This document shows positions 1 through 64,000 of a stretch of DNA of 64,000 nt, in pieces. This stretch comes from Kordia sp. (GTDB lineage: Bacteria; Bacteroidota; Bacteroidia; Flavobacteriales; Flavobacteriaceae). Below the pieces are notes generated by a model. That model searched no databases and was not told the DNA's origin. It worked only from the letters and a program-made list of their open reading frames with translations. A program made the translations under genes and the position numbers. The DNA lies in NCBI RefSeq assembly GCF_022447245.1, contig NZ_JAKVBC010000003.1, positions 212,733-276,732 of the forward strand, written 5' to 3'. Position 1 is the stretch's first letter. Each line of letters opens with the position of its first letter.

Positions 1-1
1 T

Positions 2-235
2 TGCAAGTATTTTAAACAACATACCAACAAGACTTTCTTTAAATTTTTAACCGAAGTACGAATTGAAAACGCATGTAAATTTTTGACCAATGCTACACAA
101 TTGTCCATTGCTGACATAGCCTACAATTGCGGTTTCTTTAATGTATCTAACTTTAATCGGAAGTTTAAAGAGATAAAAGGTGTGACGCCAACTGCTTATC
201 GGAAGAAAATAACCGATCAGTTACCTAAATTATGA
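2..235 (+). CDS. AraC-family transcriptional regulator, C-terminal end (partial)
   Basis: Only the last 77 residues lie in the window; the 5' part is beyond the left edge. The reading frame starting at base 2 encodes an AraC/XylS-type double helix-turn-helix tail: an R-x-E-x-A-C-x-F-L helix, then S-I-A-D-I-A and a G-F-x-N-V-S-N-F-x-R-x-F-K recognition segment followed by the family signature G-x-T-P-x-x-Y-R. Such proteins bind DNA as activators or repressors; the effector domain is not visible. Its TGA stop overlaps the ATG of the broken ArsR gene (ATGA), which suggests co-transcription. The fold is clear; the target is unknown. Confidence 0.85.
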   Translation, partial: CKYFKQHTNKTFFKFLTEVRIENACKFLTNATQLSIADIAYNCGFFNVSNFNRKFKEIKGVTPTAYRKKITDQLPKL

Positions 236-558
236 GAAGAGATGTTTTTTAAGCCATTACCGATCCAGTTCGAAGAGATATTATTGAACTGTTATCCAAA
301 GAAACCTTGACAGTAAATTCGATTGCAAAAAAGTTTGAGGTAAGTCGCCCTGCGATATCTAAGCATTTAAAAATTTTAAAAGAATGCGAAATCATTACGA
401 TGGAGCAACAAGGCAGACAACGCTTTTGCATGATTCAACCTAAAAAATTGATTCCTGCTTTTCTGTGGATCGATCAATACAAGCAATTATGGGAAGACAG
501 ACTTGATAATTTTGAAAACTATTTACACCAATTACAATCTAAAAACGACAAACATTAG
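232..558 (+). pseudogene. ArsR-family winged-helix regulator with a stop at codon 7
   Basis: From the ATG at 232 the frame reads M-R-R-D-V-F, then TAA at 250-252, then continues without interruption as A-I-T-D-P-V-R-R-D-I-I-E-L-L and a full winged helix (VSRPAISKHLKIL recognition helix) to the TAG at 558. Family members normally have Gln (CAA/CAG) where the TAA sits, so a C-to-T nonsense change is the simplest reading. A shortened protein could start at the TTG at 307 but would lack the first helix. ArsR genes of this subtype usually sit directly before an SRPBCC/AHSA1 gene, as here. Inference: non-functional or poorly expressed. Confidence 0.8.
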
Positions 559-1001
559 TAATCTAGAAAACCGCACCATCACTATTGAAAGAACTTTTAA
601 ATGCTCCATTAGCGCTTGTTTGGGAAGCTTGGACACAACCAGAACATATCGCTTCTTGGTGGGCTCCAAATGGAATGAAATTAGATATTGTTGAACATAA
701 TTTTACTGTTGGTGGCAAATGGAAATTCAGCATGACAATGCCAGATGGAAACGAGTTTATTTCACAAGGAATTAACAAGGAAATCATTCAGCAAGAAAAA
801 ATTGTATTTACAACCGATTTTAAACCCATGACAGAGAATGTGGAAATTCATGCACTTTTTAAAGCTGATGGAGATAAAACTAATTTTACATTTCATGTAA
901 TTCATGCAACAGAAGAATATTGTCGTCAGCAAGAAAAAATGGGGATTTACAACGGTTGGGGAAGCGCTTTTGATCGTTTAGAAAGTTTTTTGGAGCAATA
1001 A
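545..1001 (+). pseudogene. SRPBCC (AHSA1-like) domain protein with an N-terminal frameshift
   Basis: The open frame 585-1001 (TTG start) encodes an AHSA1/START-like ligand-binding domain: N-A-P-L-A-L-V-W-E-A-W-T-Q-P-E-H-I, W-W-A-P, G-G-K-W and a C-terminal W-x-x-x-F-D-R-L-E helix. The expected first strand (T-I-T-I-E-R-T-F) is present just upstream but in another frame; removing one A from the TTTTAAA run near 594-601 joins the two. That upstream frame runs back to an ACG at 545 where an ATG would be expected, so the start codon may be lost as well. The gene belongs with the broken ArsR gene before it. A truncated product from 585 would miss the first beta strand. Confidence 0.75.
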
Positions 1002-1121
1002 AAGACATAAATATTATATAGTAGTTATATATCTAAATTTATAAATCACGATATTCTTTTTTATGAGAACTATTTTTTTATATGTAATATTAAAAAAACA
1101 AATAATTTAAAATTTTATATC

Positions 1122-1313
1122 ATGAAAAAAAAGAGTGTAAAAAGTTTAATTCTAAACAAAAAGTCAGTTTCAAATCTTAATGAAGAAACATTAAAAGGAG
1201 GAAACTCTGTATTATGTACAGGTTTATTTGGATCATGCTGGTGCGATGTTACTGTAACCGACTGTAACTGTCCAAGAAGATCTGAAAGAGGTTGGTGTCC
1301 ACCACAACAATAG
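1122..1313 (+). CDS. Orphan class I lanthipeptide-like precursor (Cys-rich)
   Basis: 63-residue peptide. The leader is Lys-rich, with an L-x-L-N-K-K-S-V-S-N-L-N motif typical of Bacteroidetes class I lanthipeptide leaders, and ends in K-G-G at residues 26-28, a double-glycine site for a peptidase-containing exporter. The core has six Cys (C-T-G-L, S-C-W-C, D-C-N-C-P-R-R, W-C-P-P) but few Ser/Thr, so disulfides or few thioether rings are both possible. It resembles the peptide at 3039-3236. No LanB, LanC or transporter gene is in the window, so maturation would be in trans. A hairpin terminator follows. The leader class is well supported; the final chemistry is inference. Confidence 0.75.
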   Translation: MKKKSVKSLILNKKSVSNLNEETLKGGNSVLCTGLFGSCWCDVTVTDCNCPRRSERGWCPPQQ

Positions 1314-1341
1314 AACATTAAAATCGAATATTACTTCAATT

Positions 1342-1370
1342 AAAGTCGGAAAGTTTTTTTCGACTTTTTT
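1342..1370 (+). terminator. Rho-independent terminator after the first precursor peptide
   Basis: Inverted repeat AAAGTCG (1342-1348) and CGACTTT (1361-1367) followed by a T run to 1370, about 30 nt after the stop codon. Confidence 0.7.
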
Positions 1371-1455
1371 ATTTATTAAATTCCAGTAAAAAAAACTTCC
1401 AGCTATTTAATATAATTCTATATCTTGTGTAAAGAACATTAAAACAAACTTTACA

Positions 1456-1962
1456 ATGCGATTACAATTCATTACTACCATTGCTTTGAGTCTATTTTTT
1501 CTTGTAGGATATGCGCAAGATGGCGATGTTGCTCAAAAGGGACAGGACGTTTCTAACTTAGTATTTACGGTGGAAAACGGCAAGAAAATTAAGATGTCCT
1601 ATTATAAAGACAAAGTGGTATTTATTAACTTTTTTGCCAATTGGTGTCCACCATGCAAACTAGAAATGCCTTACTTAGAAAAAGATGTGTGGCAGAAGTA
1701 TAAGAACCATAAAAACTTTGCATTGTTTGCTTTTGGTCGCGGTGATGATTTGGCCAAAGTACAAAAGTTTCAAAAGGACTTTAAAACTACATTTCCGACG
1801 CATCCAGATGCTTCAAAAGCTATTTACAACAACTTTGCTACGAAATACATTCCAAGAAATTATATTATTAAAAATGGCAAAATAGTATATGCTTCCAAAG
1901 GTTTTTCAAATGCTGAGTTTGAAGAAATGGTGAAGCTTTTAGATAAATTTTTAAAAGAATAA
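1456..1962 (+). CDS. TlpA-like periplasmic thioredoxin-fold oxidoreductase
   Basis: 168 residues with a Sec signal peptide ending near A-Q at 20-21. The thioredoxin fold carries the redox motif W-C-P-P-C at 63-67 in a TlpA-type context (N-F-F-A-N-W-C-P-P-C-K-L-E-M-P) and the cis-Pro loop Y-I-P-R at 131-134. Proteins of this family reduce or exchange disulfides in the periplasm. It lies between two Cys-rich precursor genes, so a role in the redox state of those peptides is an attractive inference, but TlpA proteins are abundant in Flavobacteria and position alone does not prove it. The next gene starts 11 nt downstream, so they are probably co-transcribed. Confidence 0.9.
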   Translation: MRLQFITTIALSLFFLVGYAQDGDVAQKGQDVSNLVFTVENGKKIKMSYYKDKVVFINFFANWCPPCKLEMPYLEKDVWQKYKNHKNFALFAFGRGDDLAKVQKFQKDFKTTFPTHPDASKAIYNNFATKYIPRNYIIKNGKIVYASKGFSNAEFEEMVKLLDKFLKE

Positions 1963-1972
1963 TTTTAGTTTT

Positions 1973-2452
1973 ATGAGTCTTGATAGAATAAAAAAACAAT
2001 TGCATTCAAAAAGTATCTTTTTTTCTGAAGATCGCATTCTAGATCAACCCTCGGTAATTGGTTACGACAAACAATTTCGTTGGAGTTGGATGCTAACACA
2101 GTTAAACACATTTTATGTAGTGAGTGATTTAAAAGCTACTACAATTACTGTGGAAACGATTGAATCCAATTTGAAAGAATCTTTCAATTACGGCAAAAAA
2201 AATTATAAAGGCTGGCCAAGAGGTTTTCAATCTGCCATTGGTGTTGTAAATATTTTAATTTCAGAAAATGTATCGGAAGAAGCTAAAGTGTATTGTAAAA
2301 AGCTGAAATCTGGTAAAAAATGGGCAGGATTTGCCATTCCGGTAGTGATTGATGCTTCTAAGAAAGAAATATTCTTTTTTGATAAAAAACCTATGTGGGG
2401 AATGATCTACTTTCCATACTTTAAACGAATGATTGAAGAACTCACTGTTTAA
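1973..2452 (+). CDS. Conserved hypothetical protein, 159 aa
   Basis: Not recognised. It is a soluble, Lys- and aromatic-rich protein without signal peptide or membrane segment. Visible features are an F-R-W-S-W-M-L-T segment near residue 37, an F-x-S-A-I-G-V-V-N-I-L strand near 86 and a C-terminal M-W-G-M-I-Y-F-P-Y-F segment. It follows the TlpA gene by 11 nt and precedes a membrane protein by 14 nt, so the three probably form one transcript. Confidence 0.75.
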   Translation: MSLDRIKKQLHSKSIFFSEDRILDQPSVIGYDKQFRWSWMLTQLNTFYVVSDLKATTITVETIESNLKESFNYGKKNYKGWPRGFQSAIGVVNILISENVSEEAKVYCKKLKSGKKWAGFAIPVVIDASKKEIFFFDKKPMWGMIYFPYFKRMIEELTV

Positions 2453-2466
2453 TAATGTAGTAATTT

Positions 2467-2907
2467 ATGACATATCGTTTTCCGGTTATTTCACTAAGAA
2501 AATTATATTTTTACACCTTACTTTCTGTAGGTATTTCAATAATATCAATTATTATTATAGCTTCTTGGGTTGTTTATCTTTTTAAAATAGAAAAATCAGA
2601 CATCATTATTTATTTTATTATAATTAGTGAAATCTTTCTTGGATTATTCATTACAAGTCGAATCGAAAATAAGCTTACTAAACAAGCAATTATAAGCCTC
2701 AATAAGCATGCGATCATAATTGATGATGAAAGGAAAATTCTGATTGAAAAGATTAAAAATTGTAAGATCCAAAGATTGGCTAAATACTATCCAGCTCTTA
2801 TTATTTATGATCAAAATAACACTAAATATGTGATTCGATGTGCAGACAGATACAATCTTAGTTTTACAGAATTAACTAATCATCTACAGAAACTAGTAAA
2901 AGCTTAA
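2467..2907 (+). CDS. Hypothetical membrane protein, 146 aa
   Basis: Not recognised as a named family. Two hydrophobic helices near residues 13-35 and 46-64 are followed by a roughly 75-residue soluble C-terminal part rich in short beta-like strands (A-I-I-I-D-D-E-R-K-I-L-I, A-L-I-I-Y-D, Y-V-I-R-C). This layout resembles small membrane-anchored PH-like domain proteins. It is last in the tlpA-like gene cluster and lies before the second Cys-rich precursor. Confidence 0.7.
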   Translation: MTYRFPVISLRKLYFYTLLSVGISIISIIIIASWVVYLFKIEKSDIIIYFIIISEIFLGLFITSRIENKLTKQAIISLNKHAIIIDDERKILIEKIKNCKIQRLAKYYPALIIYDQNNTKYVIRCADRYNLSFTELTNHLQKLVKA

Positions 2908-3038
2908 TTTAAGAATATTATTGACAATAAATTAGTCTATTCCAAACTTCTCGATATTCATAAATATCGACTATAATTGTTATGACAATTATCAAATTGA
3001 ATGTATTTTCATGATAAACAATTAAAATTTAATTAACC

Positions 3039-3236
3039 ATGAAAAAAAGAAATTTAAAAGCAAAGCTAGATTTAGGAAAGAATTCTGTATCTAATTTAAA
3101 ATCTGAGCAAGTAAAAGGAGCTGGAACAATGATTTGTTCAGGATTACAGGACACTTGTTCTAATTGTCAAGGTGTGACTAGAGAATATCCTTGTCCACAG
3201 CGTACTGTGAGAGATCCTAGATGTAACTACAACTAG
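3039..3236 (+). CDS. Second orphan class I lanthipeptide-like precursor
   Basis: 65 residues. The leader again has a Lys-rich start, L-D-L-G-K-N-S-V-S-N-L-K and a V-K-G-A-G end near 25-29, so the classic double Gly is G-A-G here. The core (C-S-G-L-Q-D-T-C-S-N-C, then P-C-P-Q-R, then R-C) can be aligned with the first precursor: C-[TS]-G-L-x-x-[ST]-C, an additional Cys, C-P-x-R and a C-terminal Cys. The two are probably paralogues from an old duplication. No modification enzyme is nearby. The start is the only ATG giving the leader. Confidence 0.75.
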   Translation: MKKRNLKAKLDLGKNSVSNLKSEQVKGAGTMICSGLQDTCSNCQGVTREYPCPQRTVRDPRCNYN

Positions 3237-3272
3237 AAACAGCAGCATTCTCTTAGTTTAGAGAAAATGAAA

Positions 3273-3302
3273 AAGCCGTTTCAACATGAATTGAAACGGC
3301 TT
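3273..3302. terminator. Bidirectional terminator between convergent genes
   Basis: Perfect 12-bp inverted repeat AAGCCGTTTCAA (3273-3284) and TTGAAACGGCTT (3291-3302) with a 6-nt loop. It lies between the precursor gene on the plus strand and the helicase gene on the minus strand and can serve both. Confidence 0.8.
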
Positions 3303-3314
3303 ATATATTGAATG

Positions 3315-5654
3315 TTATTTAACAATTTCAAGTTTTGCGAAACGTAGTAATAGCTTTTTAATTCCGCCAACTTTAAATTTAATTTCTGCTTTCTTATCGC
3401 CTCCTACTCCTTCCAAACGTAAAATTTCTCCACGACCAAAACGTGAATGCTCAACTAGCGTTCCTGGCACAAGTCTTTCATCTAACAGACTTCCGCTTGG
3501 CGGACTACTTTGTGAAGATTGTGGTTTGAGTTTTCGTAGTTTTCGTATTTGTTCTGGTGTTGGACTTCCCACAACTGGAGGACGACCAGATTTTGGTTTC
3601 TGTAAACGTAATTTGCTCTTATCAACTTCTCCAAAAATATCATTATCAATCAAGGGTTTGAAACGATAACTTTCAACTGGTGTGATATAATCTAGGAATT
3701 TATCGTCAATTTCTTCAATGAAACGACTTGGTTCAGCATCGACCAATTTTCCCCAACGATAACGACTTTGCGTATATGTTAAATATGCTTGTTGTTCGGC
3801 TCTGGTTAATGCTACATAAAACAAACGACGTTCTTCTTCGAGTTCGCTTCGTGTATTCATACTCATTCCTGAAGGGAAAAGATCTTCTTCCATTCCTACG
3901 ATGTACACATGCGGGAATTCCAGTCCTTTTGCCAAGTGAATCGTCATCAGTGCTACACGATCGTCATCACCTTTATCATTATCCATATCGGTTGCAAGTG
4001 CTACATCTTCTAAGAATTCAGCCAAAGCTCCTGTGGCATCTGCAACTTCAACTTGTCCTTCCACAAAATCTTTGATACCATTCAGTAATTCTTCAATATT
4101 TTCTATACGAGCAATTCCTTCTGGCGTACCGTCTTTTTTCAATTCTTGAACCAAACCTGTCTTCTTGGTAATGTGTGAAGTCAATTCAAAAGCATTGGCA
4201 CTTTCATTCATCACTTGAAAACTTCGAATCATCGTCACAAAGTTTTCTAGTTTTGTTTTGGTTCCACCATTTATCCGCAGATCAATTTTTGAAATGTTTT
4301 CCATTACTTCAAATATCGAACGTCCATAATGCTTGGCAGCAACGACTAATTTATCGACTGTCGTTTGTCCAATTCCACGAGCGGGATAATTGATAACACG
4401 CTTTAAGCTTTCTTCATCTTTTGGATTGACAATTAAGCGTAAATATGCCAATACATCTTTGATTTCTTTACGTTGATAGAATGATAAACCTCCGTAAATT
4501 CGATATGGAATATCTCGTTTACGTAAGGCATCTTCCATTGCTCTAGACTGTGCATTGGTACGGTATAAGATGGCAAAATCACCATTGGGTAATTGTTCGT
4601 GCATCTTTGTTTCAAAAATAGAACTTGCAACAAAACGTCCTTCTTCTCCATCGGTAATACTACGATTGACTTTGATTTTTGGTCCTGGATCATTGGCAGT
4701 CCAAACGACTTTATCAAGACGTGTTTTATTATGCTCGATAACTGAATTCGCAGCTTCTACAATGTTTTTAGTAGAACGATAATTTTGTTCCAAACGATAC
4801 ATTACTGCTCCATCATAGTCTTTTTGAAAGTTCAGAATGTTGTTAATATTAGCGCCACGGAATGCATAAATACTCTGCGAATCATCTCCTACGACGCATA
4901 TATTCTGAAAACGATCTGCCAAGGCTTTTACAATCAAATATTGCGAATGATTGGTATCTTGGTACTCATCTACCAAAATATAACGGAAACGATCTTGGTA
5001 TTTGGCTAACACATCTGGAAAACGGTTTAACAATTCATTCGTTCGTAATAATAAATCGTCAAAATCCATCGCTCCAGCTTTAAAACAACGATCTACGTAT
5101 TCTTTGTAGATTTCTCCCATACGTGGGCGTTTAGCCATTGCATCTGCTTCTACTAAATCGGCATTATTAAAATACGCACGAACCGTTATCAAATTATTCT
5201 TAAAAGACGAAATTCGCGAACGTACCTGCTTGTATTTGTAGACATCTTTATCAAGCTGCATTTCCTTAATGATGGAACGAATCAAACGTTCAGAATCTTG
5301 TGTATCATAGATCGTAAAGTTACTTGGATAGCCTAATTTATCGGCTTCAAAGCGTAAAATTTTTGCAAAGATAGAATGGAATGTTCCCATCCACAAATTT
5401 TTAGCTTCACTTCCACCTACAATTTTAGCAATACGCTCCTTCATTTCACGTGCTGCTTTGTTGGTAAATGTTAGTGCTAAAATATTGAAAGAATCTACGC
5501 CTTCACTCATCAAATACGCAATTCTATACGTCAGTACTCTTGTTTTTCCAGAACCTGCACCAGCGATCACCATTAATGCGCCATCTTTGTGGATAGTAGG
5601 CGCTCTCTGTGCATCATTTAGCTGTGCAATATAGTGTTGAATGTCTTGCTCCAT
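3315..5654 (-). CDS. UvrD/PcrA/Rep-type ATP-dependent DNA helicase
   Basis: 779 residues from the chosen ATG; a superfamily 1A 3'-5' helicase acting in repair and replication restart. Q-motif region Q-L-N-D-A-Q, Walker A A-G-A-G-S-G-K-T (31-38), motif Ia T-F-T-N-K-A-A, Walker B D-E-Y-Q-D-T (229-234), motif III G-D-D-S-Q-S-I-Y-A-F-R-G-A (256-268), motif IV Q-N-Y-R-S and motif VI V-A-L-T-R-A. The C-terminus holds a small tudor-like segment (G-T-L-V-E-H-S-R-F-G-R-G) typical of PcrA/UvrD. An upstream ATG at 5666 is in frame, but a perfect TATTTTTG promoter element (5671-5664) overlaps it, so the start at 5654 is preferred. Confidence 0.95.
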   Translation of the reverse strand: MEQDIQHYIAQLNDAQRAPTIHKDGALMVIAGAGSGKTRVLTYRIAYLMSEGVDSFNILALTFTNKAAREMKERIAKIVGGSEAKNLWMGTFHSIFAKILRFEADKLGYPSNFTIYDTQDSERLIRSIIKEMQLDKDVYKYKQVRSRISSFKNNLITVRAYFNNADLVEADAMAKRPRMGEIYKEYVDRCFKAGAMDFDDLLLRTNELLNRFPDVLAKYQDRFRYILVDEYQDTNHSQYLIVKALADRFQNICVVGDDSQSIYAFRGANINNILNFQKDYDGAVMYRLEQNYRSTKNIVEAANSVIEHNKTRLDKVVWTANDPGPKIKVNRSITDGEEGRFVASSIFETKMHEQLPNGDFAILYRTNAQSRAMEDALRKRDIPYRIYGGLSFYQRKEIKDVLAYLRLIVNPKDEESLKRVINYPARGIGQTTVDKLVVAAKHYGRSIFEVMENISKIDLRINGGTKTKLENFVTMIRSFQVMNESANAFELTSHITKKTGLVQELKKDGTPEGIARIENIEELLNGIKDFVEGQVEVADATGALAEFLEDVALATDMDNDKGDDDRVALMTIHLAKGLEFPHVYIVGMEEDLFPSGMSMNTRSELEEERRLFYVALTRAEQQAYLTYTQSRYRWGKLVDAEPSRFIEEIDDKFLDYITPVESYRFKPLIDNDIFGEVDKSKLRLQKPKSGRPPVVGSPTPEQIRKLRKLKPQSSQSSPPSGSLLDERLVPGTLVEHSRFGRGEILRLEGVGGDKKAEIKFKVGGIKKLLLRFAKLEIVK

Positions 5655-5663
5655 AATTAGCCT

Positions 5664-5671
5664 CAAAAATA
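5664..5671 (-). promoter_or_regulatory. Bacteroidetes -7 box (TATTTTTG) of the helicase gene
   Basis: TATTTTTG on the minus strand matches the TAnnTTTG consensus; ATTG occurs upstream with a 20-nt spacer. The ATG follows after 9 nt, implying a very short or absent leader. Confidence 0.55.
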
Positions 5672-5784
5672 AAACACTCTAGCCGCTATTACAATAAGAA
5701 TTTGTGAAAGTTATACACTTTTTGTTGTTAGTTTTCTGAGGTTTGGGTATATGATGTTGGATATTGGGTTTTAGGGTAAGAAAA

Positions 5785-6819
5785 TTATTGATCGGTAGTT
5801 TTTACACGACTAATTTGAAACGGTTGAAACCAATCCCAACTTACACCTATAGCAATCTGATTTCCAGAATCTACAAAGCGATAATTGTAATTATCATGTC
5901 CATAGATATAACTCACAAAGAATCCGATATCGCGATTAAAAGGATATAAGGTAAACGATGTTTCACTTCGCAACGGTTCTACAAAAGGATGCGCGCCTTG
6001 AATGAGTTCTACTTTTTGCTCAATAGCATAGCGTAGTTTGGGTTTCCATTGATGTTCGTATTCATAGGCAAATCCAAAACGATTTCGACCATAAATATCA
6101 ATATCAAAATCTGAATAACCTCCAAAATCAAACAACCAGAAAAAACGATTGTGATACAATTCCCAAGAAGCTGTAAACGAATGGATTTTAAAAGGTTCGT
6201 CACGCTTATTCAATTCATTAAATCGAAAATTTACACAGAGTTTAGAGGTGTTTGTAGAAAAGTTTCCATTGGTTCTATTGAGTAAATCAGATAAATTTGT
6301 GTCATCTGTAATTGTAGCATGAAAATCAGTACATGGCATGGTCTCATCTTCTTCACCAGTTAAAAAGGCACAACCAGATTGCCCGTTGGAATAATGCCCA
6401 CTCTCAATTGCCCATGTAAAAAAGTTATTACTGCTCGTTTTAATCATCTGTTGCCAACCAAAAAGTATACGATAGGAAGGTGTTTTTACAGGTTTTGATG
6501 TTTCAGAATACATTCGAATATGCGGTTGAAACGTGACATACAAAGCATTTCCAGGTCTATCTTCATATTCTTGCATATTCTTACGAATATTGTTGATAAT
6601 GCTGTAATACACTACTGGTTTTGCATCAAAAAGAATACTTTCTGTGGCATTCATGTTTGACATATAACTGAAAGTTGGTTTCTCTGCTATTGGATAATAG
6701 TCATTGAAAGCATTGGAATCAGACGCATCATTGGTATTTTCAGTGTCATTTGTACCAGTAGTCTGTCCAAAACTCGTGAACAGTATTAACAGACATATCA
6801 TTAAAATCGCTTTTTTCAT
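5785..6819 (-). CDS. Outer-membrane phospholipase A (OMPLA)-like beta-barrel protein
   Basis: 344 residues with a Sec signal peptide (M-K-K-A-I-L-M-I-C-L-L...). The body has alternating amphipathic beta strands rich in aromatics. Near residue 141 is G-H-Y-S-N-G-Q-S, matching the OMPLA H-x-S-N-G active site where His and Ser act with an Asn further on; a G-N-F-S-T-N segment about 45 residues later could supply that Asn. OMPLA hydrolyses phospholipids in the outer leaflet as a calcium-dependent dimer. The protein is longer than E. coli PldA, with an Asn/Asp-rich N-terminal linker. A lipid A deacylase-type barrel is the alternative. Confidence 0.55.
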   Translation of the reverse strand: MKKAILMICLLILFTSFGQTTGTNDTENTNDASDSNAFNDYYPIAEKPTFSYMSNMNATESILFDAKPVVYYSIINNIRKNMQEYEDRPGNALYVTFQPHIRMYSETSKPVKTPSYRILFGWQQMIKTSSNNFFTWAIESGHYSNGQSGCAFLTGEEDETMPCTDFHATITDDTNLSDLLNRTNGNFSTNTSKLCVNFRFNELNKRDEPFKIHSFTASWELYHNRFFWLFDFGGYSDFDIDIYGRNRFGFAYEYEHQWKPKLRYAIEQKVELIQGAHPFVEPLRSETSFTLYPFNRDIGFFVSYIYGHDNYNYRFVDSGNQIAIGVSWDWFQPFQISRVKTTDQ

Positions 6820-6998
6820 GGTAGAGAATTTAATTTACATAATAATAAATGTAGGAAAAAAGTAAGCATTCTATCAACCTCTATTACATGAATTGCTGTT
6901 TTATTTCCTGAACCACTTTTTTAGTTAGATCAAAATTACGTAAAACTACGGTGCAAAGTTTTTCGGATATTTTGCTACTTTTAAGCAAAAATTATTAG

Positions 6999-8246
6999 AT
7001 GGGATATCCAAAAGAAATTTTGATCTTACGACATGCAGAAAAACCTGCAGATACGACTACAAATGAAAACTTATCTACAAAAGGATATGAACGTGCCGCT
7101 GCACTCGCTTACTATTTGCCAGATACTTTTGGTGCAATTGATCATATTTTTGCTGCTGGTATTGGTGTTAAAAGCCCTAGCAAACGTCCCGTAGAAACGG
7201 TAACACCTTTAGCTACTCGTTTAGATAAGAAAATCCATGATGAATTCTTAAAGTATCAATATCAAGATATGGTAACTCATATTTTTGGTGATGATAAATA
7301 TACAAATAGTGTCATTGCAATTGCTTGGCAACACACCGATATTGAAAGCATAACTAACGCATTTGGAACTAAAGATGTACCAACATCTCCATGGTCTGGT
7401 GATTGTTATGATTTGGTTTGGAAACTTACGTATAACGGAGATCAAACCTATTCTTTAGAACAAATTCCGCAATTATTAATGTATGGAGACACAGATGATA
7501 TTATTGTAGATCCTGTTACCAAAACTTTCTGTCAAGAACTACAAACCATTGATCCACGTGAATTGTTTAGTGGAAATATCCCAACGCCAGCTGGAAATTT
7601 CCCTAACCAAGCCATGACTTGTATTTTTCAAGTACCAAAAGCCAATGTTCCAGAAGGATTGACGCAACAATTCATTTTTGTAGGTGCAAGCTTTTTATTG
7701 TCTGAAACTGCTATTATAAATAATCAAATTGCAAGTGTTTTAAATGTTGCTACTGAAGTAAATGATGCCGAAGACTTACAAATTCCATTCTCTGATCCAC
7801 AAGTTGATAAACGTGCAGCGTTGCCTTTTGACTTGGCGAAACATGAAAAATATTATCTCAATCAACTAAGTAAAGTTGGTTTGACAGATACGAATAAAAA
7901 TGATATGATGACGTTAGTAGCAGCGGTATTAGAAGCGGAACAATTACTCAATACGCCTTCAACAGCTCAACAAAAAGCAAATGGCGCATCAAATTTTTAT
8001 GCACAAGGAAACTTAGTAATTCACAGTCATGAAGGAGGAAGTCGCTCTGTAACTGTGGCAGCTTTATTTTTATATTACAAGTTTTATACTCACACAAACA
8101 TTTCTTTTTTAGATATTTATAAAAGTATTATTTGCTTACGCTGGAATAAATCTATAAACAATCATCCAACACAAGGAATTTGTGAAAATGCGTATGAAGT
8201 ATTGAATACTTTTGAAGCTTTATTTCCTGAACCAATTCGTAAATAA
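6999..8246 (+). CDS. Histidine phosphatase fused to a degenerate dual-specificity-phosphatase-like domain
   Basis: 415 residues, no signal peptide. The N-terminal half starts with the histidine phosphatase catalytic motif L-R-H-A-E-K near residue 10 and has a second conserved His in A-I-A-W-Q-H near 106. The C-terminal half (about 275-410) has the shape of a tyrosine/dual-specificity phosphatase: a helix, a beta strand N-L-V-I-H and a P-loop-like H-S-H-E-G-G-S-R-S at 342-350, where the canonical motif is H-C-x-x-G-x-S-R-S. The catalytic Cys is Ser343 (AGT at 8025). The Arg and following Ser remain. The N-terminal domain may act as phosphatase; the second domain is predicted catalytically dead and may bind phosphate ligands. 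Confidence 0.7.
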   Translation: MGYPKEILILRHAEKPADTTTNENLSTKGYERAAALAYYLPDTFGAIDHIFAAGIGVKSPSKRPVETVTPLATRLDKKIHDEFLKYQYQDMVTHIFGDDKYTNSVIAIAWQHTDIESITNAFGTKDVPTSPWSGDCYDLVWKLTYNGDQTYSLEQIPQLLMYGDTDDIIVDPVTKTFCQELQTIDPRELFSGNIPTPAGNFPNQAMTCIFQVPKANVPEGLTQQFIFVGASFLLSETAIINNQIASVLNVATEVNDAEDLQIPFSDPQVDKRAALPFDLAKHEKYYLNQLSKVGLTDTNKNDMMTLVAAVLEAEQLLNTPSTAQQKANGASNFYAQGNLVIHSHEGGSRSVTVAALFLYYKFYTHTNISFLDIYKSIICLRWNKSINNHPTQGICENAYEVLNTFEALFPEPIRK

Positions 8247-8352
8247 GAAATCCTAATAACAAAATATGAAAAGAGCTTTCAAGAAACTGGAAGCTTTTTT
8301 CATTCTAAATAATTGGCACAATTTGAATTCTTCAAGTAACCAAAAAATTGAA

Positions 8353-8360
8353 TATCTTTG
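8353..8360 (+). promoter_or_regulatory. -7 box (TATCTTTG) upstream of the M20 amidohydrolase
   Basis: Perfect TAnnTTTG match 31 nt before the ATG at 8392. It lies inside the longer open frame that begins at 8266 and so supports the downstream start. Confidence 0.5.
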
Positions 8361-8391
8361 GTTTTATAATTATTCCCAATCACTCAACACT

Positions 8392-9660
8392 ATGAAGAAA
8401 TTATTTCTTGCCAGTTTTTTTCTTGCTTGTTGCTTAGCGAATGCACAACATGGGCTAGAAAAAGATATAGACGCGATTGAATCAAAAGTAATTGAATGGC
8501 GACGCGATTTCCATGAAAATCCAGAATTATCGAATAGAGAGTTTAAAACTGCTGAAAAAATAGCAAAACATCTAAAATCACTTGGTTTAGAAGTACAAAC
8601 TGGTGTAGCACATACTGGCGTTGTAGGTATTTTAAAAGGAGATTTACCCGGAAAAGTAGTTGCTTTACGTGCTGACATTGATGCGCTGCCAGTAACAGAA
8701 CGTACGGACGTTCCTTTTAAATCTATGGTTCGAACGACTTTCAATGGAGTTGATACTGGTGTAATGCATGCCTGTGGACACGATACACATACCGCAATTT
8801 TAATGGGCGTTGCAGAAATCTTTTCTAAACATAAAAATAAAATAAAAGGAACTGTAGTATTTATTTTTCAACCAGCAGAAGAAGGTGCTCCCAAAGGTGA
8901 AGAAGGCGGCGCAGAAATGATGGTGAAAGAAGGTGTTCTTAAAAACCCAGATGTGGATGCAATTTTCGGATTGCACATTAGTGCAGGATTTGATGTAGGA
9001 ACAATTAGCTATAAACCTGGAGGAATTATGGCAGCTTCACAGAGTTTCGAAATTAATATCAAAGGGAAACAAAGTCATGGTTCAAGACCTTGGACAAGTA
9101 TTGACCCTATCGTGACAAGTGCAAAGATTATTGATGGCTTACAAACTATCATCAGTAGAGAATCTGAATTAACAAAAGAAGGCGCTGTTATTACTGTCGG
9201 AAAAATTACCAGTGGAGTTCGCAGTAACATCATTCCTGAAAAAGCACAACTTATTGGAACTATCCGTACATTAGATTATGACATGCAAGCTTTTATCAAT
9301 AAACGTATGAAAGAAATGGTGCCTGCCATTGCCAAAGCCTACAGAGCGGAAGCAACCATCGACATTGCTAAAGGATATCCAATTACATACAACGATCCAA
9401 AATTAACAGCACAAATGCTTCCATCCTTACAAAAAGCTGCTGGTACTAATAATGTTAAGGAAATTAAAGCAATTACTGGAGCCGAAGATTTTTCATTTTT
9501 TCAAAAAGAAGTACCAGGTTTATATTTCTTCTTAGGAGGAAAACCTGTTGGAAAAGTAGCAACTTCACATCATACACCAGATTTTTATATTGACGAAAGC
9601 GGAATGAAACTCGGTGTAAAAACATTTGTTCAACTTACTTTAGATTATCTCAATAATTAA
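8392..9660 (+). CDS. M20D family amidohydrolase/peptidase, secreted
   Basis: 422 residues beginning at the ATG that gives a signal peptide (M-K-K-L-F-L-A-S...A-N-A-Q); the longer frame from 8266 adds 42 residues without homology. The M20D metal-binding motifs are visible: H-A-C-G-H-D-T-H-T at 126-134, E-E-G near 160, an H in L-H-I-S and G-A-E-D-F-S in the C-terminal part. Family members hydrolyse N-acyl amino acids, indole conjugates or hippurate with a binuclear metal centre; the substrate cannot be read from sequence. The following gene starts 7 nt after the stop, suggesting an operon. Confidence 0.9.
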   Translation: MKKLFLASFFLACCLANAQHGLEKDIDAIESKVIEWRRDFHENPELSNREFKTAEKIAKHLKSLGLEVQTGVAHTGVVGILKGDLPGKVVALRADIDALPVTERTDVPFKSMVRTTFNGVDTGVMHACGHDTHTAILMGVAEIFSKHKNKIKGTVVFIFQPAEEGAPKGEEGGAEMMVKEGVLKNPDVDAIFGLHISAGFDVGTISYKPGGIMAASQSFEINIKGKQSHGSRPWTSIDPIVTSAKIIDGLQTIISRESELTKEGAVITVGKITSGVRSNIIPEKAQLIGTIRTLDYDMQAFINKRMKEMVPAIAKAYRAEATIDIAKGYPITYNDPKLTAQMLPSLQKAAGTNNVKEIKAITGAEDFSFFQKEVPGLYFFLGGKPVGKVATSHHTPDFYIDESGMKLGVKTFVQLTLDYLNN

Positions 9661-9666
9661 TACCTT

Positions 9667-11217
9667 ATGGATGCAGTTTTAGACTTTTTAGGAAACATCA
9701 CTTGGTGGATGTGGATTTTGATTGCACTACTTATTATCGCTATCAGAGACATTTTACAAAGAAAACATACCATTAGTCATAACTTCCCTATCGTTGGACA
9801 TATTCGATATATGTTTGAAAGTATTGGTCCAGAAATCCGCCAATATTTTGTGGCAAACAATCGTGAAGAATTACCATTTAATCGTATTGAACGCGGTTGG
9901 ATTTATGCTTCTGCCAAAAAGCAAAACAATTACGAAGGTTTTGGTACTGATAGAGATATTTATGCACATCATCATACGTTTATCAATAATGCAATGATAC
10001 CGTACAAAGTTACTGAAGACCATCCAAACGCTTTAGAAAAGTCATTTTTGCCATGTGCAAAAGTCATGGGTGAATTCAACAAAAGGAAACGTCCCTATCG
10101 TCCTGCTTCTATCATCAATATTTCTGCTATGAGTTTTGGTTCGTTGTCTGCAAAAGCAGTAGAATCCATGAACAAAGGTGTAAAAATGGCAAATGCTTAT
10201 CACAATACAGGTGAAGGTGGTTTATCTCCTTATCACAGTTATGGAGGCGATGTCGTTTTTCATTTTGGAACAGGATATTTTGGAGTTCGTGCCGATGATG
10301 GTGGTTTTTCTATGGAAAAAATGATCAAATTGGTAGAAGACAACCCTTTTATCAGAGCCATTGAAGTAAAGTTATCGCAAGGAGCAAAACCTGGAAAAGG
10401 TGGTGTATTACCTGGGAAAAAAATCACACCTGAAATTGCAAAAATTAGAGGTGTTGAAGTTGGAAAAGATGTGTTATCTCCTCCAAATCATAAAGCATTT
10501 TCAACAGTACCAGAATTGGTAGATTTTGTAGAAGCTATTGCTGAAGCTACTGGCTTGCCTGTAGGCATTAAAGCTGCTATTGGAAAATTAGAACAATGGG
10601 AAGAATTGGCCGATATCATGAAAACCACTGGAAAAGGACCTGATTTTATTACAGTTGACGGTGGTGAAGGAGGAACTGGTGCCGCACCGCCCAGCTTTGC
10701 AGATCACGTTTCCTTACCTTGGGTATACGGGTTTGCCGATTTGTATAAGTTGTTTAAAGACAAAGGATTGTCAGAGCGCATTGTATGGATTGGAAGTGGA
10801 AAATTAGGATTTCCTGCCAAAGCAGCAATGGCCTTTGCTATGGGCGTTGATTGTATCAATGTTGCCCGTGAAGCCATGATGAGTATTGGTTGTATTCAGG
10901 CACAAATATGTCATACCAATAAATGTCCTGCCGGTGTAGCTACACAAAGTAAATGGTTGCAAAACGGAATTGATCCAACGTTGAAATCAGTGCGATTAGC
11001 GCAGTATTTTAAAACTTTTCGAAAAGAATTTATCGAAATTACACATGCTGCGGGTTATGAACATCCGTGTCAGTTTACCATGAAAGATGTAGTGATGAAT
11101 GTGGACGATCATCATTTGTCTAAAGATTTAGATATTACCTATAATTATCAAAAAACACCTGTTCCATTTGAAGGTATGCAATCATTGCAGCAATGTACAC
11201 ATTTGGGAGGAAAATAG
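9667..11217 (+). CDS. FMN-binding glutamate synthase family protein
   Basis: 516 residues. One transmembrane helix (about 10-28) precedes a TIM-barrel domain homologous to the FMN domain of the glutamate synthase large subunit: S-A-M-S-F-G-S-L-S, G-E-G-G-L, K-L-S-Q-G-A-K-P-G-K-G-G, D-G-G-E-G-G-T-G-A-A-P and C-H-T-N-K-C-P-A-G-V-A-T-Q (Cys 415 and 420), which belongs to the iron-sulfur region of GltS. There is no amidotransferase domain, so it is not a complete glutamate synthase. The membrane anchor is typical of this stand-alone family in Bacteroidetes. The physiological reaction is not established. Confidence 0.9.
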   Translation: MDAVLDFLGNITWWMWILIALLIIAIRDILQRKHTISHNFPIVGHIRYMFESIGPEIRQYFVANNREELPFNRIERGWIYASAKKQNNYEGFGTDRDIYAHHHTFINNAMIPYKVTEDHPNALEKSFLPCAKVMGEFNKRKRPYRPASIINISAMSFGSLSAKAVESMNKGVKMANAYHNTGEGGLSPYHSYGGDVVFHFGTGYFGVRADDGGFSMEKMIKLVEDNPFIRAIEVKLSQGAKPGKGGVLPGKKITPEIAKIRGVEVGKDVLSPPNHKAFSTVPELVDFVEAIAEATGLPVGIKAAIGKLEQWEELADIMKTTGKGPDFITVDGGEGGTGAAPPSFADHVSLPWVYGFADLYKLFKDKGLSERIVWIGSGKLGFPAKAAMAFAMGVDCINVAREAMMSIGCIQAQICHTNKCPAGVATQSKWLQNGIDPTLKSVRLAQYFKTFRKEFIEITHAAGYEHPCQFTMKDVVMNVDDHHLSKDLDITYNYQKTPVPFEGMQSLQQCTHLGGK

Positions 11218-11274
11218 TTTTTTTGGCTAATTGATTCTGCTTTACTATGCTTTATGCATAGAAGTTATATTTTT

Positions 11275-11757
11275 TTATAATTTCTCGCCTAATTCTTCTA
11301 ATTCAAGAATAAAATCATATTGTAAATCTTCATGTAATGTACTAATGGCTTTTTTCGCCATATTTAATTGACGTTCATATATATTGTGGATTTGCAAACT
11401 CTTTTGATGTCTAGGTGTCAATTCTTTTAGCTTCCCACAAAAATGTAGTAATAATGAAGCTTCCGTTTCTTTGTTTTTAGAATATCGAATGTATTTTTTA
11501 ATCATTCGAAGAATTTTACGTATGCTTTTTTTAACATAATAAAGACTTGAATGATTCAGTTTGGTAAACTCTTCATTCACTTTTTCATTGACTGAACGAA
11601 TGTATGCATCTTCATCTTGAGAATCGAACAAAAGATACGTAAGTAACTCTTTATTTTCCTTTTTAAACTTTGCTAATTTCAAACAAATTTCCATCAATTC
11701 TTGATGCGAATGTGCTGCCAATTCTTTTTTGAGGACGGAAACATTAACTGCTTTCAT
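11275..11757 (-). CDS. Conserved hypothetical alpha-helical protein, 160 aa
   Basis: Not recognised as a named family. It is almost wholly helical and Lys/Glu/Leu-rich, without signal peptide, and opens with V-S-V-L-K-K-E-L-A-A-H-S-H-Q-E-L-M-E-I-C-L-K-L-A-K-F. The pattern looks like a cytosolic helical bundle. It is transcribed toward the glutamate-synthase-like gene. Confidence 0.75.
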   Translation of the reverse strand: MKAVNVSVLKKELAAHSHQELMEICLKLAKFKKENKELLTYLLFDSQDEDAYIRSVNEKVNEEFTKLNHSSLYYVKKSIRKILRMIKKYIRYSKNKETEASLLLHFCGKLKELTPRHQKSLQIHNIYERQLNMAKKAISTLHEDLQYDFILELEELGEKL

Positions 11758-11887
11758 GCTTACTAATTATTTTGGCGTAATTTAATAAATTGTATCAAGT
11801 TTACTAAATGAAATAACATGTTTACTAAATTCTAGTTTCACATCTTTCCACGCATACTTAATTTCATACATACCAATCACAAAAAAT

Positions 11888-12418
11888 ATGAAATCTATTA
11901 AAACTACTTGGATCATTTTTTCAATTCTATCAGGAGTTGTGGCTTGTTCACATCCAAAAGTTATAGGCGTTTATTTTGATTATTTTTCTGAGAAAATTGA
12001 ATTAAGAGCTGATTCAACATTTAGTCATACCTATCGTTTCGATCTAGCTTCAAGCTGGACTGATGGGACTTGGAGCATACAAAATGACACTATATATCTT
12101 TCTACAAAACTAGTACTCGATACTCTAAGAATTCCAGTTACAAGAAGTAAAATTCTAAAAGATACTTTAGTGCTTTCACAGGATAAAAATGTAGATCGGA
12201 TTGGATTCAATGAATACCTTGTATAATTAATTTCTAGTGGTGGTCAGTATCGTGTGAAACCAACGAAAAAATTATTCTTCTCACAAGAAAAATTGTATAG
12301 GATCAAAGAGGATGGAACATTAGACATGGAAGCACATGCACCATTGTCTAATCCTAAAAAGAAATATCAAACTTATTTTCAGAAAGAGACTGGTAGAGTT
12401 GCTAAGAAAATACACTGA
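11888..12418 (+). pseudogene. Small lipoprotein gene with an internal stop codon
   Basis: From ATG 11888 a lipoprotein signal (L-S-G-V-V-A-C-S, lipobox Cys near residue 20) leads into a beta-rich domain. TAA at 12224-12226 (codon 113) ends the first part, but the same frame continues for another 63 codons with clear coding character (S-S-G-G-Q-Y-R-V-K-P-T-K-K-L-F-F, then Y-R-I-K-E-D-G-T-L-D) to the TGA at 12416. The simplest explanation is one nonsense mutation in a 176-residue lipoprotein. A 112-residue truncated product could still be made. Function unknown. Confidence 0.7.
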
Positions 12419-12519
12419 TAAACATACTATTCCTAAATATTTTATAGAACTTGAAGCTACTCTAATTCACTCTCACAGTACATCACTTCAAATATGATCT
12501 TTCGTACAATAAATCTTTA

Positions 12520-12551
12520 TTTGTCTAGTTAGTTAAAACGTATTATGTTTG
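12520..12551 (+). promoter_or_regulatory. Bacteroidetes sigma-A promoter
   Basis: TTTG at 12520-12523, a 20-nt spacer and TATGTTTG at 12544-12551, ending 16 nt before the ATG of the next gene; this matches the TTTG/TAnnTTTG arrangement of the phylum. Confidence 0.6.
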
Positions 12552-12567
12552 CTAAAAATGCTAATTT

Positions 12568-13092
12568 ATGGAAGACAAAATTTTTGACTTGTTAATGTAT
12601 ACTATTCCTGCCATCATTACGGGAGGAATTGCTTATTTTTTCTTTAGAGATCATATGCAAAATGAAGATCGAAGAAGACGCTATTTACTGCATAAAGATT
12701 CTCAAAAAGAGGCTTTACCTTTACGTTTACAAGCATACGAGCGACTTTCATTGTTTTTAGAGCGCATTACTCCAGCAAAATTATTAATTCGTATTTCGCC
12801 AAGTTCTTCCGATAAAGAAATTTATGAAAGTTTGTTGATTAAGAGCATCGAACAAGAGTTTGATCATAATTTATCACAGCAAATTTATATGAGCGATCAA
12901 TGTTGGAATATCATCATTGCCGCAAAAAATACCACAATACAATTGATTCGTAAAGCAGGATTGTCTGAAAAAGTTACTTCTGCCGATAAATTACGTGAAG
13001 TCATTCTTACGGAAATGATGGAACAAGAATCGCCAAGTAGTGCTGCTTTAGCGTTTATCAAAAAAGAAGTTGGTGATATTTTAAATCCTTAA
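12568..13092 (+). CDS. Conserved membrane-anchored hypothetical protein, 174 aa
   Basis: An N-terminal transmembrane helix (about 8-26, T-I-P-A-I-I-T-G-G-I-A-Y-F-F-F) is followed by a cytosolic helical domain with L-R-L-Q-A-Y-E-R-L-S-L-F-L-E-R-I-T-P near 51-68, a pattern I associate with a conserved flavobacterial family of unknown function. A good promoter precedes it. Its stop overlaps the stop of the convergent M1 peptidase gene by 3 nt. Confidence 0.8.
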   Translation: MEDKIFDLLMYTIPAIITGGIAYFFFRDHMQNEDRRRRYLLHKDSQKEALPLRLQAYERLSLFLERITPAKLLIRISPSSSDKEIYESLLIKSIEQEFDHNLSQQIYMSDQCWNIIIAAKNTTIQLIRKAGLSEKVTSADKLREVILTEMMEQESPSSAALAFIKKEVGDILNP

Positions 13093-15260
13093 ATTTTCAT
13101 TCGCTTTTCTAAAAATACCAACCCCTTTTCCGTAAGGAGTTTTTTTGTGCGTTCTAAATTCTCTTGATATTTAGGGTTTTTAATAATACTATCTAATAAA
13201 TCTCTACAAAACTTAGCAAAACGCCAATTTGGATGTCTTGCTCCGTTGATTAAATCCGCTAGATTTTGGTCTGAAAATGCTTGCAATTCATTGATAAATA
13301 CAAATGCATTTCGTCGTACTTCAAAATGATTATAAGCGCGTGTATAGTTTGAAAGTTCTTGGTAATATACTGGCATATTTCGTCCGCTATAGTTTTTAGT
13401 TACAATAGCGAGCGTTAACCATAATACTCGAAAGCTTTTGTCGTTAAAACCAATCACATCTTTGGTGAGATCTAAATACTTTTTTTGATCCGCAGGAAAG
13501 TTTACCCACAAATTATACAAAGCGGCTTCTTTTGTTTCGTAAGAGGCATCATTTAGCAAAGTTTCGTATTCTGCTTTTAATCCAAAAGGAATCTTTGTGA
13601 GTGTTTGTGCTATGGTTTGACGGACTTTTAGGTTATTCGTTGCAAAAGCAGCTTTGTAAACATTATTGCTTACCATTGGACTATCTTTAGGTATATTTTT
13701 AGTAAGATTAACCAATAATTCTTCTGAGATAGGAACTTCTTTTTGCACTAATTCATTCTGTGATAACTCAAAAACTTTAGAAATATTTAAACAAATTTTA
13801 ACGCTCTCATCAGAAGTTTTAAACTTTCTAAAAGAAGCTACTTGTGCTGGCGCACCTTGCATTCCACCTAAAAGTGAATACATATTTTCATTGATGCCAG
13901 AATTATGTGTCAATAATTTATCAAAATCATAAAAATCATTAGGCAACTGTGGATTTACCAACCAAGTCTGCACAAATTGATCTAGATTTTGTCCGCTTTC
14001 TTCTTCTACAATTTTGATAAAGTCATTAGTTTCCGCACTACTAAACTGATACGTATTTAAATAACGCTTTACAGCAGCTTTAAAAGGTTTATCTCCTACT
14101 TTACTTCGTAATACATGCAACACCCATGCACCTTTTTGATAAAACGTTAAACTACTGGCTTTCGGATTTAACACAGCTTCTCCTTTCCCTTCATTCAAAG
14201 CTCTTAAATCCATCGCTGATTTAAAGAGTTTCCAATAAAAGTAATCGTCTCCAAAGATTTCTTTTTCAGCCAATAATGCATAATACGTTGCAAATCCTTC
14301 TTGTAACCAATGGTGTTTTCCACTTTTTGCTGTGACTAAATCACCAAACCATTGATGTGCCAATTCGTGTGCGTTTACGTTGACATAATTTCTATCGATA
14401 AAACCAATACTGTCTATTACAAAACTATCTGAAAAAATGGTAGTTCCTGTATTTTCCATTCCTGAATACAAAAAGTCCTTTACAGGAATTTGTTTGTAGT
14501 TTTGCCAAGGATAAGCAACACCAATTTCTTTTTCTAAAAAGTCAAAAATACGCTTCGTATGTCGATATGTTGGTTCAAATTTTGCTTCATCTTCTGGATA
14601 ATAGTACAATTCTATTGGAACGCCACTTTCTGAACTAATCACTTTCTTGTTATACTTTCCGATCGCAATCGCAGCCAAATAACTGCTCATCGGCTGTTTC
14701 ATGCCGTAATACCACTTTGTCAACGAATCATTTGGTGATTCTTTTTTGATGAGTTTCCCATTAGCAATAACTTCATAACGCTTGTCAAACGTAATACTAA
14801 AGTCAAACTCTACTTTTTCGTTTACATCATCAAAACTCGGAAGCCAATTACTTGTATATTTTCCTTGACCTTGCGTCCAGACTTGTTTTCGACCTTTTTT
14901 TTCATTCCAATCAATAAAATATATCGCTTTTTTGGGACGTGTAAACCATACTAAACCAAGCGTATGCTTCTCTCCTTTTTTAAAATTACTTTTGAATACT
15001 AATTTGTTTCCTACTTCTTCAAATTTACCCTTAAAAGTCTTTTTATGAACTTCATAATGATATACTTCTCGGTAATCTAAATATATTGAATCTGTATCTT
15101 TTAAAATTTCAAATTCGTATTGTACATCAATACCAATTTCTTTTAATGTGGGACGAATTACAATATCGACAGCTGCTTTTTTAAAGTCAACAACTTCAGT
15201 TTGTTGTGCAAATCCAAGACTTATACAACAATACATAAAAATGTAAAAAATGTATTTCAT
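13089..15260 (-). CDS. M1 family metallopeptidase (aminopeptidase N-like)
   Basis: 723 residues with a signal peptide (C-I-S-L-G-F-A-Q). The beta-sandwich N-domain is followed by the exopeptidase motif G-M-E-N-T-G near 268 and the zinc site H-E-L-A-H-Q-W-F-G with the third ligand Glu about 19 residues later (W-L-Q-E-G-F-A-T-Y-Y). The C-terminal helical part has HEAT-like repeats. It removes N-terminal residues from peptides in the periplasm or outside the cell. It is shorter than the usual 870 residues of PepN, as is common for secreted Bacteroidetes M1 enzymes. Confidence 0.93.
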   Translation of the reverse strand: MKYIFYIFMYCCISLGFAQQTEVVDFKKAAVDIVIRPTLKEIGIDVQYEFEILKDTDSIYLDYREVYHYEVHKKTFKGKFEEVGNKLVFKSNFKKGEKHTLGLVWFTRPKKAIYFIDWNEKKGRKQVWTQGQGKYTSNWLPSFDDVNEKVEFDFSITFDKRYEVIANGKLIKKESPNDSLTKWYYGMKQPMSSYLAAIAIGKYNKKVISSESGVPIELYYYPEDEAKFEPTYRHTKRIFDFLEKEIGVAYPWQNYKQIPVKDFLYSGMENTGTTIFSDSFVIDSIGFIDRNYVNVNAHELAHQWFGDLVTAKSGKHHWLQEGFATYYALLAEKEIFGDDYFYWKLFKSAMDLRALNEGKGEAVLNPKASSLTFYQKGAWVLHVLRSKVGDKPFKAAVKRYLNTYQFSSAETNDFIKIVEEESGQNLDQFVQTWLVNPQLPNDFYDFDKLLTHNSGINENMYSLLGGMQGAPAQVASFRKFKTSDESVKICLNISKVFELSQNELVQKEVPISEELLVNLTKNIPKDSPMVSNNVYKAAFATNNLKVRQTIAQTLTKIPFGLKAEYETLLNDASYETKEAALYNLWVNFPADQKKYLDLTKDVIGFNDKSFRVLWLTLAIVTKNYSGRNMPVYYQELSNYTRAYNHFEVRRNAFVFINELQAFSDQNLADLINGARHPNWRFAKFCRDLLDSIIKNPKYQENLERTKKLLTEKGLVFLEKRMKI

Positions 15261-15275
15261 AGTACGCTATAAACA

Positions 15276-15312
15276 AATAATACACCAAAATAGTATATTT
15301 CAGTGTATTATT
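15276..15312 (-). terminator. AT-rich hairpin after the PNGase F-like gene
   Basis: AATAATACAC (15276-15285) pairs with GTGTATTATT (15303-15312). It lies just downstream of the 15339-17054 gene; no strong T run follows, so terminator function is tentative. Confidence 0.35.
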
Positions 15313-15338
15313 TATTGAGTTAATATTTTAAAAAATAA

Positions 15339-17054
15339 TTAATCCGTTACTGTAGGTTTTACAATTGGTGTCGAACTTTTTACAACCACAAATGTAGAAG
15401 TTGCATAAAACGCTCCGCCTTGTCCAGAGGTTGTTCCGCCATCACTTGTCCAATCTTGATAGTCATATTCAAAAGTAAACATACTTCCATTCATTGGCGT
15501 ACCAAATTGATCTACACGAACTGGAACTGCCATTCCTGGACACCAACCTGCTCTATCTGGAACCCAATTTCCTGATTGTGGTTGCACAGGATTAGAGGCA
15601 CAGCCAATAGGTCCCATGTTGTGCTGAAAGGTAGTAGTTCCATCAATTTTTACATCGTGTGTTCTAAAACACCATTCTGCACATGGTCTGTTATCAGAGT
15701 CTACAGGTGTTGCGTGTCCCCAACCTGAAATAATAGTACGTAAATGTGTTGCTTCTGCATTTGCAGGAATGCTAACTGTTTTTGTTAAATCCCACGTCAT
15801 TGGATCAATCGCTACTCCATAAGGAACTCCTGAAGTTGACCAATCATCATAGGTAATTACATCAGCAATTGCGTAATATTCGTAATCTGGCGTACCTTCT
15901 ACATAGTCAAACTCTACAGATAGTTCCCATCCGTCGGATCCCCAAGTTTCGATACGTGCAAATAATTCTGTGTTTCCTTGCAATAGAGATTTAAAATCTG
16001 TTACATCAATTTCAAAACCTCTTGTCAATTGTGAATTATCTACTCCATACGGTGTAATATAACGACCGATTTCATAGAATTCTCCAGAAACATCATCTTT
16101 TACTTTGATGTTAGCGTATACATCCCATGCATTACAACCGCCCGTTGGACAACGCAATTCTATATACATCATGATTTGTTCGATATTAGACATATCTGTA
16201 TGTAAATCATATGTGTTTGTTACCGTTTGAGAGAATCCGCCACCAAAAGCAATGCGTTGATCACTGAATGTTTGGTAATTATGACGTACAGCAGCTCCAA
16301 CTCCTGATACACTTATAGTTTGATCTGTAACTCCTGTAGCTGCTAAGGTAACTGTTCCTGTTTGCGTTCCTAAATCAGCTGCTGTTGGACTGAAACGTAC
16401 ATATAAACTCTCGGATGCTGTATTGATTGCTGTATGATCATACGTAACTGAACCTCCATAAGAGAGATTATCTTTAGAGATTTCAAATGGACTTCCAACA
16501 GTTACAACGACATCATTTTCTAAATTCACACCTCTTACTTGTACAATTTGTGCTGTCGAATTTGTTCCGATGGTAATATTTCCAAACGGATTTATAACTC
16601 CTGTTATTTGAATTTCTCTAACAATTTCAAGTGCAGTTCCTGTAAGTGCTACTTGTTTGTTATCAAAATCGCTTGAAGTAATTAAAATTGTTCCTGTCAA
16701 ATCACCAAGATCCGTTTCTGAAGGTGAGAATCGTATGTAAATAGTATTACTTTGGTTTGCTTGATCTGCTGTAAAGCTAATACTTGAACTATAATTTGTA
16801 TTGTCTTTAGAAATTTCAAAAGCTCCTGAAACACTCATGGAAACAGTGCTTGTTAAACGTGCTCCTGTCACAGAAATTGATTTCGGAGAAGAAGTAGTTC
16901 CCGCTTGAATTGGACTGAAACTAACGCTTGAGTTATTTATACTTAGCGTAGGATTAGCAGTTCCAGAACTGTCATCAGAACTACAGGCATAAAATATAAA
17001 CGTAAATGCTAAAAGCGCATAAAAAATGGTGTGAATGGTTGGTTTTCTTTTCAT
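15339..17054 (-). CDS. Lipoprotein with PNGase F-like domain and two immunoglobulin-like repeats
   Basis: 571 residues. Lipoprotein signal F-I-F-Y-A-C-S-S. Two tandem ASH/choice-of-anchor-type beta domains (about 35-145 and 148-255), each with I-S-K-D-N-x-x-Y and Y-[IV]-R-F-S-P motifs, precede a peptide-N-glycosidase F-like region: R-T-I-I-S-G-W-G-H-A, A-E-W-C-F-R-T-H-D-V, C-A-S-N-P-V-Q-P-Q-S-G-N-W and D-R-A-G-W-C-P-G. PNGase F cleaves N-glycans from Asn, but many Bacteroidetes relatives have unknown substrates. It is likely surface-anchored. Confidence 0.85.
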   Translation of the reverse strand: MKRKPTIHTIFYALLAFTFIFYACSSDDSSGTANPTLSINNSSVSFSPIQAGTTSSPKSISVTGARLTSTVSMSVSGAFEISKDNTNYSSSISFTADQANQSNTIYIRFSPSETDLGDLTGTILITSSDFDNKQVALTGTALEIVREIQITGVINPFGNITIGTNSTAQIVQVRGVNLENDVVVTVGSPFEISKDNLSYGGSVTYDHTAINTASESLYVRFSPTAADLGTQTGTVTLAATGVTDQTISVSGVGAAVRHNYQTFSDQRIAFGGGFSQTVTNTYDLHTDMSNIEQIMMYIELRCPTGGCNAWDVYANIKVKDDVSGEFYEIGRYITPYGVDNSQLTRGFEIDVTDFKSLLQGNTELFARIETWGSDGWELSVEFDYVEGTPDYEYYAIADVITYDDWSTSGVPYGVAIDPMTWDLTKTVSIPANAEATHLRTIISGWGHATPVDSDNRPCAEWCFRTHDVKIDGTTTFQHNMGPIGCASNPVQPQSGNWVPDRAGWCPGMAVPVRVDQFGTPMNGSMFTFEYDYQDWTSDGGTTSGQGGAFYATSTFVVVKSSTPIVKPTVTD

Positions 17055-17197
17055 CTGTTATTTTATTTTTTTAATTCTCAGATGGAATTCGCCAATACAC
17101 ATGTCAATTTATAATTATTGTATTGTGATGGCTCATTTCATATTTGTTGGTTTGGTAGCTAAAAGTAAGTAAAAAAGATGAAACTTTCTTTTAACAA

Positions 17198-17227
17198 AAA
17201 ACCTTAACATTTTTCTGTTAAGGTTTT
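17198..17227 (-). terminator. Rho-independent terminator of the sugar dehydrogenase gene
   Basis: AAAACCTTAACA (17198-17209), a 6-nt loop and TGTTAAGGTTTT (17216-17227); perfect 12-bp stem just after the stop at 17255 on the minus strand. Confidence 0.75.
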
Positions 17228-17254
17228 ATAAGATATACTTTTATGTTTAAATAG

Positions 17255-18892
17255 CTATTCTTTCTCTACTTTTGCTACTTCTTCAGGAGTGTAAAAGTTT
17301 TCTGTTGTATTTCCCCAAGAAGTTGACGTATAATTCATCACGTCTGCAACTTGCTTATCACTTAGTCCAAGTGGCGACATAATACCTTGATATTTTACAC
17401 CATTTACAGTAATTTGTCCCTTTAATCCATATTTTACTGATCGGATGCTTTCCACCACTTTATCTGTCAACCAATCTGATCCCTTTAATGGAGGAAATGC
17501 TTTTGGTACTCCTTCTCCATTCGCTAAGTGGCATTGCACACAAACATTCGTATAAATAGCTTTTCCTCTTTTTAAACTTTCTTCTACATCTTTTTTAGAA
17601 GCGTTTGCGAGTTTTACAAAAGTTGGTTTTACTACTGGTACTTCTTTAATTTCTTCTGATGAAGCTTCCGTTTTCACTGTAGTATTTGATGCTGAAGAAG
17701 TTTTCTTTCCAGCTGCATTTGGAACCATTTTAAACACACCTTCACCATCAACACCTACATAAATATGACCATCCGGACCTTGACGTACCGAACGTACACG
17801 ACCGATTCCTTCTAATAACTTTTCGCGCTTGGCTACTTTTTCATCATTCGTAAGAGTTAAGAATTCTAAATATTGAAATTTTAAAGAACCAACAACTAAA
17901 TGTCCTTTTAGTTCAGGATATACATCGCTGGTTACAAATGCCATTCCACTTGGTGCAATTGATGGAACCAAATAGTATAAAGGTTGCTGCATTCCATCAC
18001 GTGCTGTTTCATCTGTTATTTTTGTTCCGCTATAGTTGATTCCATAGGTAATCACTGGCCAACCATAGTTTACAGCTTTTGTTACAGGATTGATTTCGTC
18101 TCCACCACGCGGTCCGTGTTCGTGTACCCAAACTTGTCCTGTTCGTGGATTTACTGCCATTCCTTGCGGATTACGATGTCCATAAGAGTAAATAGCTTCT
18201 TTCGCATCTTTTTGTCCTACAAAAGGATTATCGGACGGAATACGTCCATCATCATGTAAACGATATACTTTTCCTCCATCTTTGGTAATATCTTGCGGAT
18301 TTATATCGCGTTGTCCACGATCGCCAATCGTAAAATATACATATCCATATTTGTCAAAAGCTATACGCGAACCAAAGTGATGTGCTGTTTTTACATTTGG
18401 ACTTCCTTGATATAATTTTTCAGTTGAGGTCAATGCGTTGTTTTCCAATTTTGCTCTAATCAAAGCCGTATGACTCCCTTTTTCTTTTTTGTCTACGATG
18501 GAATATGTAATATATATCCAACCATTGCTTTCATAATTTGGATGAATCATTACATCTAGTAATCCACCTTGGTTACGTGCAAATACTTCTGGTACATTTT
18601 TTATTTCAGTTTTCTGTCCATCTTTTACATGATATAATTCTCCAGAACGATCTGTCACCAACATACTACCATCTGGCAACCAAGTCATTCCCCAAGGAAC
18701 TTCAATGCCGTCTACGACTAATTCGGCCTTGTAATCTTGTTGATCTTTTGTAATGTCTTCTGTGGTTTTAATTGCGGTTAATGGAGTTTCTACAGGAACT
18801 TTTACTTTCGCTACTTCTTTCTGTTTTTGTCCACAAGAACTCAAAAGAAAGCTGGCCAAAATTAGGAAGTATAAAGATTGTCTTATAATCAT
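17255..18892 (-). CDS. PQQ-dependent sugar dehydrogenase-like protein fused to cytochrome c
   Basis: 545 residues. Lipoprotein signal (F-L-L-S-S-C-G-Q). Residues about 55-390 form a six-bladed propeller of the glucose/sorbosone dehydrogenase family (E-V-P-W-G-M-T-W-L-P-D-G-S, G-G-L-L-D-V, H-F-G-S-R-I-A-F, G-H-R-N-P-Q-G and E-H-G-P-R-G-G-D-E). After a Ser/Thr-rich linker a c-type cytochrome follows: C-V-Q-C-H at 451-455 with a likely axial Met505 (G-I-M-S-P). Such proteins oxidise sugars and pass electrons to the respiratory chain. The TonB receptor gene ends 20 nt upstream, so the two may be co-transcribed. Confidence 0.9.
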   Translation of the reverse strand: MIIRQSLYFLILASFLLSSCGQKQKEVAKVKVPVETPLTAIKTTEDITKDQQDYKAELVVDGIEVPWGMTWLPDGSMLVTDRSGELYHVKDGQKTEIKNVPEVFARNQGGLLDVMIHPNYESNGWIYITYSIVDKKEKGSHTALIRAKLENNALTSTEKLYQGSPNVKTAHHFGSRIAFDKYGYVYFTIGDRGQRDINPQDITKDGGKVYRLHDDGRIPSDNPFVGQKDAKEAIYSYGHRNPQGMAVNPRTGQVWVHEHGPRGGDEINPVTKAVNYGWPVITYGINYSGTKITDETARDGMQQPLYYLVPSIAPSGMAFVTSDVYPELKGHLVVGSLKFQYLEFLTLTNDEKVAKREKLLEGIGRVRSVRQGPDGHIYVGVDGEGVFKMVPNAAGKKTSSASNTTVKTEASSEEIKEVPVVKPTFVKLANASKKDVEESLKRGKAIYTNVCVQCHLANGEGVPKAFPPLKGSDWLTDKVVESIRSVKYGLKGQITVNGVKYQGIMSPLGLSDKQVADVMNYTSTSWGNTTENFYTPEEVAKVEKE

Positions 18893-18912
18893 AGTACAGT
18901 TGGTTTGCGATT

Positions 18913-21207
18913 TTATAATTTATAGTTGAGTTGAACGACGCCGTACATATTGAACGGCAATCCAGGATAAAAATAACGTGCATTGGTGTCGTTTCCAAAC
19001 GCATTTACTTGTAATTGTGAAGCGTATGCTGTATCAAATATATTGTTGGCTCCTATGGATAGATCATAGCTAAATCGGCTTCCAATAGTATTGGAATAGC
19101 CAATTTTACCATTTAACAATTCAAAAGCATCGCTGTATAGAGTGTTTTCGTCATTGGCAGGCATTTCTCCTACTGCCTGAAAATCGAGTCGTCCATAAAA
19201 CCCAGTATTACTTGTGGCTTCAACACCCAAATTTACAACAGATTTTGGAACTCCCGTAAGGTCATTCCCAGAAAAGTTTGCATTTGTTTCCGTAAATTCT
19301 TTGAAACTAAAATCGTTGATGCTTGCATTTGCATACGAGTTGATGTAAAATGTATTACTTTTAAATAGTTGATACTGCAATGCTGCTTCTATTCCATTAT
19401 GTGTTGTCTTTCCTGCATTGAGCGTGATATTTTGATCCGTTGCTGTTCTTCTATTGACTAATAAATCGCTGACTGCCATCGTGTAAATAGAAACAGATCC
19501 TGATAATTTTCTATTTTTGGTGTGAAAGCGAGAACCAATTTCAAAATTCCAACCACGTTCTGCCTTTATCTCTGGATTGAATACACCATCTGGCAATAAG
19601 GTTTCTTCTGTAGTTGGTGTTGAAAAACCATGTGCCGCACTTGCAAATAGATTGAAATTGTTAGAAATTTCATAGTTAACACCAAACTTAGGAGACACAA
19701 TTGCATCAAAAGTAAAATCTTCTTCATTACTTGAAGTATTCAATTGATCTTGTACTTTATATTTGGTTTGATTTATGTGTAATCCAACACTAAAAGATAA
19801 TTTCTTTACTGTATAAATTGCTTCTGCAAAAAGGTTGAAATAGTTTCGATTCTCATCAAGATTTGACAAAATATCTCCAGCTATACTTCCTGTTCCTTCA
19901 GGGAAATCTTGGTATAGATTGTCAAATTGTTTTGCATTGTAATCATCAAAGAACAATTCGCCTCCAACAGACCATTTTAAGGAACTGTTTTCAAAGTTTT
20001 TAGTAGCAAGTAAACGCGTACGAACTCCAAATGTCATGGCTTCTTCTTCTAAAATATTGAAAGGTCTTGGTTCGTAATTGTTATTAAAACTAGTAAATAC
20101 ACTTGTTTTTTGTGTGTACGTTTCATTAAAATCATGACTCCAATTTACACCAAAAAGTGTTTTCTTAAAATCTTCAAATCCACGCGCACGTTGCCAAAAA
20201 GTTGCAGCGTTTCTTGGTGAATTTTCAAAATCTTCTCTGTTCAATGAACTCGGAATAAATGCTTTGAGGCTTGTGTAGTTTCCAATAAATGTCAATTCAT
20301 TCTTATCATCAACCAACCAATTAGAGGTAATCGTTGCCGTAGCTTTGTCTAAAGAGTTATTATCACGATATCCATCGGAATGTGTATTGCTATAAATTAC
20401 ATTTACATTTGCTTTTTTGCCGCCGTGTGCCACTTTAGCAACAGTTCTGAACAAACCATAACTTCCTACAGTTGTAAACAAATTAGCATTGGTTTCATTA
20501 AACTTTGCATATTCAGGATATAATAAAATTGTTCCTCCCAAACCAACGCCATAACTACTAGAAGAAGGTCCTTTGTGTATTTCCATACGTGAAATGGCAG
20601 CGAGTTCCAGATCTTCAATGGCTGATTCACCATTTCCATCTGTTAGCGGAATATCTGCATAATACGCACGAATGTTTGCTGTAGAAAATGGACTTCGTGC
20701 GCCAATTCCTCTTATGGTAATTCTATTGGTATTGAGCGAACCACTTTGCATAAAAACACCAGGAACTCTATTTAGTATTGGTGCTAATTGTACTGTGTTT
20801 TCACTGTAAATTTCACTTTTAGGAACAATACTCACGGCTTCAGCAGTTTGTTGTAGTTTTTGTTGAATGGTAATTCCGTTTATAACAACTTGATCTAACT
20901 CATTCGTTTTAGGATGTAACGCAACAATAGGATTTTCTTTAATATCAAAAACGAGTTTTGCATAATAACCTTCTAATGAAATACGAATTCGCGGTACCAG
21001 TGAAACTCCTTCTATTATAAACTTTCCTTTAGAATTCGTTTTAACTTCTGTTTTGGTGCCAACATCAGTCACAACAGCATTGGCTAATGGAATATTTGTC
21101 GAAGCATCAATAACGGTTCCTTCTACCTGATATTGAGCAAGCATTGGTATTGTAAAACAAAAAATGAGAAGAGTAAAAATGTGGTTGTGTGAGATTGTTT
21201 TAAGCAC
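18913..21207 (-). CDS. TonB-dependent outer-membrane receptor
   Basis: 764 residues, GTG start: the next in-frame ATG lies inside the signal peptide. The signal peptide (L-I-F-C-F-T-I-P-M-L-A-Q) is followed by a carboxypeptidase-like regulatory domain (about 25-105), a plug domain (A-E-A-V-S-I-V, N-R-V-P-G-V-F-M-Q, N-R-I-T-I-R-G-I-G-A-R) and a C-terminal 22-strand barrel region ending in an aromatic-containing strand. It imports a scarce ligand with TonB energy. The closely linked sugar dehydrogenase-cytochrome gene is the only hint to the substrate; siderophore or metal uptake remain possible. Confidence 0.93.
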   Translation of the reverse strand: MLKTISHNHIFTLLIFCFTIPMLAQYQVEGTVIDASTNIPLANAVVTDVGTKTEVKTNSKGKFIIEGVSLVPRIRISLEGYYAKLVFDIKENPIVALHPKTNELDQVVINGITIQQKLQQTAEAVSIVPKSEIYSENTVQLAPILNRVPGVFMQSGSLNTNRITIRGIGARSPFSTANIRAYYADIPLTDGNGESAIEDLELAAISRMEIHKGPSSSSYGVGLGGTILLYPEYAKFNETNANLFTTVGSYGLFRTVAKVAHGGKKANVNVIYSNTHSDGYRDNNSLDKATATITSNWLVDDKNELTFIGNYTSLKAFIPSSLNREDFENSPRNAATFWQRARGFEDFKKTLFGVNWSHDFNETYTQKTSVFTSFNNNYEPRPFNILEEEAMTFGVRTRLLATKNFENSSLKWSVGGELFFDDYNAKQFDNLYQDFPEGTGSIAGDILSNLDENRNYFNLFAEAIYTVKKLSFSVGLHINQTKYKVQDQLNTSSNEEDFTFDAIVSPKFGVNYEISNNFNLFASAAHGFSTPTTEETLLPDGVFNPEIKAERGWNFEIGSRFHTKNRKLSGSVSIYTMAVSDLLVNRRTATDQNITLNAGKTTHNGIEAALQYQLFKSNTFYINSYANASINDFSFKEFTETNANFSGNDLTGVPKSVVNLGVEATSNTGFYGRLDFQAVGEMPANDENTLYSDAFELLNGKIGYSNTIGSRFSYDLSIGANNIFDTAYASQLQVNAFGNDTNARYFYPGLPFNMYGVVQLNYKL

Positions 21208-21362
21208 GGATTTAATTTTTAAGGCATAAAAATAAACAGATTATTCTTCATTTGTCGTTTCTTTTATTAAAGTTAACATTTCTTGTGCTGATTGTGATAA
21301 CTTCCGTTTTTTAAAATTCCCTTTTAATTAGTATATTGAAAGTCTTGTTATCTGACAACAAT

Positions 21363-21866
21363 ATGAAAACAATTTTAGAAGCTATTTCATTAGAAATGAT
21401 TCGATTGGATGAATTCCACTATCCTGAAGAACAATTACAATCCAAATGGTTTGGAAACGAACCTGCAACAACGGATGCTATTCAACAAGCAGAAGAACGA
21501 TTGCAAGTTACTTTACCAGAAGATTATAAAGAATTCTTAGCTATCGCAAATGGTTTTCATGCCTTTAGTGATATTGAACCTACTTTTCATACGGTGGCAT
21601 ATATTGATTATTTAAAAAATAAGGATGCTGAACTCATACAAATTTGGAAAGAAACGGGAAACGAAGATATTGCACATGTATTGACGCAAAGTATTTTAAT
21701 TGCTGGATTTGAAGAAGAACAACAGTTTCTGATTATTCCGCCAAGTGAAGAGAATAAACATTGGCGTTATTGGAAATTTGCTTCTTGGTTTCCGGGAGAA
21801 GAACCTTTTGACAATTTGGAAGATTATTTTGAAAATGCTTTAGAATTCTTAAACGAAACAGAGTAA
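21363..21866 (+). CDS. SMI1/KNR4 family protein
   Basis: 167 residues from the ATG at 21363; a TTG 27 nt upstream is in frame but adds nothing recognisable. The SMI1/KNR4 (SUKH) pattern is clear: A-E-E-R-L-Q-V-T-L-P-E-D-Y-K-E-F-L-A-I-A-N-G followed later by F-E-E-E-Q-Q-F-L-I-I-P-P and F-A-S-W-F-P-G-E. SUKH proteins are often immunity proteins for polymorphic toxins, but many are stand-alone; no toxin gene is next to it. Confidence 0.85.
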   Translation: MKTILEAISLEMIRLDEFHYPEEQLQSKWFGNEPATTDAIQQAEERLQVTLPEDYKEFLAIANGFHAFSDIEPTFHTVAYIDYLKNKDAELIQIWKETGNEDIAHVLTQSILIAGFEEEQQFLIIPPSEENKHWRYWKFASWFPGEEPFDNLEDYFENALEFLNETE

Positions 21867-21918
21867 CGTTTTTCTTTTTTTCTACTAATGCTATTATAAA
21901 GCTAGTAAAACAAACGCA

Positions 21919-22635
21919 ATCATCAACTTATTCAGAAATAAACGCCATAAAAGCTTACGGGAAAATAATATTCGTAAGTATCTTATAATATGCACTTGGC
22001 GAAATTATTCTGGTAATGGTCGGAATATTATTGGCTTTACAAGTAAATACTTGGAATTAAAATCGCAAAAATCGAAGCAAATAAAAAGTCATTTTAAACC
22101 AACTAAACAGTGAGTTTTCAAAGAACTTAGCCATGTTTCCTCCCATAAAAAAAGCACAGTTAAATACCTTTAATGCTGGACAAGTTGTTTTCAAAAATCT
22201 GGATAAAATGCACATTCCTGCGTGAAGAGATTCTGTATATCGTTATGTACAAGGTGTTTCTGACGTTTATGCGTATTATCCATCTAATGGAGTTGTAGAA
22301 TCGTTGATAAGTTCAGGAGATATTAATTTAATTCAAAACAATACACTCCGTAAATATTTGGTTTCTTGGAAAGATGTTTTAACAAATTATTCTGAACGTG
22401 TAAATATTGACATCACACTTTGTTCAAATACAATTGAACCATACATCATAAATCACGGTAATCTTTTAAATTTAAAAAGTAAAGAAAACTTTAAGTTGGT
22501 AGAAGATCGTATTTTTATCAATATGCTTGTACGTCAGCAATATTTTAATAATGACATTTCAGCGCCATACAAAATGAGATTAGTATCGAAACCTACATGA
22601 AAGAAATTATTCGTCTTTCAAAAACGAAAGAATAA
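21919..22635 (+). pseudogene. Decayed DUF6090-like membrane protein gene
   Basis: Fragments in successive frames spell a DUF6090-type protein: I-N-L-F-R-N-K-R at 21922, then Y-A-L-G-E-I-I-L-V-M-V-G-I-L-L-A-L-Q-V-N after a frameshift near 21985, then a soluble part ending S-I-E-T-Y-M-K-E-I-I-R-L-S. Lesions: ATC where the start ATG is expected, at least two frameshifts (near 21985 and 22580) and in-frame stops after N-T-W-N, after N-R-S-K and after H-I-P-A. The 98-residue frame 22304-22600 is a surviving piece, not a gene. Confidence 0.75.
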
Positions 22636-22636
22636 G

Positions 22637-22939
22637 CTATTTCTTTTCGGTCAAATTTGTAGTTTTTTTATCAGTATTTACAACTTTATTCGCCTTTGCT
22701 TGAGCAGCTTCTATTTTTGCTTTTTTTATCAACTGAACTCCAAAATAAATAGCCATCATCCCAATAATTAATAGCAATACGCCGCCAATGAAGATTCCTA
22801 GTAAATAACCATTAGGATCTTCGGCTTCTATCTTCGATGTATCTTTAAGCTTTTCAATAGTTGAAGGTACTTTTATAAAAAGCGTTACAGCAATATATGC
22901 TCCGATGATTAGCAATAAAAAACCAAGAATTTTCTTCAT
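22637..22939 (-). CDS. Small hypothetical membrane protein, 100 aa
   Basis: Starts at the ATG at 22939; a TTG three codons upstream is less likely. Two hydrophobic helices (about 4-21 and 45-70) flank a short charged loop with E-D-P-N-G-Y; the tail is Lys/Ala-rich and presumably cytosolic. No family recognised. Its 3' end nearly touches the DUF6090 pseudogene on the other strand. Confidence 0.65.
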   Translation of the reverse strand: MKKILGFLLLIIGAYIAVTLFIKVPSTIEKLKDTSKIEAEDPNGYLLGIFIGGVLLLIIGMMAIYFGVQLIKKAKIEAAQAKANKVVNTDKKTTNLTEKK

Positions 22940-23035
22940 AATGTTCAAAGATAAATAATTACACTAAGTTGAAAAGAATATTCTAGTCCCAAAATGTTTA
23001 TGCCTTTGTCACTAACAACTAAACTTCCTTTTCAA

Positions 23036-23622
23036 ATGAAACTTTTCTCTTCAATGTTTATTGTTTTTTCACTTGTGAATTCCTTGAAAGCGCAACAGAT
23101 AATTGGAACTACAAAAATGTAGAATTTGTTATACCACGATGTTCCCAATATGATTTACTTTAAAGATATTGATTTAGAAAAGTATAAAATATCAATTTCA
23201 AATGGCGAAATTCTGGAGGTTAAAAAATCTGTTCTTACCGTATTGATCGATTTCGAATATAAAACAACTATTAAGCTTGAAAGTAAAATGTAGTAAAAGA
23301 ACTTTCTTTTAGAGTGATTCCATTTCCAAAACCAAAAATGACTGTTTTAACAAATGACGATGGAGATTTCAACAATATGACATTGGAAAAATTCACCTCC
23401 ATGAAAAGAGCATATACAATTCTAGAAAATTTCTCCGTTGACTATATGTTATCTACTGAAAGTTGTGAAGTGTTAAAAATTTCACCCAATGGAAAGAGAC
23501 ATACCGTAAATCTCCGCGGTTCTTCTTTTGACTCTTTGCGCTTAAAAAAAGAAGCAATAAAAGGAGATGTATATATTTTTACTAATAACAGAGTAGAATT
23601 CTACAAACAGACAGAATTGTAA
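23036..23622 (+). pseudogene. Secreted protein gene broken by a stop and a frameshift (GldM C-domain-like)
   Basis: ATG 23036 starts a signal peptide (M-K-L-F-S-S-M-F-I-V-F-S...K-A-Q). The frame hits TAG at 23120 and resumes as N-L-L-Y-H-D-V-P-N, reminiscent of the L-Y-x-G-x-P-N segment of GldM-like domains. A frameshift near 23288 moves it to the frame N-V-V-K-E-L-S-F-R-V-I-P-F-P-K-P-K, which continues to 23622. One nonsense and one frameshift therefore separate three pieces of about 195 residues in total. The GldM likeness is weak; the disruption is clear. Confidence 0.65.
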
Positions 23623-23707
23623 ATGCAACTGAATTTACAATATACCTAAGATAAAACTGTTGCCATGTATTTGTTATGAATGCTGAACTTTCTATATCTT
23701 CGCGACA

Positions 23708-24487
23708 ATGAATACACTTGATATTAGAACCGTAAATGTGGTTCAATACATAAAACCGTTACGTGAAGGCGGATCGCTTCCAGCTATTGTAAAAGCGGAT
23801 GATGATTTTTTGTATGTGCTTAAATTTAGAGGCGCAGGACAAGGAAAAAAAGCACTGATTGCTGAATTGATTGGTGGCGAATTAGCGCGTGCTTTTGGCT
23901 TAAAGATTCCTGAACTCGTTTTTATGAATTTAGATGATTCTTTTAGTAAAACAGAACCAGACGAGGAAATTCAGGATTTGCTCAAATTTAGTGTCGGACT
24001 CAATTTGGGCTTACATTTTTTATCAAGTGCCATTACGTTTGATCCTTTAGTAACTTCGGTAGATGCCGTCACTGCTTCGAAAGTGGTTTTATTAGACAGT
24101 ATTATTAGTAATATTGATAGAACCGTGAAAAACACCAATTTACTACATTGGAATAATGAATTATGGGTAATTGATAATGGCGCAAGCTTCTACTTTCATC
24201 ACAATTGGGCAACTTGGGAAAATCATTTGACACGAACATTTCCGTTAATTAAAGATCATGTGTTACTGCCACAAGCTACGAAACTCAAAGAAGTTGCTGT
24301 TGAGTTTCAGAAACTAATTACGGATGAAAAACTAGCAGAAATCATTCATACAATTCCTGAAGACTGGTTGCAGCACGAAGCTGATGACTTGTCTCCTGAT
24401 GAAATGCGACAAGCCTACAAAACGTATTTAAAAGCGAAATTAGCCATGATTGATTCACTCATAAAAGAAGCGGAAAATGCAAGATAA
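23708..24487 (+). CDS. HipA-like protein kinase
   Basis: 259 residues, shorter than HipA (about 440). A P-loop-like G-G-S-L-P-A-I-V-K-A (21-30) and F-L-Y-V-L-K-F (Lys39) lead to catalytic-loop residues D137-R-T-V-K-N142 and the metal-binding D156 in V-I-D-N-G-A-S, the HipA/PI3K-like arrangement. No N-terminal HipA subdomain and no HipB partner are present. The next gene (DUF3037) overlaps by 11 nt; these two families are commonly paired in Bacteria, suggesting a functional unit of unknown role. Confidence 0.85.
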   Translation: MNTLDIRTVNVVQYIKPLREGGSLPAIVKADDDFLYVLKFRGAGQGKKALIAELIGGELARAFGLKIPELVFMNLDDSFSKTEPDEEIQDLLKFSVGLNLGLHFLSSAITFDPLVTSVDAVTASKVVLLDSIISNIDRTVKNTNLLHWNNELWVIDNGASFYFHHNWATWENHLTRTFPLIKDHVLLPQATKLKEVAVEFQKLITDEKLAEIIHTIPEDWLQHEADDLSPDEMRQAYKTYLKAKLAMIDSLIKEAENAR

Positions 24488-24860
24488 AGTGACCTTTGAA
24501 TATGCTATGATACGATTTATGCCCAAAGTGGAGCGTGAAGAATTCTTTAATATTGGCGTAATTGTATTCTCAAAACGAAAAAAGTTTCTGGCATTAAAAT
24601 ATCATGTAGATGCTAAAAAATTGGCAGCATTTTCATGCGAAATCACGCAGGATGAGCTTAACGAATACTTAAATGCTTGGAACAATATTTGTAAAGGTGC
24701 GCCACATGGTGGGAAAATAGGAACCTTTGAAATGGCAGATCGTTTCCGTTGGTTAGCAGCATCCAAAAGTACCATGATTTTATGTTCGTCTACACATGCA
24801 GGTTTGACTGATAATCCACAACAGGAATTGGAGCATATTTTTGAGAAGTATGTGCTGTAA
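24477..24860 (+). CDS. DUF3037 family protein
   Basis: 127 residues. The typical opening F-E-Y-A-M-I-R-F-M-P-K-V-E-R-E-E-F-F-N-I-G-V-I-V-F-S identifies DUF3037. The ATG lies inside the last codons of the HipA-like kinase gene (11-nt overlap), so translation is coupled. Function unknown; a partner or regulator of the kinase is an inference from the linkage. Confidence 0.88.
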   Translation: MQDKVTFEYAMIRFMPKVEREEFFNIGVIVFSKRKKFLALKYHVDAKKLAAFSCEITQDELNEYLNAWNNICKGAPHGGKIGTFEMADRFRWLAASKSTMILCSSTHAGLTDNPQQELEHIFEKYVL

Positions 24861-24929
24861 ATCTTGTTTTTAGAAAATTATCTATCTGAGATCACAAATC
24901 GCAAATTAAGATTATCTTTATGGATAATT

Positions 24930-26444
24930 ATGAAAAACCGACTCAAAACTTCAATTTTACTATTTAGCTTCTTGCTAGTAAGCAATGTATTTTCCCAAAC
25001 CAATTGGGATGCTAAAATTCAGCAAAAACTTCCTTCCATTCTTAAAAAACATCGTGAACTTGTTAGTATTCCGAATGTGGCTTCCGATGAACCTAATATG
25101 ATGAAAAATGTTGATTGGGTTACCAGTGCGTTTGAAAAACTAGACTTTAAAGTTTCCATCTTACAAACCTCAACATTGCCTGTTTTCTTTGCAGAGAAGC
25201 AAGTCAATCCAAAAGCAAAAACAATATTATTCTATTTGCATTTGGATGGTCAAGCTGTGAATCCAGAGAAATGGCAACAAAAAGATCCGTTTCAACCTGT
25301 CTTAAAAAAACAAAATTCTGATGGCAATTGGGAAATTATTGATTGGTCATATATAGATGGAAAAATCAATCCTGATTGGCGAATATTTGGTCGTGCCGCA
25401 GCGGATGATAAAGCGCCAATTATTATGATGTTGACTGCATTAGATTTTATGCAAAAGCAACAACAAAAGCTAAAATACAATGTAAAAATCATTCTGGATT
25501 TACAAGAAGAACCCCGTTCAAGAGGTTTTTTGAGTACACTTAAAAAATATAAGGATCGTTATGCTGCCGATTATATGATTATTATGGATGGACCTGCACA
25601 TCCTACCAACAAACCAACATTGACTTTTGGCTGTCGTGGCATCGCTACCTGCAATATTAGCATTTACGGAGCAAAATTACCGCAACATAGTGGACATTTT
25701 GGAAATTATGCACCAAATCCAGTATTTAAAATATCGCATCTACTAGCAAGCATGAAAGATCATACTGGAAAAGTGATCATTGATGGTTTTTATGATGGAA
25801 TTACCTTAGATGCTGAAACACAAAAATTGTTAGCGCAAGTTCCAGATGACAATCGTAAAATTCAAGAAAATTTAGGTATTCATATTGCAGATAATGTGGG
25901 CAAAACCTATCAAGAAGCCTTGCAATATCCTTCGTTAAATATCCGTCATATAGAAACTTCTTGGAAAGGTCCTGGTTTAAAAACGATTATTCCGGAAGTT
26001 GTCACTGCTTATTTGGATGTACGTTTGGTGAAAGAAACCGATGGACAAGCACAATTAGTCAAAATTAAAAAACACATAGAAAATCAAGGGTATTTGATAC
26101 TAGATCGCAAACCAACAGATGCAGAACGTTTGAAACATGGCAAAATCGCAACCTTCACATCAAATGCTGGTGTCAATGCTTTCCGAACTGATATCAATTC
26201 GTTTATTGGTACAAAATTGCGGAAAACCATTTCTAGTGAATTTGGGAACGATCCTATCATGATTCGTACAATGGGTGGAACTGTTCCTATTACACCTGCT
26301 ATACAAGTATTAAACATTCCTGCAATTATTGTTCCGATGGTAAATATGGACAACAATCAACACAATCCAAACGAGAACATTCGCATTGGAAATATTACAC
26401 AAGGAATTAAAATTTGTTTAGCGATATTATCTATGGAATTATAG
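24930..26444 (+). CDS. M20 family metallopeptidase, secreted
   Basis: 504 residues from the ATG that opens a signal peptide (N-R-L-K-T-S-I-L-L-F-S-F-L-L-V-S-N-V-F-S-Q); the frame extends 22 codons further upstream without homology. Metal ligands of the M20A/dipeptidase type are visible: Y-L-H-L-D-G-Q, G-R-A-A-A-D-D-K-A-P, L-Q-E-E-P-R-S and a final N-x-x-x-H-N-P-N-E. It probably trims dipeptides or small peptides in the periplasm. It differs from the M20D enzyme at 8392, so the window has two unrelated M20 enzymes. Confidence 0.9.
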   Translation: MKNRLKTSILLFSFLLVSNVFSQTNWDAKIQQKLPSILKKHRELVSIPNVASDEPNMMKNVDWVTSAFEKLDFKVSILQTSTLPVFFAEKQVNPKAKTILFYLHLDGQAVNPEKWQQKDPFQPVLKKQNSDGNWEIIDWSYIDGKINPDWRIFGRAAADDKAPIIMMLTALDFMQKQQQKLKYNVKIILDLQEEPRSRGFLSTLKKYKDRYAADYMIIMDGPAHPTNKPTLTFGCRGIATCNISIYGAKLPQHSGHFGNYAPNPVFKISHLLASMKDHTGKVIIDGFYDGITLDAETQKLLAQVPDDNRKIQENLGIHIADNVGKTYQEALQYPSLNIRHIETSWKGPGLKTIIPEVVTAYLDVRLVKETDGQAQLVKIKKHIENQGYLILDRKPTDAERLKHGKIATFTSNAGVNAFRTDINSFIGTKLRKTISSEFGNDPIMIRTMGGTVPITPAIQVLNIPAIIVPMVNMDNNQHNPNENIRIGNITQGIKICLAILSMEL

Positions 26445-26446
26445 CT

Positions 26447-26470
26447 TGCATTTCCGCTCCGCTCAATGCA
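26447..26470. repeat. 24-bp hairpin repeat, copy 1
   Basis: TGCATT and AATGCA arms (26447-26452, 26465-26470) enclose a 12-nt loop that on the minus strand reads GAGCGGAGCGGA. The same design occurs at 32025-32048. Confidence 0.55.
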
Positions 26471-26520
26471 CTTACAAATATTCTAAATACTATTAACTCA
26501 TAACTCATAACTAAAAAAAT

Positions 26521-26871
26521 ATGCCAAGGATAGAATACCGTGTATATGTCATAGAACTTTCTAAAAAAATATTTACTGAGAATACCAAATTTCGCTTGGC
26601 AAATCCGCAGTTTAACGGTGTGTTGGAATGTTTGTATGTAGGAATGACGAGTAAGACTCCGAAAGAACGCTTTATACAACACAAAACAGGATATCGTAAT
26701 AAAAAGGGACACAAACTTTCTTCTAGCATTGTTCAAAAATACGGTTCCTATTTACGTCCGAGTTTATACAATCATATTGATCCATTACCAACGCGACATC
26801 AAGCAGAGCAAATGGAACGAATTCTTGCTTTAGAATTGCGTAGAAAAGGCTATGCCGTTTGGTTTAATTAG
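26521..26871 (+). CDS. GIY-YIG-like nuclease domain protein
   Basis: 116 residues. Y-R-V-Y-V-I-E-L-S at the start and L-Y-V-G-M-T-S-K-T-P-K-E-R-F-I-Q-H-K-T-G give the two strands, the Tyr, Gly, Arg and His of a GIY-YIG fold; an E near residue 97 (E-Q-M-E-R-I-L-A) could be the metal-binding Glu. It is a single-domain protein like the URI family. Activity on DNA is not certain because the first GIY motif is Y-V-I. Confidence 0.65.
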   Translation: MPRIEYRVYVIELSKKIFTENTKFRLANPQFNGVLECLYVGMTSKTPKERFIQHKTGYRNKKGHKLSSSIVQKYGSYLRPSLYNHIDPLPTRHQAEQMERILALELRRKGYAVWFN

Positions 26872-26925
26872 ATTTTAGACTAACTTAGATTATTAGATCC
26901 CCCAGAACTAAACTTAAAAATGTAA

Positions 26926-27489
26926 ATGTCAGAAATCACTTTTCACTCTAAACCCTTTAAAATAGAAGGAATTCAAATTCCTGAAATTGTACTTACAAAA
27001 GGAAAACTAGTACGTTTATATATTCCAAATTTGATAAAAAAAGACGTTCATAAAGATTTAAAACTGAGAATTATCAATCATTTTCAAAACAAAGATCATG
27101 TACCTTGGGCAAAAAATTTTAGTTCAAATAGTTTAATAGAAAAGCTTTATCCATTAACCGTTGAGCGCTATTTATTACGAGTGATGAAACTGGATAAATA
27201 TTTAGCTATTCAGGCTATTGAAGAAATAGAAGTCAATTTTGAGGATAGATTTCACTACTTGGACCACATAAAGAAAAGAGCTTTAATTATAAAAGCAAAT
27301 TTTCTTAAATACGATGTTATTCTATTTGATTATTATGCTATTGGTGCACTGGGAATCAAATTCATAGAAAATGTTGTGAATACAGAAATTAAAAAGGGAA
27401 AATCTGCAATTGCCTTCGATATTTTACAGTATATGGAAGACTATGAACCTTTTAGTAATATACAACGTATAACTGTTGATTTAAAATAA
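26926..27489 (+). CDS. Hypothetical protein, 187 aa
   Basis: No confident family. A soluble alpha/beta pattern with a Lys/Ile-rich opening (F-K-I-E-G-I-Q-I-P-E-I-V-L-T-K-G-K-L-V-R), then A-L-I-I-K-A-N-F and V-I-L-F-D-Y-Y-A-I-G-A-L-G near 120-140 in positions resembling a Walker B-like strand of ATPases, but without a Walker A. It could be a degenerate ABC-type domain. Confidence 0.6.
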   Translation: MSEITFHSKPFKIEGIQIPEIVLTKGKLVRLYIPNLIKKDVHKDLKLRIINHFQNKDHVPWAKNFSSNSLIEKLYPLTVERYLLRVMKLDKYLAIQAIEEIEVNFEDRFHYLDHIKKRALIIKANFLKYDVILFDYYAIGALGIKFIENVVNTEIKKGKSAIAFDILQYMEDYEPFSNIQRITVDLK

Positions 27490-27625
27490 GAAAAGTAACT
27501 ACAAAGCTTCATTACTTCTGTTGAAGACTGCTTTCAAATATTTCAATTACGGCTTTCCCTTACACCTCCACTCTTTTGATTCTCTATTTTCGTCATGATC
27601 ATAAACATTAAAACTACAATATATC

Positions 27626-28174
27626 ATGAAGAAAATAGCTTTAAAACCATTGCGATTAAAAAATAAAGTATACCTCCAATTTGGCAAATCACCTTAAAGT
27701 AGAAAATACCTCTTGGTCCGAAAGCAAACAACAAAAACAAAAAACCGATACGCTCAGTGAAAACATACGTACAGAGATTCAAAATAACCATGATAGAATT
27801 GCAAAAGTTATTGAATATCATGAATTACTTAGAGATGGCTCGCGTTATTATCTAAAAGTTAAACGTCATAAACTCCCAAAAATGTTTAGAGGCATCAATG
27901 TTTTAATACTATCAAGAAGCGCTTTTGAAACTGTAGCACAAACTGGATTGGTCAATGAGTATACTGTGGAAAAAATTCAAGCGTTGAATAAAATTTATAC
28001 ATTTCAAAAAGCGTATAATGATTTTGGAAATATTTTATTATCGAGTCTATTCTCTCTATCGGTTTTTCAGGTGAAGAAGAAAACAATCGGACTGCTCTAC
28101 AATATTTATCAATTTCTATGACCGATGTTACTATAAAGGAACGGCAGTTATTAAAATTTAGACAACTTATTTAA
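27626..28174 (+). pseudogene. Decayed gene for a membrane-anchored coiled-coil protein
   Basis: Starts M-K-K-I-A-L-K-P-L-R-L-K-N-K-V-Y-L-Q-F-G at 27626 and stops after 23 codons. A second frame (from about 27690) holds S-E-S-K-Q-Q-K-Q-K-T-D-T-L-S-E-N-I-R-T-E-I-Q-N-N and continues to about 28065, where a frameshift leads into S-G-E-E-E-N-N-R-T-A-L-Q-Y-L and the stop at 28172. The order (short N-terminus, lost transmembrane segment, coiled coil) recalls DUF6090-like proteins. At least two frameshifts and a probable internal loss of the membrane helix are needed. Confidence 0.65.
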
Positions 28175-28197
28175 AGATTAAAATCATTTAACACATA

Positions 28198-28211
28198 CAT
28201 ACTTAAGTATG
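28198..28211. promoter_or_regulatory. 14-bp perfect palindrome upstream of the GlsB-like gene
   Basis: CATACTTAAGTATG, 39 nt before the ATG of the 28251 gene; a possible operator for a dimeric regulator. Only one copy was seen. Confidence 0.35.
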
Positions 28212-28250
28212 ATTTTTCAATCTTTAAAATCAACTTAATAATTTTTAATT

Positions 28251-28502
28251 ATGGGATTACTCTATTCTTTATTAGTCGGTGCAGTTGCAGGTTGGCTTGC
28301 AGGAAAATTAATGAGAGGTGGCGGATTTGGAGTTTTATTGAATATTATATTAGGTATTATTGGTGGCGTTGTTGCTGGTTGGTTATTCAAAGAACTAAAT
28401 ATTGATTGGTTTAATAGCATTAATAGTATTCTTGCAGATATTTTAAAAGGTGCCATTGGAGCTTCTGTTGTATTATTTGTAGCGAGTCTTTTTAAGAAAT
28501 AA
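28251..28502 (+). CDS. GlsB/YeaQ/YmgE family stress-response membrane protein
   Basis: 83 residues, three hydrophobic helices. The family signature G-A-V-A-G-W-L-A-G-K-L-M-R-G-G-G-F-G and the second copy G-I-I-G-G-V-V-A-G-W-L-F are plain; these are small transglycosylase-associated membrane proteins induced by stress, with unknown biochemical role. A palindrome upstream may be its operator. Confidence 0.92.
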   Translation: MGLLYSLLVGAVAGWLAGKLMRGGGFGVLLNIILGIIGGVVAGWLFKELNIDWFNSINSILADILKGAIGASVVLFVASLFKK

Positions 28503-28571
28503 TCCACTAGAAACAATATTATTTTTGATATGCTGTTTGTTTTTGTAGGATCCATTTAAATCGTGAAACTT

Positions 28572-29108
28572 ATGAAAAATAGCATGTTAGCATTAATTGT
28601 TTGTTTTATTACATTTGGCGTATCTGCCCAAAAATTAACTCAAGAAGAACAAAAACTGTACGATTTACTAATGGAATATCGAAAGGAAAACAATTTACCT
28701 CCTATTCCATTATCTAAATCTTTGACCTTTGTGGCACAAACCCATGTAAAAGATTTACATAACAACAATCCTAACAAAGGAAAAACATGCAACATGCACA
28801 GTTGGTCAGATAAAGGAAATTGGACAGCTTGTTGCTACACGCGCGATCATAAAAAAGCAGCTTGTATGTGGAACAAACCACGCGAATTAACTTCCTATCA
28901 AGGTCATGGCTTTGAAATTGCGTATGGTAGTACTAGTAAACGGTATATGGTGAACGCAGAAGATACTTTAGAAGGATGGAAAAAAAGCAGTGCGCATAAC
29001 AAAGTAATTCTCAACATAGGAAAATGGAAAAACTCATGGAATGCTATAGGAGTTGGCATGTATAAAAACTATGCCGTTGTTTGGTTTGGAAAAGTAAAAG
29101 ATGAATAA
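28572..29108 (+). CDS. CAP (SCP/PR-1) domain protein, secreted
   Basis: 178 residues from the ATG at 28572 (a GTG three codons earlier is less likely). Signal peptide ends at V-S-A-Q. The body has a CAP-like order: Y-D-L-L-M-E-Y-R-K-E-N-N-L-P-P-I-P near 32-48, A-Q-T-H-V-K-D-L-H, C-N-M-H-S-W-S, Y-G-S-T-S, W-K-K-S-S-A-H-N-K-V-I-L and a last strand Y-A-V-V-W-F-G. The CAP His/Glu pairs are at least partly present. It has four Cys in the middle. Role unknown. Confidence 0.8.
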   Translation: MKNSMLALIVCFITFGVSAQKLTQEEQKLYDLLMEYRKENNLPPIPLSKSLTFVAQTHVKDLHNNNPNKGKTCNMHSWSDKGNWTACCYTRDHKKAACMWNKPRELTSYQGHGFEIAYGSTSKRYMVNAEDTLEGWKKSSAHNKVILNIGKWKNSWNAIGVGMYKNYAVVWFGKVKDE

Positions 29109-29125
29109 CTAAAATATATAAAAAT

Positions 29126-29172
29126 AAAAAACCAATATCATGTTGTAAAGTAAAACATGATATTGGTTTTTT
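29126..29172. terminator. Strong bidirectional terminator
   Basis: A run of A followed by ACCAATATCATGTT (29131-29144) pairs with AACATGATATTGGT (29154-29167) and a T run; total stem about 19 bp. It separates the convergent 28572 and 29188 genes. Confidence 0.8.
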
Positions 29173-29187
29173 GATAATTAATACGCA

Positions 29188-29559
29188 CTAATTTTCTACT
29201 TTATAAGTTATTGGTAGTTCTTCATAATGTTGTCCTTTAAAGTTAAATCCTCCAACTCCTTGACCATCTGCTTCTAAACCCATATTTGCATTGAAACCAA
29301 ACTCAATAGGTGTAAAAGGATTGTTTGATGGAATATAACCTTGTAAAGAAATCACTTTCACAAACTGCTTAAAACCTGTAGCATATAAAGTTCCTGTTAT
29401 GTTTCCTCTATATGGCTTATCTTCAGGATTTCCTAAGGTAATTTCGACACTTCCGTGAACTTTACGTGTTTCTGGATCAGCAGTTAAATTGAAATTAACG
29501 ATTGGCGAATTTAAGTTTACAGTACTTCCCATAGTACCTCTAATGATTAATGTTGACAT
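29188..29559 (-). CDS. Hypothetical beta-rich protein, 123 aa
   Basis: No signal peptide. The pattern is all beta (S-T-V-N-L-N-S-P-I-V-N-F-N-L-T, V-H-G-S-V-E-I-T-L-G, N-I-T-G-T-L-Y-A-T-G-F), suggesting a small beta sandwich. I suspect DUF1842-like proteins but cannot confirm it. It has its own transcript, bounded by the strong terminator. Confidence 0.7.
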   Translation of the reverse strand: MSTLIIRGTMGSTVNLNSPIVNFNLTADPETRKVHGSVEITLGNPEDKPYRGNITGTLYATGFKQFVKVISLQGYIPSNNPFTPIEFGFNANMGLEADGQGVGGFNFKGQHYEELPITYKVEN

Positions 29560-29862
29560 GATATCTAAATTTTATAATTCCTACTCTATTAAAAAATGGC
29601 TTTTCGGGTTACGCCTTTGTAATCAAATATTTGGTAGCTACTCTATTGAATTATTTGTTTTTGATTACATTACAAATGTCTCACCAATCACAGTATTTAT
29701 TAAGGTAAGAATTACCCTGTTTAGCAAAATCGTTAGAATTGTATAGTGCATAGGTATTAGTACGTGTTACTAAAAAAAACTATGAATACCTTGCTAACTT
29801 TCAAAAATTCAGCAGTTTACTCTTTCAATCGTATAATTTTTTAATTCTTCAATCAAAAGACC
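29560..29862. other. 303-bp intergenic region without a recognised gene
   Basis: AT-rich spacer between divergent genes. No open frame with coding character was seen on either strand; it must contain the promoter of the minus-strand 29188-29559 gene. Confidence 0.5.
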
Positions 29863-29870
29863 TATTTTTG
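29863..29870 (+). promoter_or_regulatory. -7 box (TATTTTTG) 5 nt before recG
   Basis: Perfect TAnnTTTG. The ATG follows after 5 nt, as with the helicase gene at 5654, so the transcript would be leaderless or nearly so. Confidence 0.5.
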
Positions 29871-29875
29871 AGTTA

Positions 29876-31981
29876 ATGAATCCGAATGTATTACAAACTC
29901 CTATCGATTACCTAAAAGGCGTTGGGCCCAACCGTGCCGATTTGCTCCGTAAAGAGTTAGGAATACACACTTATCAGGATTTTATCAACCTCTTTCCAAA
30001 TAGATACATCGATAAAACACGTTATTTTAAGATCAATGAGTTGCAACGAAATTCTTCGGAAGTACAAGTTGTCGGGAAGATTGTCCATATCAAAATGGTA
30101 CAACAAAAACGTGGAAAACGTTTGGTAGCAACTTTTACGGACGGAACCGCCGAAATGGAATTGGTTTGGTTTCGCGGTCATAGATGGATTAAGGATAGCT
30201 TAAAACTAAATACACCGTATGTAATTTTTGGAAAAACCAATTGGTACAACGGTACATTCTCCATGCCACATCCAGAAATGGAACTGTTAAAAGAGCATGA
30301 ACAAAGCTTACGAACAGCCATGCAACCTGTGTATCCTTCTACAGAAAAGTTAAACAATATAGGCATTACCAATAGAGTCGTCAATAAGTTGATGCAGCAA
30401 CTGTTTATAGAATCGCGTACACAATTTTATGAAACCTTACCTCCTACCATCTTAAACGAACTGAAATTGATTTCTAAAAGTGAAGCTTTATTCAATATTC
30501 ACTTTCCAAAAAATCAAGAATTACTAGCAAAAGCACAATATCGTTTAAAGTTTGAAGAGTTATTTTACATTCAAATACAACTCATCACCAAAAACCTCAT
30601 CCATAAAAGTAAAATTAAAGGTTTTCCATTTAATCAAGTTGGTGAAAAGTTTAATGAGTTTTACAAAAACCATTTGCCTTTCGATTTAACCAATGCGCAA
30701 AAACGCGTAATTAAAGAAATTCGAAACGATTTAGGAAGTAATGCACAAATGAATCGTTTGTTACAAGGTGATGTAGGTTCTGGAAAAACGATTGTTGCAT
30801 TAATGTCTATGTTATTAGCAATTGATAACGAGTTTCAAGCCTGCATTATGGCGCCTACCGAGATTTTAGCGATTCAACATTATAATGGTATCGTGGAATT
30901 AGTAGAACCTTTAGGATTAAACATAAAGCTATTGACAGGTTCTACAAAAGCTAAAGAGCGACGTGTGATTCACGAAATGCTAGAAGATGGTTCATTAGAC
31001 ATTCTGATAGGAACACATGCCATTTTAGAAGATAAAGTTCTATTTAAAAATCTTGGTTTAGCCATTATTGATGAGCAGCATCGTTTTGGTGTAGCACAAC
31101 GTGCCAAATTATGGAGAAAAAACACAGTGCCACCACATATTTTAGTAATGACAGCTACTCCAATCCCAAGAACGCTTGCCATGAGTTTGTATGGTGATTT
31201 GGATGTTTCTGTGATTGATGAATTGCCGCCTGGCAGAAAAGCTATTAAAACTGTACATCGCTATGATAGCAATCGTTTAAAAGTGTTTCGATTTATTCGT
31301 GATGAAATTGCCAAAGGACGACAGATTTATATTGTATATCCATTAATTCAAGAATCGGAACAATTGGATTATAAAGATTTAATGGACGGTTACGAAAGTG
31401 TTGCAAGAGAATTTCCAATGCCAGATTATCAAATTTCGATTGTTCATGGAAAAATGAAACCTGCGGATAAAGATTTTGAAATGAATCGTTTTATTAAAGG
31501 TGAAACCCAAATTATGGTAGCTACAACGGTAATTGAAGTTGGTGTAAATGTGCCCAATGCTTCTGTGATGATTATTGAAAGTGCCGAACGTTTTGGTTTA
31601 TCACAATTGCATCAGCTACGCGGTCGTGTAGGTCGTGGTGCCGAACAGAGTTTTTGTATTTTAATGACAAGTCACAAATTAAGTGCTGATGGAAAAACAC
31701 GTTTGGAAACTATGGTACAAACTAGCGATGGTTTTGAAATTGCAGAAGTTGATTTAAAACTTCGCGGTCCGGGAAATATTATGGGAACTCAGCAAAGTGG
31801 TGTGTTAAATTTAAAAATTGCCGATATCGTTAAAGACAATGACATTTTAAAAACGGCTCGTTATTTTGCCTTACAAGTTTTAAAAGCCGATCCAAATTTA
31901 GCACTTCCAGAACATAAAGCTGTTCGTTATACCTTTGCTCAATTGGTAAAGCATAAGAATATTTGGAATTATATTAGTTAG
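29876..31981 (+). CDS. recG: ATP-dependent DNA helicase RecG
   Basis: 701 residues, normal length. The N-terminal wedge/OB domain (about 60-160: V-V-G-K-I-V-H-I-K, M-E-L-V-W-F-R-G) is followed by superfamily 2 motor motifs: Walker A G-D-V-G-S-G-K-T at 298-305, A-P-T-E-I-L-A, D-E-Q-H at 399-402, T-A-T-P-I-P-R-T, V-I-E-V-G-V-N-V-P-N-A and Q-L-R-G-R-V-G-R-G, then the RecG C-terminal element G-P-G-N-I-M-G-T-Q-Q-S-G. It remodels stalled forks and Holliday junctions. Confidence 0.97.
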   Translation: MNPNVLQTPIDYLKGVGPNRADLLRKELGIHTYQDFINLFPNRYIDKTRYFKINELQRNSSEVQVVGKIVHIKMVQQKRGKRLVATFTDGTAEMELVWFRGHRWIKDSLKLNTPYVIFGKTNWYNGTFSMPHPEMELLKEHEQSLRTAMQPVYPSTEKLNNIGITNRVVNKLMQQLFIESRTQFYETLPPTILNELKLISKSEALFNIHFPKNQELLAKAQYRLKFEELFYIQIQLITKNLIHKSKIKGFPFNQVGEKFNEFYKNHLPFDLTNAQKRVIKEIRNDLGSNAQMNRLLQGDVGSGKTIVALMSMLLAIDNEFQACIMAPTEILAIQHYNGIVELVEPLGLNIKLLTGSTKAKERRVIHEMLEDGSLDILIGTHAILEDKVLFKNLGLAIIDEQHRFGVAQRAKLWRKNTVPPHILVMTATPIPRTLAMSLYGDLDVSVIDELPPGRKAIKTVHRYDSNRLKVFRFIRDEIAKGRQIYIVYPLIQESEQLDYKDLMDGYESVAREFPMPDYQISIVHGKMKPADKDFEMNRFIKGETQIMVATTVIEVGVNVPNASVMIIESAERFGLSQLHQLRGRVGRGAEQSFCILMTSHKLSADGKTRLETMVQTSDGFEIAEVDLKLRGPGNIMGTQQSGVLNLKIADIVKDNDILKTARYFALQVLKADPNLALPEHKAVRYTFAQLVKHKNIWNYIS

Positions 31982-32024
31982 ATAATTTTAGACACTCTTT
32001 ATCTTTAGATTTTAAGAAAATTGA

Positions 32025-32048
32025 CACATTGAGCGGAGTCGAAATGTG
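32025..32048. repeat. 24-bp hairpin repeat, copy 2
   Basis: CACATT and AATGTG arms enclose GAGCGGAGTCGA; the loop differs from copy 1 (26447-26470, opposite strand) only at the TC/CG positions. Intergenic, after recG. Confidence 0.55.
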
Positions 32049-32073
32049 GACATGCTTCGACCCTTAAAAAAAC

Positions 32074-32145
32074 TACTTGTTTTAATATCCGTTTCTATAG
32101 CAACACTAACAATGTAGTGTGCAAAGAATAATATTAAAACAAGTA
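32074..32145. repeat. 15-bp perfect inverted repeat with a nested hairpin
   Basis: TACTTGTTTTAATAT (32074-32088) and ATATTAAAACAAGTA (32131-32145) flank 42 bp that hold a second stem ACACTA/TAGTGT (32103-32108, 32115-32120). It lies between two convergent genes and may end transcription both ways or be the remnant of a small element. Confidence 0.5.
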
Positions 32146-32170
32146 ATAATCTCTATATCATAAAATTAAT

Positions 32171-32278
32171 CTAGTCTTTTTTATTCATCTTTATGTAAGC
32201 AATAAAAATCGATAAGAATAAGATAAATAATATTAAAAATATTAGTCCGAATATTAATATAAAAGTTAAATTATCCAT
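32171..32278 (-). CDS. Single-span membrane micropeptide, 35 aa, downstream of nrdA
   Basis: Starts at the ATG (32278-32276), 15 nt after the nrdA stop on the same strand. The product is one long hydrophobic helix (F-I-L-I-F-G-L-I-F-L-I-L-F-I-L-F-L) followed by a basic end (Y-I-K-M-N-K-K-D). Such orientation suggests a small membrane protein translated with nrdA. Chance is possible because AT-rich sequence yields hydrophobic codons. Confidence 0.4.
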   Translation of the reverse strand: MDNLTFILIFGLIFLILFILFLSIFIAYIKMNKKD

Positions 32279-32293
32279 ATTTTTTAGATTGTT

Positions 32294-34081
32294 TTATGCT
32301 TCACAACTAGTACATTCTTTCTTTTGTCTGAATTTTTGTGCTGCATTCATACTATGTTGATAATACAATGATTTTAAGCCTAATTTCCAGGCAGTAATGT
32401 GTATTTTATTAATCTCTTTGGTTGGCATATCAGGATGAATGATAATGTTTACAGATTGTCCTTGATCAATATGATATTGTCTGTTAGCCGCTTGATAAAT
32501 AATATCCATTTGGTTAATTTCTGAATATGTTTTAAATACTTCTTTCTCTTGATATGATAAGAAATCTAGATGTTGAACAGATCCATCATGATCTCTTATA
32601 TTGCGCCAAACTTCTGGAGTATCCATGTCTTTTTCTTCTAGCAATTTTTGAAGAAATGGATTCTTGATAGTCGTCTTTATTTTAGCAATATCTTTTACGT
32701 AAATATTAGACCAAATTGGTTCAATACCTTGAGAAACCTGCCCTAAGATAAAGGCAGAAGAAGTTGTAGGCGCTACCGCATTTAGTGTTGTATTTCTTCT
32801 TCCATATCCTTTTAACACTTTAGGTTCTCCAAAACGTACAGCCAATTCCTCTGAAGCTTTGTATGAGCGATCTTGTATGGTCTTAAAAATTTCAGTATTC
32901 AAATTATATGCTTCTTGACTATCAAAAGAAAGCATTTTTGATTGTAGCAATGAATGCCAACCTAACACGCCTAATCCAAGAGCTCTATTTTCTTTTGCAA
33001 AATTATAAGCACGTTCCATGAATAAGAATGTCTGACGATCATCTCGGTTTACAGAGTCTCTGTAGCTTTCCAGTTTTTCTATAAATTCTGTAATTACTGC
33101 ATCTAAAAAATAAATCATAGTTTCTACTGCATCTGTATTTTTCCACTTATCATAGTGCAAAACATTAATGCTTGATAATACACATACAAATGACCAATCA
33201 TCATTAGAAGGCAACATAATTTCTGTACAAAGATTACTTGCATAAATAGGATGATTTTTATCCTTGTACACATCTGCTGCATTATTATTGGCATTGTCTG
33301 AGAAGAATACATACGGATATCCCATTTCGCCTCTACTTTGCAATACTTTTGCCCAAACAGTTCGTTTACTTACATCACCATCAATCATTTCTTGCATCCA
33401 TTGGTTGGAAACAGTAACTCCATGGGTGAGTTCTTGAATAGGGTTTCCTTCAGTTCCAATTTTTAAAAACTCCATAATATCTGGATGATCAATAGGTAAA
33501 TACGGAGAAAATCTACCTCTACGAACTGAGCCTTGACTTACGACATCAACCATAGATTCAAAAAGGCGCATAATATGTACAGCTCCCGAAGCTTCTCCAT
33601 TATTTTTTATAGGCGCTCCTCTATGACGAATTTTTCCAAAATAGCCTGAAGTTCCACCTCCAAGTTTTGACATCATTCCAACTTCAGATTGTGTATAAAG
33701 TATATTTCCAATATCATCATCTATATGCGACCCAAAACAGCTCACTGGCAACCCTCGTTTTTTTCCAAAGTTGGACCAAACTGGTGAAGCCAAAGAAAAA
33801 TATCCTTCGGACATATACTTATAAAACTTATCAGCATATCCTGAGATTTGTAAAATATTTTCAGCTGTTTGTGCAATTTCTTTGATACGTATTTTTGGGG
33901 TTACGCCTTCTGTTAAATAACCTGCTTCTAAAAATTTATGACTATTTTCATTGAGCCAATAAAAATCAGTGTTATCTGATGAATTTGCTTTAGTTAAAGC
34001 TTTTTTGCGCGCATTGACTAATGTGTCTTCATACGAGTTTTCTGTTACTTGTTCTAGGTTTTTAAGTTTGTTTTTCTGCAT
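32294..34081 (-). CDS. nrdA: Class I ribonucleotide reductase large subunit without ATP-cone
   Basis: 595 residues, shorter than the usual 750-850 because the N-terminal ATP-cone is missing. Visible R1 features: V-S-C-F-G-S (redox Cys), N-L-C-T-E-I (radical Cys with its Asn), C-V-L-S-S-I-N (second redox Cys), L-G-L-G-V-L-G-W-H, P-T-T-S-S-A-F-I-L-G, the Tyr pair L-Y-Y-Q-H-S and the C-terminal shuttle C-T-S-C-E-A. It reduces ribonucleotides to deoxyribonucleotides with the radical from NrdB. It lies 3 nt after nrdB, so both come from one transcript. Confidence 0.95.
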   Translation of the reverse strand: MQKNKLKNLEQVTENSYEDTLVNARKKALTKANSSDNTDFYWLNENSHKFLEAGYLTEGVTPKIRIKEIAQTAENILQISGYADKFYKYMSEGYFSLASPVWSNFGKKRGLPVSCFGSHIDDDIGNILYTQSEVGMMSKLGGGTSGYFGKIRHRGAPIKNNGEASGAVHIMRLFESMVDVVSQGSVRRGRFSPYLPIDHPDIMEFLKIGTEGNPIQELTHGVTVSNQWMQEMIDGDVSKRTVWAKVLQSRGEMGYPYVFFSDNANNNAADVYKDKNHPIYASNLCTEIMLPSNDDWSFVCVLSSINVLHYDKWKNTDAVETMIYFLDAVITEFIEKLESYRDSVNRDDRQTFLFMERAYNFAKENRALGLGVLGWHSLLQSKMLSFDSQEAYNLNTEIFKTIQDRSYKASEELAVRFGEPKVLKGYGRRNTTLNAVAPTTSSAFILGQVSQGIEPIWSNIYVKDIAKIKTTIKNPFLQKLLEEKDMDTPEVWRNIRDHDGSVQHLDFLSYQEKEVFKTYSEINQMDIIYQAANRQYHIDQGQSVNIIIHPDMPTKEINKIHITAWKLGLKSLYYQHSMNAAQKFRQKKECTSCEA

Positions 34082-34084
34082 AGT

Positions 34085-35359
34085 TTAAAAAAGATCGTCG
34101 CTTGTGATACTTTGTGTTCTTTTACTGTAATTAATAGAGCGCTTTACAAAAAAGTCACCATGTTTAGTACCGATAATTTCATCATCAAACCATTCTGTTT
34201 GAGCTACTAATTCATTGTCGATATTAAAAACTTTCTTAATACCTATGCTTTCTAATGATTTGTTAAAACGATGTTTTAAAAATTCTGCAATGACAGTTTT
34301 AGGTAAAAAGTCTAGTTCACCATCTTCAAATATCCAATTGAGGAGTTGGTATTCAGATTCGTATGCATTTATGCACATTTCTTGGATTTTTGCATGGTAT
34401 TCAGTGGTGAACCATTCTGGATGTTCTTCTTGTAAAATTTTAATTAAATCAATTCCGAAATCTCCATGTATTTGTTCTTCTTTCGAAGTTGCTTCAACTA
34501 CATTAGAAATTCCTTTTAGCATATTTTTATGCTTATTAAAAGCCATAATGATTAGGAACTGAGAAAATAGGGATACATGTTCTATAAATAGGGAAAATAA
34601 TAAAATTGATTCTGCATATTTTTTGTCATCTTCATTTTTGGAATTACGTAAAGCTGCTTCTAAATACTGTACCCGTTTCATAATCACAGGTTTCTTTTTT
34701 AGTACTTTAAATTCAGAATTGAGTCCTAAAATTTCCAATAAATGAGAGTATGCATCTGCATGACGTACTTCACTTTCTGCAAAAGTAGCTCCTACTGCAC
34801 CAATTTCGGGTTTGGGCATTCTATGGTACAAATCGCCCCAAAATGTTTTTACAGCTACTTCTATCTGTGAAATAGCAAGCATTGTATTTTTTATGGTATT
34901 TCTTTCAATAGCTGTGAGACGAGATTTGAAGTCTTGAATATCACTTGTAAAATTAAATTCTGTATGAATCCAGTATGAGTGGCGAATAGCAGGCACATAT
35001 TCATACAATTGAGGATATTCATAAGGTTTTAAATTGATACGCTTTTCAAAAATATTACCTTTTCGCTCTTGGGCTCTTTTATTTCTGTAAAGAATGTATG
35101 CCTTTGCGACTTCTGTAAACTTACTCTCCATTAATTTGGATTCTACAATATCCTGTACTTTTTCTACAGTAGGGATATAATCAGAGTCATGATCATCTAA
35201 GTCAACTAACTCTTTGAATACAATCATGGAAATATTTTGAGCATCATCTGTAGTGCCTTGATCTACAGCTCTCATTGCTTTTTCTATTGCTTGGGTAATC
35301 TTTTCTAAATTGAATGGTTTTTTACTAAAATCTCGTTTTATAATATATTTGACGCTCAT
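34085..35359 (-). CDS. nrdB: Class I ribonucleotide reductase small subunit with N-terminal ATP-cone
   Basis: 424 residues: residues 1-100 form an ATP-cone (I-I-K-R-D-F-S-K-K-P-F-N-L-E-K-I-T-Q-A-I-E-K-A, T-V-E-K-V-Q-D-I-V-E, A-K-A-Y-I-L-Y-R) and about 110-400 the ferritin-like R2 domain. Metal and radical residues are intact: E197-V-R-H200-A-D-A-Y204 and E-E-Q-I-H. In a known flavobacterial example (Leeuwenhoekiella blandensis) this arrangement moves dATP inhibition from R1 to R2. The partner nrdA lacks the cone, as expected. A TATTTAGA/TCTAAATA palindrome lies directly upstream of the start. Confidence 0.95.
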   Translation of the reverse strand: MSVKYIIKRDFSKKPFNLEKITQAIEKAMRAVDQGTTDDAQNISMIVFKELVDLDDHDSDYIPTVEKVQDIVESKLMESKFTEVAKAYILYRNKRAQERKGNIFEKRINLKPYEYPQLYEYVPAIRHSYWIHTEFNFTSDIQDFKSRLTAIERNTIKNTMLAISQIEVAVKTFWGDLYHRMPKPEIGAVGATFAESEVRHADAYSHLLEILGLNSEFKVLKKKPVIMKRVQYLEAALRNSKNEDDKKYAESILLFSLFIEHVSLFSQFLIIMAFNKHKNMLKGISNVVEATSKEEQIHGDFGIDLIKILQEEHPEWFTTEYHAKIQEMCINAYESEYQLLNWIFEDGELDFLPKTVIAEFLKHRFNKSLESIGIKKVFNIDNELVAQTEWFDDEIIGTKHGDFFVKRSINYSKRTQSITSDDLF

Positions 35360-35368
35360 GATGTGATT

Positions 35369-35389
35369 TATTTAGATTAATTCTAAATA
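35369..35389. promoter_or_regulatory. Inverted-repeat operator upstream of nrdB
   Basis: TATTTAGA (35369-35376), TTAAT, TCTAAATA (35382-35389): perfect 8-bp arms, 10 nt from the nrdB start. Size and symmetry suit a dimeric repressor; the identity (an iron or metal regulator) is inference. Confidence 0.6.
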
Positions 35390-35524
35390 GGCAAATTTGA
35401 TACTTTTTATTATAAATTTTTGAAAGGCGTAAGACTAATTTTTAACACTGTTATTAACAATGATTGATAAAGTATGTTAAACACTGGTAATTGTAAATAA
35501 AATAATTTTTAAATCATTATTTTT

Positions 35525-35543
35525 ATTTAGATTTATTTTAAAT
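35525..35543. promoter_or_regulatory. Second copy of the operator, at the acyl-CoA dehydrogenase promoter
   Basis: ATTTAGA (35525-35531), 5 nt, TTTAAAT (35537-35543): one mismatch to the copy at 35369. It ends 3 nt before the -7 box, so binding would block RNA polymerase. Confidence 0.55.
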
Positions 35544-35546
35544 AAC

Positions 35547-35554
35547 TACTTTTG
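35547..35554 (+). promoter_or_regulatory. -7 box (TACTTTTG) of the acyl-CoA dehydrogenase operon
   Basis: Perfect TAnnTTTG, 55 nt upstream of the ATG at 35610. Confidence 0.6.
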
Positions 35555-35609
35555 TGTCATTGAAACAAATTAATTTAAATGTCTTACCATTAACTATTAA
35601 TTAGAGATT

Positions 35610-36770
35610 ATGACTACTGATTACTATAATATTGCATTCCAATACACTGAAGAGCAAAAATTAATTCAGGAGTCTACAAGAGAATGGGTTAACCGTTATG
35701 TAACTCCACAAATTCAAAAATGCTTTCAAAAATCTAAGCCCATACCTAATATAGTAGATGAACTTTCCAGAATTGGAGCTTTCGGTTTAATCATTCCAGA
35801 AAAATATGGAGGTATGGGAGCAGATTATGTTTCTTATGGATTAATGATGCAAGAATTAGAACGTGGAGATACTTCGGTAAGAGTAATGAGTTCCATACAA
35901 ACTTCATTAGTCATGTATGCTATTATGACTTTTGGTTCTGAAGAGCAAAAGGAAAAATATCTTCCCAAATTAGCAACAGGAGAATATTTAGGAGCTTTCG
36001 GACTTACTGAGCCTAATTTTGGTTCAAATACAGCAGGGATGCATTGCCATTTTCGAGAAGTAGACGATAAAATAATTTTGAATGGAAGTAAAATGTGGAT
36101 CGGGAATTCTACTGCCTGTGATATAGCCATTGTATCGGCGAAAGATGAAAAATCTAACGTACGTGGAATTATTGTTGAAACTGATAAAATATCAAATTTT
36201 AATTCTTCTCTAATTGAAGATAAATGGTCATTCCGAGCATCAAAAACAGGAGAGCTTATTTTTTCCGAATCTGAAATTTCTAAATCACAAATTTTACCAA
36301 AAAACAACAGTATTAGCGATGCCTATGAGTGTTTAAATATTGGTAGATATGCTGTAGCTTGGGGAAGTATTGGCATTGCCATTGACTGTTATGAAACAGC
36401 GTTGCTTTATTCGCAACAACGCATTCAATTTGGAAATCCTATTGCTAGTAAACAACTTATTCAAAAGAAACTAGCAGAAATGATTACCGAAATTACAAAA
36501 GCGCAATTGCTTTGTTATCAATTGGGTACATTGATGGATAATAATAAAGTAAATTATCAACAGATTTCCATGGCGAAACGTAGCAATGTAGAAATGGCGC
36601 AGTTTGTTGCTAAAGAAGCTAGACAAATTTTAGGTGGAATGGGAATTACAAATGATTATCCCATCATGCGACATCTGATGAATCTGGAAACACTAATTAC
36701 CTATCAAGGAACCCATGAAATGCATTTACTAATTACAGGAAGAGACATTACAGGAATCAATGCTATTTAA
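35610..36770 (+). CDS. Acyl-CoA dehydrogenase family protein with Gln in place of the catalytic Glu
   Basis: 386 residues, normal length and closest in pattern to glutaryl-CoA dehydrogenases (N-I-G-R-Y-A-V-A-W-G, G-A-F-G-L-T-E-P-N-F-G-S-N, I-L-N-G-S-K-M-W-I-G-N, R-I-Q-F-G-N-P-I-A, Q-I-L-G-G-M-G-I-T). FAD-binding features are intact. The usual Y-E-G-T base near the C-terminus is Y-Q-G-T: Gln366, codon CAA at 36705. At the alternative base position used by isovaleryl-type enzymes the residue is Gly (L-N-I-G-R), so no substitute Glu is evident. It may have another activity or a regulatory role. An ankyrin-repeat gene follows. Confidence 0.9.
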   Translation: MTTDYYNIAFQYTEEQKLIQESTREWVNRYVTPQIQKCFQKSKPIPNIVDELSRIGAFGLIIPEKYGGMGADYVSYGLMMQELERGDTSVRVMSSIQTSLVMYAIMTFGSEEQKEKYLPKLATGEYLGAFGLTEPNFGSNTAGMHCHFREVDDKIILNGSKMWIGNSTACDIAIVSAKDEKSNVRGIIVETDKISNFNSSLIEDKWSFRASKTGELIFSESEISKSQILPKNNSISDAYECLNIGRYAVAWGSIGIAIDCYETALLYSQQRIQFGNPIASKQLIQKKLAEMITEITKAQLLCYQLGTLMDNNKVNYQQISMAKRSNVEMAQFVAKEARQILGGMGITNDYPIMRHLMNLETLITYQGTHEMHLLITGRDITGINAI

Positions 36771-36806
36771 AGACAATTTTTGACAAAAAATAAAAACCAA
36801 CCAACC

Positions 36807-38300
36807 ATGAGACTTATACTATCACTCTTTTTTCTTTTTTCTATTTTGTTTGTGAATGCACAAGAAGAAAATATCTTTTTGAAACGTGAATTCTGGAAAT
36901 CCAAACCAAGTGTTTCAGAAATCAAACAAAACATTAAAAAAGGAAATGATCCTACAGAAAAAGATCGTTTTTCTTTTGATGCGGTATCCTATGCTATTAT
37001 GGATAATGCTCCTGTAGAAAGCATAAAGTATTTGTTGACTATAGAAGGAAATTCAGTTTCTAAACCTACGCATGGTGGTATAACTTATTTATTATGGGCT
37101 TCGTATAAAGGGAATCAAGATATCATGCGTCACTTATTGAGTTTAGGAGCAGATTCAAGCTTTACAACTTCAAGAGGAACAAATATGCTTTTGATGGCCG
37201 CTGTTGGTGGTGTAGAAAACCCTGAAGTGTACGAATTAATTCTAGCGCAAGGAATTCCAATTGATTATACCAATGAATCTGGAGCAAATGCGCTATTGTT
37301 GTTATCTGGTTCTACATTAAAAGATCATACTATTTTTAAATATTTCATCAATAAAAATGTTCCTCTAGATGTGAAAGATACAAACGGAAATAATCTCTTT
37401 TTCTATGCAGCGCGTGGAGGAGATATTAATGCTATGAAATTTTGGAAAGAAAAAGGTGTAGCACATGATTATGTAAATACTAAAGGAGAAAATGCATTAT
37501 TGTTTGCAACATATGGAATGAGACGTAGAACTTTACAGCTTGAAACTTTTAAATACTTATCAGAAGAGTTAAAACTAGAAATTGATGTTGTAAATTGGGA
37601 AGGAAAAACACCATTACATCTTGCAGTTAGAAGAGCTAAGCCTGAATTATTAGATTTTTTTTTGGCAAATGGTGTATCTGTAAACCAAATTGATGAAAAT
37701 GGTAATACTGCCCTTATAAATGCAGCTGTTGGATCTAAAAATAATTTAGAAAAAATAATATCCAGAACAAATCAAATAAACCATCGTAATCATAAAGGGG
37801 AATCAGCATTGACAATGGCTGTTAAAAGAAACGCCAAAGATAATTTTGACTTTTTAATAGCAAATGGTGCTGACTATAATATAAAAGATAATCAAGGAAA
37901 CGATTTGATGCATTATGCCTTTAAATCGTACAATTCTCGCAAAGAAGAAGCTTCAAAACATATTATAGAGATATTAAAAACTAAAGGCGTATATAATTCT
38001 AAAACTTATAAAGATGGTAACACATTAGCACATATAGCCATTGAGGAAAATGATTCTTTTCTTTTGAAAAAAGCCATTGACCTTGGAGTTGATTTGAATC
38101 AAAAAAATGATATCAATTTGAGTCCATTACATTTAGCAGCCATGAAAGCCAAAGACACCAAGTTGATATCAATACTATTAGCCTATGGTGCTGATAAAAA
38201 TATACGCACGAACTTTAATGAAAGTCCATATGACATGGCCATACAAAATGAATTACTTAATAAAGAAAAAACTGATTTAACACTTTTGAAAATAGATTAG
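36807..38300 (+). CDS. Secreted ankyrin-repeat protein
   Basis: 498 residues from the ATG at 36807, which opens a signal peptide (L-S-L-F-F-L-F-S-I-L-F-V-N-A-Q); a frame start nine codons upstream would bury it. The body is about 12 ankyrin repeats (G-G-I-T-Y-L-L-W-A-S-Y-K-G-N, G-K-T-P-L-H-L-A-V-R-R-A, G-N-T-A-L-I-N-A-A, L-S-P-L-H-L-A-A-M-K-A). Exported ankyrin proteins usually bind a partner; the gene upstream (36 nt gap) is the Gln-variant acyl-CoA dehydrogenase and shares its promoter. Confidence 0.9.
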   Translation: MRLILSLFFLFSILFVNAQEENIFLKREFWKSKPSVSEIKQNIKKGNDPTEKDRFSFDAVSYAIMDNAPVESIKYLLTIEGNSVSKPTHGGITYLLWASYKGNQDIMRHLLSLGADSSFTTSRGTNMLLMAAVGGVENPEVYELILAQGIPIDYTNESGANALLLLSGSTLKDHTIFKYFINKNVPLDVKDTNGNNLFFYAARGGDINAMKFWKEKGVAHDYVNTKGENALLFATYGMRRRTLQLETFKYLSEELKLEIDVVNWEGKTPLHLAVRRAKPELLDFFLANGVSVNQIDENGNTALINAAVGSKNNLEKIISRTNQINHRNHKGESALTMAVKRNAKDNFDFLIANGADYNIKDNQGNDLMHYAFKSYNSRKEEASKHIIEILKTKGVYNSKTYKDGNTLAHIAIEENDSFLLKKAIDLGVDLNQKNDINLSPLHLAAMKAKDTKLISILLAYGADKNIRTNFNESPYDMAIQNELLNKEKTDLTLLKID

Positions 38301-38369
38301 TTTCTCAGTCGTTTCTGATATAATTTAAATTATTATCATTTGTGTTTCGTTTTCCTATTAGGAAAATTT

Positions 38370-38403
38370 AAACTCCTTTTGCAAAAACAGAAGGAGTTTT
38401 TTT
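38370..38403 (+). terminator. Rho-independent terminator after the ankyrin gene
   Basis: AAACTCCTT (38370-38378) and AAGGAGTTT (38391-38399) followed by T residues to 38403. Confidence 0.75.
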
Positions 38404-38476
38404 ATAATGATGATTTTAACAAAAAATCGTACATTTAAATCAGTCTTGAACATAAATCAATCAAAATAATAATAAT

Positions 38477-38848
38477 ATGAAATTAGGTGCATTTTCGGTG
38501 AGTCTTGCTGTAAAAGACATTCATACTTCTAAAGCTTTTTATGAAAATCTTGGTTTTTCAACGTTCCATGGAGATATCAATCAGAATTGGTTGATTATGA
38601 AAAATGAGCAAATTGTCATTGGACTTTTTCAAGGAATGTTTGAAGATAATATTTTAACCTTTAATCCTGGTTGGACACAAGATGCACAACCTATGGAATC
38701 GTTTACAGATATTAGAGAGATTCAGAAAGAACTGAAAAGTAAAAACTTCGAATTTTCAACAGAGGCCGACGAAAGTGCTTCTGGACCTGCAAGTTTTGTC
38801 ATTAAAGATCCGGATGGTAATGTCATTTTGATGGATCAACATGTATAA
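38477..38848 (+). CDS. VOC (glyoxalase/bleomycin-resistance) family protein
   Basis: 123 residues. The single vicinal-oxygen-chelate unit shows F-S-V-S-L-A-V-K-D-I-H-T-S-K-A-F-Y-E-N-L-G-F at the start and S-F-V-I-K-D-P-D-G-N-V-I-L-M-D at the end. Family members are metal-dependent isomerases, dioxygenases or drug-binding proteins; the substrate is unknown. It has no obvious operon partner. Confidence 0.92.
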   Translation: MKLGAFSVSLAVKDIHTSKAFYENLGFSTFHGDINQNWLIMKNEQIVIGLFQGMFEDNILTFNPGWTQDAQPMESFTDIREIQKELKSKNFEFSTEADESASGPASFVIKDPDGNVILMDQHV

Positions 38849-38962
38849 TTTTAGATTCACTTCACTTTGATTGCGTTTAGTGTAAGCGCTTTTTTTATGT
38901 GATGAATGACGGTGATTGATTCTCATTCACATAGCAATTTTTTTGTGTCTTATTGTATATAT

Positions 38963-40073
38963 TTAGTTGATACTCTCTCCTTTATTAGCTTTATCTAAAT
39001 TGGCTTGAACTCTGCCTTTGCTTGCTTCATTTGGTGGATTTGCTAAGGCTTTTTTCAAGTGCTTTGCTGCAGATTTATGATCTCCTTTTGCAGAATAAGC
39101 TCTTGCTAATCCGTAATGTACTGGCCATGTTCCTTTGTTCTTTTTAGTATTGTATTCAAAAACTTCCATCGCTTTATCGTTCATTCCCTGTCCAATTAAT
39201 TGACGTCCATATTGATGAATTTCAAAGACAGTTGCAGTAGGTAATACTTCATCCATTGCTGCTAAAGCTTCTGTTTTCTTGTTTTGCTTCATCAATATTG
39301 CTGCCTTTATTTGTGAATTGGCAAAAGTTCTCTTACTGAAAAATTGTCCAGAAATAGCACTGTTAATCCAAGTCAATGCCTCGTCTAAATTGCCTCCATT
39401 ATTTAGAGCATAGTTTGCAGCTTGTTCCCAAGTTTGACGTTGAAATCCTGGCTGATCTTGCATTTTATTACGAATATCTGTAAATACAATATTTGTTACG
39501 TCAAAGCCTACTTTAAAAGGAATTTCTTTCTTTCCCCATTGCAAAGCTAAGGTTGCAGAATTTGCATCAACACTTACAAAGTTATATGTTAATAATTCTA
39601 CATGAGGAATTTCTTTTGAAGTTACATCTACTTGTAACACATCTTCTGATGGTTTGTAAAAATAGCTTCCCCATGAGGTACTATTACTAGAAAAAATAAC
39701 GGTTACATTTCCATTATCTCTGACAATCATTTGTAATCCGTACGATCCAGCTTTGATAGCTTTTCCTTCTACAGTAGCATCATCGCTAAATGTAATTGTG
39801 GGTATTTTCATTGGCACCTGCACGCCAAGGAGCTGCTTTTGATGTTCCAAATCCAAGGTTAGTGAGTCCATAAGGAACCAATTTTCCCCAAATTTCACGT
39901 CCGCGAACACTCGGTCTTGAGTACGTAACTGAAACTTCAGATATTCCAACTGTTTGAGAAACGGTGGCTTTTTGACTTCCGCGAGGTATGTTGAGTTGTG
40001 CAAAAGAAGTCGTTGCAAAAAGCATGCATATAAATAAGGATATGCTTCCCATAAAGGTAGTTTTTGATTTCAT
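38963..40073 (-). pseudogene. DUF2911 secreted protein gene with one frameshift
   Basis: The signal peptide and N-terminal part (M-K-S-K-T-T-F-M-G...A-Q, then V-T-Y-S-R-P-S-V-R-G-R-E-I-W-G-K-L-V-P-Y-G and P-W-R-A-G-A-N-E-N-T) are in frame from 40073; the rest (I-T-F-S-D-D-A-T-V-E-G-K, then tetratricopeptide-like helices) is in another frame ending at 38963. One extra G in the GGG at 39800-39802 (plus strand) accounts for it. Everything else is intact, about 370 residues in total. It is either a recent pseudogene, a sequencing error, or a slip site; the run is only three bases, so slippage is unlikely. Confidence 0.85.
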
Positions 40074-40251
40074 AATCTTAGGTGTTAATTAGGTTTTTGT
40101 GGGGTAAATTTCAAATTTTGCATTCTTGTTATAACTTTGTTAATCTTGTAACTAAATATGTTAATTAACATTTGTAAGATAACAGCCTATCTAAGAAAAT
40201 GTTAGTATATTTCGACCGTTTTTGAGATCTAAATTTTAGTACAAGATTGAC

Positions 40252-41010
40252 ATGAAGAAGATACTGTATTGTTTACTGTTTTTCCCGCTATTCCTTACTG
40301 CACAAATTAATGAAAGTGATTCACTAAAGTTAAAAGCTGATTTATCTTTGACTGGATTTTGGCAAGGCGGAAATGTAGATACGTTTATTTTTAGAGCCAA
40401 ATCGGAAGTAGCCTTTACACCGTTTCGAAAATGGGTTTTTAAAACAAAAAACTCCTATGTGTATCAAGAGTTTGGCAAAGAAAAAGCGGATGAAGATATT
40501 TTGAGTCTTAATTTTTTGTATCTAAATCCAGAACGAAAATTTTATCCGTTAGCATTGGCTTTTGTAAGTACGAATTTCCGCAGAGAAATTGATCTGCGTT
40601 ATCTTGTTGGTGGTGGATTTACCTATCAAATTCTAACACACAAAAAACATTGGCTAAAAGTTTCGCTAACTAGCGAGTATGAATATACCCGTTTCTCTAT
40701 GGCTGATTTCAATTATGATGAATTTGACAACAGTGGAACCATTAATACGCTTCGAGGTACCATTTGGATCAATGGAAAATATCATTTGTTCAAAGACAAA
40801 GTTATTCTGAGTCATGAAAGCTATTTTCAACCTTCTTTCCGTTATAGTAATAATTTTCGTTGGCAAGCCGATATTGGTGTCGAACTGCCTATTTGGAAGT
40901 TTTTAAACTTTAAAGTGAATTATTTACATACGTTTGAAAGTGTTGTAATTAATGATCAGAAGCAAGAGGATCAATTTTTAACGTTTGGATTGACCTTGAA
41001 GAGTTATTAG
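40252..41010 (+). CDS. DUF481 family outer-membrane protein
   Basis: 252 residues with a signal peptide (L-L-F-F-P-L-F-L-T-A-Q). The DUF481 pattern of paired beta strands is visible (L-S-L-T-G-F-W-Q-G-G-N-V-D-T, W-V-F-K-T-K-N-S-Y-V-Y, R-Y-L-V-G-G-G-F-T-Y-Q, V-N-Y-L-H-T-F-E-S-V-V). These proteins are thought to form small beta-barrels in the outer membrane; function is not established. Confidence 0.88.
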   Translation: MKKILYCLLFFPLFLTAQINESDSLKLKADLSLTGFWQGGNVDTFIFRAKSEVAFTPFRKWVFKTKNSYVYQEFGKEKADEDILSLNFLYLNPERKFYPLALAFVSTNFRREIDLRYLVGGGFTYQILTHKKHWLKVSLTSEYEYTRFSMADFNYDEFDNSGTINTLRGTIWINGKYHLFKDKVILSHESYFQPSFRYSNNFRWQADIGVELPIWKFLNFKVNYLHTFESVVINDQKQEDQFLTFGLTLKSY

Positions 41011-41115
41011 TTTGGGTATTGGGTAGCTTCGCTTTAGTGGTACTGGAAAATATTTCTCCTATTTTAATTTCAAACGTACATCCTAAACTTATAAATATTC
41101 AAACTACAGCATTCA

Positions 41116-41583
41116 CTATTCATCATTTTTCTTCCTTCTCATTTCGCTTCTACGCATTGGCATGGAATCTACTTTATTGAAGAGTTTCGTTTTAGTCAAT
41201 ACATTGTTTTGCTGTAGCTTCACGCCACCATCCAAGCCTATAAGAATAACTTCAAACTCGCTTTTATTATTGACAATTTTTGCAAGCTTCCCGTGCAGTT
41301 TCCCAACGTTATTAAGCGTTAGATTTTTATAATTTATGAATGTAAAATCCTCTTCAATGATTGTATACAGTACAAATTTACGCTCTATCAATTCGCTTGC
41401 TACATTTTTAATTTGATTGAGTTGGGCTTGGAACTGTTTGGATTCAGGATACGTAGTTTTTACAATAAGAATTCGGTTTTCCCATCGATGCTGTTTTAGA
41501 TCTTGTGCAAACAGATTCGCACAAAATCCTATCATACTGAATAATACAATATTCCGAAACAATGTTAACAGTTTAGGTATCAT
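41116..41583 (-). CDS. DUF4174 domain protein
   Basis: 155 residues with an N-terminal hydrophobic export signal (F-S-M-I-G-F-C-A-N-L-F-A-Q). The DUF4174 hallmark is near W-E-N-R-I-L-I-V and the strand F-E-V-I-L-I-G-L-D-G-G-V-K-L with the helix around D-S-M-P-M-R-R-S-E-M. The fold resembles thioredoxin but has no Cys pair. Its ATG overlaps the stop of the upstream gene by 4 nt, so translation is coupled. Confidence 0.85.
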   Translation of the reverse strand: MIPKLLTLFRNIVLFSMIGFCANLFAQDLKQHRWENRILIVKTTYPESKQFQAQLNQIKNVASELIERKFVLYTIIEEDFTFINYKNLTLNNVGKLHGKLAKIVNNKSEFEVILIGLDGGVKLQQNNVLTKTKLFNKVDSMPMRRSEMRRKKNDE

Positions 41584-42053
41584 TCTATTCTAACTAGTTC
41601 ACGAAATTCTTGATTATTAAAATCGCCTCCGACAAATAGTCTATCTGTTTCTTTGGTTTTTCCTTTTGCTACAAAGAGGTTAAAAGATTCTGCATCACCA
41701 TAGGGATCACCTTGACGGTCTCTAAAAAATACCATGTGAGGATTTCCGTGATTGGTTATTAAGATAAATGGTACTTTTAGTTCTTTTCCTTTCATGAAAA
41801 TTGTCATAAATCCAGCATGGTATATAACTTCGCCTGCAAAATCTTTATTAAATTTTTCAGGTATCAGGCTAAGAATTGATGTATCTTTTTTAAACATAAT
41901 TGTTACATCATCTTTTTCATGTTTCCAAGTCCCGTCAATAGCGCTAGCAACTACATTTTCTTTATCATATATACATTTAAAAGGTGTTTCATTTTGACTG
42001 TATCCAGTTAGCATAAACGTAAAAAGAAATACCAATGCAATTGTTTTTTTCAT
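41580..42053 (-). CDS. Hypothetical secreted protein, 157 aa
   Basis: Signal peptide (L-V-F-L-F-T-F-M-L-T-G-Y-S-Q). The mature part has W-K-H-E-K-D-D-V-T-I-M-F, I-L-I-T-N-H-G-N-P-H-M-V-F-F-R-D-R and F-N-L-F-V-A-K-G-K, suggesting a compact beta fold. Not assigned to a family. It overlaps the DUF4174 gene by 4 nt; the two are probably made together. Confidence 0.7.
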   Translation of the reverse strand: MKKTIALVFLFTFMLTGYSQNETPFKCIYDKENVVASAIDGTWKHEKDDVTIMFKKDTSILSLIPEKFNKDFAGEVIYHAGFMTIFMKGKELKVPFILITNHGNPHMVFFRDRQGDPYGDAESFNLFVAKGKTKETDRLFVGGDFNNQEFRELVRIE

Positions 42054-42134
42054 GGTTATCAGTTTTGAATGAAGTGTTCTTTAAAGTTAGTAAGAATATT
42101 CAAGCAATAATAAAAAAATAGGTGTTTTTTAATA

Positions 42135-42701
42135 CTATCGAGTTTTATCAAGCAATAACATTCCACCAAAGCAACTATTTTCCGCTGTTAAAATTCCTTT
42201 ATTAAATAAAGCATGTGCGCACATTCTCATTTCATTGTCATTTTTGATGGTAATTCCCCAATCTTTTCCATTTTCAATTCTGTACACTAAAGAATCTATT
42301 TTGATTTGATTTTCATATTCAGACAGTTCTTTCATAGAGTATTCACAAAATGCGCTAATATTCCATAAAGCGCTATCACTTTTAAACTCAAAATATCTCT
42401 CCTTATTTTTTCTTACCATTTCATAAACATTTTTGTATTCATTTTTAGCATGGTTAGCATTCATTTCCATTTTTAATGCTCCCCACAAAAAATTTCCTTT
42501 TGCACAATATTCTCTGGTTTCTCCATTATTCAGATTTTTAACCTTAATAACGAGAAAGTTTTGAACAGTACTCCCATTACTGATAGCTTTCAAATAATTC
42601 AGATATTTCTTTTTTTCTATGGGATTTACTTCTTTTTGAACTGCTTCGTTACATGATATAAAAAATGAAATGATCAATATGAATAAGATTGCTTTTTTCA
42701 T
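42135..42701 (-). CDS. Hypothetical lipoprotein, 188 aa
   Basis: Lipoprotein signal (I-L-I-I-S-F-F-I-S-C-N-E) with Cys near residue 17. The mature part has Y-L-K-A-I-S-N-G-S-T-V-Q-N-F and C-A-H-A-L-F-N-K-G-I-L-T-A-E-N-S-C-F-G-G-M, with further Cys residues that may form a disulfide. No family recognised; it stands alone on the minus strand. Confidence 0.65.
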   Translation of the reverse strand: MKKAILFILIISFFISCNEAVQKEVNPIEKKKYLNYLKAISNGSTVQNFLVIKVKNLNNGETREYCAKGNFLWGALKMEMNANHAKNEYKNVYEMVRKNKERYFEFKSDSALWNISAFCEYSMKELSEYENQIKIDSLVYRIENGKDWGITIKNDNEMRMCAHALFNKGILTAENSCFGGMLLLDKTR

Positions 42702-42828
42702 TCCTTTCTTAATTTAGTTTTTTGATTGATTCTGAAAGCTATTAAATATGAACTGAAATTATAAATATTTATTGTTACAAAAATCAATGGTTTTGTTTAT
42801 GACACCTTTCGTTCCAATGCAATTTTAG

Positions 42829-43233
42829 TTAACTCAGTTGATTCACATCTTTTACTGTAGTTCCACTTCTATTTGCCATACCTTTGGCTGCATTGCTAGC
42901 TGCCACATGGGATCCCGATTGAAAAGTTGCTATTGTACCATTATTAAATTCTGCTTCAGGCGAATGTGTTGCCTTTCCAACTCCTCTGGCTGCTTTATCT
43001 CCTTTACTACCTGGCTGTTTTTTACCTGTTACACCTTTTGCTAGTTGTATTGGTGCTTTTTTTTGCAAAGTAGTATTTGTATGCATTACATCTACTAATT
43101 TTAGTTGCGAGACCACTTCCGAGCGATTATCTTTTAACTGAAAAGAAGTTTTTGTATCGTTTTGTCTGGTAGTAATAGTATTCGCTACTGATGTGTTTTG
43201 AGACTTTACAGGCTTATTTTTATAAGAATTCAT
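42829..43233 (-). CDS. Small protein with an N-terminus like eCIS/toxin-associated proteins
   Basis: 134 residues, no signal peptide. It has F-Q-L-K-D-N-R-S-E-V-V-S-Q-L-K-L and then Q-K-K-A-P-I-Q-L-A-K-G, similar to the D-N-R-P-E-A-x-x-Q-x-K-L ... P-I-Q motif found at the N-termini of cargo and toxin-like proteins associated with extracellular contractile injection systems. The rest is Gly/Lys/Ala-rich and low-complexity (G-K-A-T-H-S-P-E-A-E-F-N-N-G). No contractile-system or toxin genes are in the window, so it would be an orphan cargo or a remnant. Confidence 0.5.
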   Translation of the reverse strand: MNSYKNKPVKSQNTSVANTITTRQNDTKTSFQLKDNRSEVVSQLKLVDVMHTNTTLQKKAPIQLAKGVTGKKQPGSKGDKAARGVGKATHSPEAEFNNGTIATFQSGSHVAASNAAKGMANRSGTTVKDVNQLS

Positions 43234-43341
43234 AGTTAAACATATGTATTTTAATCCTTAAAAGTCTTTATTCAACTTGTAAAACTGCTAATGTCTATGA
43301 ATTGTATACGTTTGTGCTTTTTATCATTTTTAAAAGACAAA

Positions 43342-43368
43342 AAAAGCCTCTCCCAAGGAAAGGCTTTT
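43342..43368 (-). terminator. Terminator of the secreted nuclease gene
   Basis: AAAAGCCT (43342-43349) and AGGCTTTT (43361-43368); 11-nt loop, about 24 bp after the stop codon on the minus strand. Confidence 0.65.
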
Positions 43369-43391
43369 CATAATTTATATATAAATAGTGA

Positions 43392-46300
43392 CTATTTCTT
43401 CACAAATTTCTTTGTTAAGATTTCATCACCATCATTGATTTGTAAAATATACATTCCTGCTTTCAAATTACGTACATCAATCGTTTTATGGTTCAAGTTT
43501 CCAACTTTTACTAACTGACCTAACATTGAGTGAATTTGATACGTAGTATTTCCTTCCGTAAAAATACAAACTTCCAATTCATTTACTGTTGGATTTGGAT
43601 ATACTGTAAAGTCTTCTTCAGAAACTTCTTCTTCATTTAGACTGTATAAGTATTTAGTTTCAACAGTATCTTTAGAAGCTTTAATAGCTTGTCTGGCAGC
43701 TCCTCCATTGGTAATTCCTTTGATACTTACTTGATCAATGTAAATTTGATCTGCATTTGCAGAAGCATCACATTGGAATCTGAAACTTGCGTCGTTTACA
43801 AAGTTATAAGAGCCGCTATCTAAAGTCACTTTAGAACTGTAGAAGTTATTGTTTTGGAAATCCGTTCCGCTTGCATACGCTTTTACCGTTTGCCAACCAG
43901 AACCATTATTGTAACGCAACCAGAAATCTTCTCCAGTTTCCATACTATACGAATAGAAATGGAATTCAACCTCAACCGTATCATACGGACTTACATCTAC
44001 ATTATTTAAAGTCATAGAAGATGCAGTACTTGAGTTGTCACGAATACGAATTGAATAGTTTCCTTCATACGATCTGCTTCCAGAGTAACGGTAGCAATCG
44101 CCTCCACCATCAATCCAACCGTCCATTCCAGATTCAAAGAACCCTTCATGCAATACTACAGTTGCTCCAGCACTTGATCCGTTGAAGTTTCCTAAACCAT
44201 CAAATGTATCGTTTGGCAATTCATCCCATTCTGCCACAGTATATACTACATTTGGCCCTGTAACGGATGTTTTTCTCTGTAAAGTAACATTACTTCCAAA
44301 CGTTGCTGTACTATTGAATGTTCTAATAATATCAACTAAAACATCATTTTTAAACAATCCAATTGCATCGTTTCCATTGAATATCATGATTGAATTTGTA
44401 GTCGTAACATCTGACTTAGAAGTAATTCCTGAAGCTGCTGAACTGTGTCCAATTACATATACATTTCCGTTAGATAAGTTTCCTGTTAACGCATATCCTG
44501 CAGACCAGCTTCCAGCTCCATTCGTTTGCTTTTTAATTGTATACAATGACAAGTCAACCGTATTTCCTGTAATATTGGCGATCTCTAATGCCTTGTTATA
44601 CGATGATCCTTCTACATATTCTGAAAATAATAAATCATCTCCACTAGAAACAGGATTTGATAGTGTACTAGCATTTACAGCCGTACTGTTTGCTGATGTA
44701 TTTCCTGCAGCATCTTTTGCTCTTATTATAAATGTATATGCTGTATCTGGCGTAAGTCCTGTAACTTGGTATGAAGTTGAAGCTGTATTACTAATGAGCG
44801 TTTCATTTCTGTATACGTCGTATGCTGTAACAGCTACATTATCTGTTGATGCAGTCCAATTTAAATCAATAGTAGTTTGCGTCTCGTTAGAAGCTACAAC
44901 ATTCGTTGGAATTGTTGGTGCAGTTGTATCAATAGTAGTCACATTAGTTCCTGAGCTGGCTGCAGATGTGTTTCCTGCTGCATCTTTTGCTCTTACTGTA
45001 AAAGTATACGTAGTTGCTACCGTAAGTCCAGACACATTGTATGATGTTGTCGCTGTACTTCCTACTAAAGTTCCGTTTCTATATACTTCATACACTGTAA
45101 CACCAATATTATCAGTAGCAGCAGTCCAATTTAACGTTGTGCTTGTTTCTGTAATATAAGATGCTGTAATATTTGTTGGAACGGATGGAGCTTCTGTATC
45201 TGGAGTCGTTCCACCATTTACTGAATGTGCTCCCAAATCTGCAAAGGTATCATTTGCAAAAGTATCCCATTCTGAAGTTGTATATATAGTATTTGGATTT
45301 GTGATATCAGCTTTTCTACGTAAAGTAACATTCTGTCCAAAATTTGCACTTGATCCAAAAGTTCCTACGATATCAATTAAAACATCATTTCTAAATAATC
45401 CAACAGCATCATTTCCATTAAATGTAATTGCTGAATTTGTTGTGGTTGCATCTGCTACTGAAGTAATCCCTGAAGCTGCTGAACTATGTCCCAAAACATA
45501 TACATCTCCATTTGTTAAAGTTCCACTTAATGCATAGCCTGAAGACCAGCTTCCTGCTCCATTAGTTTGCTTTTTAATTGTATAGCTAGACAAATTGACT
45601 GAACTTCCTGTAAAGTTGGCAATTTCCAACGCTTTATTATACGACGAACCTTCTACATATTCAGAAAAGAATAATTCTGCCGTATCACCAGCCGCATTTG
45701 TTGTTACATTTACTCCGAAGCTTGTGCTTGAAGTATTTCCTGCTGCATCTTTAGCTCTTGCTGTAAATGTATATGAAGTACTAGCAGATAATCCAGACAC
45801 ATTGTATGTAGTATTTGGTGTATTTCCCATGAGCACTCCATTTCTAAATACATCATACGAAGTCACCGCTACGTTATCTGTTGAAGGCGTCCAATTCAAT
45901 GTAGTTGCCGTTGAAGTAGTATTAGAAGCTGTTAAATTTTGAGGTATTGAAGGAGCTTCTGTATCGTTGCTTCCTGATCCAAATTTGTCTTCTGCTTGTG
46001 GTCCGCCCCAAATTTGTGTTGCAAATGCTGGATTGTCAATAAAAGGGTTTCTATTTCCTTGAATTCCTGCTAAAATGTTGTTACGATTTTCTTCATACGC
46101 AGAAACTGGATCGTCAACATTCCATTGTAAAAACATATCTATCATATTACTATCAATACTTAACGGAGTTCCTGTTCCTACATTTACAGGCAGACACTGG
46201 TTTCCGTATCGTACATACATAAACAAAATGATACGTGCTACATCACCTTTCCATTCGTCTCCTGGATACCAATCGCCACTTGGATTTATATATCCAGCCG

Positions 46301-46763
46301 CGCCAGAACCTGTTCCAAATTTACGATTGTTACGTGTAGAATTTTGTTGAAAATCACAGGCACGTAAGTTGTGCGCATCTGCTCCTGGACCAGAAGTTCC
46401 TAGGTTTGGATTCGCGAGTGATTTTGCAAATACATGCTCTCTATTCCAATCGCCTACACTTCCTCCATTTTGGAATTTATCTCGTGTTCTGTCTGTTTTT
46501 ACATTTCCATCTGTATCATTATGTCCATAAATTAATAATACGTTTGAATTGTTGTTTAAATCTATATCCGATTGTTGTAGCGCATTCCAAACACCTGGTG
46601 TGTAGGATAAAAAGGTTGTATGTGTTGAAATGATTTTGGTTGCGAGCTCATCTTTTAAGTTTGCTCCCGATTGAGAAAGGTTTACATCGCTATAATACGA
46701 TGGAATTTGAGCATACGCAGTGATGCTTACGGCTAAAAATAGCCAAAGTAAAAGTTTCTTCAT
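43392..46763 (-). CDS. T9SS-secreted endonuclease I with fibronectin and lamin-tail domains
   Basis: 1123 residues. Signal peptide; endonuclease I/NucM domain about 20-260 (D-W-N-R-E-H-V-F-A-K-S, D-A-H-N-L-R-A, N-S-T-R-N-N-R); fibronectin III about 268-355; lamin-tail domain about 360-520; two more fibronectin III domains about 525-700; a second lamin-tail domain about 705-865; a jelly-roll region about 870-1020; and a type IX sorting domain at the end (V-Y-P-N-P-T, L-K-A-G-M-Y-I-L-Q-I, F-V-K-K). It degrades extracellular DNA, probably for nutrition or biofilm control. The FN3-lamin-tail unit is duplicated. Confidence 0.93.
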   Translation of the reverse strand: MKKLLLWLFLAVSITAYAQIPSYYSDVNLSQSGANLKDELATKIISTHTTFLSYTPGVWNALQQSDIDLNNNSNVLLIYGHNDTDGNVKTDRTRDKFQNGGSVGDWNREHVFAKSLANPNLGTSGPGADAHNLRACDFQQNSTRNNRKFGTGSGAAGYINPSGDWYPGDEWKGDVARIILFMYVRYGNQCLPVNVGTGTPLSIDSNMIDMFLQWNVDDPVSAYEENRNNILAGIQGNRNPFIDNPAFATQIWGGPQAEDKFGSGSNDTEAPSIPQNLTASNTTSTATTLNWTPSTDNVAVTSYDVFRNGVLMGNTPNTTYNVSGLSASTSYTFTARAKDAAGNTSSTSFGVNVTTNAAGDTAELFFSEYVEGSSYNKALEIANFTGSSVNLSSYTIKKQTNGAGSWSSGYALSGTLTNGDVYVLGHSSAASGITSVADATTTNSAITFNGNDAVGLFRNDVLIDIVGTFGSSANFGQNVTLRRKADITNPNTIYTTSEWDTFANDTFADLGAHSVNGGTTPDTEAPSVPTNITASYITETSTTLNWTAATDNIGVTVYEVYRNGTLVGSTATTSYNVSGLTVATTYTFTVRAKDAAGNTSAASSGTNVTTIDTTAPTIPTNVVASNETQTTIDLNWTASTDNVAVTAYDVYRNETLISNTASTSYQVTGLTPDTAYTFIIRAKDAAGNTSANSTAVNASTLSNPVSSGDDLLFSEYVEGSSYNKALEIANITGNTVDLSLYTIKKQTNGAGSWSAGYALTGNLSNGNVYVIGHSSAASGITSKSDVTTTNSIMIFNGNDAIGLFKNDVLVDIIRTFNSTATFGSNVTLQRKTSVTGPNVVYTVAEWDELPNDTFDGLGNFNGSSAGATVVLHEGFFESGMDGWIDGGGDCYRYSGSRSYEGNYSIRIRDNSSTASSMTLNNVDVSPYDTVEVEFHFYSYSMETGEDFWLRYNNGSGWQTVKAYASGTDFQNNNFYSSKVTLDSGSYNFVNDASFRFQCDASANADQIYIDQVSIKGITNGGAARQAIKASKDTVETKYLYSLNEEEVSEEDFTVYPNPTVNELEVCIFTEGNTTYQIHSMLGQLVKVGNLNHKTIDVRNLKAGMYILQINDGDEILTKKFVKK

Positions 46764-46853
46764 GGATTGTAATTTTAGGTTGTGTTTATTAGTTGGAAAC
46801 TATGCTCTTTGTATTTTACTTTAACGCATGAAATTATAGCAATTACCAAAGAA

Positions 46854-46889
46854 AAAACGCCTTAGTTCCACACGGAAATAAGACGTTTT
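46854..46889 (-). terminator. Imperfect hairpin, likely terminator of the TlpA pseudogene
   Basis: A 16-bp stem with two mismatches (46854-46869 with 46874-46889, 4-nt loop), followed on the minus strand by a T run. The 333 bp between the nuclease gene and 47097 hold no other feature that I can see. Confidence 0.5.
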
Positions 46890-47096
46890 GGTTTAACATT
46901 TTATTTGATAACATGTACTATATTTTTTTGCTATTGGCTGTAAAAATTTCTGCTGCATAATTTCACTTTCTACATGCTAAAAATAGGTAGTTTCAAAATT
47001 TTCACTCCCAAAATAATGTTAAGAAATTGTTGACTTTCTATTTAAAATGCATTTTTATGTTTACACCCTACTAATCAATAGATTAAACCGTAATAT

Positions 47097-47484
47097 TTAT
47101 TTGTTTGTTAGTTCAAAAACGAAGTTTTCAAAGTCTTTTACAAAGTCTACATATTTGTCTCCAATCGGAGGACCATTAAAACCTGTATGAATACGTCAGA
47201 CTTTTCCCTTTTTATCTATAAAAATAGTCGTTGGATACGATAATACATGATTCAACATTGGCAATTTTTCTTGTGCTTTTTGTTTGTTTGAAGTTCCAAA
47301 CTGTGCTAACAAAATTGGATATGGAATATGCAATCGTTTTTGTAACTTTTTGATATTTTTGAATGTTTTTCTTTTGTCTTTACATATTCAAAAGCTAAGG
47401 CAATAAATTGTAAGTCTGGATATTCTTTCGCATATTTTGAATGATAGGTAGATTCATCCAAGCAATTAGGACACCAAGTTCCAT
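47097..47484 (-). pseudogene. TlpA-like thioredoxin gene, 5'-truncated and disrupted
   Basis: The minus strand reads N-G-T-W-C-P-N-C-L-D-E-S at 47484, a clear TlpA redox site with its 5' half missing, then F-I-A-L-A-F-E-Y-V. A frameshift near 47365 leads to L-H-I-P-Y-P-I-L-L-A-Q-F-G and Y-P-T-T-I-F-I-D-K-K-G-K-V. A TGA (from CGA) follows this Val, and the frame ends at 47097. The break lies a few bases from the left end of the IS remnant, so insertion probably removed the N-terminus; the other half was not found on the far side. Confidence 0.8.
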
Positions 47485-47535
47485 TTTTTTAAGCTTCCCC
47501 ATTTTTCAGACAGTTTAAAAATCAACTATTTTTGA

Positions 47536-47805
47536 ATTATAAAGAAAAGCAGATTTAGTGAAGCTCAAATAATAGCTATGCTTCAACAGTACGAATCAGG
47601 AATTAAAGTAACCGATATCTGTAGAGAAAAAGGAATTACTACAGCCACTTTTTACAGTTGGAAGCGCAAATATGAAGGTATGGATGCCCACCAACTCAAA
47701 GAATTAAAGTCATTCCAAGAGGAAAATCGTCGTTTAAAGCAGATGTATGCGGATTTAAGCTTAGATCACCGTATTTTAAAGGATATCATTGAAAAAAAGC
47801 TCTAG
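47536..47805 (+). pseudogene. IS3 OrfA (helix-turn-helix transposase subunit)
   Basis: Encodes the IS3 OrfA N-terminus K-K-S-R-F-S-E-A-Q-I-I-A-M-L, a helix-turn-helix (V-T-D-I-C-R-E-K-G-I-T-T-A-T-F-Y-S-W-K-R-K-Y) and a leucine-zipper-like end. The expected start before K-K-S-R-F is ATA at 47539 rather than ATG; ATT at 47536 or the internal ATG at 47578 could be used. The A7 run at 47792-47798 is the usual -1 slip site into OrfB. Confidence 0.7.
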
Positions 47806-48568
47806 CGCCTTGTGAACGAAAAGAATTGGCTCAAACGATTATAACTGAATAAGATCTGAGTATTAAAAGATCCTGTGCGCTAGTGTGTCTGAGTCGTTCC
47901 ATGTGGTATTACAATACTACAAGAGATGATAGCCAAGTAATAGAAAAACTTTTAGAAATAAATGAGTTAAAACCAAATCGAGGGATTGACTATTACTATC
48001 ATCGTATTGGTAAACAAGGCTATTTATGGAATCGTAAACGTGTATTACGAGTATATAGATTAATGGGATTATATCTTAATAGAAAAAGGAAAAAGAAACG
48101 CCTTCCTGCACGAGTAAAAACACCATTAGAGCAACCAGAAGCTCCATGCCAAGTATGGAGTGCTGATTTTATGAGTGATAGCCTAGTTACAGGGCGTTCC
48201 TTTAGAGTATTTAATATGATAGATGATTATAACAGACAGGCATGTGTACTGAGGCAAATTTTTCAATGCCAGCCATCAGGGTTGTATCTTATATAAAACA
48301 AGCGATTGAAGTTTATGGTAAACCACTAGAAATACGAGTAGATAATGGACCAGAATTTTTATCAAATCTGTTTGTTAATTTTTGTGATACAGAAGGAATA
48401 TCTATCAACTATACAGCACCAGGAGAACCGACTCAGAATGGATATGTAGAGCGATTTAATAAAACCTTTAGAGAAGATTATAATGAATATCATCCGCATA
48501 AATCATTAGGAAGAAAAAGCCCTAATGAAGTTTTAAGAGAATTTACAAAGGGACCAGCCCCTTTGTAA
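47799..48568 (+). pseudogene. IS3 OrfB (DDE transposase), three lesions
   Basis: An rve-type integrase core is present: V-W-S-A-D-F (first Asp), R-V-D-N-G-P-E-F (second Asp), Y-V-E-R-F-N-K-T-F (Glu). Lesions: TAA at 47850; a one-base deletion near 48242 (R-Q-A/C-T-E-A-N-F); and loss of about 20 codons between F-R-E-D and Y-N-E-Y-H-P-H near 48477, probably by recombination between short repeats. The element cannot move by itself. Confidence 0.85.
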
Positions 48569-48712
48569 TCTATTTTGTTTAATTTAGAACTTTCCGAAAA
48601 AGGGTAAGTCTTCAAAATGCTATAAAAAATACCTTAACTGCGCTCGATGTGATACTATTTTGTATCAATCTCCAAACCCTTATAAATACTGGGCTTAGAG
48701 ACAGCTAAAAAA

Positions 48713-48808
48713 CATCTTGATAAAAAATATTTTTATCTTGATAAGTTGCAAAAAACATCAAGACAAAAAAAAATTCTATCTTGATAAAATCTGCACTTTA
48801 TCTTGAAA
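48713..48808 (+). repeat. Five-copy phased repeat array, about 21.5-bp period
   Basis: Copies of a 10-bp near-palindrome start at 48713 (CATCTTGATA), 48734 (TATCTTGATA), 48756 (CATCAAGACA), 48777 (TATCTTGATA) and 48799 (TATCTTGAAA). The steps are 21, 22, 21 and 22 bp, two turns of B-DNA. Runs of A lie between them, so the DNA may be curved. It is intergenic, between the IS remnant and the HU-like gene. No open frame crosses it. A stacked protein-binding site, or a curved-DNA site, is the likely role. Confidence 0.75.
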
Positions 48809-48836
48809 GAATTTTTAAGTAAAACTAATTATGGAA

Positions 48837-48852
48837 AATACCTATCGGTATT
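48837..48852 (-). terminator. Short hairpin after the HU-like gene
   Basis: AATACC, TATC loop, GGTATT, with a short T run on the minus strand, directly after the stop of the HU-like gene. Confidence 0.4.
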
Positions 48853-48863
48853 GAATCTTAAAT

Positions 48864-49259
48864 TTACATAGAAGACTCTCCTACTTTTTCAAAGTTTAGG
48901 GTTTTTAACATCTTTTTTAAGTTGCTGCTTGGTCTAAAGATTATTTTACTTTTATCAATAGTAGCACCTGTTACCTCAACAGCAGTTTCTTTTCCTTCAC
49001 CCGATACGTTTACGGCAAAACTTCCTAAATCGCCTAAACGCACCATATTTCCCAATTCTAATTGTCGCTTCGCAACATCTACCAATCCAATTAAAACTGC
49101 ATATACATCATTACGGCGTACGGTAGAACCATCGCCAACCAAATCGGCTAGTTTATCTAAGTCCAATATACTTCCTGTTACTGAGCTTGGATAATACTTT
49201 TGTGGCGCAGCCAAATCCCTTGGATTTCTGCGCGGAATAACTTTGAATTTAATAGCCAT
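48864..49259 (-). CDS. HU-HIG type DNA-binding protein
   Basis: 131 residues; A-I-K-F-K-V-I-P-R-R-N-P-R-D-L-A-A-P-Q-K-Y-Y-P and S-T-V-R-R-N-D-V-Y-A-V-L-I-G-L identify the Bacteroidetes HU-like (HU-HIG) family; N-M-V-R-L-G-D-L-G-S-F-A-V-N-V is the beta-arm region. These proteins bend DNA. The phased repeat array is directly downstream of this gene, which makes a self-binding link worth testing but does not prove it. Confidence 0.9.
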   Translation of the reverse strand: MAIKFKVIPRRNPRDLAAPQKYYPSSVTGSILDLDKLADLVGDGSTVRRNDVYAVLIGLVDVAKRQLELGNMVRLGDLGSFAVNVSGEGKETAVEVTGATIDKSKIIFRPSSNLKKMLKTLNFEKVGESSM

Positions 49260-49434
49260 GTTTTTCCTATTTTAATGGTTATTAGAAAACGAACTGCAGT
49301 TGGTTTCTATTAAATTTTCATCCAATATCGGAAGACTTTTTGGAATTTTACCAAAGTATTTTGTAAGCGTCACTTTTTTCAAATAAGCGTCGTGTTTTGA
49401 CGAAAAAACACAGTAAAGTAGTACTAATTATATC

Positions 49435-50112
49435 TTAACGTTGTAAATCTTTAAAAGCAGTTTCGGTGAGTATTTCGGTAAGCTCTAACTTAATTGGCGT
49501 TTTTTCATTTGGTAGTTTTCGTTCGTACTTTACCATTCCTATATGTTTTGCATAATAGGTACGTTGTGGATAGCTGTAGCTATCATTATAATCCTTTATA
49601 TATATATGATAGTCATCTTTAAAAACAGCAACTTTGTATTGCTTTCCGTTCACTGTAATCCTTTCTATTCCATCAAACGTTCTGCTTTTTGTAAACTCTG
49701 AATGTCCATACTTACTAGTATAGGTAACAGCATAAGAGAAAGTTTCAGTAGATTTCCATAAATATACATCTGATTCTACAATAGTTGCTGGCATGGGAAT
49801 ATTTTTGCCCGTATCGGATATTCTGTAATCAGTATACTTGCTAAGTTTTGCACCTTTTTTAGTAATGATCTCTTCAAAAACATTGTAAACCCTAAAGTCT
49901 TTATCATAAGAAATAGTTTTTATGCTTTGATCTTTTGGTGACGTTATGACTTTCCAATACTCAACATGCGTAGTATCATTTTTATTTACGTATTTATATA
50001 CCGCAACTGTTTTCTTTTTGCCGAGAGGATAATAATACTTTTTTACATTTTTTTGCGCCTGTACAAAGCTTATGCTAATTAAAAAAATAAGTAAATACGA
50101 CTTTGTAGGCAT
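49435..50112 (-). CDS. Hypothetical secreted protein, 225 aa
   Basis: Signal peptide (L-L-I-F-L-I-S-I-S-F-V-Q-A-Q). The mature part is beta-rich and Tyr/Lys-rich with repeating K-Y-[TS] and Y-x-Y-P segments (Y-N-D-S-Y-S-Y-P-Q-R-T-Y-Y-A-K-H-I-G-M-V-K-Y-E-R). No family assigned. It may be an envelope protein; no operon partner. Confidence 0.65.
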   Translation of the reverse strand: MPTKSYLLIFLISISFVQAQKNVKKYYYPLGKKKTVAVYKYVNKNDTTHVEYWKVITSPKDQSIKTISYDKDFRVYNVFEEIITKKGAKLSKYTDYRISDTGKNIPMPATIVESDVYLWKSTETFSYAVTYTSKYGHSEFTKSRTFDGIERITVNGKQYKVAVFKDDYHIYIKDYNDSYSYPQRTYYAKHIGMVKYERKLPNEKTPIKLELTEILTETAFKDLQR

Positions 50113-50295
50113 GATGAGTTTATAACGTTAAAATAGGTTTTAAATATCGTTTTTATAAAGTTGACAATATTATTTTATAAGCATTTTGTTTTTATAATAC
50201 GCGTTGTGCTTTTTAATAGTTTGATTTGAGTAAAGTCGGGAGACTTTACGCTGCGGCCTGGACTTTACTTTGCAGTTTGTATATCAAACGCTGAA

Positions 50296-50853
50296 CTATA
50301 CTACTTGCTTTTCTAGTGCTATAAAATGTGTGGTTTCCTCACTATACAACGGAATAATGTTTACTTCGCACTTATACGTAGTTTTGTCCTTTTTGTGGTT
50401 GATAATAACTTCTTTAAAAGGCTGTTGTAGTTGTATTTTTTCGCGAATCCTATTTTTAGTTTCTACCGATGTTTGTGCTCCTTGTAAGAATCTTGGCGTT
50501 TTATTGATAGCGTATTTTTGCGAATAGCCTGTCATGTTTGTAAAGCCTTCATTGACCCAAATAATATTTTGGTTAATGTCAGTAATGATTAGGGCTTCGT
50601 AATCATGTTTAGAAAAAACCAGCTCCAAGTCGTTTTGCCAATTGTATTTTTTTGCCAGTGTAGTTACTTGAGTCAATTCTACTTTCTTTTTTGATGCTTG
50701 AAGTGTATTGTGATAGTTTTCCATAAAAATATCCCAACTTATTAAAGGCATAGACTTGTGATTAGGCGATATTGTTTTTGATCTTATGTATTCGTATTCC
50801 TTATCAGTTAGCTTCATTTGTAGAGTTTCTTTGTTTTTGAGATTGTTTTTCAT
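50296..50853 (-). CDS. PAS domain protein of LOV type without the photoactive Cys
   Basis: 185 residues. The PAS domain (about 80-180) has I-I-T-D-I-N-Q-N-I-I-W-V-N-E-G-F-T-N-M-T-G-Y and then T-P-R-F-L-Q-G at 119-125, where LOV photoreceptors have N-C-R-F-L-Q-G. The Cys that forms the flavin adduct is Pro120. The rest, including Q-x-P-F-K-E-V-I-I-N-H-K-K-D, matches LOV layout. No output domain is present; the first 75 residues are helical. It is probably a sensor or interaction module that binds a ligand other than through a photo-adduct. Confidence 0.8.
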   Translation of the reverse strand: MKNNLKNKETLQMKLTDKEYEYIRSKTISPNHKSMPLISWDIFMENYHNTLQASKKKVELTQVTTLAKKYNWQNDLELVFSKHDYEALIITDINQNIIWVNEGFTNMTGYSQKYAINKTPRFLQGAQTSVETKNRIREKIQLQQPFKEVIINHKKDKTTYKCEVNIIPLYSEETTHFIALEKQVV

Positions 50854-50985
50854 GGCATTTTAATCAAGTAAAGCATGGACTTATAATTGTTAAAACTAGG
50901 CGAAACTTATGTAAAATCAAAATATATTTTCGGTATAGTTTTTGCAATAGGTAAATAAGTCATTAACACTCAAAACCAAAACATT

Positions 50986-51702
50986 ATGAAGTTACCAATA
51001 AAAATGATCTGCTCAGTACTAATACTATTTGTTACAAGCGAAATTTACTCACAAATTGATAGAAGTGGTATCCGCACAGAATTTAATCCTTTTAGGAACA
51101 ATATTAATTCGCTAGCGTATACTGATATTCCTAAAGAAGAAACTCTAAAAAGTGTTATTAGTAAAACAAAAGGTTCGCAGTTTTATGACGAAACGTTTAG
51201 ACAAGCAACGATCTCCAACACCAAAAATGCTTTTAAGGTTCGCTACAACGCTTTTTTGGATGAAATGGAAATTTTAGACGGCGATGCTGTTGTGTTTATT
51301 GATAAGAAACACCAAAAACACTTGGTCTCTTTTCCTACTACCAATATCCATTATAAAGTATTAAAAGAAAGAAAAGACGATGAAAGGATTGCTTTAGGGT
51401 ATTTTGTCCAATTAGAAGAAAACAATTATTTGTCCTTGTACAGAAAGGATCGTAAAAAGTATGTAGCTCCCGGAAGTCACAGACCTAGAGTCAACGGAGA
51501 GTTTAAAAATGCCCGCACTGAATTTTATGTAGAAACCAATAACTCAGGTATCGCCATTCCGTTACCAAGAAAAAATAAAGACTTTGCAGCTTTGTTTTCT
51601 ACTAAAAGAGCACAAATAGAAGCTTTTATTCAACATGAAAATATAAAGGTTCAAAAAGAAGCTGATTTAATAAAGCTAATCAAGTATATCAATAATTTAT
51701 AA
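50986..51702 (+). CDS. Hypothetical secreted protein, 238 aa
   Basis: Signal peptide (I-C-S-V-L-I-L-F-V-T-S-E-I-Y-S-Q). The body has A-F-K-V-R-Y-N-A-F-L-D-E-M-E-I-L-D-G-D-A-V and L-G-Y-F-V-Q-L-E-E-N-N-Y-L-S-L-Y-R-K-D-R-K-K-Y-V, with a Lys-rich C-terminal helix. No family assigned. It may be a surface or periplasmic protein. Confidence 0.7.
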   Translation: MKLPIKMICSVLILFVTSEIYSQIDRSGIRTEFNPFRNNINSLAYTDIPKEETLKSVISKTKGSQFYDETFRQATISNTKNAFKVRYNAFLDEMEILDGDAVVFIDKKHQKHLVSFPTTNIHYKVLKERKDDERIALGYFVQLEENNYLSLYRKDRKKYVAPGSHRPRVNGEFKNARTEFYVETNNSGIAIPLPRKNKDFAALFSTKRAQIEAFIQHENIKVQKEADLIKLIKYINNL

Positions 51703-51899
51703 AAACACTCAGGATACTATGCTTTCATAGGTATTATCAATACTTTGAAATTATTTCGCCCTAGCAACGACTATAAAAAGTGCAAAATACATTAATTTTG
51801 CACTTTTAGTATTTATAGTTAATAATTGGTTTAAGGGATATTAGCAAATAACCTAACCAATGTACACTTTGAAAAGTTCAGTGTACCCAAAAAGAAATT

Positions 51900-52631
51900 A
51901 TGCAGTCAGAGAATACAACTTGGTACGCGTCGTGGTTTGATACTCCTTATTATCATATTTTATATAAAGACAGAGGATATGACGAAGCAGAGGCATTTAT
52001 GAAACATTTAGTAGAGTTTTTGAACTTGCCCGAAGATGGAACTATTTTAGATTTAGCTTGTGGAAAAGGTAGACATTCCGTGTTTTTGAATAAAATGGGG
52101 TATGATGTAATTGGAGTCGATTTGTCTCCAAATAGTATTGCACTTGCATCTCAATTTGCTAATGATACGCTTCGCTTTGAAGTACATGACATGTGCAAGC
52201 CCTATTCAAAACAGTTTGATGCAGTGTTTAATTTGTTTACTAGTTTTGGCTATTTTGAAAACGAATCTGATAATTTGCGTACCATAAAATCTATCAAAAC
52301 AGAACTTAATGAAAACGGCTTTGGTGTGATTGATTTCTTAAATGCAGATTTTGTTATAGAGAACTTAGTAGAAAATGAAATCAAAGAAGTAGATGGTATT
52401 ATCTTCCGCTTGCACCGCTATGTAGAAGACGGATTTATTTATAAAGATATTCGTTTTGAAGCTGATGGACGCGAGCATCATTACACAGAAAAAGTAAAAG
52501 CATTGAGTTTAAAAGATTTTGAATCGTATTTTACTGCGGCTGATATCGATTTATTAGCTATTTTTGGCGATTATAGTTTGGGAAAGTTTGATAAGAAAAC
52601 TTCCAGTAGACTGATTATGATTTTTAAATGA
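51900..52631 (+). CDS. Class I SAM-dependent methyltransferase
   Basis: 243 residues. SAM motif I I-L-D-L-A-C-G-K-G-R-H-S near 55-66, motif II G-V-D-L-S-P-N-S, and the D-A-V-F-N-L-F-T-S-F-G-Y-F segment are typical of small-molecule methyltransferases. The substrate is unknown. The stop codon overlaps the start of the ZIP transporter gene, so the two are co-translated. Confidence 0.93.
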   Translation: MQSENTTWYASWFDTPYYHILYKDRGYDEAEAFMKHLVEFLNLPEDGTILDLACGKGRHSVFLNKMGYDVIGVDLSPNSIALASQFANDTLRFEVHDMCKPYSKQFDAVFNLFTSFGYFENESDNLRTIKSIKTELNENGFGVIDFLNADFVIENLVENEIKEVDGIIFRLHRYVEDGFIYKDIRFEADGREHHYTEKVKALSLKDFESYFTAADIDLLAIFGDYSLGKFDKKTSSRLIMIFK

Positions 52632-53299
52632 TGTATTATTTACTACCCATCTTAGCCGTAATACTAGGATTTCTTTTTGTTACTATTTTTAAGCCGCAGC
52701 AAAAGCAGCACATGAAGTTATTGCTGGCGTTTAGTGGAGCTTTCCTATTAGCAATTACTATTTTTAATTTATTACCCAATGTTTTTAGCGATTATAAAGG
52801 ACGTTATGGCATTTTTGTAATGGCGGGAATTTTGCTGCAAGTTTTCCTAGAATTTTTCTCTAAAGGTGCCGAACACGGGCATGTACATATAGATAAAGAT
52901 AGTCAAAAATTTCCTTGGTTATTATTTGTAAGTTTAAGTATTCATGCGGTTTTAGAAGGTTTTCCAATGCATCAGCACGACCATTTGATTTATGGAATTG
53001 TAGTGCACAAAGTACCCATTGCTATTATTTTGACAACCTTCTTTTATAAGTCAAAAATGACAAGAACTTCTATCCTAAACTTCTTATGTTTGTTTGCCGT
53101 AATGACACCGTTAGGAAGCTTTTTGTCTGAACAGTTGACGTTTTTAGAAGCGTACCAAAATGAAATTACCGCGTTGGTTATTGGAATCTTTTTACATATT
53201 TCAACTACAATATTATTTGAAAGTTCGGAAGGTCATAAATTTAATTTGACTAAATTGTTAGTGATTATTAGCGCAACAGTATTGGCGTATTTTATATAA
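52628..53299 (+). CDS. ZIP family metal transporter
   Basis: 223 residues, about seven hydrophobic helices. ZIP metal-site residues are visible: S-I-H-A-V-L-E-G-F-P in helix 4 and V-H-K-V-P-I-A in helix 5; a His-rich loop (H-G-H-V-H) lies before helix 4. Imports zinc or another divalent metal. Overlaps the methyltransferase gene by 4 nt. Confidence 0.93.
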   Translation: MMYYLLPILAVILGFLFVTIFKPQQKQHMKLLLAFSGAFLLAITIFNLLPNVFSDYKGRYGIFVMAGILLQVFLEFFSKGAEHGHVHIDKDSQKFPWLLFVSLSIHAVLEGFPMHQHDHLIYGIVVHKVPIAIILTTFFYKSKMTRTSILNFLCLFAVMTPLGSFLSEQLTFLEAYQNEITALVIGIFLHISTTILFESSEGHKFNLTKLLVIISATVLAYFI

Positions 53300-53412
53300 T
53301 ATACTTCGTGCTTCGCCCAGCATATAGACTTGGCTTTGCTCAGTATAGGCCACTTTTAGTTTTAAAAAGAAAATTTCGTATCAAGCAAGTTCAGAATCAA
53401 TAAATATTTTTT

Positions 53413-53841
53413 ATGTTTAGCAAGGCAGAATCAAGGAAATTACGACAAGATTTTTGGATTTCGTTTGGAAAATCTTTTCCTCGTAAGTGGGTTTTATATA
53501 ATACAAAGATCCGAGATTTTTCGTTTAAGTTTTATTTTGACAAGAAAAAAGCGATGGTTTCTCTTGATATTGAAGATCAAAATCTTGAAAATCGTATCAA
53601 ATACTGGGACAAAATGGTTTCCTTAAAAGCTATTTTGACAAACGAATTTCTTCCTAATGCTATTTTTGATGAAGCCTATGTTTTAGATAATGGCAAAGAA
53701 ATTTCTAGAATTTACTTAGAAAAACACAAAGTATCTATTCACAATAAAAACACATGGCAAGAAACAATGATCTTCTTAAATGAAACCATGCAGCAGTTTG
53801 AAACCTTTTATTATGAATATGAAGATTTTATTAAAGCTTGA
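53413..53841 (+). CDS. DUF4268 family protein
   Basis: 142 residues. It opens with F-S-K-A-E-S-R-K-L-R-Q-D-F-W-I-S-F-G-K-S-F-P and has F-D-E-A-Y-V-L-D-N-G-K-E-I-S-R-I-Y, both typical of DUF4268, a family found alone or as a C-terminal domain near nuclease-like proteins. It is alone here. Function unknown. Confidence 0.85.
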   Translation: MFSKAESRKLRQDFWISFGKSFPRKWVLYNTKIRDFSFKFYFDKKKAMVSLDIEDQNLENRIKYWDKMVSLKAILTNEFLPNAIFDEAYVLDNGKEISRIYLEKHKVSIHNKNTWQETMIFLNETMQQFETFYYEYEDFIKA

Positions 53842-54054
53842 TTAGACTTCGCTCTATCAGCTTTGTGTTAGAGTTCTCAGATTGTTGGACTTCTTGGATT
53901 GTTAGACTCCTTAGATTTTTTGGTTTTTTAGATAGGTTTCACATTTCAACAGATTCAATGTATCATTACTATTTTGGCAGGTATTCCTATTATTTTTTAA
54001 TGTATATTTAAGTAACATTACCAACTGTTTGCAAACAATTTACCCATTAAAACC

Positions 54055-54789
54055 ATGTTAAAACATCTCTTTTTACCACTGTGTTGCCTTTTATGTTTTA
54101 CTACTGTACAGGCGCAAGAATATTACAAAGCAAAAAATAGTCCTAAAATTTATACCAAAGGCGAATTAGATAAGGTTATTCAAAGTCTTAATAACAAATT
54201 AAAAACCGATATTTCCATTACTACAGTAAGTTATACTATTGAGGAAACTATCAAACGAAACGATTCCATTATTAACTTTATTAGATATGATTTTGATCGT
54301 AAAGTTAATAGAACAGGAAAGATATACGATTTGGAAAATAAACCGTTCCCTGATTTTAAACTCCGAAATGTAAAAGGCGAAAAAATAACTCAAAAAGGCC
54401 TCAAAGGAAAGATTACGTTTATAAATATATGGTTTGTAAATTGTTATCCTTGCAGACGCGAAATGCCACTATTAAATATACTCCACGAAAAATATAAAGA
54501 TAAAGTAGACTTTAAGTCCATCACTTTTGATACCAAAGAAAAGGTAAAGACATTTTTAGAAACAAACGCCTATACTTTTGAGCATTTGGTAAATGCAAAG
54601 TCTTTTATAAAGAATGATTTGGGTGTAAAAATTTATCCAATGATTATGATTGTAGATAAAGATGGTATTGTACGATATGTAGACAAAGGAATTCCGCCTA
54701 GATTTGATAAGAAGACTAAAAAGGTACTTGATTTTACCGAAAAAGATCTTGCCTATTTGGAAACCATTTTAGATGATTTATTGAAGTAG
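54055..54789 (+). CDS. TlpA-like periplasmic thioredoxin with altered redox site
   Basis: 244 residues with a signal peptide. The thioredoxin domain starts near 100 (F-P-D-F-K-L-R-N-V-K-G-E-K-I-T) and has the redox pair C130-Y-P-C133 within I-W-F-V-N-C-Y-P-C-R-R-E-M-P. The Trp normally just before the first Cys is Asn, which should alter redox potential. A cis-Pro loop is seen at I-Y-P-M-I-M-I-V. It shares the family with the TlpA at 1456 but is not a close copy. Confidence 0.9.
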   Translation: MLKHLFLPLCCLLCFTTVQAQEYYKAKNSPKIYTKGELDKVIQSLNNKLKTDISITTVSYTIEETIKRNDSIINFIRYDFDRKVNRTGKIYDLENKPFPDFKLRNVKGEKITQKGLKGKITFINIWFVNCYPCRREMPLLNILHEKYKDKVDFKSITFDTKEKVKTFLETNAYTFEHLVNAKSFIKNDLGVKIYPMIMIVDKDGIVRYVDKGIPPRFDKKTKKVLDFTEKDLAYLETILDDLLK

Positions 54790-54823
54790 ATTAGACTTCT
54801 ATAAAACTTGACTTCAATAATAA

Positions 54824-55006
54824 TTGCAAGAAGGTAATGATGGCTTTTATATTGTTGGCGATCAATTATCTGCTTTGTCAGGTTGGCAAGAAGGTGCTGT
54901 TTCTTCAGCATTAGTCGCTTTTGGTTTATGCGTAAAAATGGAAGGCTTTAGCGCTCCAAAATTACGACAAGTACCATTTACAGCACAGTTAGTGGAAGGA
55001 CGATAG
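54824..55006 (+). pseudogene. C-terminal remnant of a flavin amine oxidase
   Basis: 60 codons directly after a TAA: Q-E-G-N-D-G-F-Y-I-V-G-D-Q-L-S-A-L-S-G-W-Q-E-G-A-V-S-S-A-L, which matches the FAD-binding C-terminal segment of flavin monoamine oxidases (F-A-G-D-x-x-S-x-x-x-G-W-Q-E-G-A). The first several hundred residues are absent, so this is a remnant left by deletion. It lies at the edge of the small-gene island at 55-59 kb. Confidence 0.75.
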
Positions 55007-55099
55007 CTCTTCTTTAATTTTATAATAAAGTCCGTTTGTTTCTAAATAAGAAGCAAATGGACTTTATATATTATGATGTTTATTTCTCACTTATATTCT

Positions 55100-55552
55100 T
55101 TAATCTCCTTTTCCTTCTGGAACTATCACAAAAGCCCATTCAACATCTTCAGGAACTCCATATACTTCTAAAAACTTTCCTCCAAGACTGCTTATTTGAG
55201 ACTTCTTGTCTTCTATTTCTAGACCGTACTTTTCTCCAAACATTAATTGGACTCCAATATCCAATGTAAGTGTATCAGTATCTTTTAGATCAAAGGTTTT
55301 AAATGTATTCGTTTCAATTTTTAAGCCTTCAACAACTTCTATTTCTTTAGAAGTTTCATTGTAAATGAATATTTTATATGACTTTCCTGTTTTATTATAT
55401 GTAGCAGGTATTATAGAAATATCACTTCCTTTTTCAATAAATATGTTTCCATTTGAGTCTTCATATCTTACTTCTTTAGGTGATTTACCTGCACCTTGCT
55501 CACAGGCTATAAGCATTACTAGAATTAAAATTCTGAATATTCGTTTTATCAT
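55100..55552 (-). CDS. Hypothetical lipoprotein, 150 aa
   Basis: Lipoprotein signal (I-L-I-L-V-M-L-I-A-C-E-Q). The mature part is Glu/Asp/Lys-rich with beta segments (V-E-V-V-E-G-L-K-I-E, D-T-L-T-L-D-I-G-V-Q-L-M-F-G) and ends in W-A-F-V-I-V-P-E. No family recognised. It ends the small-gene island. Confidence 0.6.
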   Translation of the reverse strand: MIKRIFRILILVMLIACEQGAGKSPKEVRYEDSNGNIFIEKGSDISIIPATYNKTGKSYKIFIYNETSKEIEVVEGLKIETNTFKTFDLKDTDTLTLDIGVQLMFGEKYGLEIEDKKSQISSLGGKFLEVYGVPEDVEWAFVIVPEGKGD

Positions 55553-55556
55553 TTCA

Positions 55557-56012
55557 TCAATTGTTATTGATTATTGCTTGTATTTTTTCAATGATTGTAT
55601 TCAATTCAGCGATATAGTCTTCTCCAGCTTTTCTATTTTCATCATTCAACTTTAATGCTTCCGAAATTATAGTTTCAAGACTTAAGTCAAGAGATTTTAA
55701 CACATCTGTCCAAAATCTTTTCCTTTCAGCTGGTGTGTGACATGGTCCGTCTGCATTATTTTTAAATCTATCTGGATTAATCACTAACAAATCATCATAT
55801 TTAATTCCCATAGATACAGCTTTTTCTTGAAGCTTGTCTCGCTCTTCCCAATTATCAAACCAGTGTTCTCCATAATCATTATCTAAAGTAAAAAATCGCC
55901 CAATCCAAACTACTTCATTCCATTCTGTCAAACCAAGTTGATCAGCTATTACTTTATATTCTGGATTTACTACAAAACAGTCAAGTTCTTTTATGTATTT
56001 AAATATTTTCAT
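55557..56012 (-). CDS. Hypothetical protein, 151 aa
   Basis: No signal peptide. N-terminal L-G-L-T-E-W-N-E-V-V-W-I-G-R-F-F-T-L-D, then D-D-L-L-V-I-N-P-D-R-F-K and C-H-T-P-A-E-R-K-R-F-W, followed by a long helix. No family recognised. It is 4 nt upstream of the lipoprotein gene, so both are likely in one transcript. Confidence 0.6.
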   Translation of the reverse strand: MKIFKYIKELDCFVVNPEYKVIADQLGLTEWNEVVWIGRFFTLDNDYGEHWFDNWEERDKLQEKAVSMGIKYDDLLVINPDRFKNNADGPCHTPAERKRFWTDVLKSLDLSLETIISEALKLNDENRKAGEDYIAELNTIIEKIQAIINNN

Positions 56013-56062
56013 TTTTCTTTAATTAATCATTACTGGTCTGATAGAATCTAAAGTTCAATTCA

Positions 56063-57025
56063 TTACTCTTCTATTCGTTTAATCATAATTTCAATATCAT
56101 CTGAGTTCAGGTTCAAAGATATTCCCATATCTCGCACTTCTGTTGTCCATTTTTCTTCAAAATTATGCCTAGCTTTTGCATTGGTAATTGGATGACAATA
56201 AGGCCTATTATCAAATGCCCTAATTAGCACTTTATTTATTTCTTCTACATTTATTTTTCGTTTTACTTGATTTTTTTGTGTTTTCTCAATAGCAAGTAAA
56301 ATATTTTGCTGCACCTTAGGGTCTTTTTTAATTTCTTGTTCTACAATAGAATCTAAGACTAAAAACTTGACAGGAACAGATTCAATCTGAAATGCTTTTA
56401 AGCGACAATGCCCATCAAGTACAACATAACCACCAATACAACTCAAATACCAAACTAATATTGGTGGGCAAGATCCTTGTTTAACTAATTTTCGAAACCA
56501 TTTTACCCTACCATTCTTTTCATTTGGCTCATTTTTTAATGCGACAAGGCTATCGTTTCGACCAATATCCCATGTAATCCATCTAGGATTTTCTACATCA
56601 AAAGCTTTGGCAATATCACCGACTTTAATTGAAGTGTTTTTTTCTTTGTTTTCAGGAGAAGCTCCAATCGTTAGTGTCCAAAGTCCATCTGATAGTATTG
56701 GTTGTTTTTCATCTCCCAAAGACTTAGCAAAAAAACGAGACCAGAATTTATAATAGTCGGCATTTTTTGATGCTTCAATAGTTTCTGAATTTATAGGTTT
56801 TATTGGCATGTCTTCCAATTCCCAATCAACTTTATTCTGCAAGAGCCACACGCCCCAATATTCTTTACCAAACGTTCCCCAAAGAATTGGGATATCTTTA
56901 TTTAGTAATTTAAAACGGCAATTAACTCCTGATTCAAGCTGAAGTATTCCAGAAATTTTATTGTCAACTTCAATTCGTAAACCTGTCCATAATTCAGCGT
57001 CATTTGTGATGTCTTTCCAAATCAT
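56063..57025 (-). CDS. Hypothetical protein with a ParB/Srx-like segment, 320 aa
   Basis: 320 residues, no signal peptide. Around residues 190-225 the segment P-P-I-L-V-W-Y-L...Y-V-V-L-D-G-H-C-R-L-K-A-F with V-P-V-K-F-L-V-L resembles the D-G-H-x-R-L-x-A core of ParB/sulfiredoxin-like folds. The rest is not recognised. Whether it has nuclease or NTP-related activity cannot be said. It lies in the island of small unknown genes. Confidence 0.55.
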   Translation of the reverse strand: MIWKDITNDAELWTGLRIEVDNKISGILQLESGVNCRFKLLNKDIPILWGTFGKEYWGVWLLQNKVDWELEDMPIKPINSETIEASKNADYYKFWSRFFAKSLGDEKQPILSDGLWTLTIGASPENKEKNTSIKVGDIAKAFDVENPRWITWDIGRNDSLVALKNEPNEKNGRVKWFRKLVKQGSCPPILVWYLSCIGGYVVLDGHCRLKAFQIESVPVKFLVLDSIVEQEIKKDPKVQQNILLAIEKTQKNQVKRKINVEEINKVLIRAFDNRPYCHPITNAKARHNFEEKWTTEVRDMGISLNLNSDDIEIMIKRIEE

Positions 57026-57093
57026 TTTTCTTCTTAAAAGTATACTTAAACTCTTTCTTTCGTGCAGTGTTTTTATTCCAATTCAAGCGCCAT

Positions 57094-57588
57094 TCAATGC
57101 ATTCCTTTTAATTCTTCTTTGAAATGTGCTACCTCTAATCGGGTTTTGCTATGAAATTTAAATCCTAATTTTATATAGAAAGCATTAGCGTTTTCATTGG
57201 TATCAATTACGCAAAGAAAAAGATTTTTTTTATTCTTTTCTTGACTATGCTTTATCATTTGGGTCATCACTGTTTTCCCGATTCCTTTTCCTCCATGTTT
57301 GGGAAGTATGTATATTTTTTCTAATTCGCAATTATCCAGTTCAGATAACTCCCTAGATGATTTATAATTCATTTTTAGAAATTCAATATTCTCTCCATTG
57401 TATTGAATAAAATAATATTCATAGTTATCATCTGCCAATTCTGAATTCAACCGATTGGTTCCAAATTCTTGTTCTAAATATAGTTCCATCCCATTTTTAG
57501 TCCAATGATCGGCAAATACTTGGGAATATGATTTCTTGCAAATTTCTTGTAATTCAGCAATATCTGTTAATGTTGCTCTTTTTAACAT
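57094..57588 (-). CDS. GNAT family N-acetyltransferase
   Basis: 164 residues from the ATG at 57588; the open frame begins six codons earlier with TTG. The GNAT acetyl-CoA motif L-P-K-H-G-G-K-G-I-G-K-T-V-M near 91-104 and the final Y-I-K-L-G-F-K-F-H identify the family. It transfers an acetyl group to an unknown amine or protein N-terminus. Downstream of the 57613-58079 pair. Confidence 0.88.
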   Translation of the reverse strand: MLKRATLTDIAELQEICKKSYSQVFADHWTKNGMELYLEQEFGTNRLNSELADDNYEYYFIQYNGENIEFLKMNYKSSRELSELDNCELEKIYILPKHGGKGIGKTVMTQMIKHSQEKNKKNLFLCVIDTNENANAFYIKLGFKFHSKTRLEVAHFKEELKGMH

Positions 57589-57612
57589 GTAGTTATGCTT
57601 CTTCAAATATTA

Positions 57613-57897
57613 CTACTTCTTTTTAGATTCATACACGCCAAGTATTTCGTTGAGCTGCGCATTTTGAACCGCTGTCGTTAAACCTACTTCTTCTGCAACC
57701 ACCAACATATCTGTTACATAATTGTATTCAATATCTCCTTTAATTTTTCCTCTATTTAGAATCTTTTCTAGTTTATTTTCTCGCTTATAATCAAGTCCTG
57801 CTTCGTTTAGTTTCGCCCAAAAATATTCCAAAGTTTCTCCTGCTGCTTCTTGAAAATATGTAAATACAGCTTCAATATCATATTTTAAAGATGCCAT
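57613..57897 (-). CDS. Hypothetical protein, 94 aa
   Basis: Cytosolic, helical (A-V-F-T-Y-F-Q-E-A-A-G-E-T-L-E-Y-F-W-A-K-L-N-E-A-G-L-D). No family recognised. Its start overlaps the upstream 64-aa gene by 13 nt, a tight translational coupling that suggests the two proteins act together. Confidence 0.6.
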   Translation of the reverse strand: MASLKYDIEAVFTYFQEAAGETLEYFWAKLNEAGLDYKRENKLEKILNRGKIKGDIEYNYVTDMLVVAEEVGLTTAVQNAQLNEILGVYESKKK

Positions 57898-58079
57898 GTT
57901 TCTGAACTTTTTTCAGCTGTAAGCCTACTTACTTTATCCTTCTCAAGACAAGAAGTCACCCAATCTATATTTTTTGAATCCCAACCTTGCGGTGGATGTT
58001 TCTTGTAAGCTTCTATTGCAATATCTATGACTTTACATAGTTTTTCTACTTCTTCTGCATAGGATTTTCTTTTTGCCAC
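57885..58079 (-). CDS. Hypothetical protein, 64 aa
   Basis: GTG start. Helical and charged (Y-A-E-E-V-E-K-L-C-K-V-I-D-I-A-I-E-A-Y-K-K-H-P-P-Q-G-W), C-terminal K-V-S-R-L-T-A-E-K-S. Overlaps the 94-aa gene. The pair has a small toxin-antitoxin-like layout but no toxin-family signature was seen. Confidence 0.55.
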   Translation of the reverse strand: MAKRKSYAEEVEKLCKVIDIAIEAYKKHPPQGWDSKNIDWVTSCLEKDKVSRLTAEKSSETWHL

Positions 58080-58141
58080 ATAACTAGTTTCTAATTTGTT
58101 TTTCTAAGATAAGGTTTTAACAATAATTAAATATCATTATC

Positions 58142-59230
58142 TTATTCACGATAACTTTCTTTATATCCTTGAATTGCTCCAAGCGCATTAAAAACACTGT
58201 CTTGTTCTTCTTCTAAACCCCAACCTTTTTGTGCCAATTCTACTCTTACTTCAGTTTCAGTTTTTCCTTTTTCAAATAGATAGACTGTATATTCAAGTAC
58301 CGTTTCTGGTACTCTTTCAATAAGACTATTTAACACCATGGTTCCTGCCTTAAATTGAGCAATGATGTATGGAATTATTATTTGAAAAAGCCAGCTCAAT
58401 ACAAGTCCAATCCAACCTATATTGGAACTTTTAATGGTGAGTCCACCTTCAAGTCGTATTCCTAAAAATTCAAAAAAAGATACATCTACAATATTAGCTT
58501 CTGAAATAATCCATAGATATTGTGTAAATAAACTAGTTATAAACATGACTAACATCATACCTGCTAGAAGTATATTGATCATTTTAAAATTAATATAGTT
58601 CGTCTTTTTGAGAACTTTTCCAAATACATAGCCTATTCCCAGTCCCAGTCCTACTTCATATAATCCTATAATGTGTCCTAGATTTGTGATGAGTATGCCC
58701 AGAAGTACTCCAAAAATGATCGCAATAATTAAACCACCTATCATAGGAACAGCAACATGTGATTCTTTATGAACTATAGGTTTTGGCAATTCAGTAGGAA
58801 CTTCATATTCTTCCCAACTCAACTCTTTTTCATAAGCTGCTTGTATTTCGGAAAGTTCACCACTTTTTTCGTAGGCTTCTGCTAATTTTTTAAATACTGT
58901 GATGAACACTCCTGTTCGCATTGAATTTCTTCCAAAATCAATAAAATTACCTTCTAACGTTTTGCTATGCACTTCAATTCTTCCAGTTGCTTTTTTAGTA
59001 ATTGTAATTTTCTCGGTAAATTTCCCCCATGTATTTTTCCTTTTTGCCTCTATAGAGTTTTGACTAACATATACAATATTCCATTCCAATTTTTCAAAAA
59101 CTTTAATTCCTAAAGGTATGATTTGAGTATCCTTAATTTTTGTAACAAACGATTCTGAAAATTCTGGTTTGTATTTATAAATAAACTTCTTTTTAATGTC
59201 TAATTGTATTTTGTCAATGTCTATATTCAT
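58142..59230 (-). CDS. Hypothetical multi-pass membrane protein, 362 aa
   Basis: A soluble N-terminal part (1-145) with K-R-K-N-T-W-G-K-F-T-E-K-I-T-I-T and G-R-N-S-M-R-T-G-V-F is followed by four or five hydrophobic helices (P-M-I-G-G-L-I-I-A-I-I-F-G-V-L-L-G-I, L-G-L-G-I-G-Y-V-F-G, I-N-I-L-L-A-G-M-M-L-V-M-F, I-G-L-V-L-S-W-L-F-Q) and a cytosolic tail with E-T-E-V-R-V-E-L-A-Q-K-G-W. No family recognised. The first gene of the island on this strand after umuD. Confidence 0.6.
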   Translation of the reverse strand: MNIDIDKIQLDIKKKFIYKYKPEFSESFVTKIKDTQIIPLGIKVFEKLEWNIVYVSQNSIEAKRKNTWGKFTEKITITKKATGRIEVHSKTLEGNFIDFGRNSMRTGVFITVFKKLAEAYEKSGELSEIQAAYEKELSWEEYEVPTELPKPIVHKESHVAVPMIGGLIIAIIFGVLLGILITNLGHIIGLYEVGLGLGIGYVFGKVLKKTNYINFKMINILLAGMMLVMFITSLFTQYLWIISEANIVDVSFFEFLGIRLEGGLTIKSSNIGWIGLVLSWLFQIIIPYIIAQFKAGTMVLNSLIERVPETVLEYTVYLFEKGKTETEVRVELAQKGWGLEEEQDSVFNALGAIQGYKESYRE

Positions 59231-59326
59231 TCGCGTGATAATTAATAGTAGTTTCTTAAAAATTATATATTCTTGACTATATGGGTATATTTTTGAATAG
59301 AATTGTTACTACTACTTTTTATACAA

Positions 59327-59767
59327 TCATACTTTTTTAATAACATACGTCACAATTCCCCAAATAAGCAACTGCTTATCTTTGGTAACTTTGATAGGTT
59401 TGTAATTGTCATTTTCGGGCATGAGATATACACACTCTTCTGTTATTTTTAGGCGCTTTACGGTAAATTCACCATCTACATAACACACTGCTATTTTGCC
59501 ATCTTTTGGGGAAATACTTTTATCTATTACTAATAAGTCGTTATTATCTAAACCTGCACCAATCATAGATTCTCCACTGACACGCGCATAATAGGTTGTG
59601 TTTTCATTTCGAATCAATTCTCTGTCTAAACTGATGCGTCTGTTTTTAAAATCATCTGCTGGAGATGGAAATCCTGCAGAGATTCCTTCTTCAACATACG
59701 GAAGTGCTATGTCTCCTTGAATGGATTCGTAAAATATGAGCGATCTGTCATTTTTGTATTTCTTCAT
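59327..59767 (-). CDS. umuD: UmuD-like self-cleaving LexA/UmuD family protein
   Basis: 146 residues. The A-G cleavage site at 31-32 (S-A-G-F-P-S-P-A-D-D), the nucleophile S67 (S-G-E-S-M) and the general base K104 (F-T-V-K-R-L-K) are in place, so self-cleavage should be possible. UmuD' forms translesion DNA polymerase V with UmuC. It lies 12 nt downstream of umuC, the reverse of the E. coli order. Confidence 0.92.
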   Translation of the reverse strand: MKKYKNDRSLIFYESIQGDIALPYVEEGISAGFPSPADDFKNRRISLDRELIRNENTTYYARVSGESMIGAGLDNNDLLVIDKSISPKDGKIAVCYVDGEFTVKRLKITEECVYLMPENDNYKPIKVTKDKQLLIWGIVTYVIKKV

Positions 59768-59779
59768 TGTTCTCTTATA

Positions 59780-61045
59780 TTAAATCGTATCACAGTTTAA
59801 GGTAATGATATCACTAAATTTTGTAGTGTATTCTGGCGATAAGTGCGCTTGTCGCATTTTCCATGTGCGTTGTAAATCTTGATTTGCCATTTTAATTTTT
59901 CGTCCTCCATATTTTTCATTTAATGTATCCATGGCTTTCATTAATTCTTTGTGTTTTGGATCTTCATTTTTGAATAAATCGAGTTGCAATGCATCCGTAT
60001 TGATCAATCCCATGAGCATAACACCTGCTCTTTTGTATTTAACTCCTGGTTTAAAAATTTCGTTTAATGTCTTTTGTGCAAATTGATTGATGATGAGTGT
60101 AGAATTTGTTGCGTATGGTAACGTTACGACTTTGCTTGCTCTATATTGCGATTCGTTTCGTTTATTTCGATCACTTCTTAAAAACACCATCACAATGTTG
60201 CATGAACAATGTTGCATGCGCAATTTTTCTGCACAACGAGAAGCAAACGTGGCAATACGTTCCTTCATATTTTCTTTGTCTGAAAATGTAAATTCAAAAC
60301 TTCGCGTCGTTGCAATGGCCTTTTTGTTTTGTACTTCATTTTCAAGTTGAATTGTAGGTTCGCCTTCTAAATCTTTTTTGAGTCGCAGTCCCACAATCGA
60401 TATATTACGCTTTACCCAATCATCCGTAAGTTGTGTAAACTCATACGCAGTGTGCGCACCTTTGAGTTGTAAACGTTGGGCATTTCCACGCCCGATTCCC
60501 CAAATATCTTTTATAGAAAGCCATTTGAGCATTTTGATGCGTTTCTCTTCGGTATCTATTACATGATAACCGTTTGTTTTTTCGGGAAATTTCTTAGCAA
60601 TATTATTAGCTGCTTTTGATAGTGCTTTTGTAGGAGCAATACCAACACTTACAGGGATTCCTGTACATTGGTAAATATAGGTTTTAATGGTATGTCCTAC
60701 TGTTTGATAATCTTTTGATTCGGGCAATTTCAAAAAAGCTTCATCAATACTATACACTTCTACTTCTGGTGAAAAGTTTTCGAGAAGTTTCATAACGCGC
60801 TCGCTCATATCACCATATAAAGAATAATTGGATGAGCGTACTTGAATGTTTTTTTCAAGAATGATTTGCTTGTATTTAAAAAGTGGTGCTCCCATAGGAA
60901 TTCCTAACGCTTTGGCTTCTCTACTTCTAGAAATTACACAACCGTCATTGTTCGATAAAATAGCCAATGGTTTGTCCATCAACTCTGGATTAAAAGCTCT
61001 TTCGCAAGAAGCAAAAAAACTATTACAGTCAATTATTGCATACAT
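59780..61045 (-). CDS. umuC: Y-family DNA polymerase UmuC
   Basis: 421 residues, the usual length. Palm-domain residues I-I-D-C-N-S-F-F (Asp6) and S-I-D-E-A-F (Asp101-Glu102), thumb W-G-I-G-R-G-N-A-Q-R-L, and little-finger R-S-F-E-F-T-F-S are seen. Performs translesion synthesis. No clear SOS box could be recognised upstream, partly because the flavobacterial LexA site is not fixed in my knowledge. Confidence 0.95.
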   Translation of the reverse strand: MYAIIDCNSFFASCERAFNPELMDKPLAILSNNDGCVISRSREAKALGIPMGAPLFKYKQIILEKNIQVRSSNYSLYGDMSERVMKLLENFSPEVEVYSIDEAFLKLPESKDYQTVGHTIKTYIYQCTGIPVSVGIAPTKALSKAANNIAKKFPEKTNGYHVIDTEEKRIKMLKWLSIKDIWGIGRGNAQRLQLKGAHTAYEFTQLTDDWVKRNISIVGLRLKKDLEGEPTIQLENEVQNKKAIATTRSFEFTFSDKENMKERIATFASRCAEKLRMQHCSCNIVMVFLRSDRNKRNESQYRASKVVTLPYATNSTLIINQFAQKTLNEIFKPGVKYKRAGVMLMGLINTDALQLDLFKNEDPKHKELMKAMDTLNEKYGGRKIKMANQDLQRTWKMRQAHLSPEYTTKFSDIITLNCDTI

Positions 61046-61130
61046 ATTTAAGGGGAATTATGTATAAAAATAATTTGTAGTATGCTCTTTTAAGAAGAAT
61101 TATGTTAGCTATTCCTGTCTTTGCAGCAAA

Positions 61131-61156
61131 AAAAAGCAGCTCGAAAGCTGCTTTTT
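61131..61156 (-). terminator. Rho-independent terminator of the metalloprotease gene
   Basis: AAAAAGCAGCT (61131-61141), CGAA loop, AGCTGCTTTTT (61146-61156); on the minus strand it is followed by a T run, 22 nt after the stop codon. Confidence 0.8.
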
Positions 61157-61177
61157 ATAAGGTATGTGAGAAATGTA

Positions 61178-63673
61178 TTATTTTGGATCTAAAATAGCAT
61201 CGATACGCTCAATAGCATCTCTTAAGTGAATTTTACTCATAGAATCACTTGTACGTCCAATAGCATTTCTTATTTGTCTTTTTAACGTGTTTAATTCAGC
61301 TCTTACAACAGCACGTAAGTCAGATTGACTTGTATTTAAAGGAGTTGATTTTACATAAGCACTTCCTCTAAATGCTTGCTGATTTTTAGCCGTCATTAAA
61401 TATCCTAATCTGTCAATATGTGCTCTTTGTAAGTTACGACGGTACATATCAATAGTTCTACCAGAACGTAATTCTATCCAAACTCCGTTGCGTAAGTCAC
61501 GCATTAAATCAAGAATTTTATAAGCTTCATTTCCGTTTAGCGCTTCGTTTTCTAATACACGTGCCAATCTACCTAAACTTAAGATTCTGTTTAATGAACG
61601 TACTTGCATTCCGCGAATTCTTTCAACAGTTCCAGAGTATTGTGTTTTGTTGAAAATTTCTTCGTCCAATAACCATTCTGGAGTTTTAAATAACTGATCG
61701 TTGATGAATTTTACAGCTCTTTTTTGATCTGCCTTTGCTACATGCGTATATACAGCTCCTTCTTGATCATAAGTTTTGTAATGCTCATATACACCACCAA
61801 TGTTTGAAGAAACATGCCCCATATAACGATTGAACTGACCTAATACTTGACCGTACATTTCATCTAAATCATCATAATTTTTACCATCTTCTGCAGTCCA
61901 CTTGATTAAGTTAGGAACAATTCTTTTTAAGTTTTTGATTCCGTAATCACTTGCTTTCATTGCATCATCTCCTAAATCTTCTGTTTGAGAACTAGGATCA
62001 ACTACGTCACCTGCTTGTTGATGTCCAAATCTGTATAATGGATCACCTGCCTTTTCAAGAATCCAACTATCTAAGATTTTCTTTTCATCTTTTCCTGTTT
62101 TTGCTTCTAAAATTGGACGATATCCCCAATTGATTGAATATTTATCATAAGGACCAATATTTGGCATTAATGCTACTCCTTCGTCTCCTGGCTGTGCTAC
62201 ATAATTGAAACGTGCATAATCCATAATTGATGGAGCAGTACTATATTTTTTAGTGAACTCAGGACTACGTAAGTTTTCTACAGAATATGCAGCGCTACTT
62301 CCCATATTATGTGGCAAACCTAGTGTATGACCAACTTCATGAGATGATACAAAACGAATCAAACGTCCCATTACTTCATTTTTAAACTCCAATGTCTGTG
62401 CTTCAGGGTTTATTGCAGCTGTTTGAATAAAGAACCAGTTTCTTAACAAGCTCATTACGTTATGATACCAGTTGATATCACTTTCAAGAATTTCCCCGCT
62501 TCTTGGATCACTTACGTGTGGACCATTTGCGTTTGGAATTGGAGATGCTAAGTAACGAACTACTGAATAACGAACATCTTCTGGGCTCCAATCTGGATCT
62601 TCTTCTACGGTTGGAGGATCTTTTGCTATAATTGCATCTTTGAAACCAGCCGCTTCAAAAGCTACTTGCCAATCTTCGATACCTTGCTTGATGTAAGGTT
62701 TCCATTCTTCTGGAGTGGCTCTATCAACATAATATACAATTTGCTTTTTTGGCACTACAAGTTCTCCTCTTTTGAATTTTTCGATATCTTCATCTCTTAC
62801 TTCTAATCTCCATCGATCTAAGAAAGTTACTCGTTTACTTTTTTGTGCTTTTAATCCGTAATCAACTTGACTACTTGTAAACCAACCTACACGCTCATCA
62901 AAATAACGTCGCTTCATTGGTTCTTTTGGAAGTAAAATCATTGAATTACTCATTTCTACAGAAATAGAACCTACACTTCCATTGGATGGTGGTGAACCTG
63001 CATTATATGTTTTAACGTGTCTAGCCTCAATATTTAAAGGATAACTCTTTAACTTATCAATATACGATCTGGAAGCATCTAAACGTGAAATCTTATATTG
63101 TCTTCTTCTAAATTGTGGAAGCCCTAATGCTTTCACATCTTTTGAAAACAAAGGAGTAACATCAATAACTGTATTTAATGAATCTTTACTAAATGCTTTG
63201 ATTGGAAATGCATATAAAATAGGCTCAAAGTTAGAATTTACAACTGCTTCATGTACTGGCAATGAATCTTCTGCTACAACGCTATGAGAAACGACTCTTA
63301 GCAGAACTTGTTTTTTCTTTTTTTCCCAGCGAAGAACTTGCGTATTTTGCTTTCCTCCTCCAAAACCAAGCCCTGAAGCTGTTTTTGCAATTCTTGTCAC
63401 CATTAACATCTCTCTGTTAAAAAGAGTATCTGGAATTTCATAAAAATATTTGTCATTTACTTCATGAACTGTAAATAGTCCTTCATCACTTTTTGCCTCT
63501 TTCGTAATTACTTTACTATAAGGCTGAATTCCTCCTTTTTTTGATTTCTTTTTAGGTTTTGTTGAAGCTACTGTTCCTTTCTTATTACTTGCAGAGGCTT
63601 TTTTCGCTGTCGAACAAGAAGTTATAGAAACTAACAATATCCCCAACAGAAATAGTGGTATTTTTCTCAACAT
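61178..63673 (-). CDS. Zinc-dependent metalloprotease lipoprotein (DUF5117 type)
   Basis: 831 residues. Lipoprotein signal (L-L-G-I-L-L-V-S-I-T-S-C-S). The N-terminal DUF5118/5117-type region is followed by the zinc motif S-S-H-E-V-G-H-T-L-G-L-P-H-N and a long helical C-terminal part. The H-E-x-x-H-x-x-G-x-x-H pattern is the metzincin motif. It is probably a surface or periplasmic protease; substrates are not known. It is the last protein gene before the rRNA operon. Confidence 0.93.
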   Translation of the reverse strand: MLRKIPLFLLGILLVSITSCSTAKKASASNKKGTVASTKPKKKSKKGGIQPYSKVITKEAKSDEGLFTVHEVNDKYFYEIPDTLFNREMLMVTRIAKTASGLGFGGGKQNTQVLRWEKKKKQVLLRVVSHSVVAEDSLPVHEAVVNSNFEPILYAFPIKAFSKDSLNTVIDVTPLFSKDVKALGLPQFRRRQYKISRLDASRSYIDKLKSYPLNIEARHVKTYNAGSPPSNGSVGSISVEMSNSMILLPKEPMKRRYFDERVGWFTSSQVDYGLKAQKSKRVTFLDRWRLEVRDEDIEKFKRGELVVPKKQIVYYVDRATPEEWKPYIKQGIEDWQVAFEAAGFKDAIIAKDPPTVEEDPDWSPEDVRYSVVRYLASPIPNANGPHVSDPRSGEILESDINWYHNVMSLLRNWFFIQTAAINPEAQTLEFKNEVMGRLIRFVSSHEVGHTLGLPHNMGSSAAYSVENLRSPEFTKKYSTAPSIMDYARFNYVAQPGDEGVALMPNIGPYDKYSINWGYRPILEAKTGKDEKKILDSWILEKAGDPLYRFGHQQAGDVVDPSSQTEDLGDDAMKASDYGIKNLKRIVPNLIKWTAEDGKNYDDLDEMYGQVLGQFNRYMGHVSSNIGGVYEHYKTYDQEGAVYTHVAKADQKRAVKFINDQLFKTPEWLLDEEIFNKTQYSGTVERIRGMQVRSLNRILSLGRLARVLENEALNGNEAYKILDLMRDLRNGVWIELRSGRTIDMYRRNLQRAHIDRLGYLMTAKNQQAFRGSAYVKSTPLNTSQSDLRAVVRAELNTLKRQIRNAIGRTSDSMSKIHLRDAIERIDAILDPK

Positions 63674-63926
63674 AGTTTGATTAATTAGTTATGACTGTGA
63701 AATTAATAATAAGACAACACTAATAAGCTATGTAAAGTATATTTTAAGATATCTTTAACTTGAATATAAGATTCTTAGACGCAACCTAGTACAACATATT
63801 CTATTAAAAATATCAGTGACTAATTAAAGAATTCATTTATTAACTACAATCTGATGTAAAGAAAGAAAATTATCAGTTAGAAGGCATGAAGGATTAGAAG
63901 TTAAATTCTTAAATTTCTCACACAAA

Positions 63927-63956
63927 AAAACCCTTATCAGTTATGATAAGGGTTTT
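63927..63956 (-). terminator. rRNA operon terminator
   Basis: Perfect 13-bp stem AAAACCCTTATCA (63927-63939) and TGATAAGGGTTTT (63944-63956) just past the 3' end of 5S rRNA, with a T run on the minus strand. Confidence 0.8.
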
Positions 63957-63962
63957 AAAAAA

Positions 63963-64000
63963 AGGCGGCGACATACTCTCCCACATTTCTGCAGTACCAT
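63963..64000 (-). rRNA. rrf: 5S ribosomal RNA, 3' end (partial)
   Basis: The plus strand reads GGCGGCGACATACTCTCCCA, the complement of the conserved 5S 3' end (GGGAGAGTATGTCGCCGCC on the minus strand), followed by TTCTGCAGTACCAT. The gene continues beyond the right edge; 16S and 23S should lie further right. The 3' end is estimated to within a few bases. Confidence 0.9.

Follow-up and report, generated by a model that had tools for sequence, protein, structure and literature searches.

A phased five-box array beside an HU-HIG gene in Kordia: a candidate docking site for the neighbouring protein

The window, as the whole stretch of 64,000 nucleotides analysed here is called, belongs to contig 23 (C23) of a 5.24-Mb Kordia genome (G000). 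Five short boxes lie there between remnants of a transposase and the 3′ end of a gene for an HU-type protein, as follows.

48713..48722, plus strand: box 1, CATCTTGATA
48734..48743, plus strand: box 2, TATCTTGATA, step 21
48756..48765, plus strand: box 3, CATCAAGACA, step 22
48777..48786, plus strand: box 4, TATCTTGATA, step 21
48799..48808, plus strand: box 5, TATCTTGAAA, step 22, one mismatch against the consensus YATCWWGAYA
48708..48792, plus strand: 85-bp core (box-13-box-14-box-13-box) common to other Kordia arrays, a row of the profile R1 (L024, 6441-6525)
48674..48709, plus strand: outer flank, AAACCCTTATAAATACTGGGCTTAGAGACAGCTAAA, related by eye to the flanks of several other Kordia arrays
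48864..49259, minus strand: HU-HIG gene (PF18291), 131 aa, 3′ end towards the array
47578..48568, plus strand: IS3-like transposase pieces, split over several frames, on the array's other side

An earlier note on this DNA had placed five repeats at 48713, 48734, 48756, 48777 and 48799, with steps of 21, 22, 21 and 22 bp, and all are present in the sequence. The unit it proposed, YATCWWGAYA, is exact in copies 1-4 and departs by one base in copy 5 (TATCTTGAAA, 48799), and an exact-pattern scan recovers the first four boxes only. A box by itself is nothing unusual, with 8 strand-matches in the window where 3.5 are expected; the spacing is the rare part, and the claim that such regular steps are unlikely by chance is borne out by a two-box pattern with 6 matches in the 5.24-Mb genome, every one inside an array of this type, against 0 in the reversed control. 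The boxes are near-palindromes of the form ATC-AA/TT-GAY, separated in Kordia by alternating spacers of 13 bp (AAAAAAATATTTT-like) and 14 bp (AAGTTGNNCAAAAC-like). The AA and TT orientations are mixed in Kordia arrays, which would fit a site read as a dyad; the window order is TT, TT, AA, TT, TT, and the four listed boxes of the array on contig C41 are all AA. A CRISPR or head-to-tail tandem repeat was ruled out on the grounds of the 8-10 bp boxes, the use of both orientations and the alternating 13/14-bp AT-rich spacers. The outer flank (CCCTTGTAAACACTAGRCTTTGAGAAGYCTAAAA-like) is conserved at window positions 48674-48709 and at L069, L070, L074, L007 and L072; in L072 this flank is found on both sides of the array. 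Within it lies a short hairpin with stem positions that, judged by eye, seem to covary.

Between the last box and the stop of the HU gene there are 55 bp. Its product matches the Pfam family HU-HIG (PF18291) over residues 1-125 with E 4.5e-29 and 101.5 bits (gathering threshold 26.2), and also resembles the related model TIGR01201 (HU_rel), at 66.9 bits just under the cut-off of 68.6. HU-HIG was reportedly named in a 2017 analysis by Burroughs and colleagues. The closest named relatives of the protein are from Kordia (83% and 79%), and its predicted structure is of low confidence (pLDDT 60.5, pTM 0.38). The IS3-like pieces are likely not part of the system, since none was seen beside the same-address array in two further Kordia genomes (G397, G403).

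Other arrays in the genome, for which the earlier note had proposed a search, do exist: G000 has four (the window, C28:52257, C41:31384 and C56:123719). A three-box pattern gives 8 matches against 0 in the control, and a looser pattern 19 strand-matches against 1, of which only three fall outside arrays (C22:58201; C23:245296, both strands). Pattern searches were combined with R1, a sequence-only profile built from 13 arrays, for which the search is circular, and scored on 150 first-look candidates per genome. Together they recover 15 strong arrays, each with E 5e-12 or better, in 7 of 11 Kordia genomes (G000 four, G403 three, G397, G179 and G402 two each, G398 and G401 one each) as well as a weak array in G404 (E 3e-6); G353, G399 and G400 have no R1 match better than E 0.012 among the 11 genomes searched. 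As far as this comparison goes, the grounds for refutation named in the same note fail: relatives have the array, further copies occur, and positions are conserved. The 15 strong and one weak arrays occupy seven addresses, whose gene names are those suggested by the translations.

3′ of HU-HIG: G000, G397, G403
3′ of or near a VKOR/C39-like gene: five genomes
3′ of yidC: three genomes
between lgt and secDF: two genomes
3′ of msrA
two singletons

An HU gene stands at just one of the seven addresses, and HU adjacency was rejected as a rule within Kordia. The 85-bp core is better conserved than its surroundings: at three shared addresses (12 pairs) its identity is 67-89% against 47-75% for the flanks, and between addresses (33 pairs) the mean is 72% against 50-51%. 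At address 3 the array aligns and the flanks align poorly. A core, spacers included, that is common across addresses fits copying plus constraint.

Several weaker or similar elements were met. L137 (G404) and L138 (G401) resemble by eye dispersed pieces of a composite element associated with HU-HIG clade C (see below), and L136 (G353) falls within a long open reading frame. Composites of ATCAAG-like boxes and a TTTAATACGTATTAAAAAT-type 22-bp array make up L137, L138, L134, L196 and the clade C promoters (L190-L196), and some of them have no HU-HIG gene beside them. Small open reading frames starting MKKK.LKSLKLNKKSI, which we take to resemble leader peptides of ribosomally made peptides, occur near arrays L070 and L138. 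Near-perfect 21-bp tandem repeats with ATCTTGAT or ATCATGAC are found in two other genera (L025-L045; G252:C3, G375:C42, G375:C151); the three-box matches in G252 and G375 were rejected as arrays, being perfect or near-perfect 21-bp tandem repeats by eye.

The earlier note had listed a partition-like site and an iteron set among possible roles, and the chromosomal positions lend support to neither. Three exact parS sites are clustered in 11/11 Kordia genomes. The parS consensus (TGTTYCACGTGRAACA, one mismatch allowed) is absent at the array, being found in G000 on C67 only, with the window on C23. In the complete genomes G398, G353 and G400, the distance between the parS cluster and the neighbour genes of five of the seven addresses is ~0.65 to 2.7 Mb, which does not support a single origin or terminus cluster; these distances map addresses, not arrays, since of the three genomes only G398 has a strong array. 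A terminus (matS-like) site, suggested by the mid-contig array of G398, was dropped after the parS and address mapping, which covered all addresses but those of HU-HIG and L076. As for iterons, the arrays are scattered, and that of G398 lies on its one and only contig, of 5.5 Mb. On that contig, a gene at G398:C1 2828-4256, presumably dnaA, lies 3.4 Mb from the parS cluster (3441567-3444582) in one direction and ~2.1 Mb in the other, and the coding bias of G398 over 20 sampled stretches points weakly to an origin closer to 2.1-3.4 Mb.

Kordia HU-HIG proteins fall into three clades: A (79-100% identity with the window protein; G000, G397, G403), B (48-50%; G398, G179, G401, G402, G397) and C (37-41%; eight genomes). 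In G353 the clade B gene (L188; G353:C1:1006423-1006802) is split into two frames, and this genome is without a strong array. Intact clade A or B genes are found in 7 of 11 genomes, all seven of which hold a strong array. The other four (one split, three with none) hold nothing below 1e-6, the weak array of G404 being at 3e-6. Such a split would arise by chance 1 time in 330 with G404 counted as lacking an array, or 4 in 165 with G404 as positive, by a hand calculation uncorrected for phylogeny. The correspondence is imperfect, as G179, G398, G401 and G402 carry the window array type without clade A; clade B was found in these, with or without C, and the clade B genes of G401/G402 have their own, different boxes (by eye).

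Flanks of HU-HIG genes outside Kordia were taken from named genomes and phylum samples, so that these loci were chosen by HU-HIG itself, and the 24 loci used are not independent, including five orthologues of one genus and three from one genome. When 8-mer matches, direct or inverted, were summed over the 300 bp 3′ of these 24 genes, the lag profile peaked at 22 (246) and 44 (135) over a background mostly of 5-40, whereas the 5′ flanks of the same genes gave only 8 at lag 22. For single loci, a flank was counted when its strongest lag was 21 or 22 with a count of at least 4, a criterion fixed after seeing arrays, reading many flanks and trying a first per-locus statistic. That statistic, based on summed counts, was replaced by the peak-lag criterion; it had passed 3/40 loci (L186 by way of a 5′ tandem repeat, the heptamer CAACACC upstream of the clade B HU-HIG gene of G402), and its controls were swamped by short tandem repeats. 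By the peak criterion 16/24 of the non-Kordia 3′ flanks pass, against 3/199 and 0/56 3′ flanks and 9/199 and 2/56 5′ flanks of other genes. The control with shorter HU-type genes, at 4/38 flanks, exceeds the other 3′ controls, three of the four coming from similar sequences. Among 16 genes picked by protein match, two of them from G000, 12 pass in either flank. The misses comprise L202 and L203, which peak at 23, as well as L206, L208, L211, L213, L254 and L255; L211 and L254 fail yet show exact 22-bp steps by eye. L219 stood outside the lag profile and peak criterion, and was included in the array/protein comparison below.

Within Kordia, clade A passes in 3/3 (3′ flanks), clade C in 6/8 on the 5′ side, with ATACSTAT-like boxes in 22-bp steps, and clade B in 2/5, one passer (L184) being without a clear array by eye. 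A chain score sets many loci only slightly apart from their 40 resampled nulls (38 for the window, where the null maximum is 36), and L181, L182 and several more do not exceed the null maximum. No array was seen in the flanks examined at L255, nor at three Bacteroidales/Treponema HU-HIG genes, nor at the plasmid HU-HIG genes L290, L291 and L294 (12 records, five regions, L292 and L293 being left out), and no HU-HIG relative was confirmed on viral contigs.

The non-Kordia arrays of Bacteroidota share the geometry of the window array with other box letters, and usually lie just past the stop codon of the HU-HIG gene. Examples, each array having near-misses as well, are ATCCGCAT/ATGCGGAT five times at exactly 22 bp in ih4, ATAAGCAT/ATGCGCAT six times in Prolixibacter, CCTGCGCA/CCTAAGCA five times in L204, TGCGCAGG five times in L209, ATTAGCAT/ATAAGCAT four times in G412 and CGTGTGTT three times in L207. 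Even paralogues of one genome differ by eye: ATGCKCAT (four times) and TTCAC..GTGAA in G463, and TGCGCA and CACC-N3-GGTG (three times) in G441. Kordia clades A and C likewise have different boxes, and the kmers common to some A/C pairs come from ATCAAG-like boxes, which are present in clade C promoters too. The second HU-HIG type of G463 and G441 keeps a TTCACC-like box in the three genomes read by eye (L219, L253, L254), L219 being from a third genome. Boxes close to those of Kordia (GTCTTGAC, GTCAAGAC; one 22-bp step, by eye) accompany a protein of G538 that shares 49% identity with that of the window. Over 780 pairs (40/41 loci), array and protein similarity correlate with Spearman 0.16 and Mantel r 0.50 (0/2000 permutations as high), mainly among close relatives; of the three TTCACC-type pairs, two have high array similarity and one 0.14. 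Second arrays with no HU-HIG gene within 10 kb around were found in G412, between convergent genes, and in Prolixibacter, 3′ of a minus-strand gene. In the other six genomes covered by this search, made with one pattern, there were only isolated pairs away from HU-HIG, in several near the level of the reversed control.

The geometry of the arrays, their adjacency to HU-HIG genes, their conservation and their dispersal are observed directly. From sequence comparison we lean towards the reading that the window array serves the HU-HIG protein encoded beside it as a private docking site, with predicted anchor or bridging sites on the chromosome. The protein likely docks at these boxes, since gene-plus-array pairs with other letters recur in Bacteroidota. 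Each near-palindromic box would bind one HU-HIG dimer, and successive dimers, two turns apart, would stack along a single helix face into a compact nucleoprotein block; each HU-HIG protein may recognise its own box letters, and at the scattered copies the same protein may anchor or bridge the chromosome. Of the roles suggested in the earlier note, stacked protein binding tied to the neighbouring HU gene is supported as a prediction, also beyond the window, HU-HIG arrays being found in many Bacteroidota; bending as its key is not. By a wedge model, 17% of the 105-bp stretches tested across the 64 kb are predicted to be more curved than the array, as are 27% of 419 similarly AT-rich ones; nine other Kordia cores give curvature values of 0.71-0.94, measured over 85 rather than 105 bp and so not directly comparable. 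A-tract bending is, on this model, neither needed nor special at the window array.

A different account would make the arrays a dispersed repeat, like a MITE or REP, that spreads between gene ends, its proximity to HU-HIG being hitch-hiking. The nearest published element found is BrickBuilt, a MITE of Porphyromonas gingivalis with head-to-tail repeats (1 to 22.8 copies), a leader, a tail and terminal inverted repeats (PMC4596501). It is a 23-nt tandem repeat with 19 intergenic copies, one beside a PF00216 gene, and so shares with the Kordia arrays a step of about two turns, an intergenic setting, several copies per genome and a host among the Bacteroidota, but it differs from their 2-5 near-palindromic boxes and variable spacers (PMC4596501). 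The scattered intergenic copies in Kordia do share spacers and outer flanks, and the second copy in G412 includes DNA matching the stretch from the HU-HIG stop to the array; such copying with flanks counts against a private docking site in that it fits a mobile repeat too. However, array-bearing Kordia genomes hold only 1-4 copies, and the array core is kept while the flanks diverge. Several copies have outer flanks that resemble one another, L072 alone having them on both sides, and two alignments gave no clean empty site; on a reading of the copies, no terminal inverted repeats were noticed on most of them, nor any target duplication. The HU-HIG link recurs in many genera with unrelated box letters, which hitch-hiking by a single repeat fails to explain. 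We regard a mobile repeat as rather unlikely.

Another reading is an autoregulatory operator, at which HU-HIG would bind the array and control its own or the next gene, and the clade C boxes, at ~90-200 bp upstream of the ATG, would suit one. In clade A and outside Kordia, however, the gene has its array on the 3′ side, and in 9 of 25 loci (the 25 including two of Kordia clade B; first-box positions set by hand) it stands behind a hairpin resembling an intrinsic terminator. Among the 16 arrays in Kordia, eight have convergent and six codirectional reading frames (at least 70 aa) around them, L072 and L073 being not fully assignable; as at least one gene ends towards each array, these two included, none is flanked by divergent genes. 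We give an operator little credence. Equally improbable is a docking site for another trans-acting protein (a regulator, partition or recombination factor), for which the persistence of arrays in Kordia genomes without a clade A gene might speak, but no neighbour gene is common to different Kordia addresses when neighbours within ~4.5 kb are clustered (blastp, E 1e-8), and the common neighbour outside Kordia is HU-HIG itself, although those loci were selected by it. Lastly, an element acting as RNA, or a series of transcription terminators in tandem, is very unlikely, and a structured RNA was rejected, since among seven sequences folded the mixed-orientation arrays are more stable than their shuffles (z -5.4 for the minus and -3.6 for the plus strand of the window; L075 -3.5; L008 -3.2) but single-orientation arrays are not (L023 -0.3; Prolixibacter -0.7), with only -2.2 for the G412 array, and the 13 array loci have no Rfam match at the gathering threshold (the window sub-threshold matches only), nor has the window array a terminator-like site.

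The private docking site for HU-HIG can be set beside known systems. In ParB-parS, TubR-tubC centromere-like sites and plasmid iterons, the gene of a DNA-binding protein stands beside a cluster of phased boxes, and in matS/MatP scattered palindromic sites serve an organising protein of the terminus. Unlike the first three, no ATPase partner or replication gene was seen next to the array, and the protein belongs to the HU superfamily; canonical parS, moreover, sits elsewhere in 11/11 Kordia genomes. Unlike matS/MatP, Kordia has arrays and not single sites, and those addresses that were mapped are spread beyond any one region. A literature search at the level of titles and listings found no description of DNA arrays linked to HU-HIG.

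HU-family proteins are usually viewed as nearly sequence-blind architectural proteins, and we know of no clear reason why Bacteroidota hold so many HU paralogues. Speculatively, HU-HIG genes may be portable, self-marking modules of chromosome organisation, each coding for a sequence-specific HU-family protein, in which an adjacent private array with a two-turn step evolves in its box letters with the protein and copies are seeded elsewhere as anchors, so that parallel, centromere-like addressing systems would operate in Bacteroidota without cross-talk. The rule of an HU-HIG gene with its own phased array predicts private specificity, would give each orphan paralogue a ready candidate binding substrate, and points to a layer of chromosome addressing.
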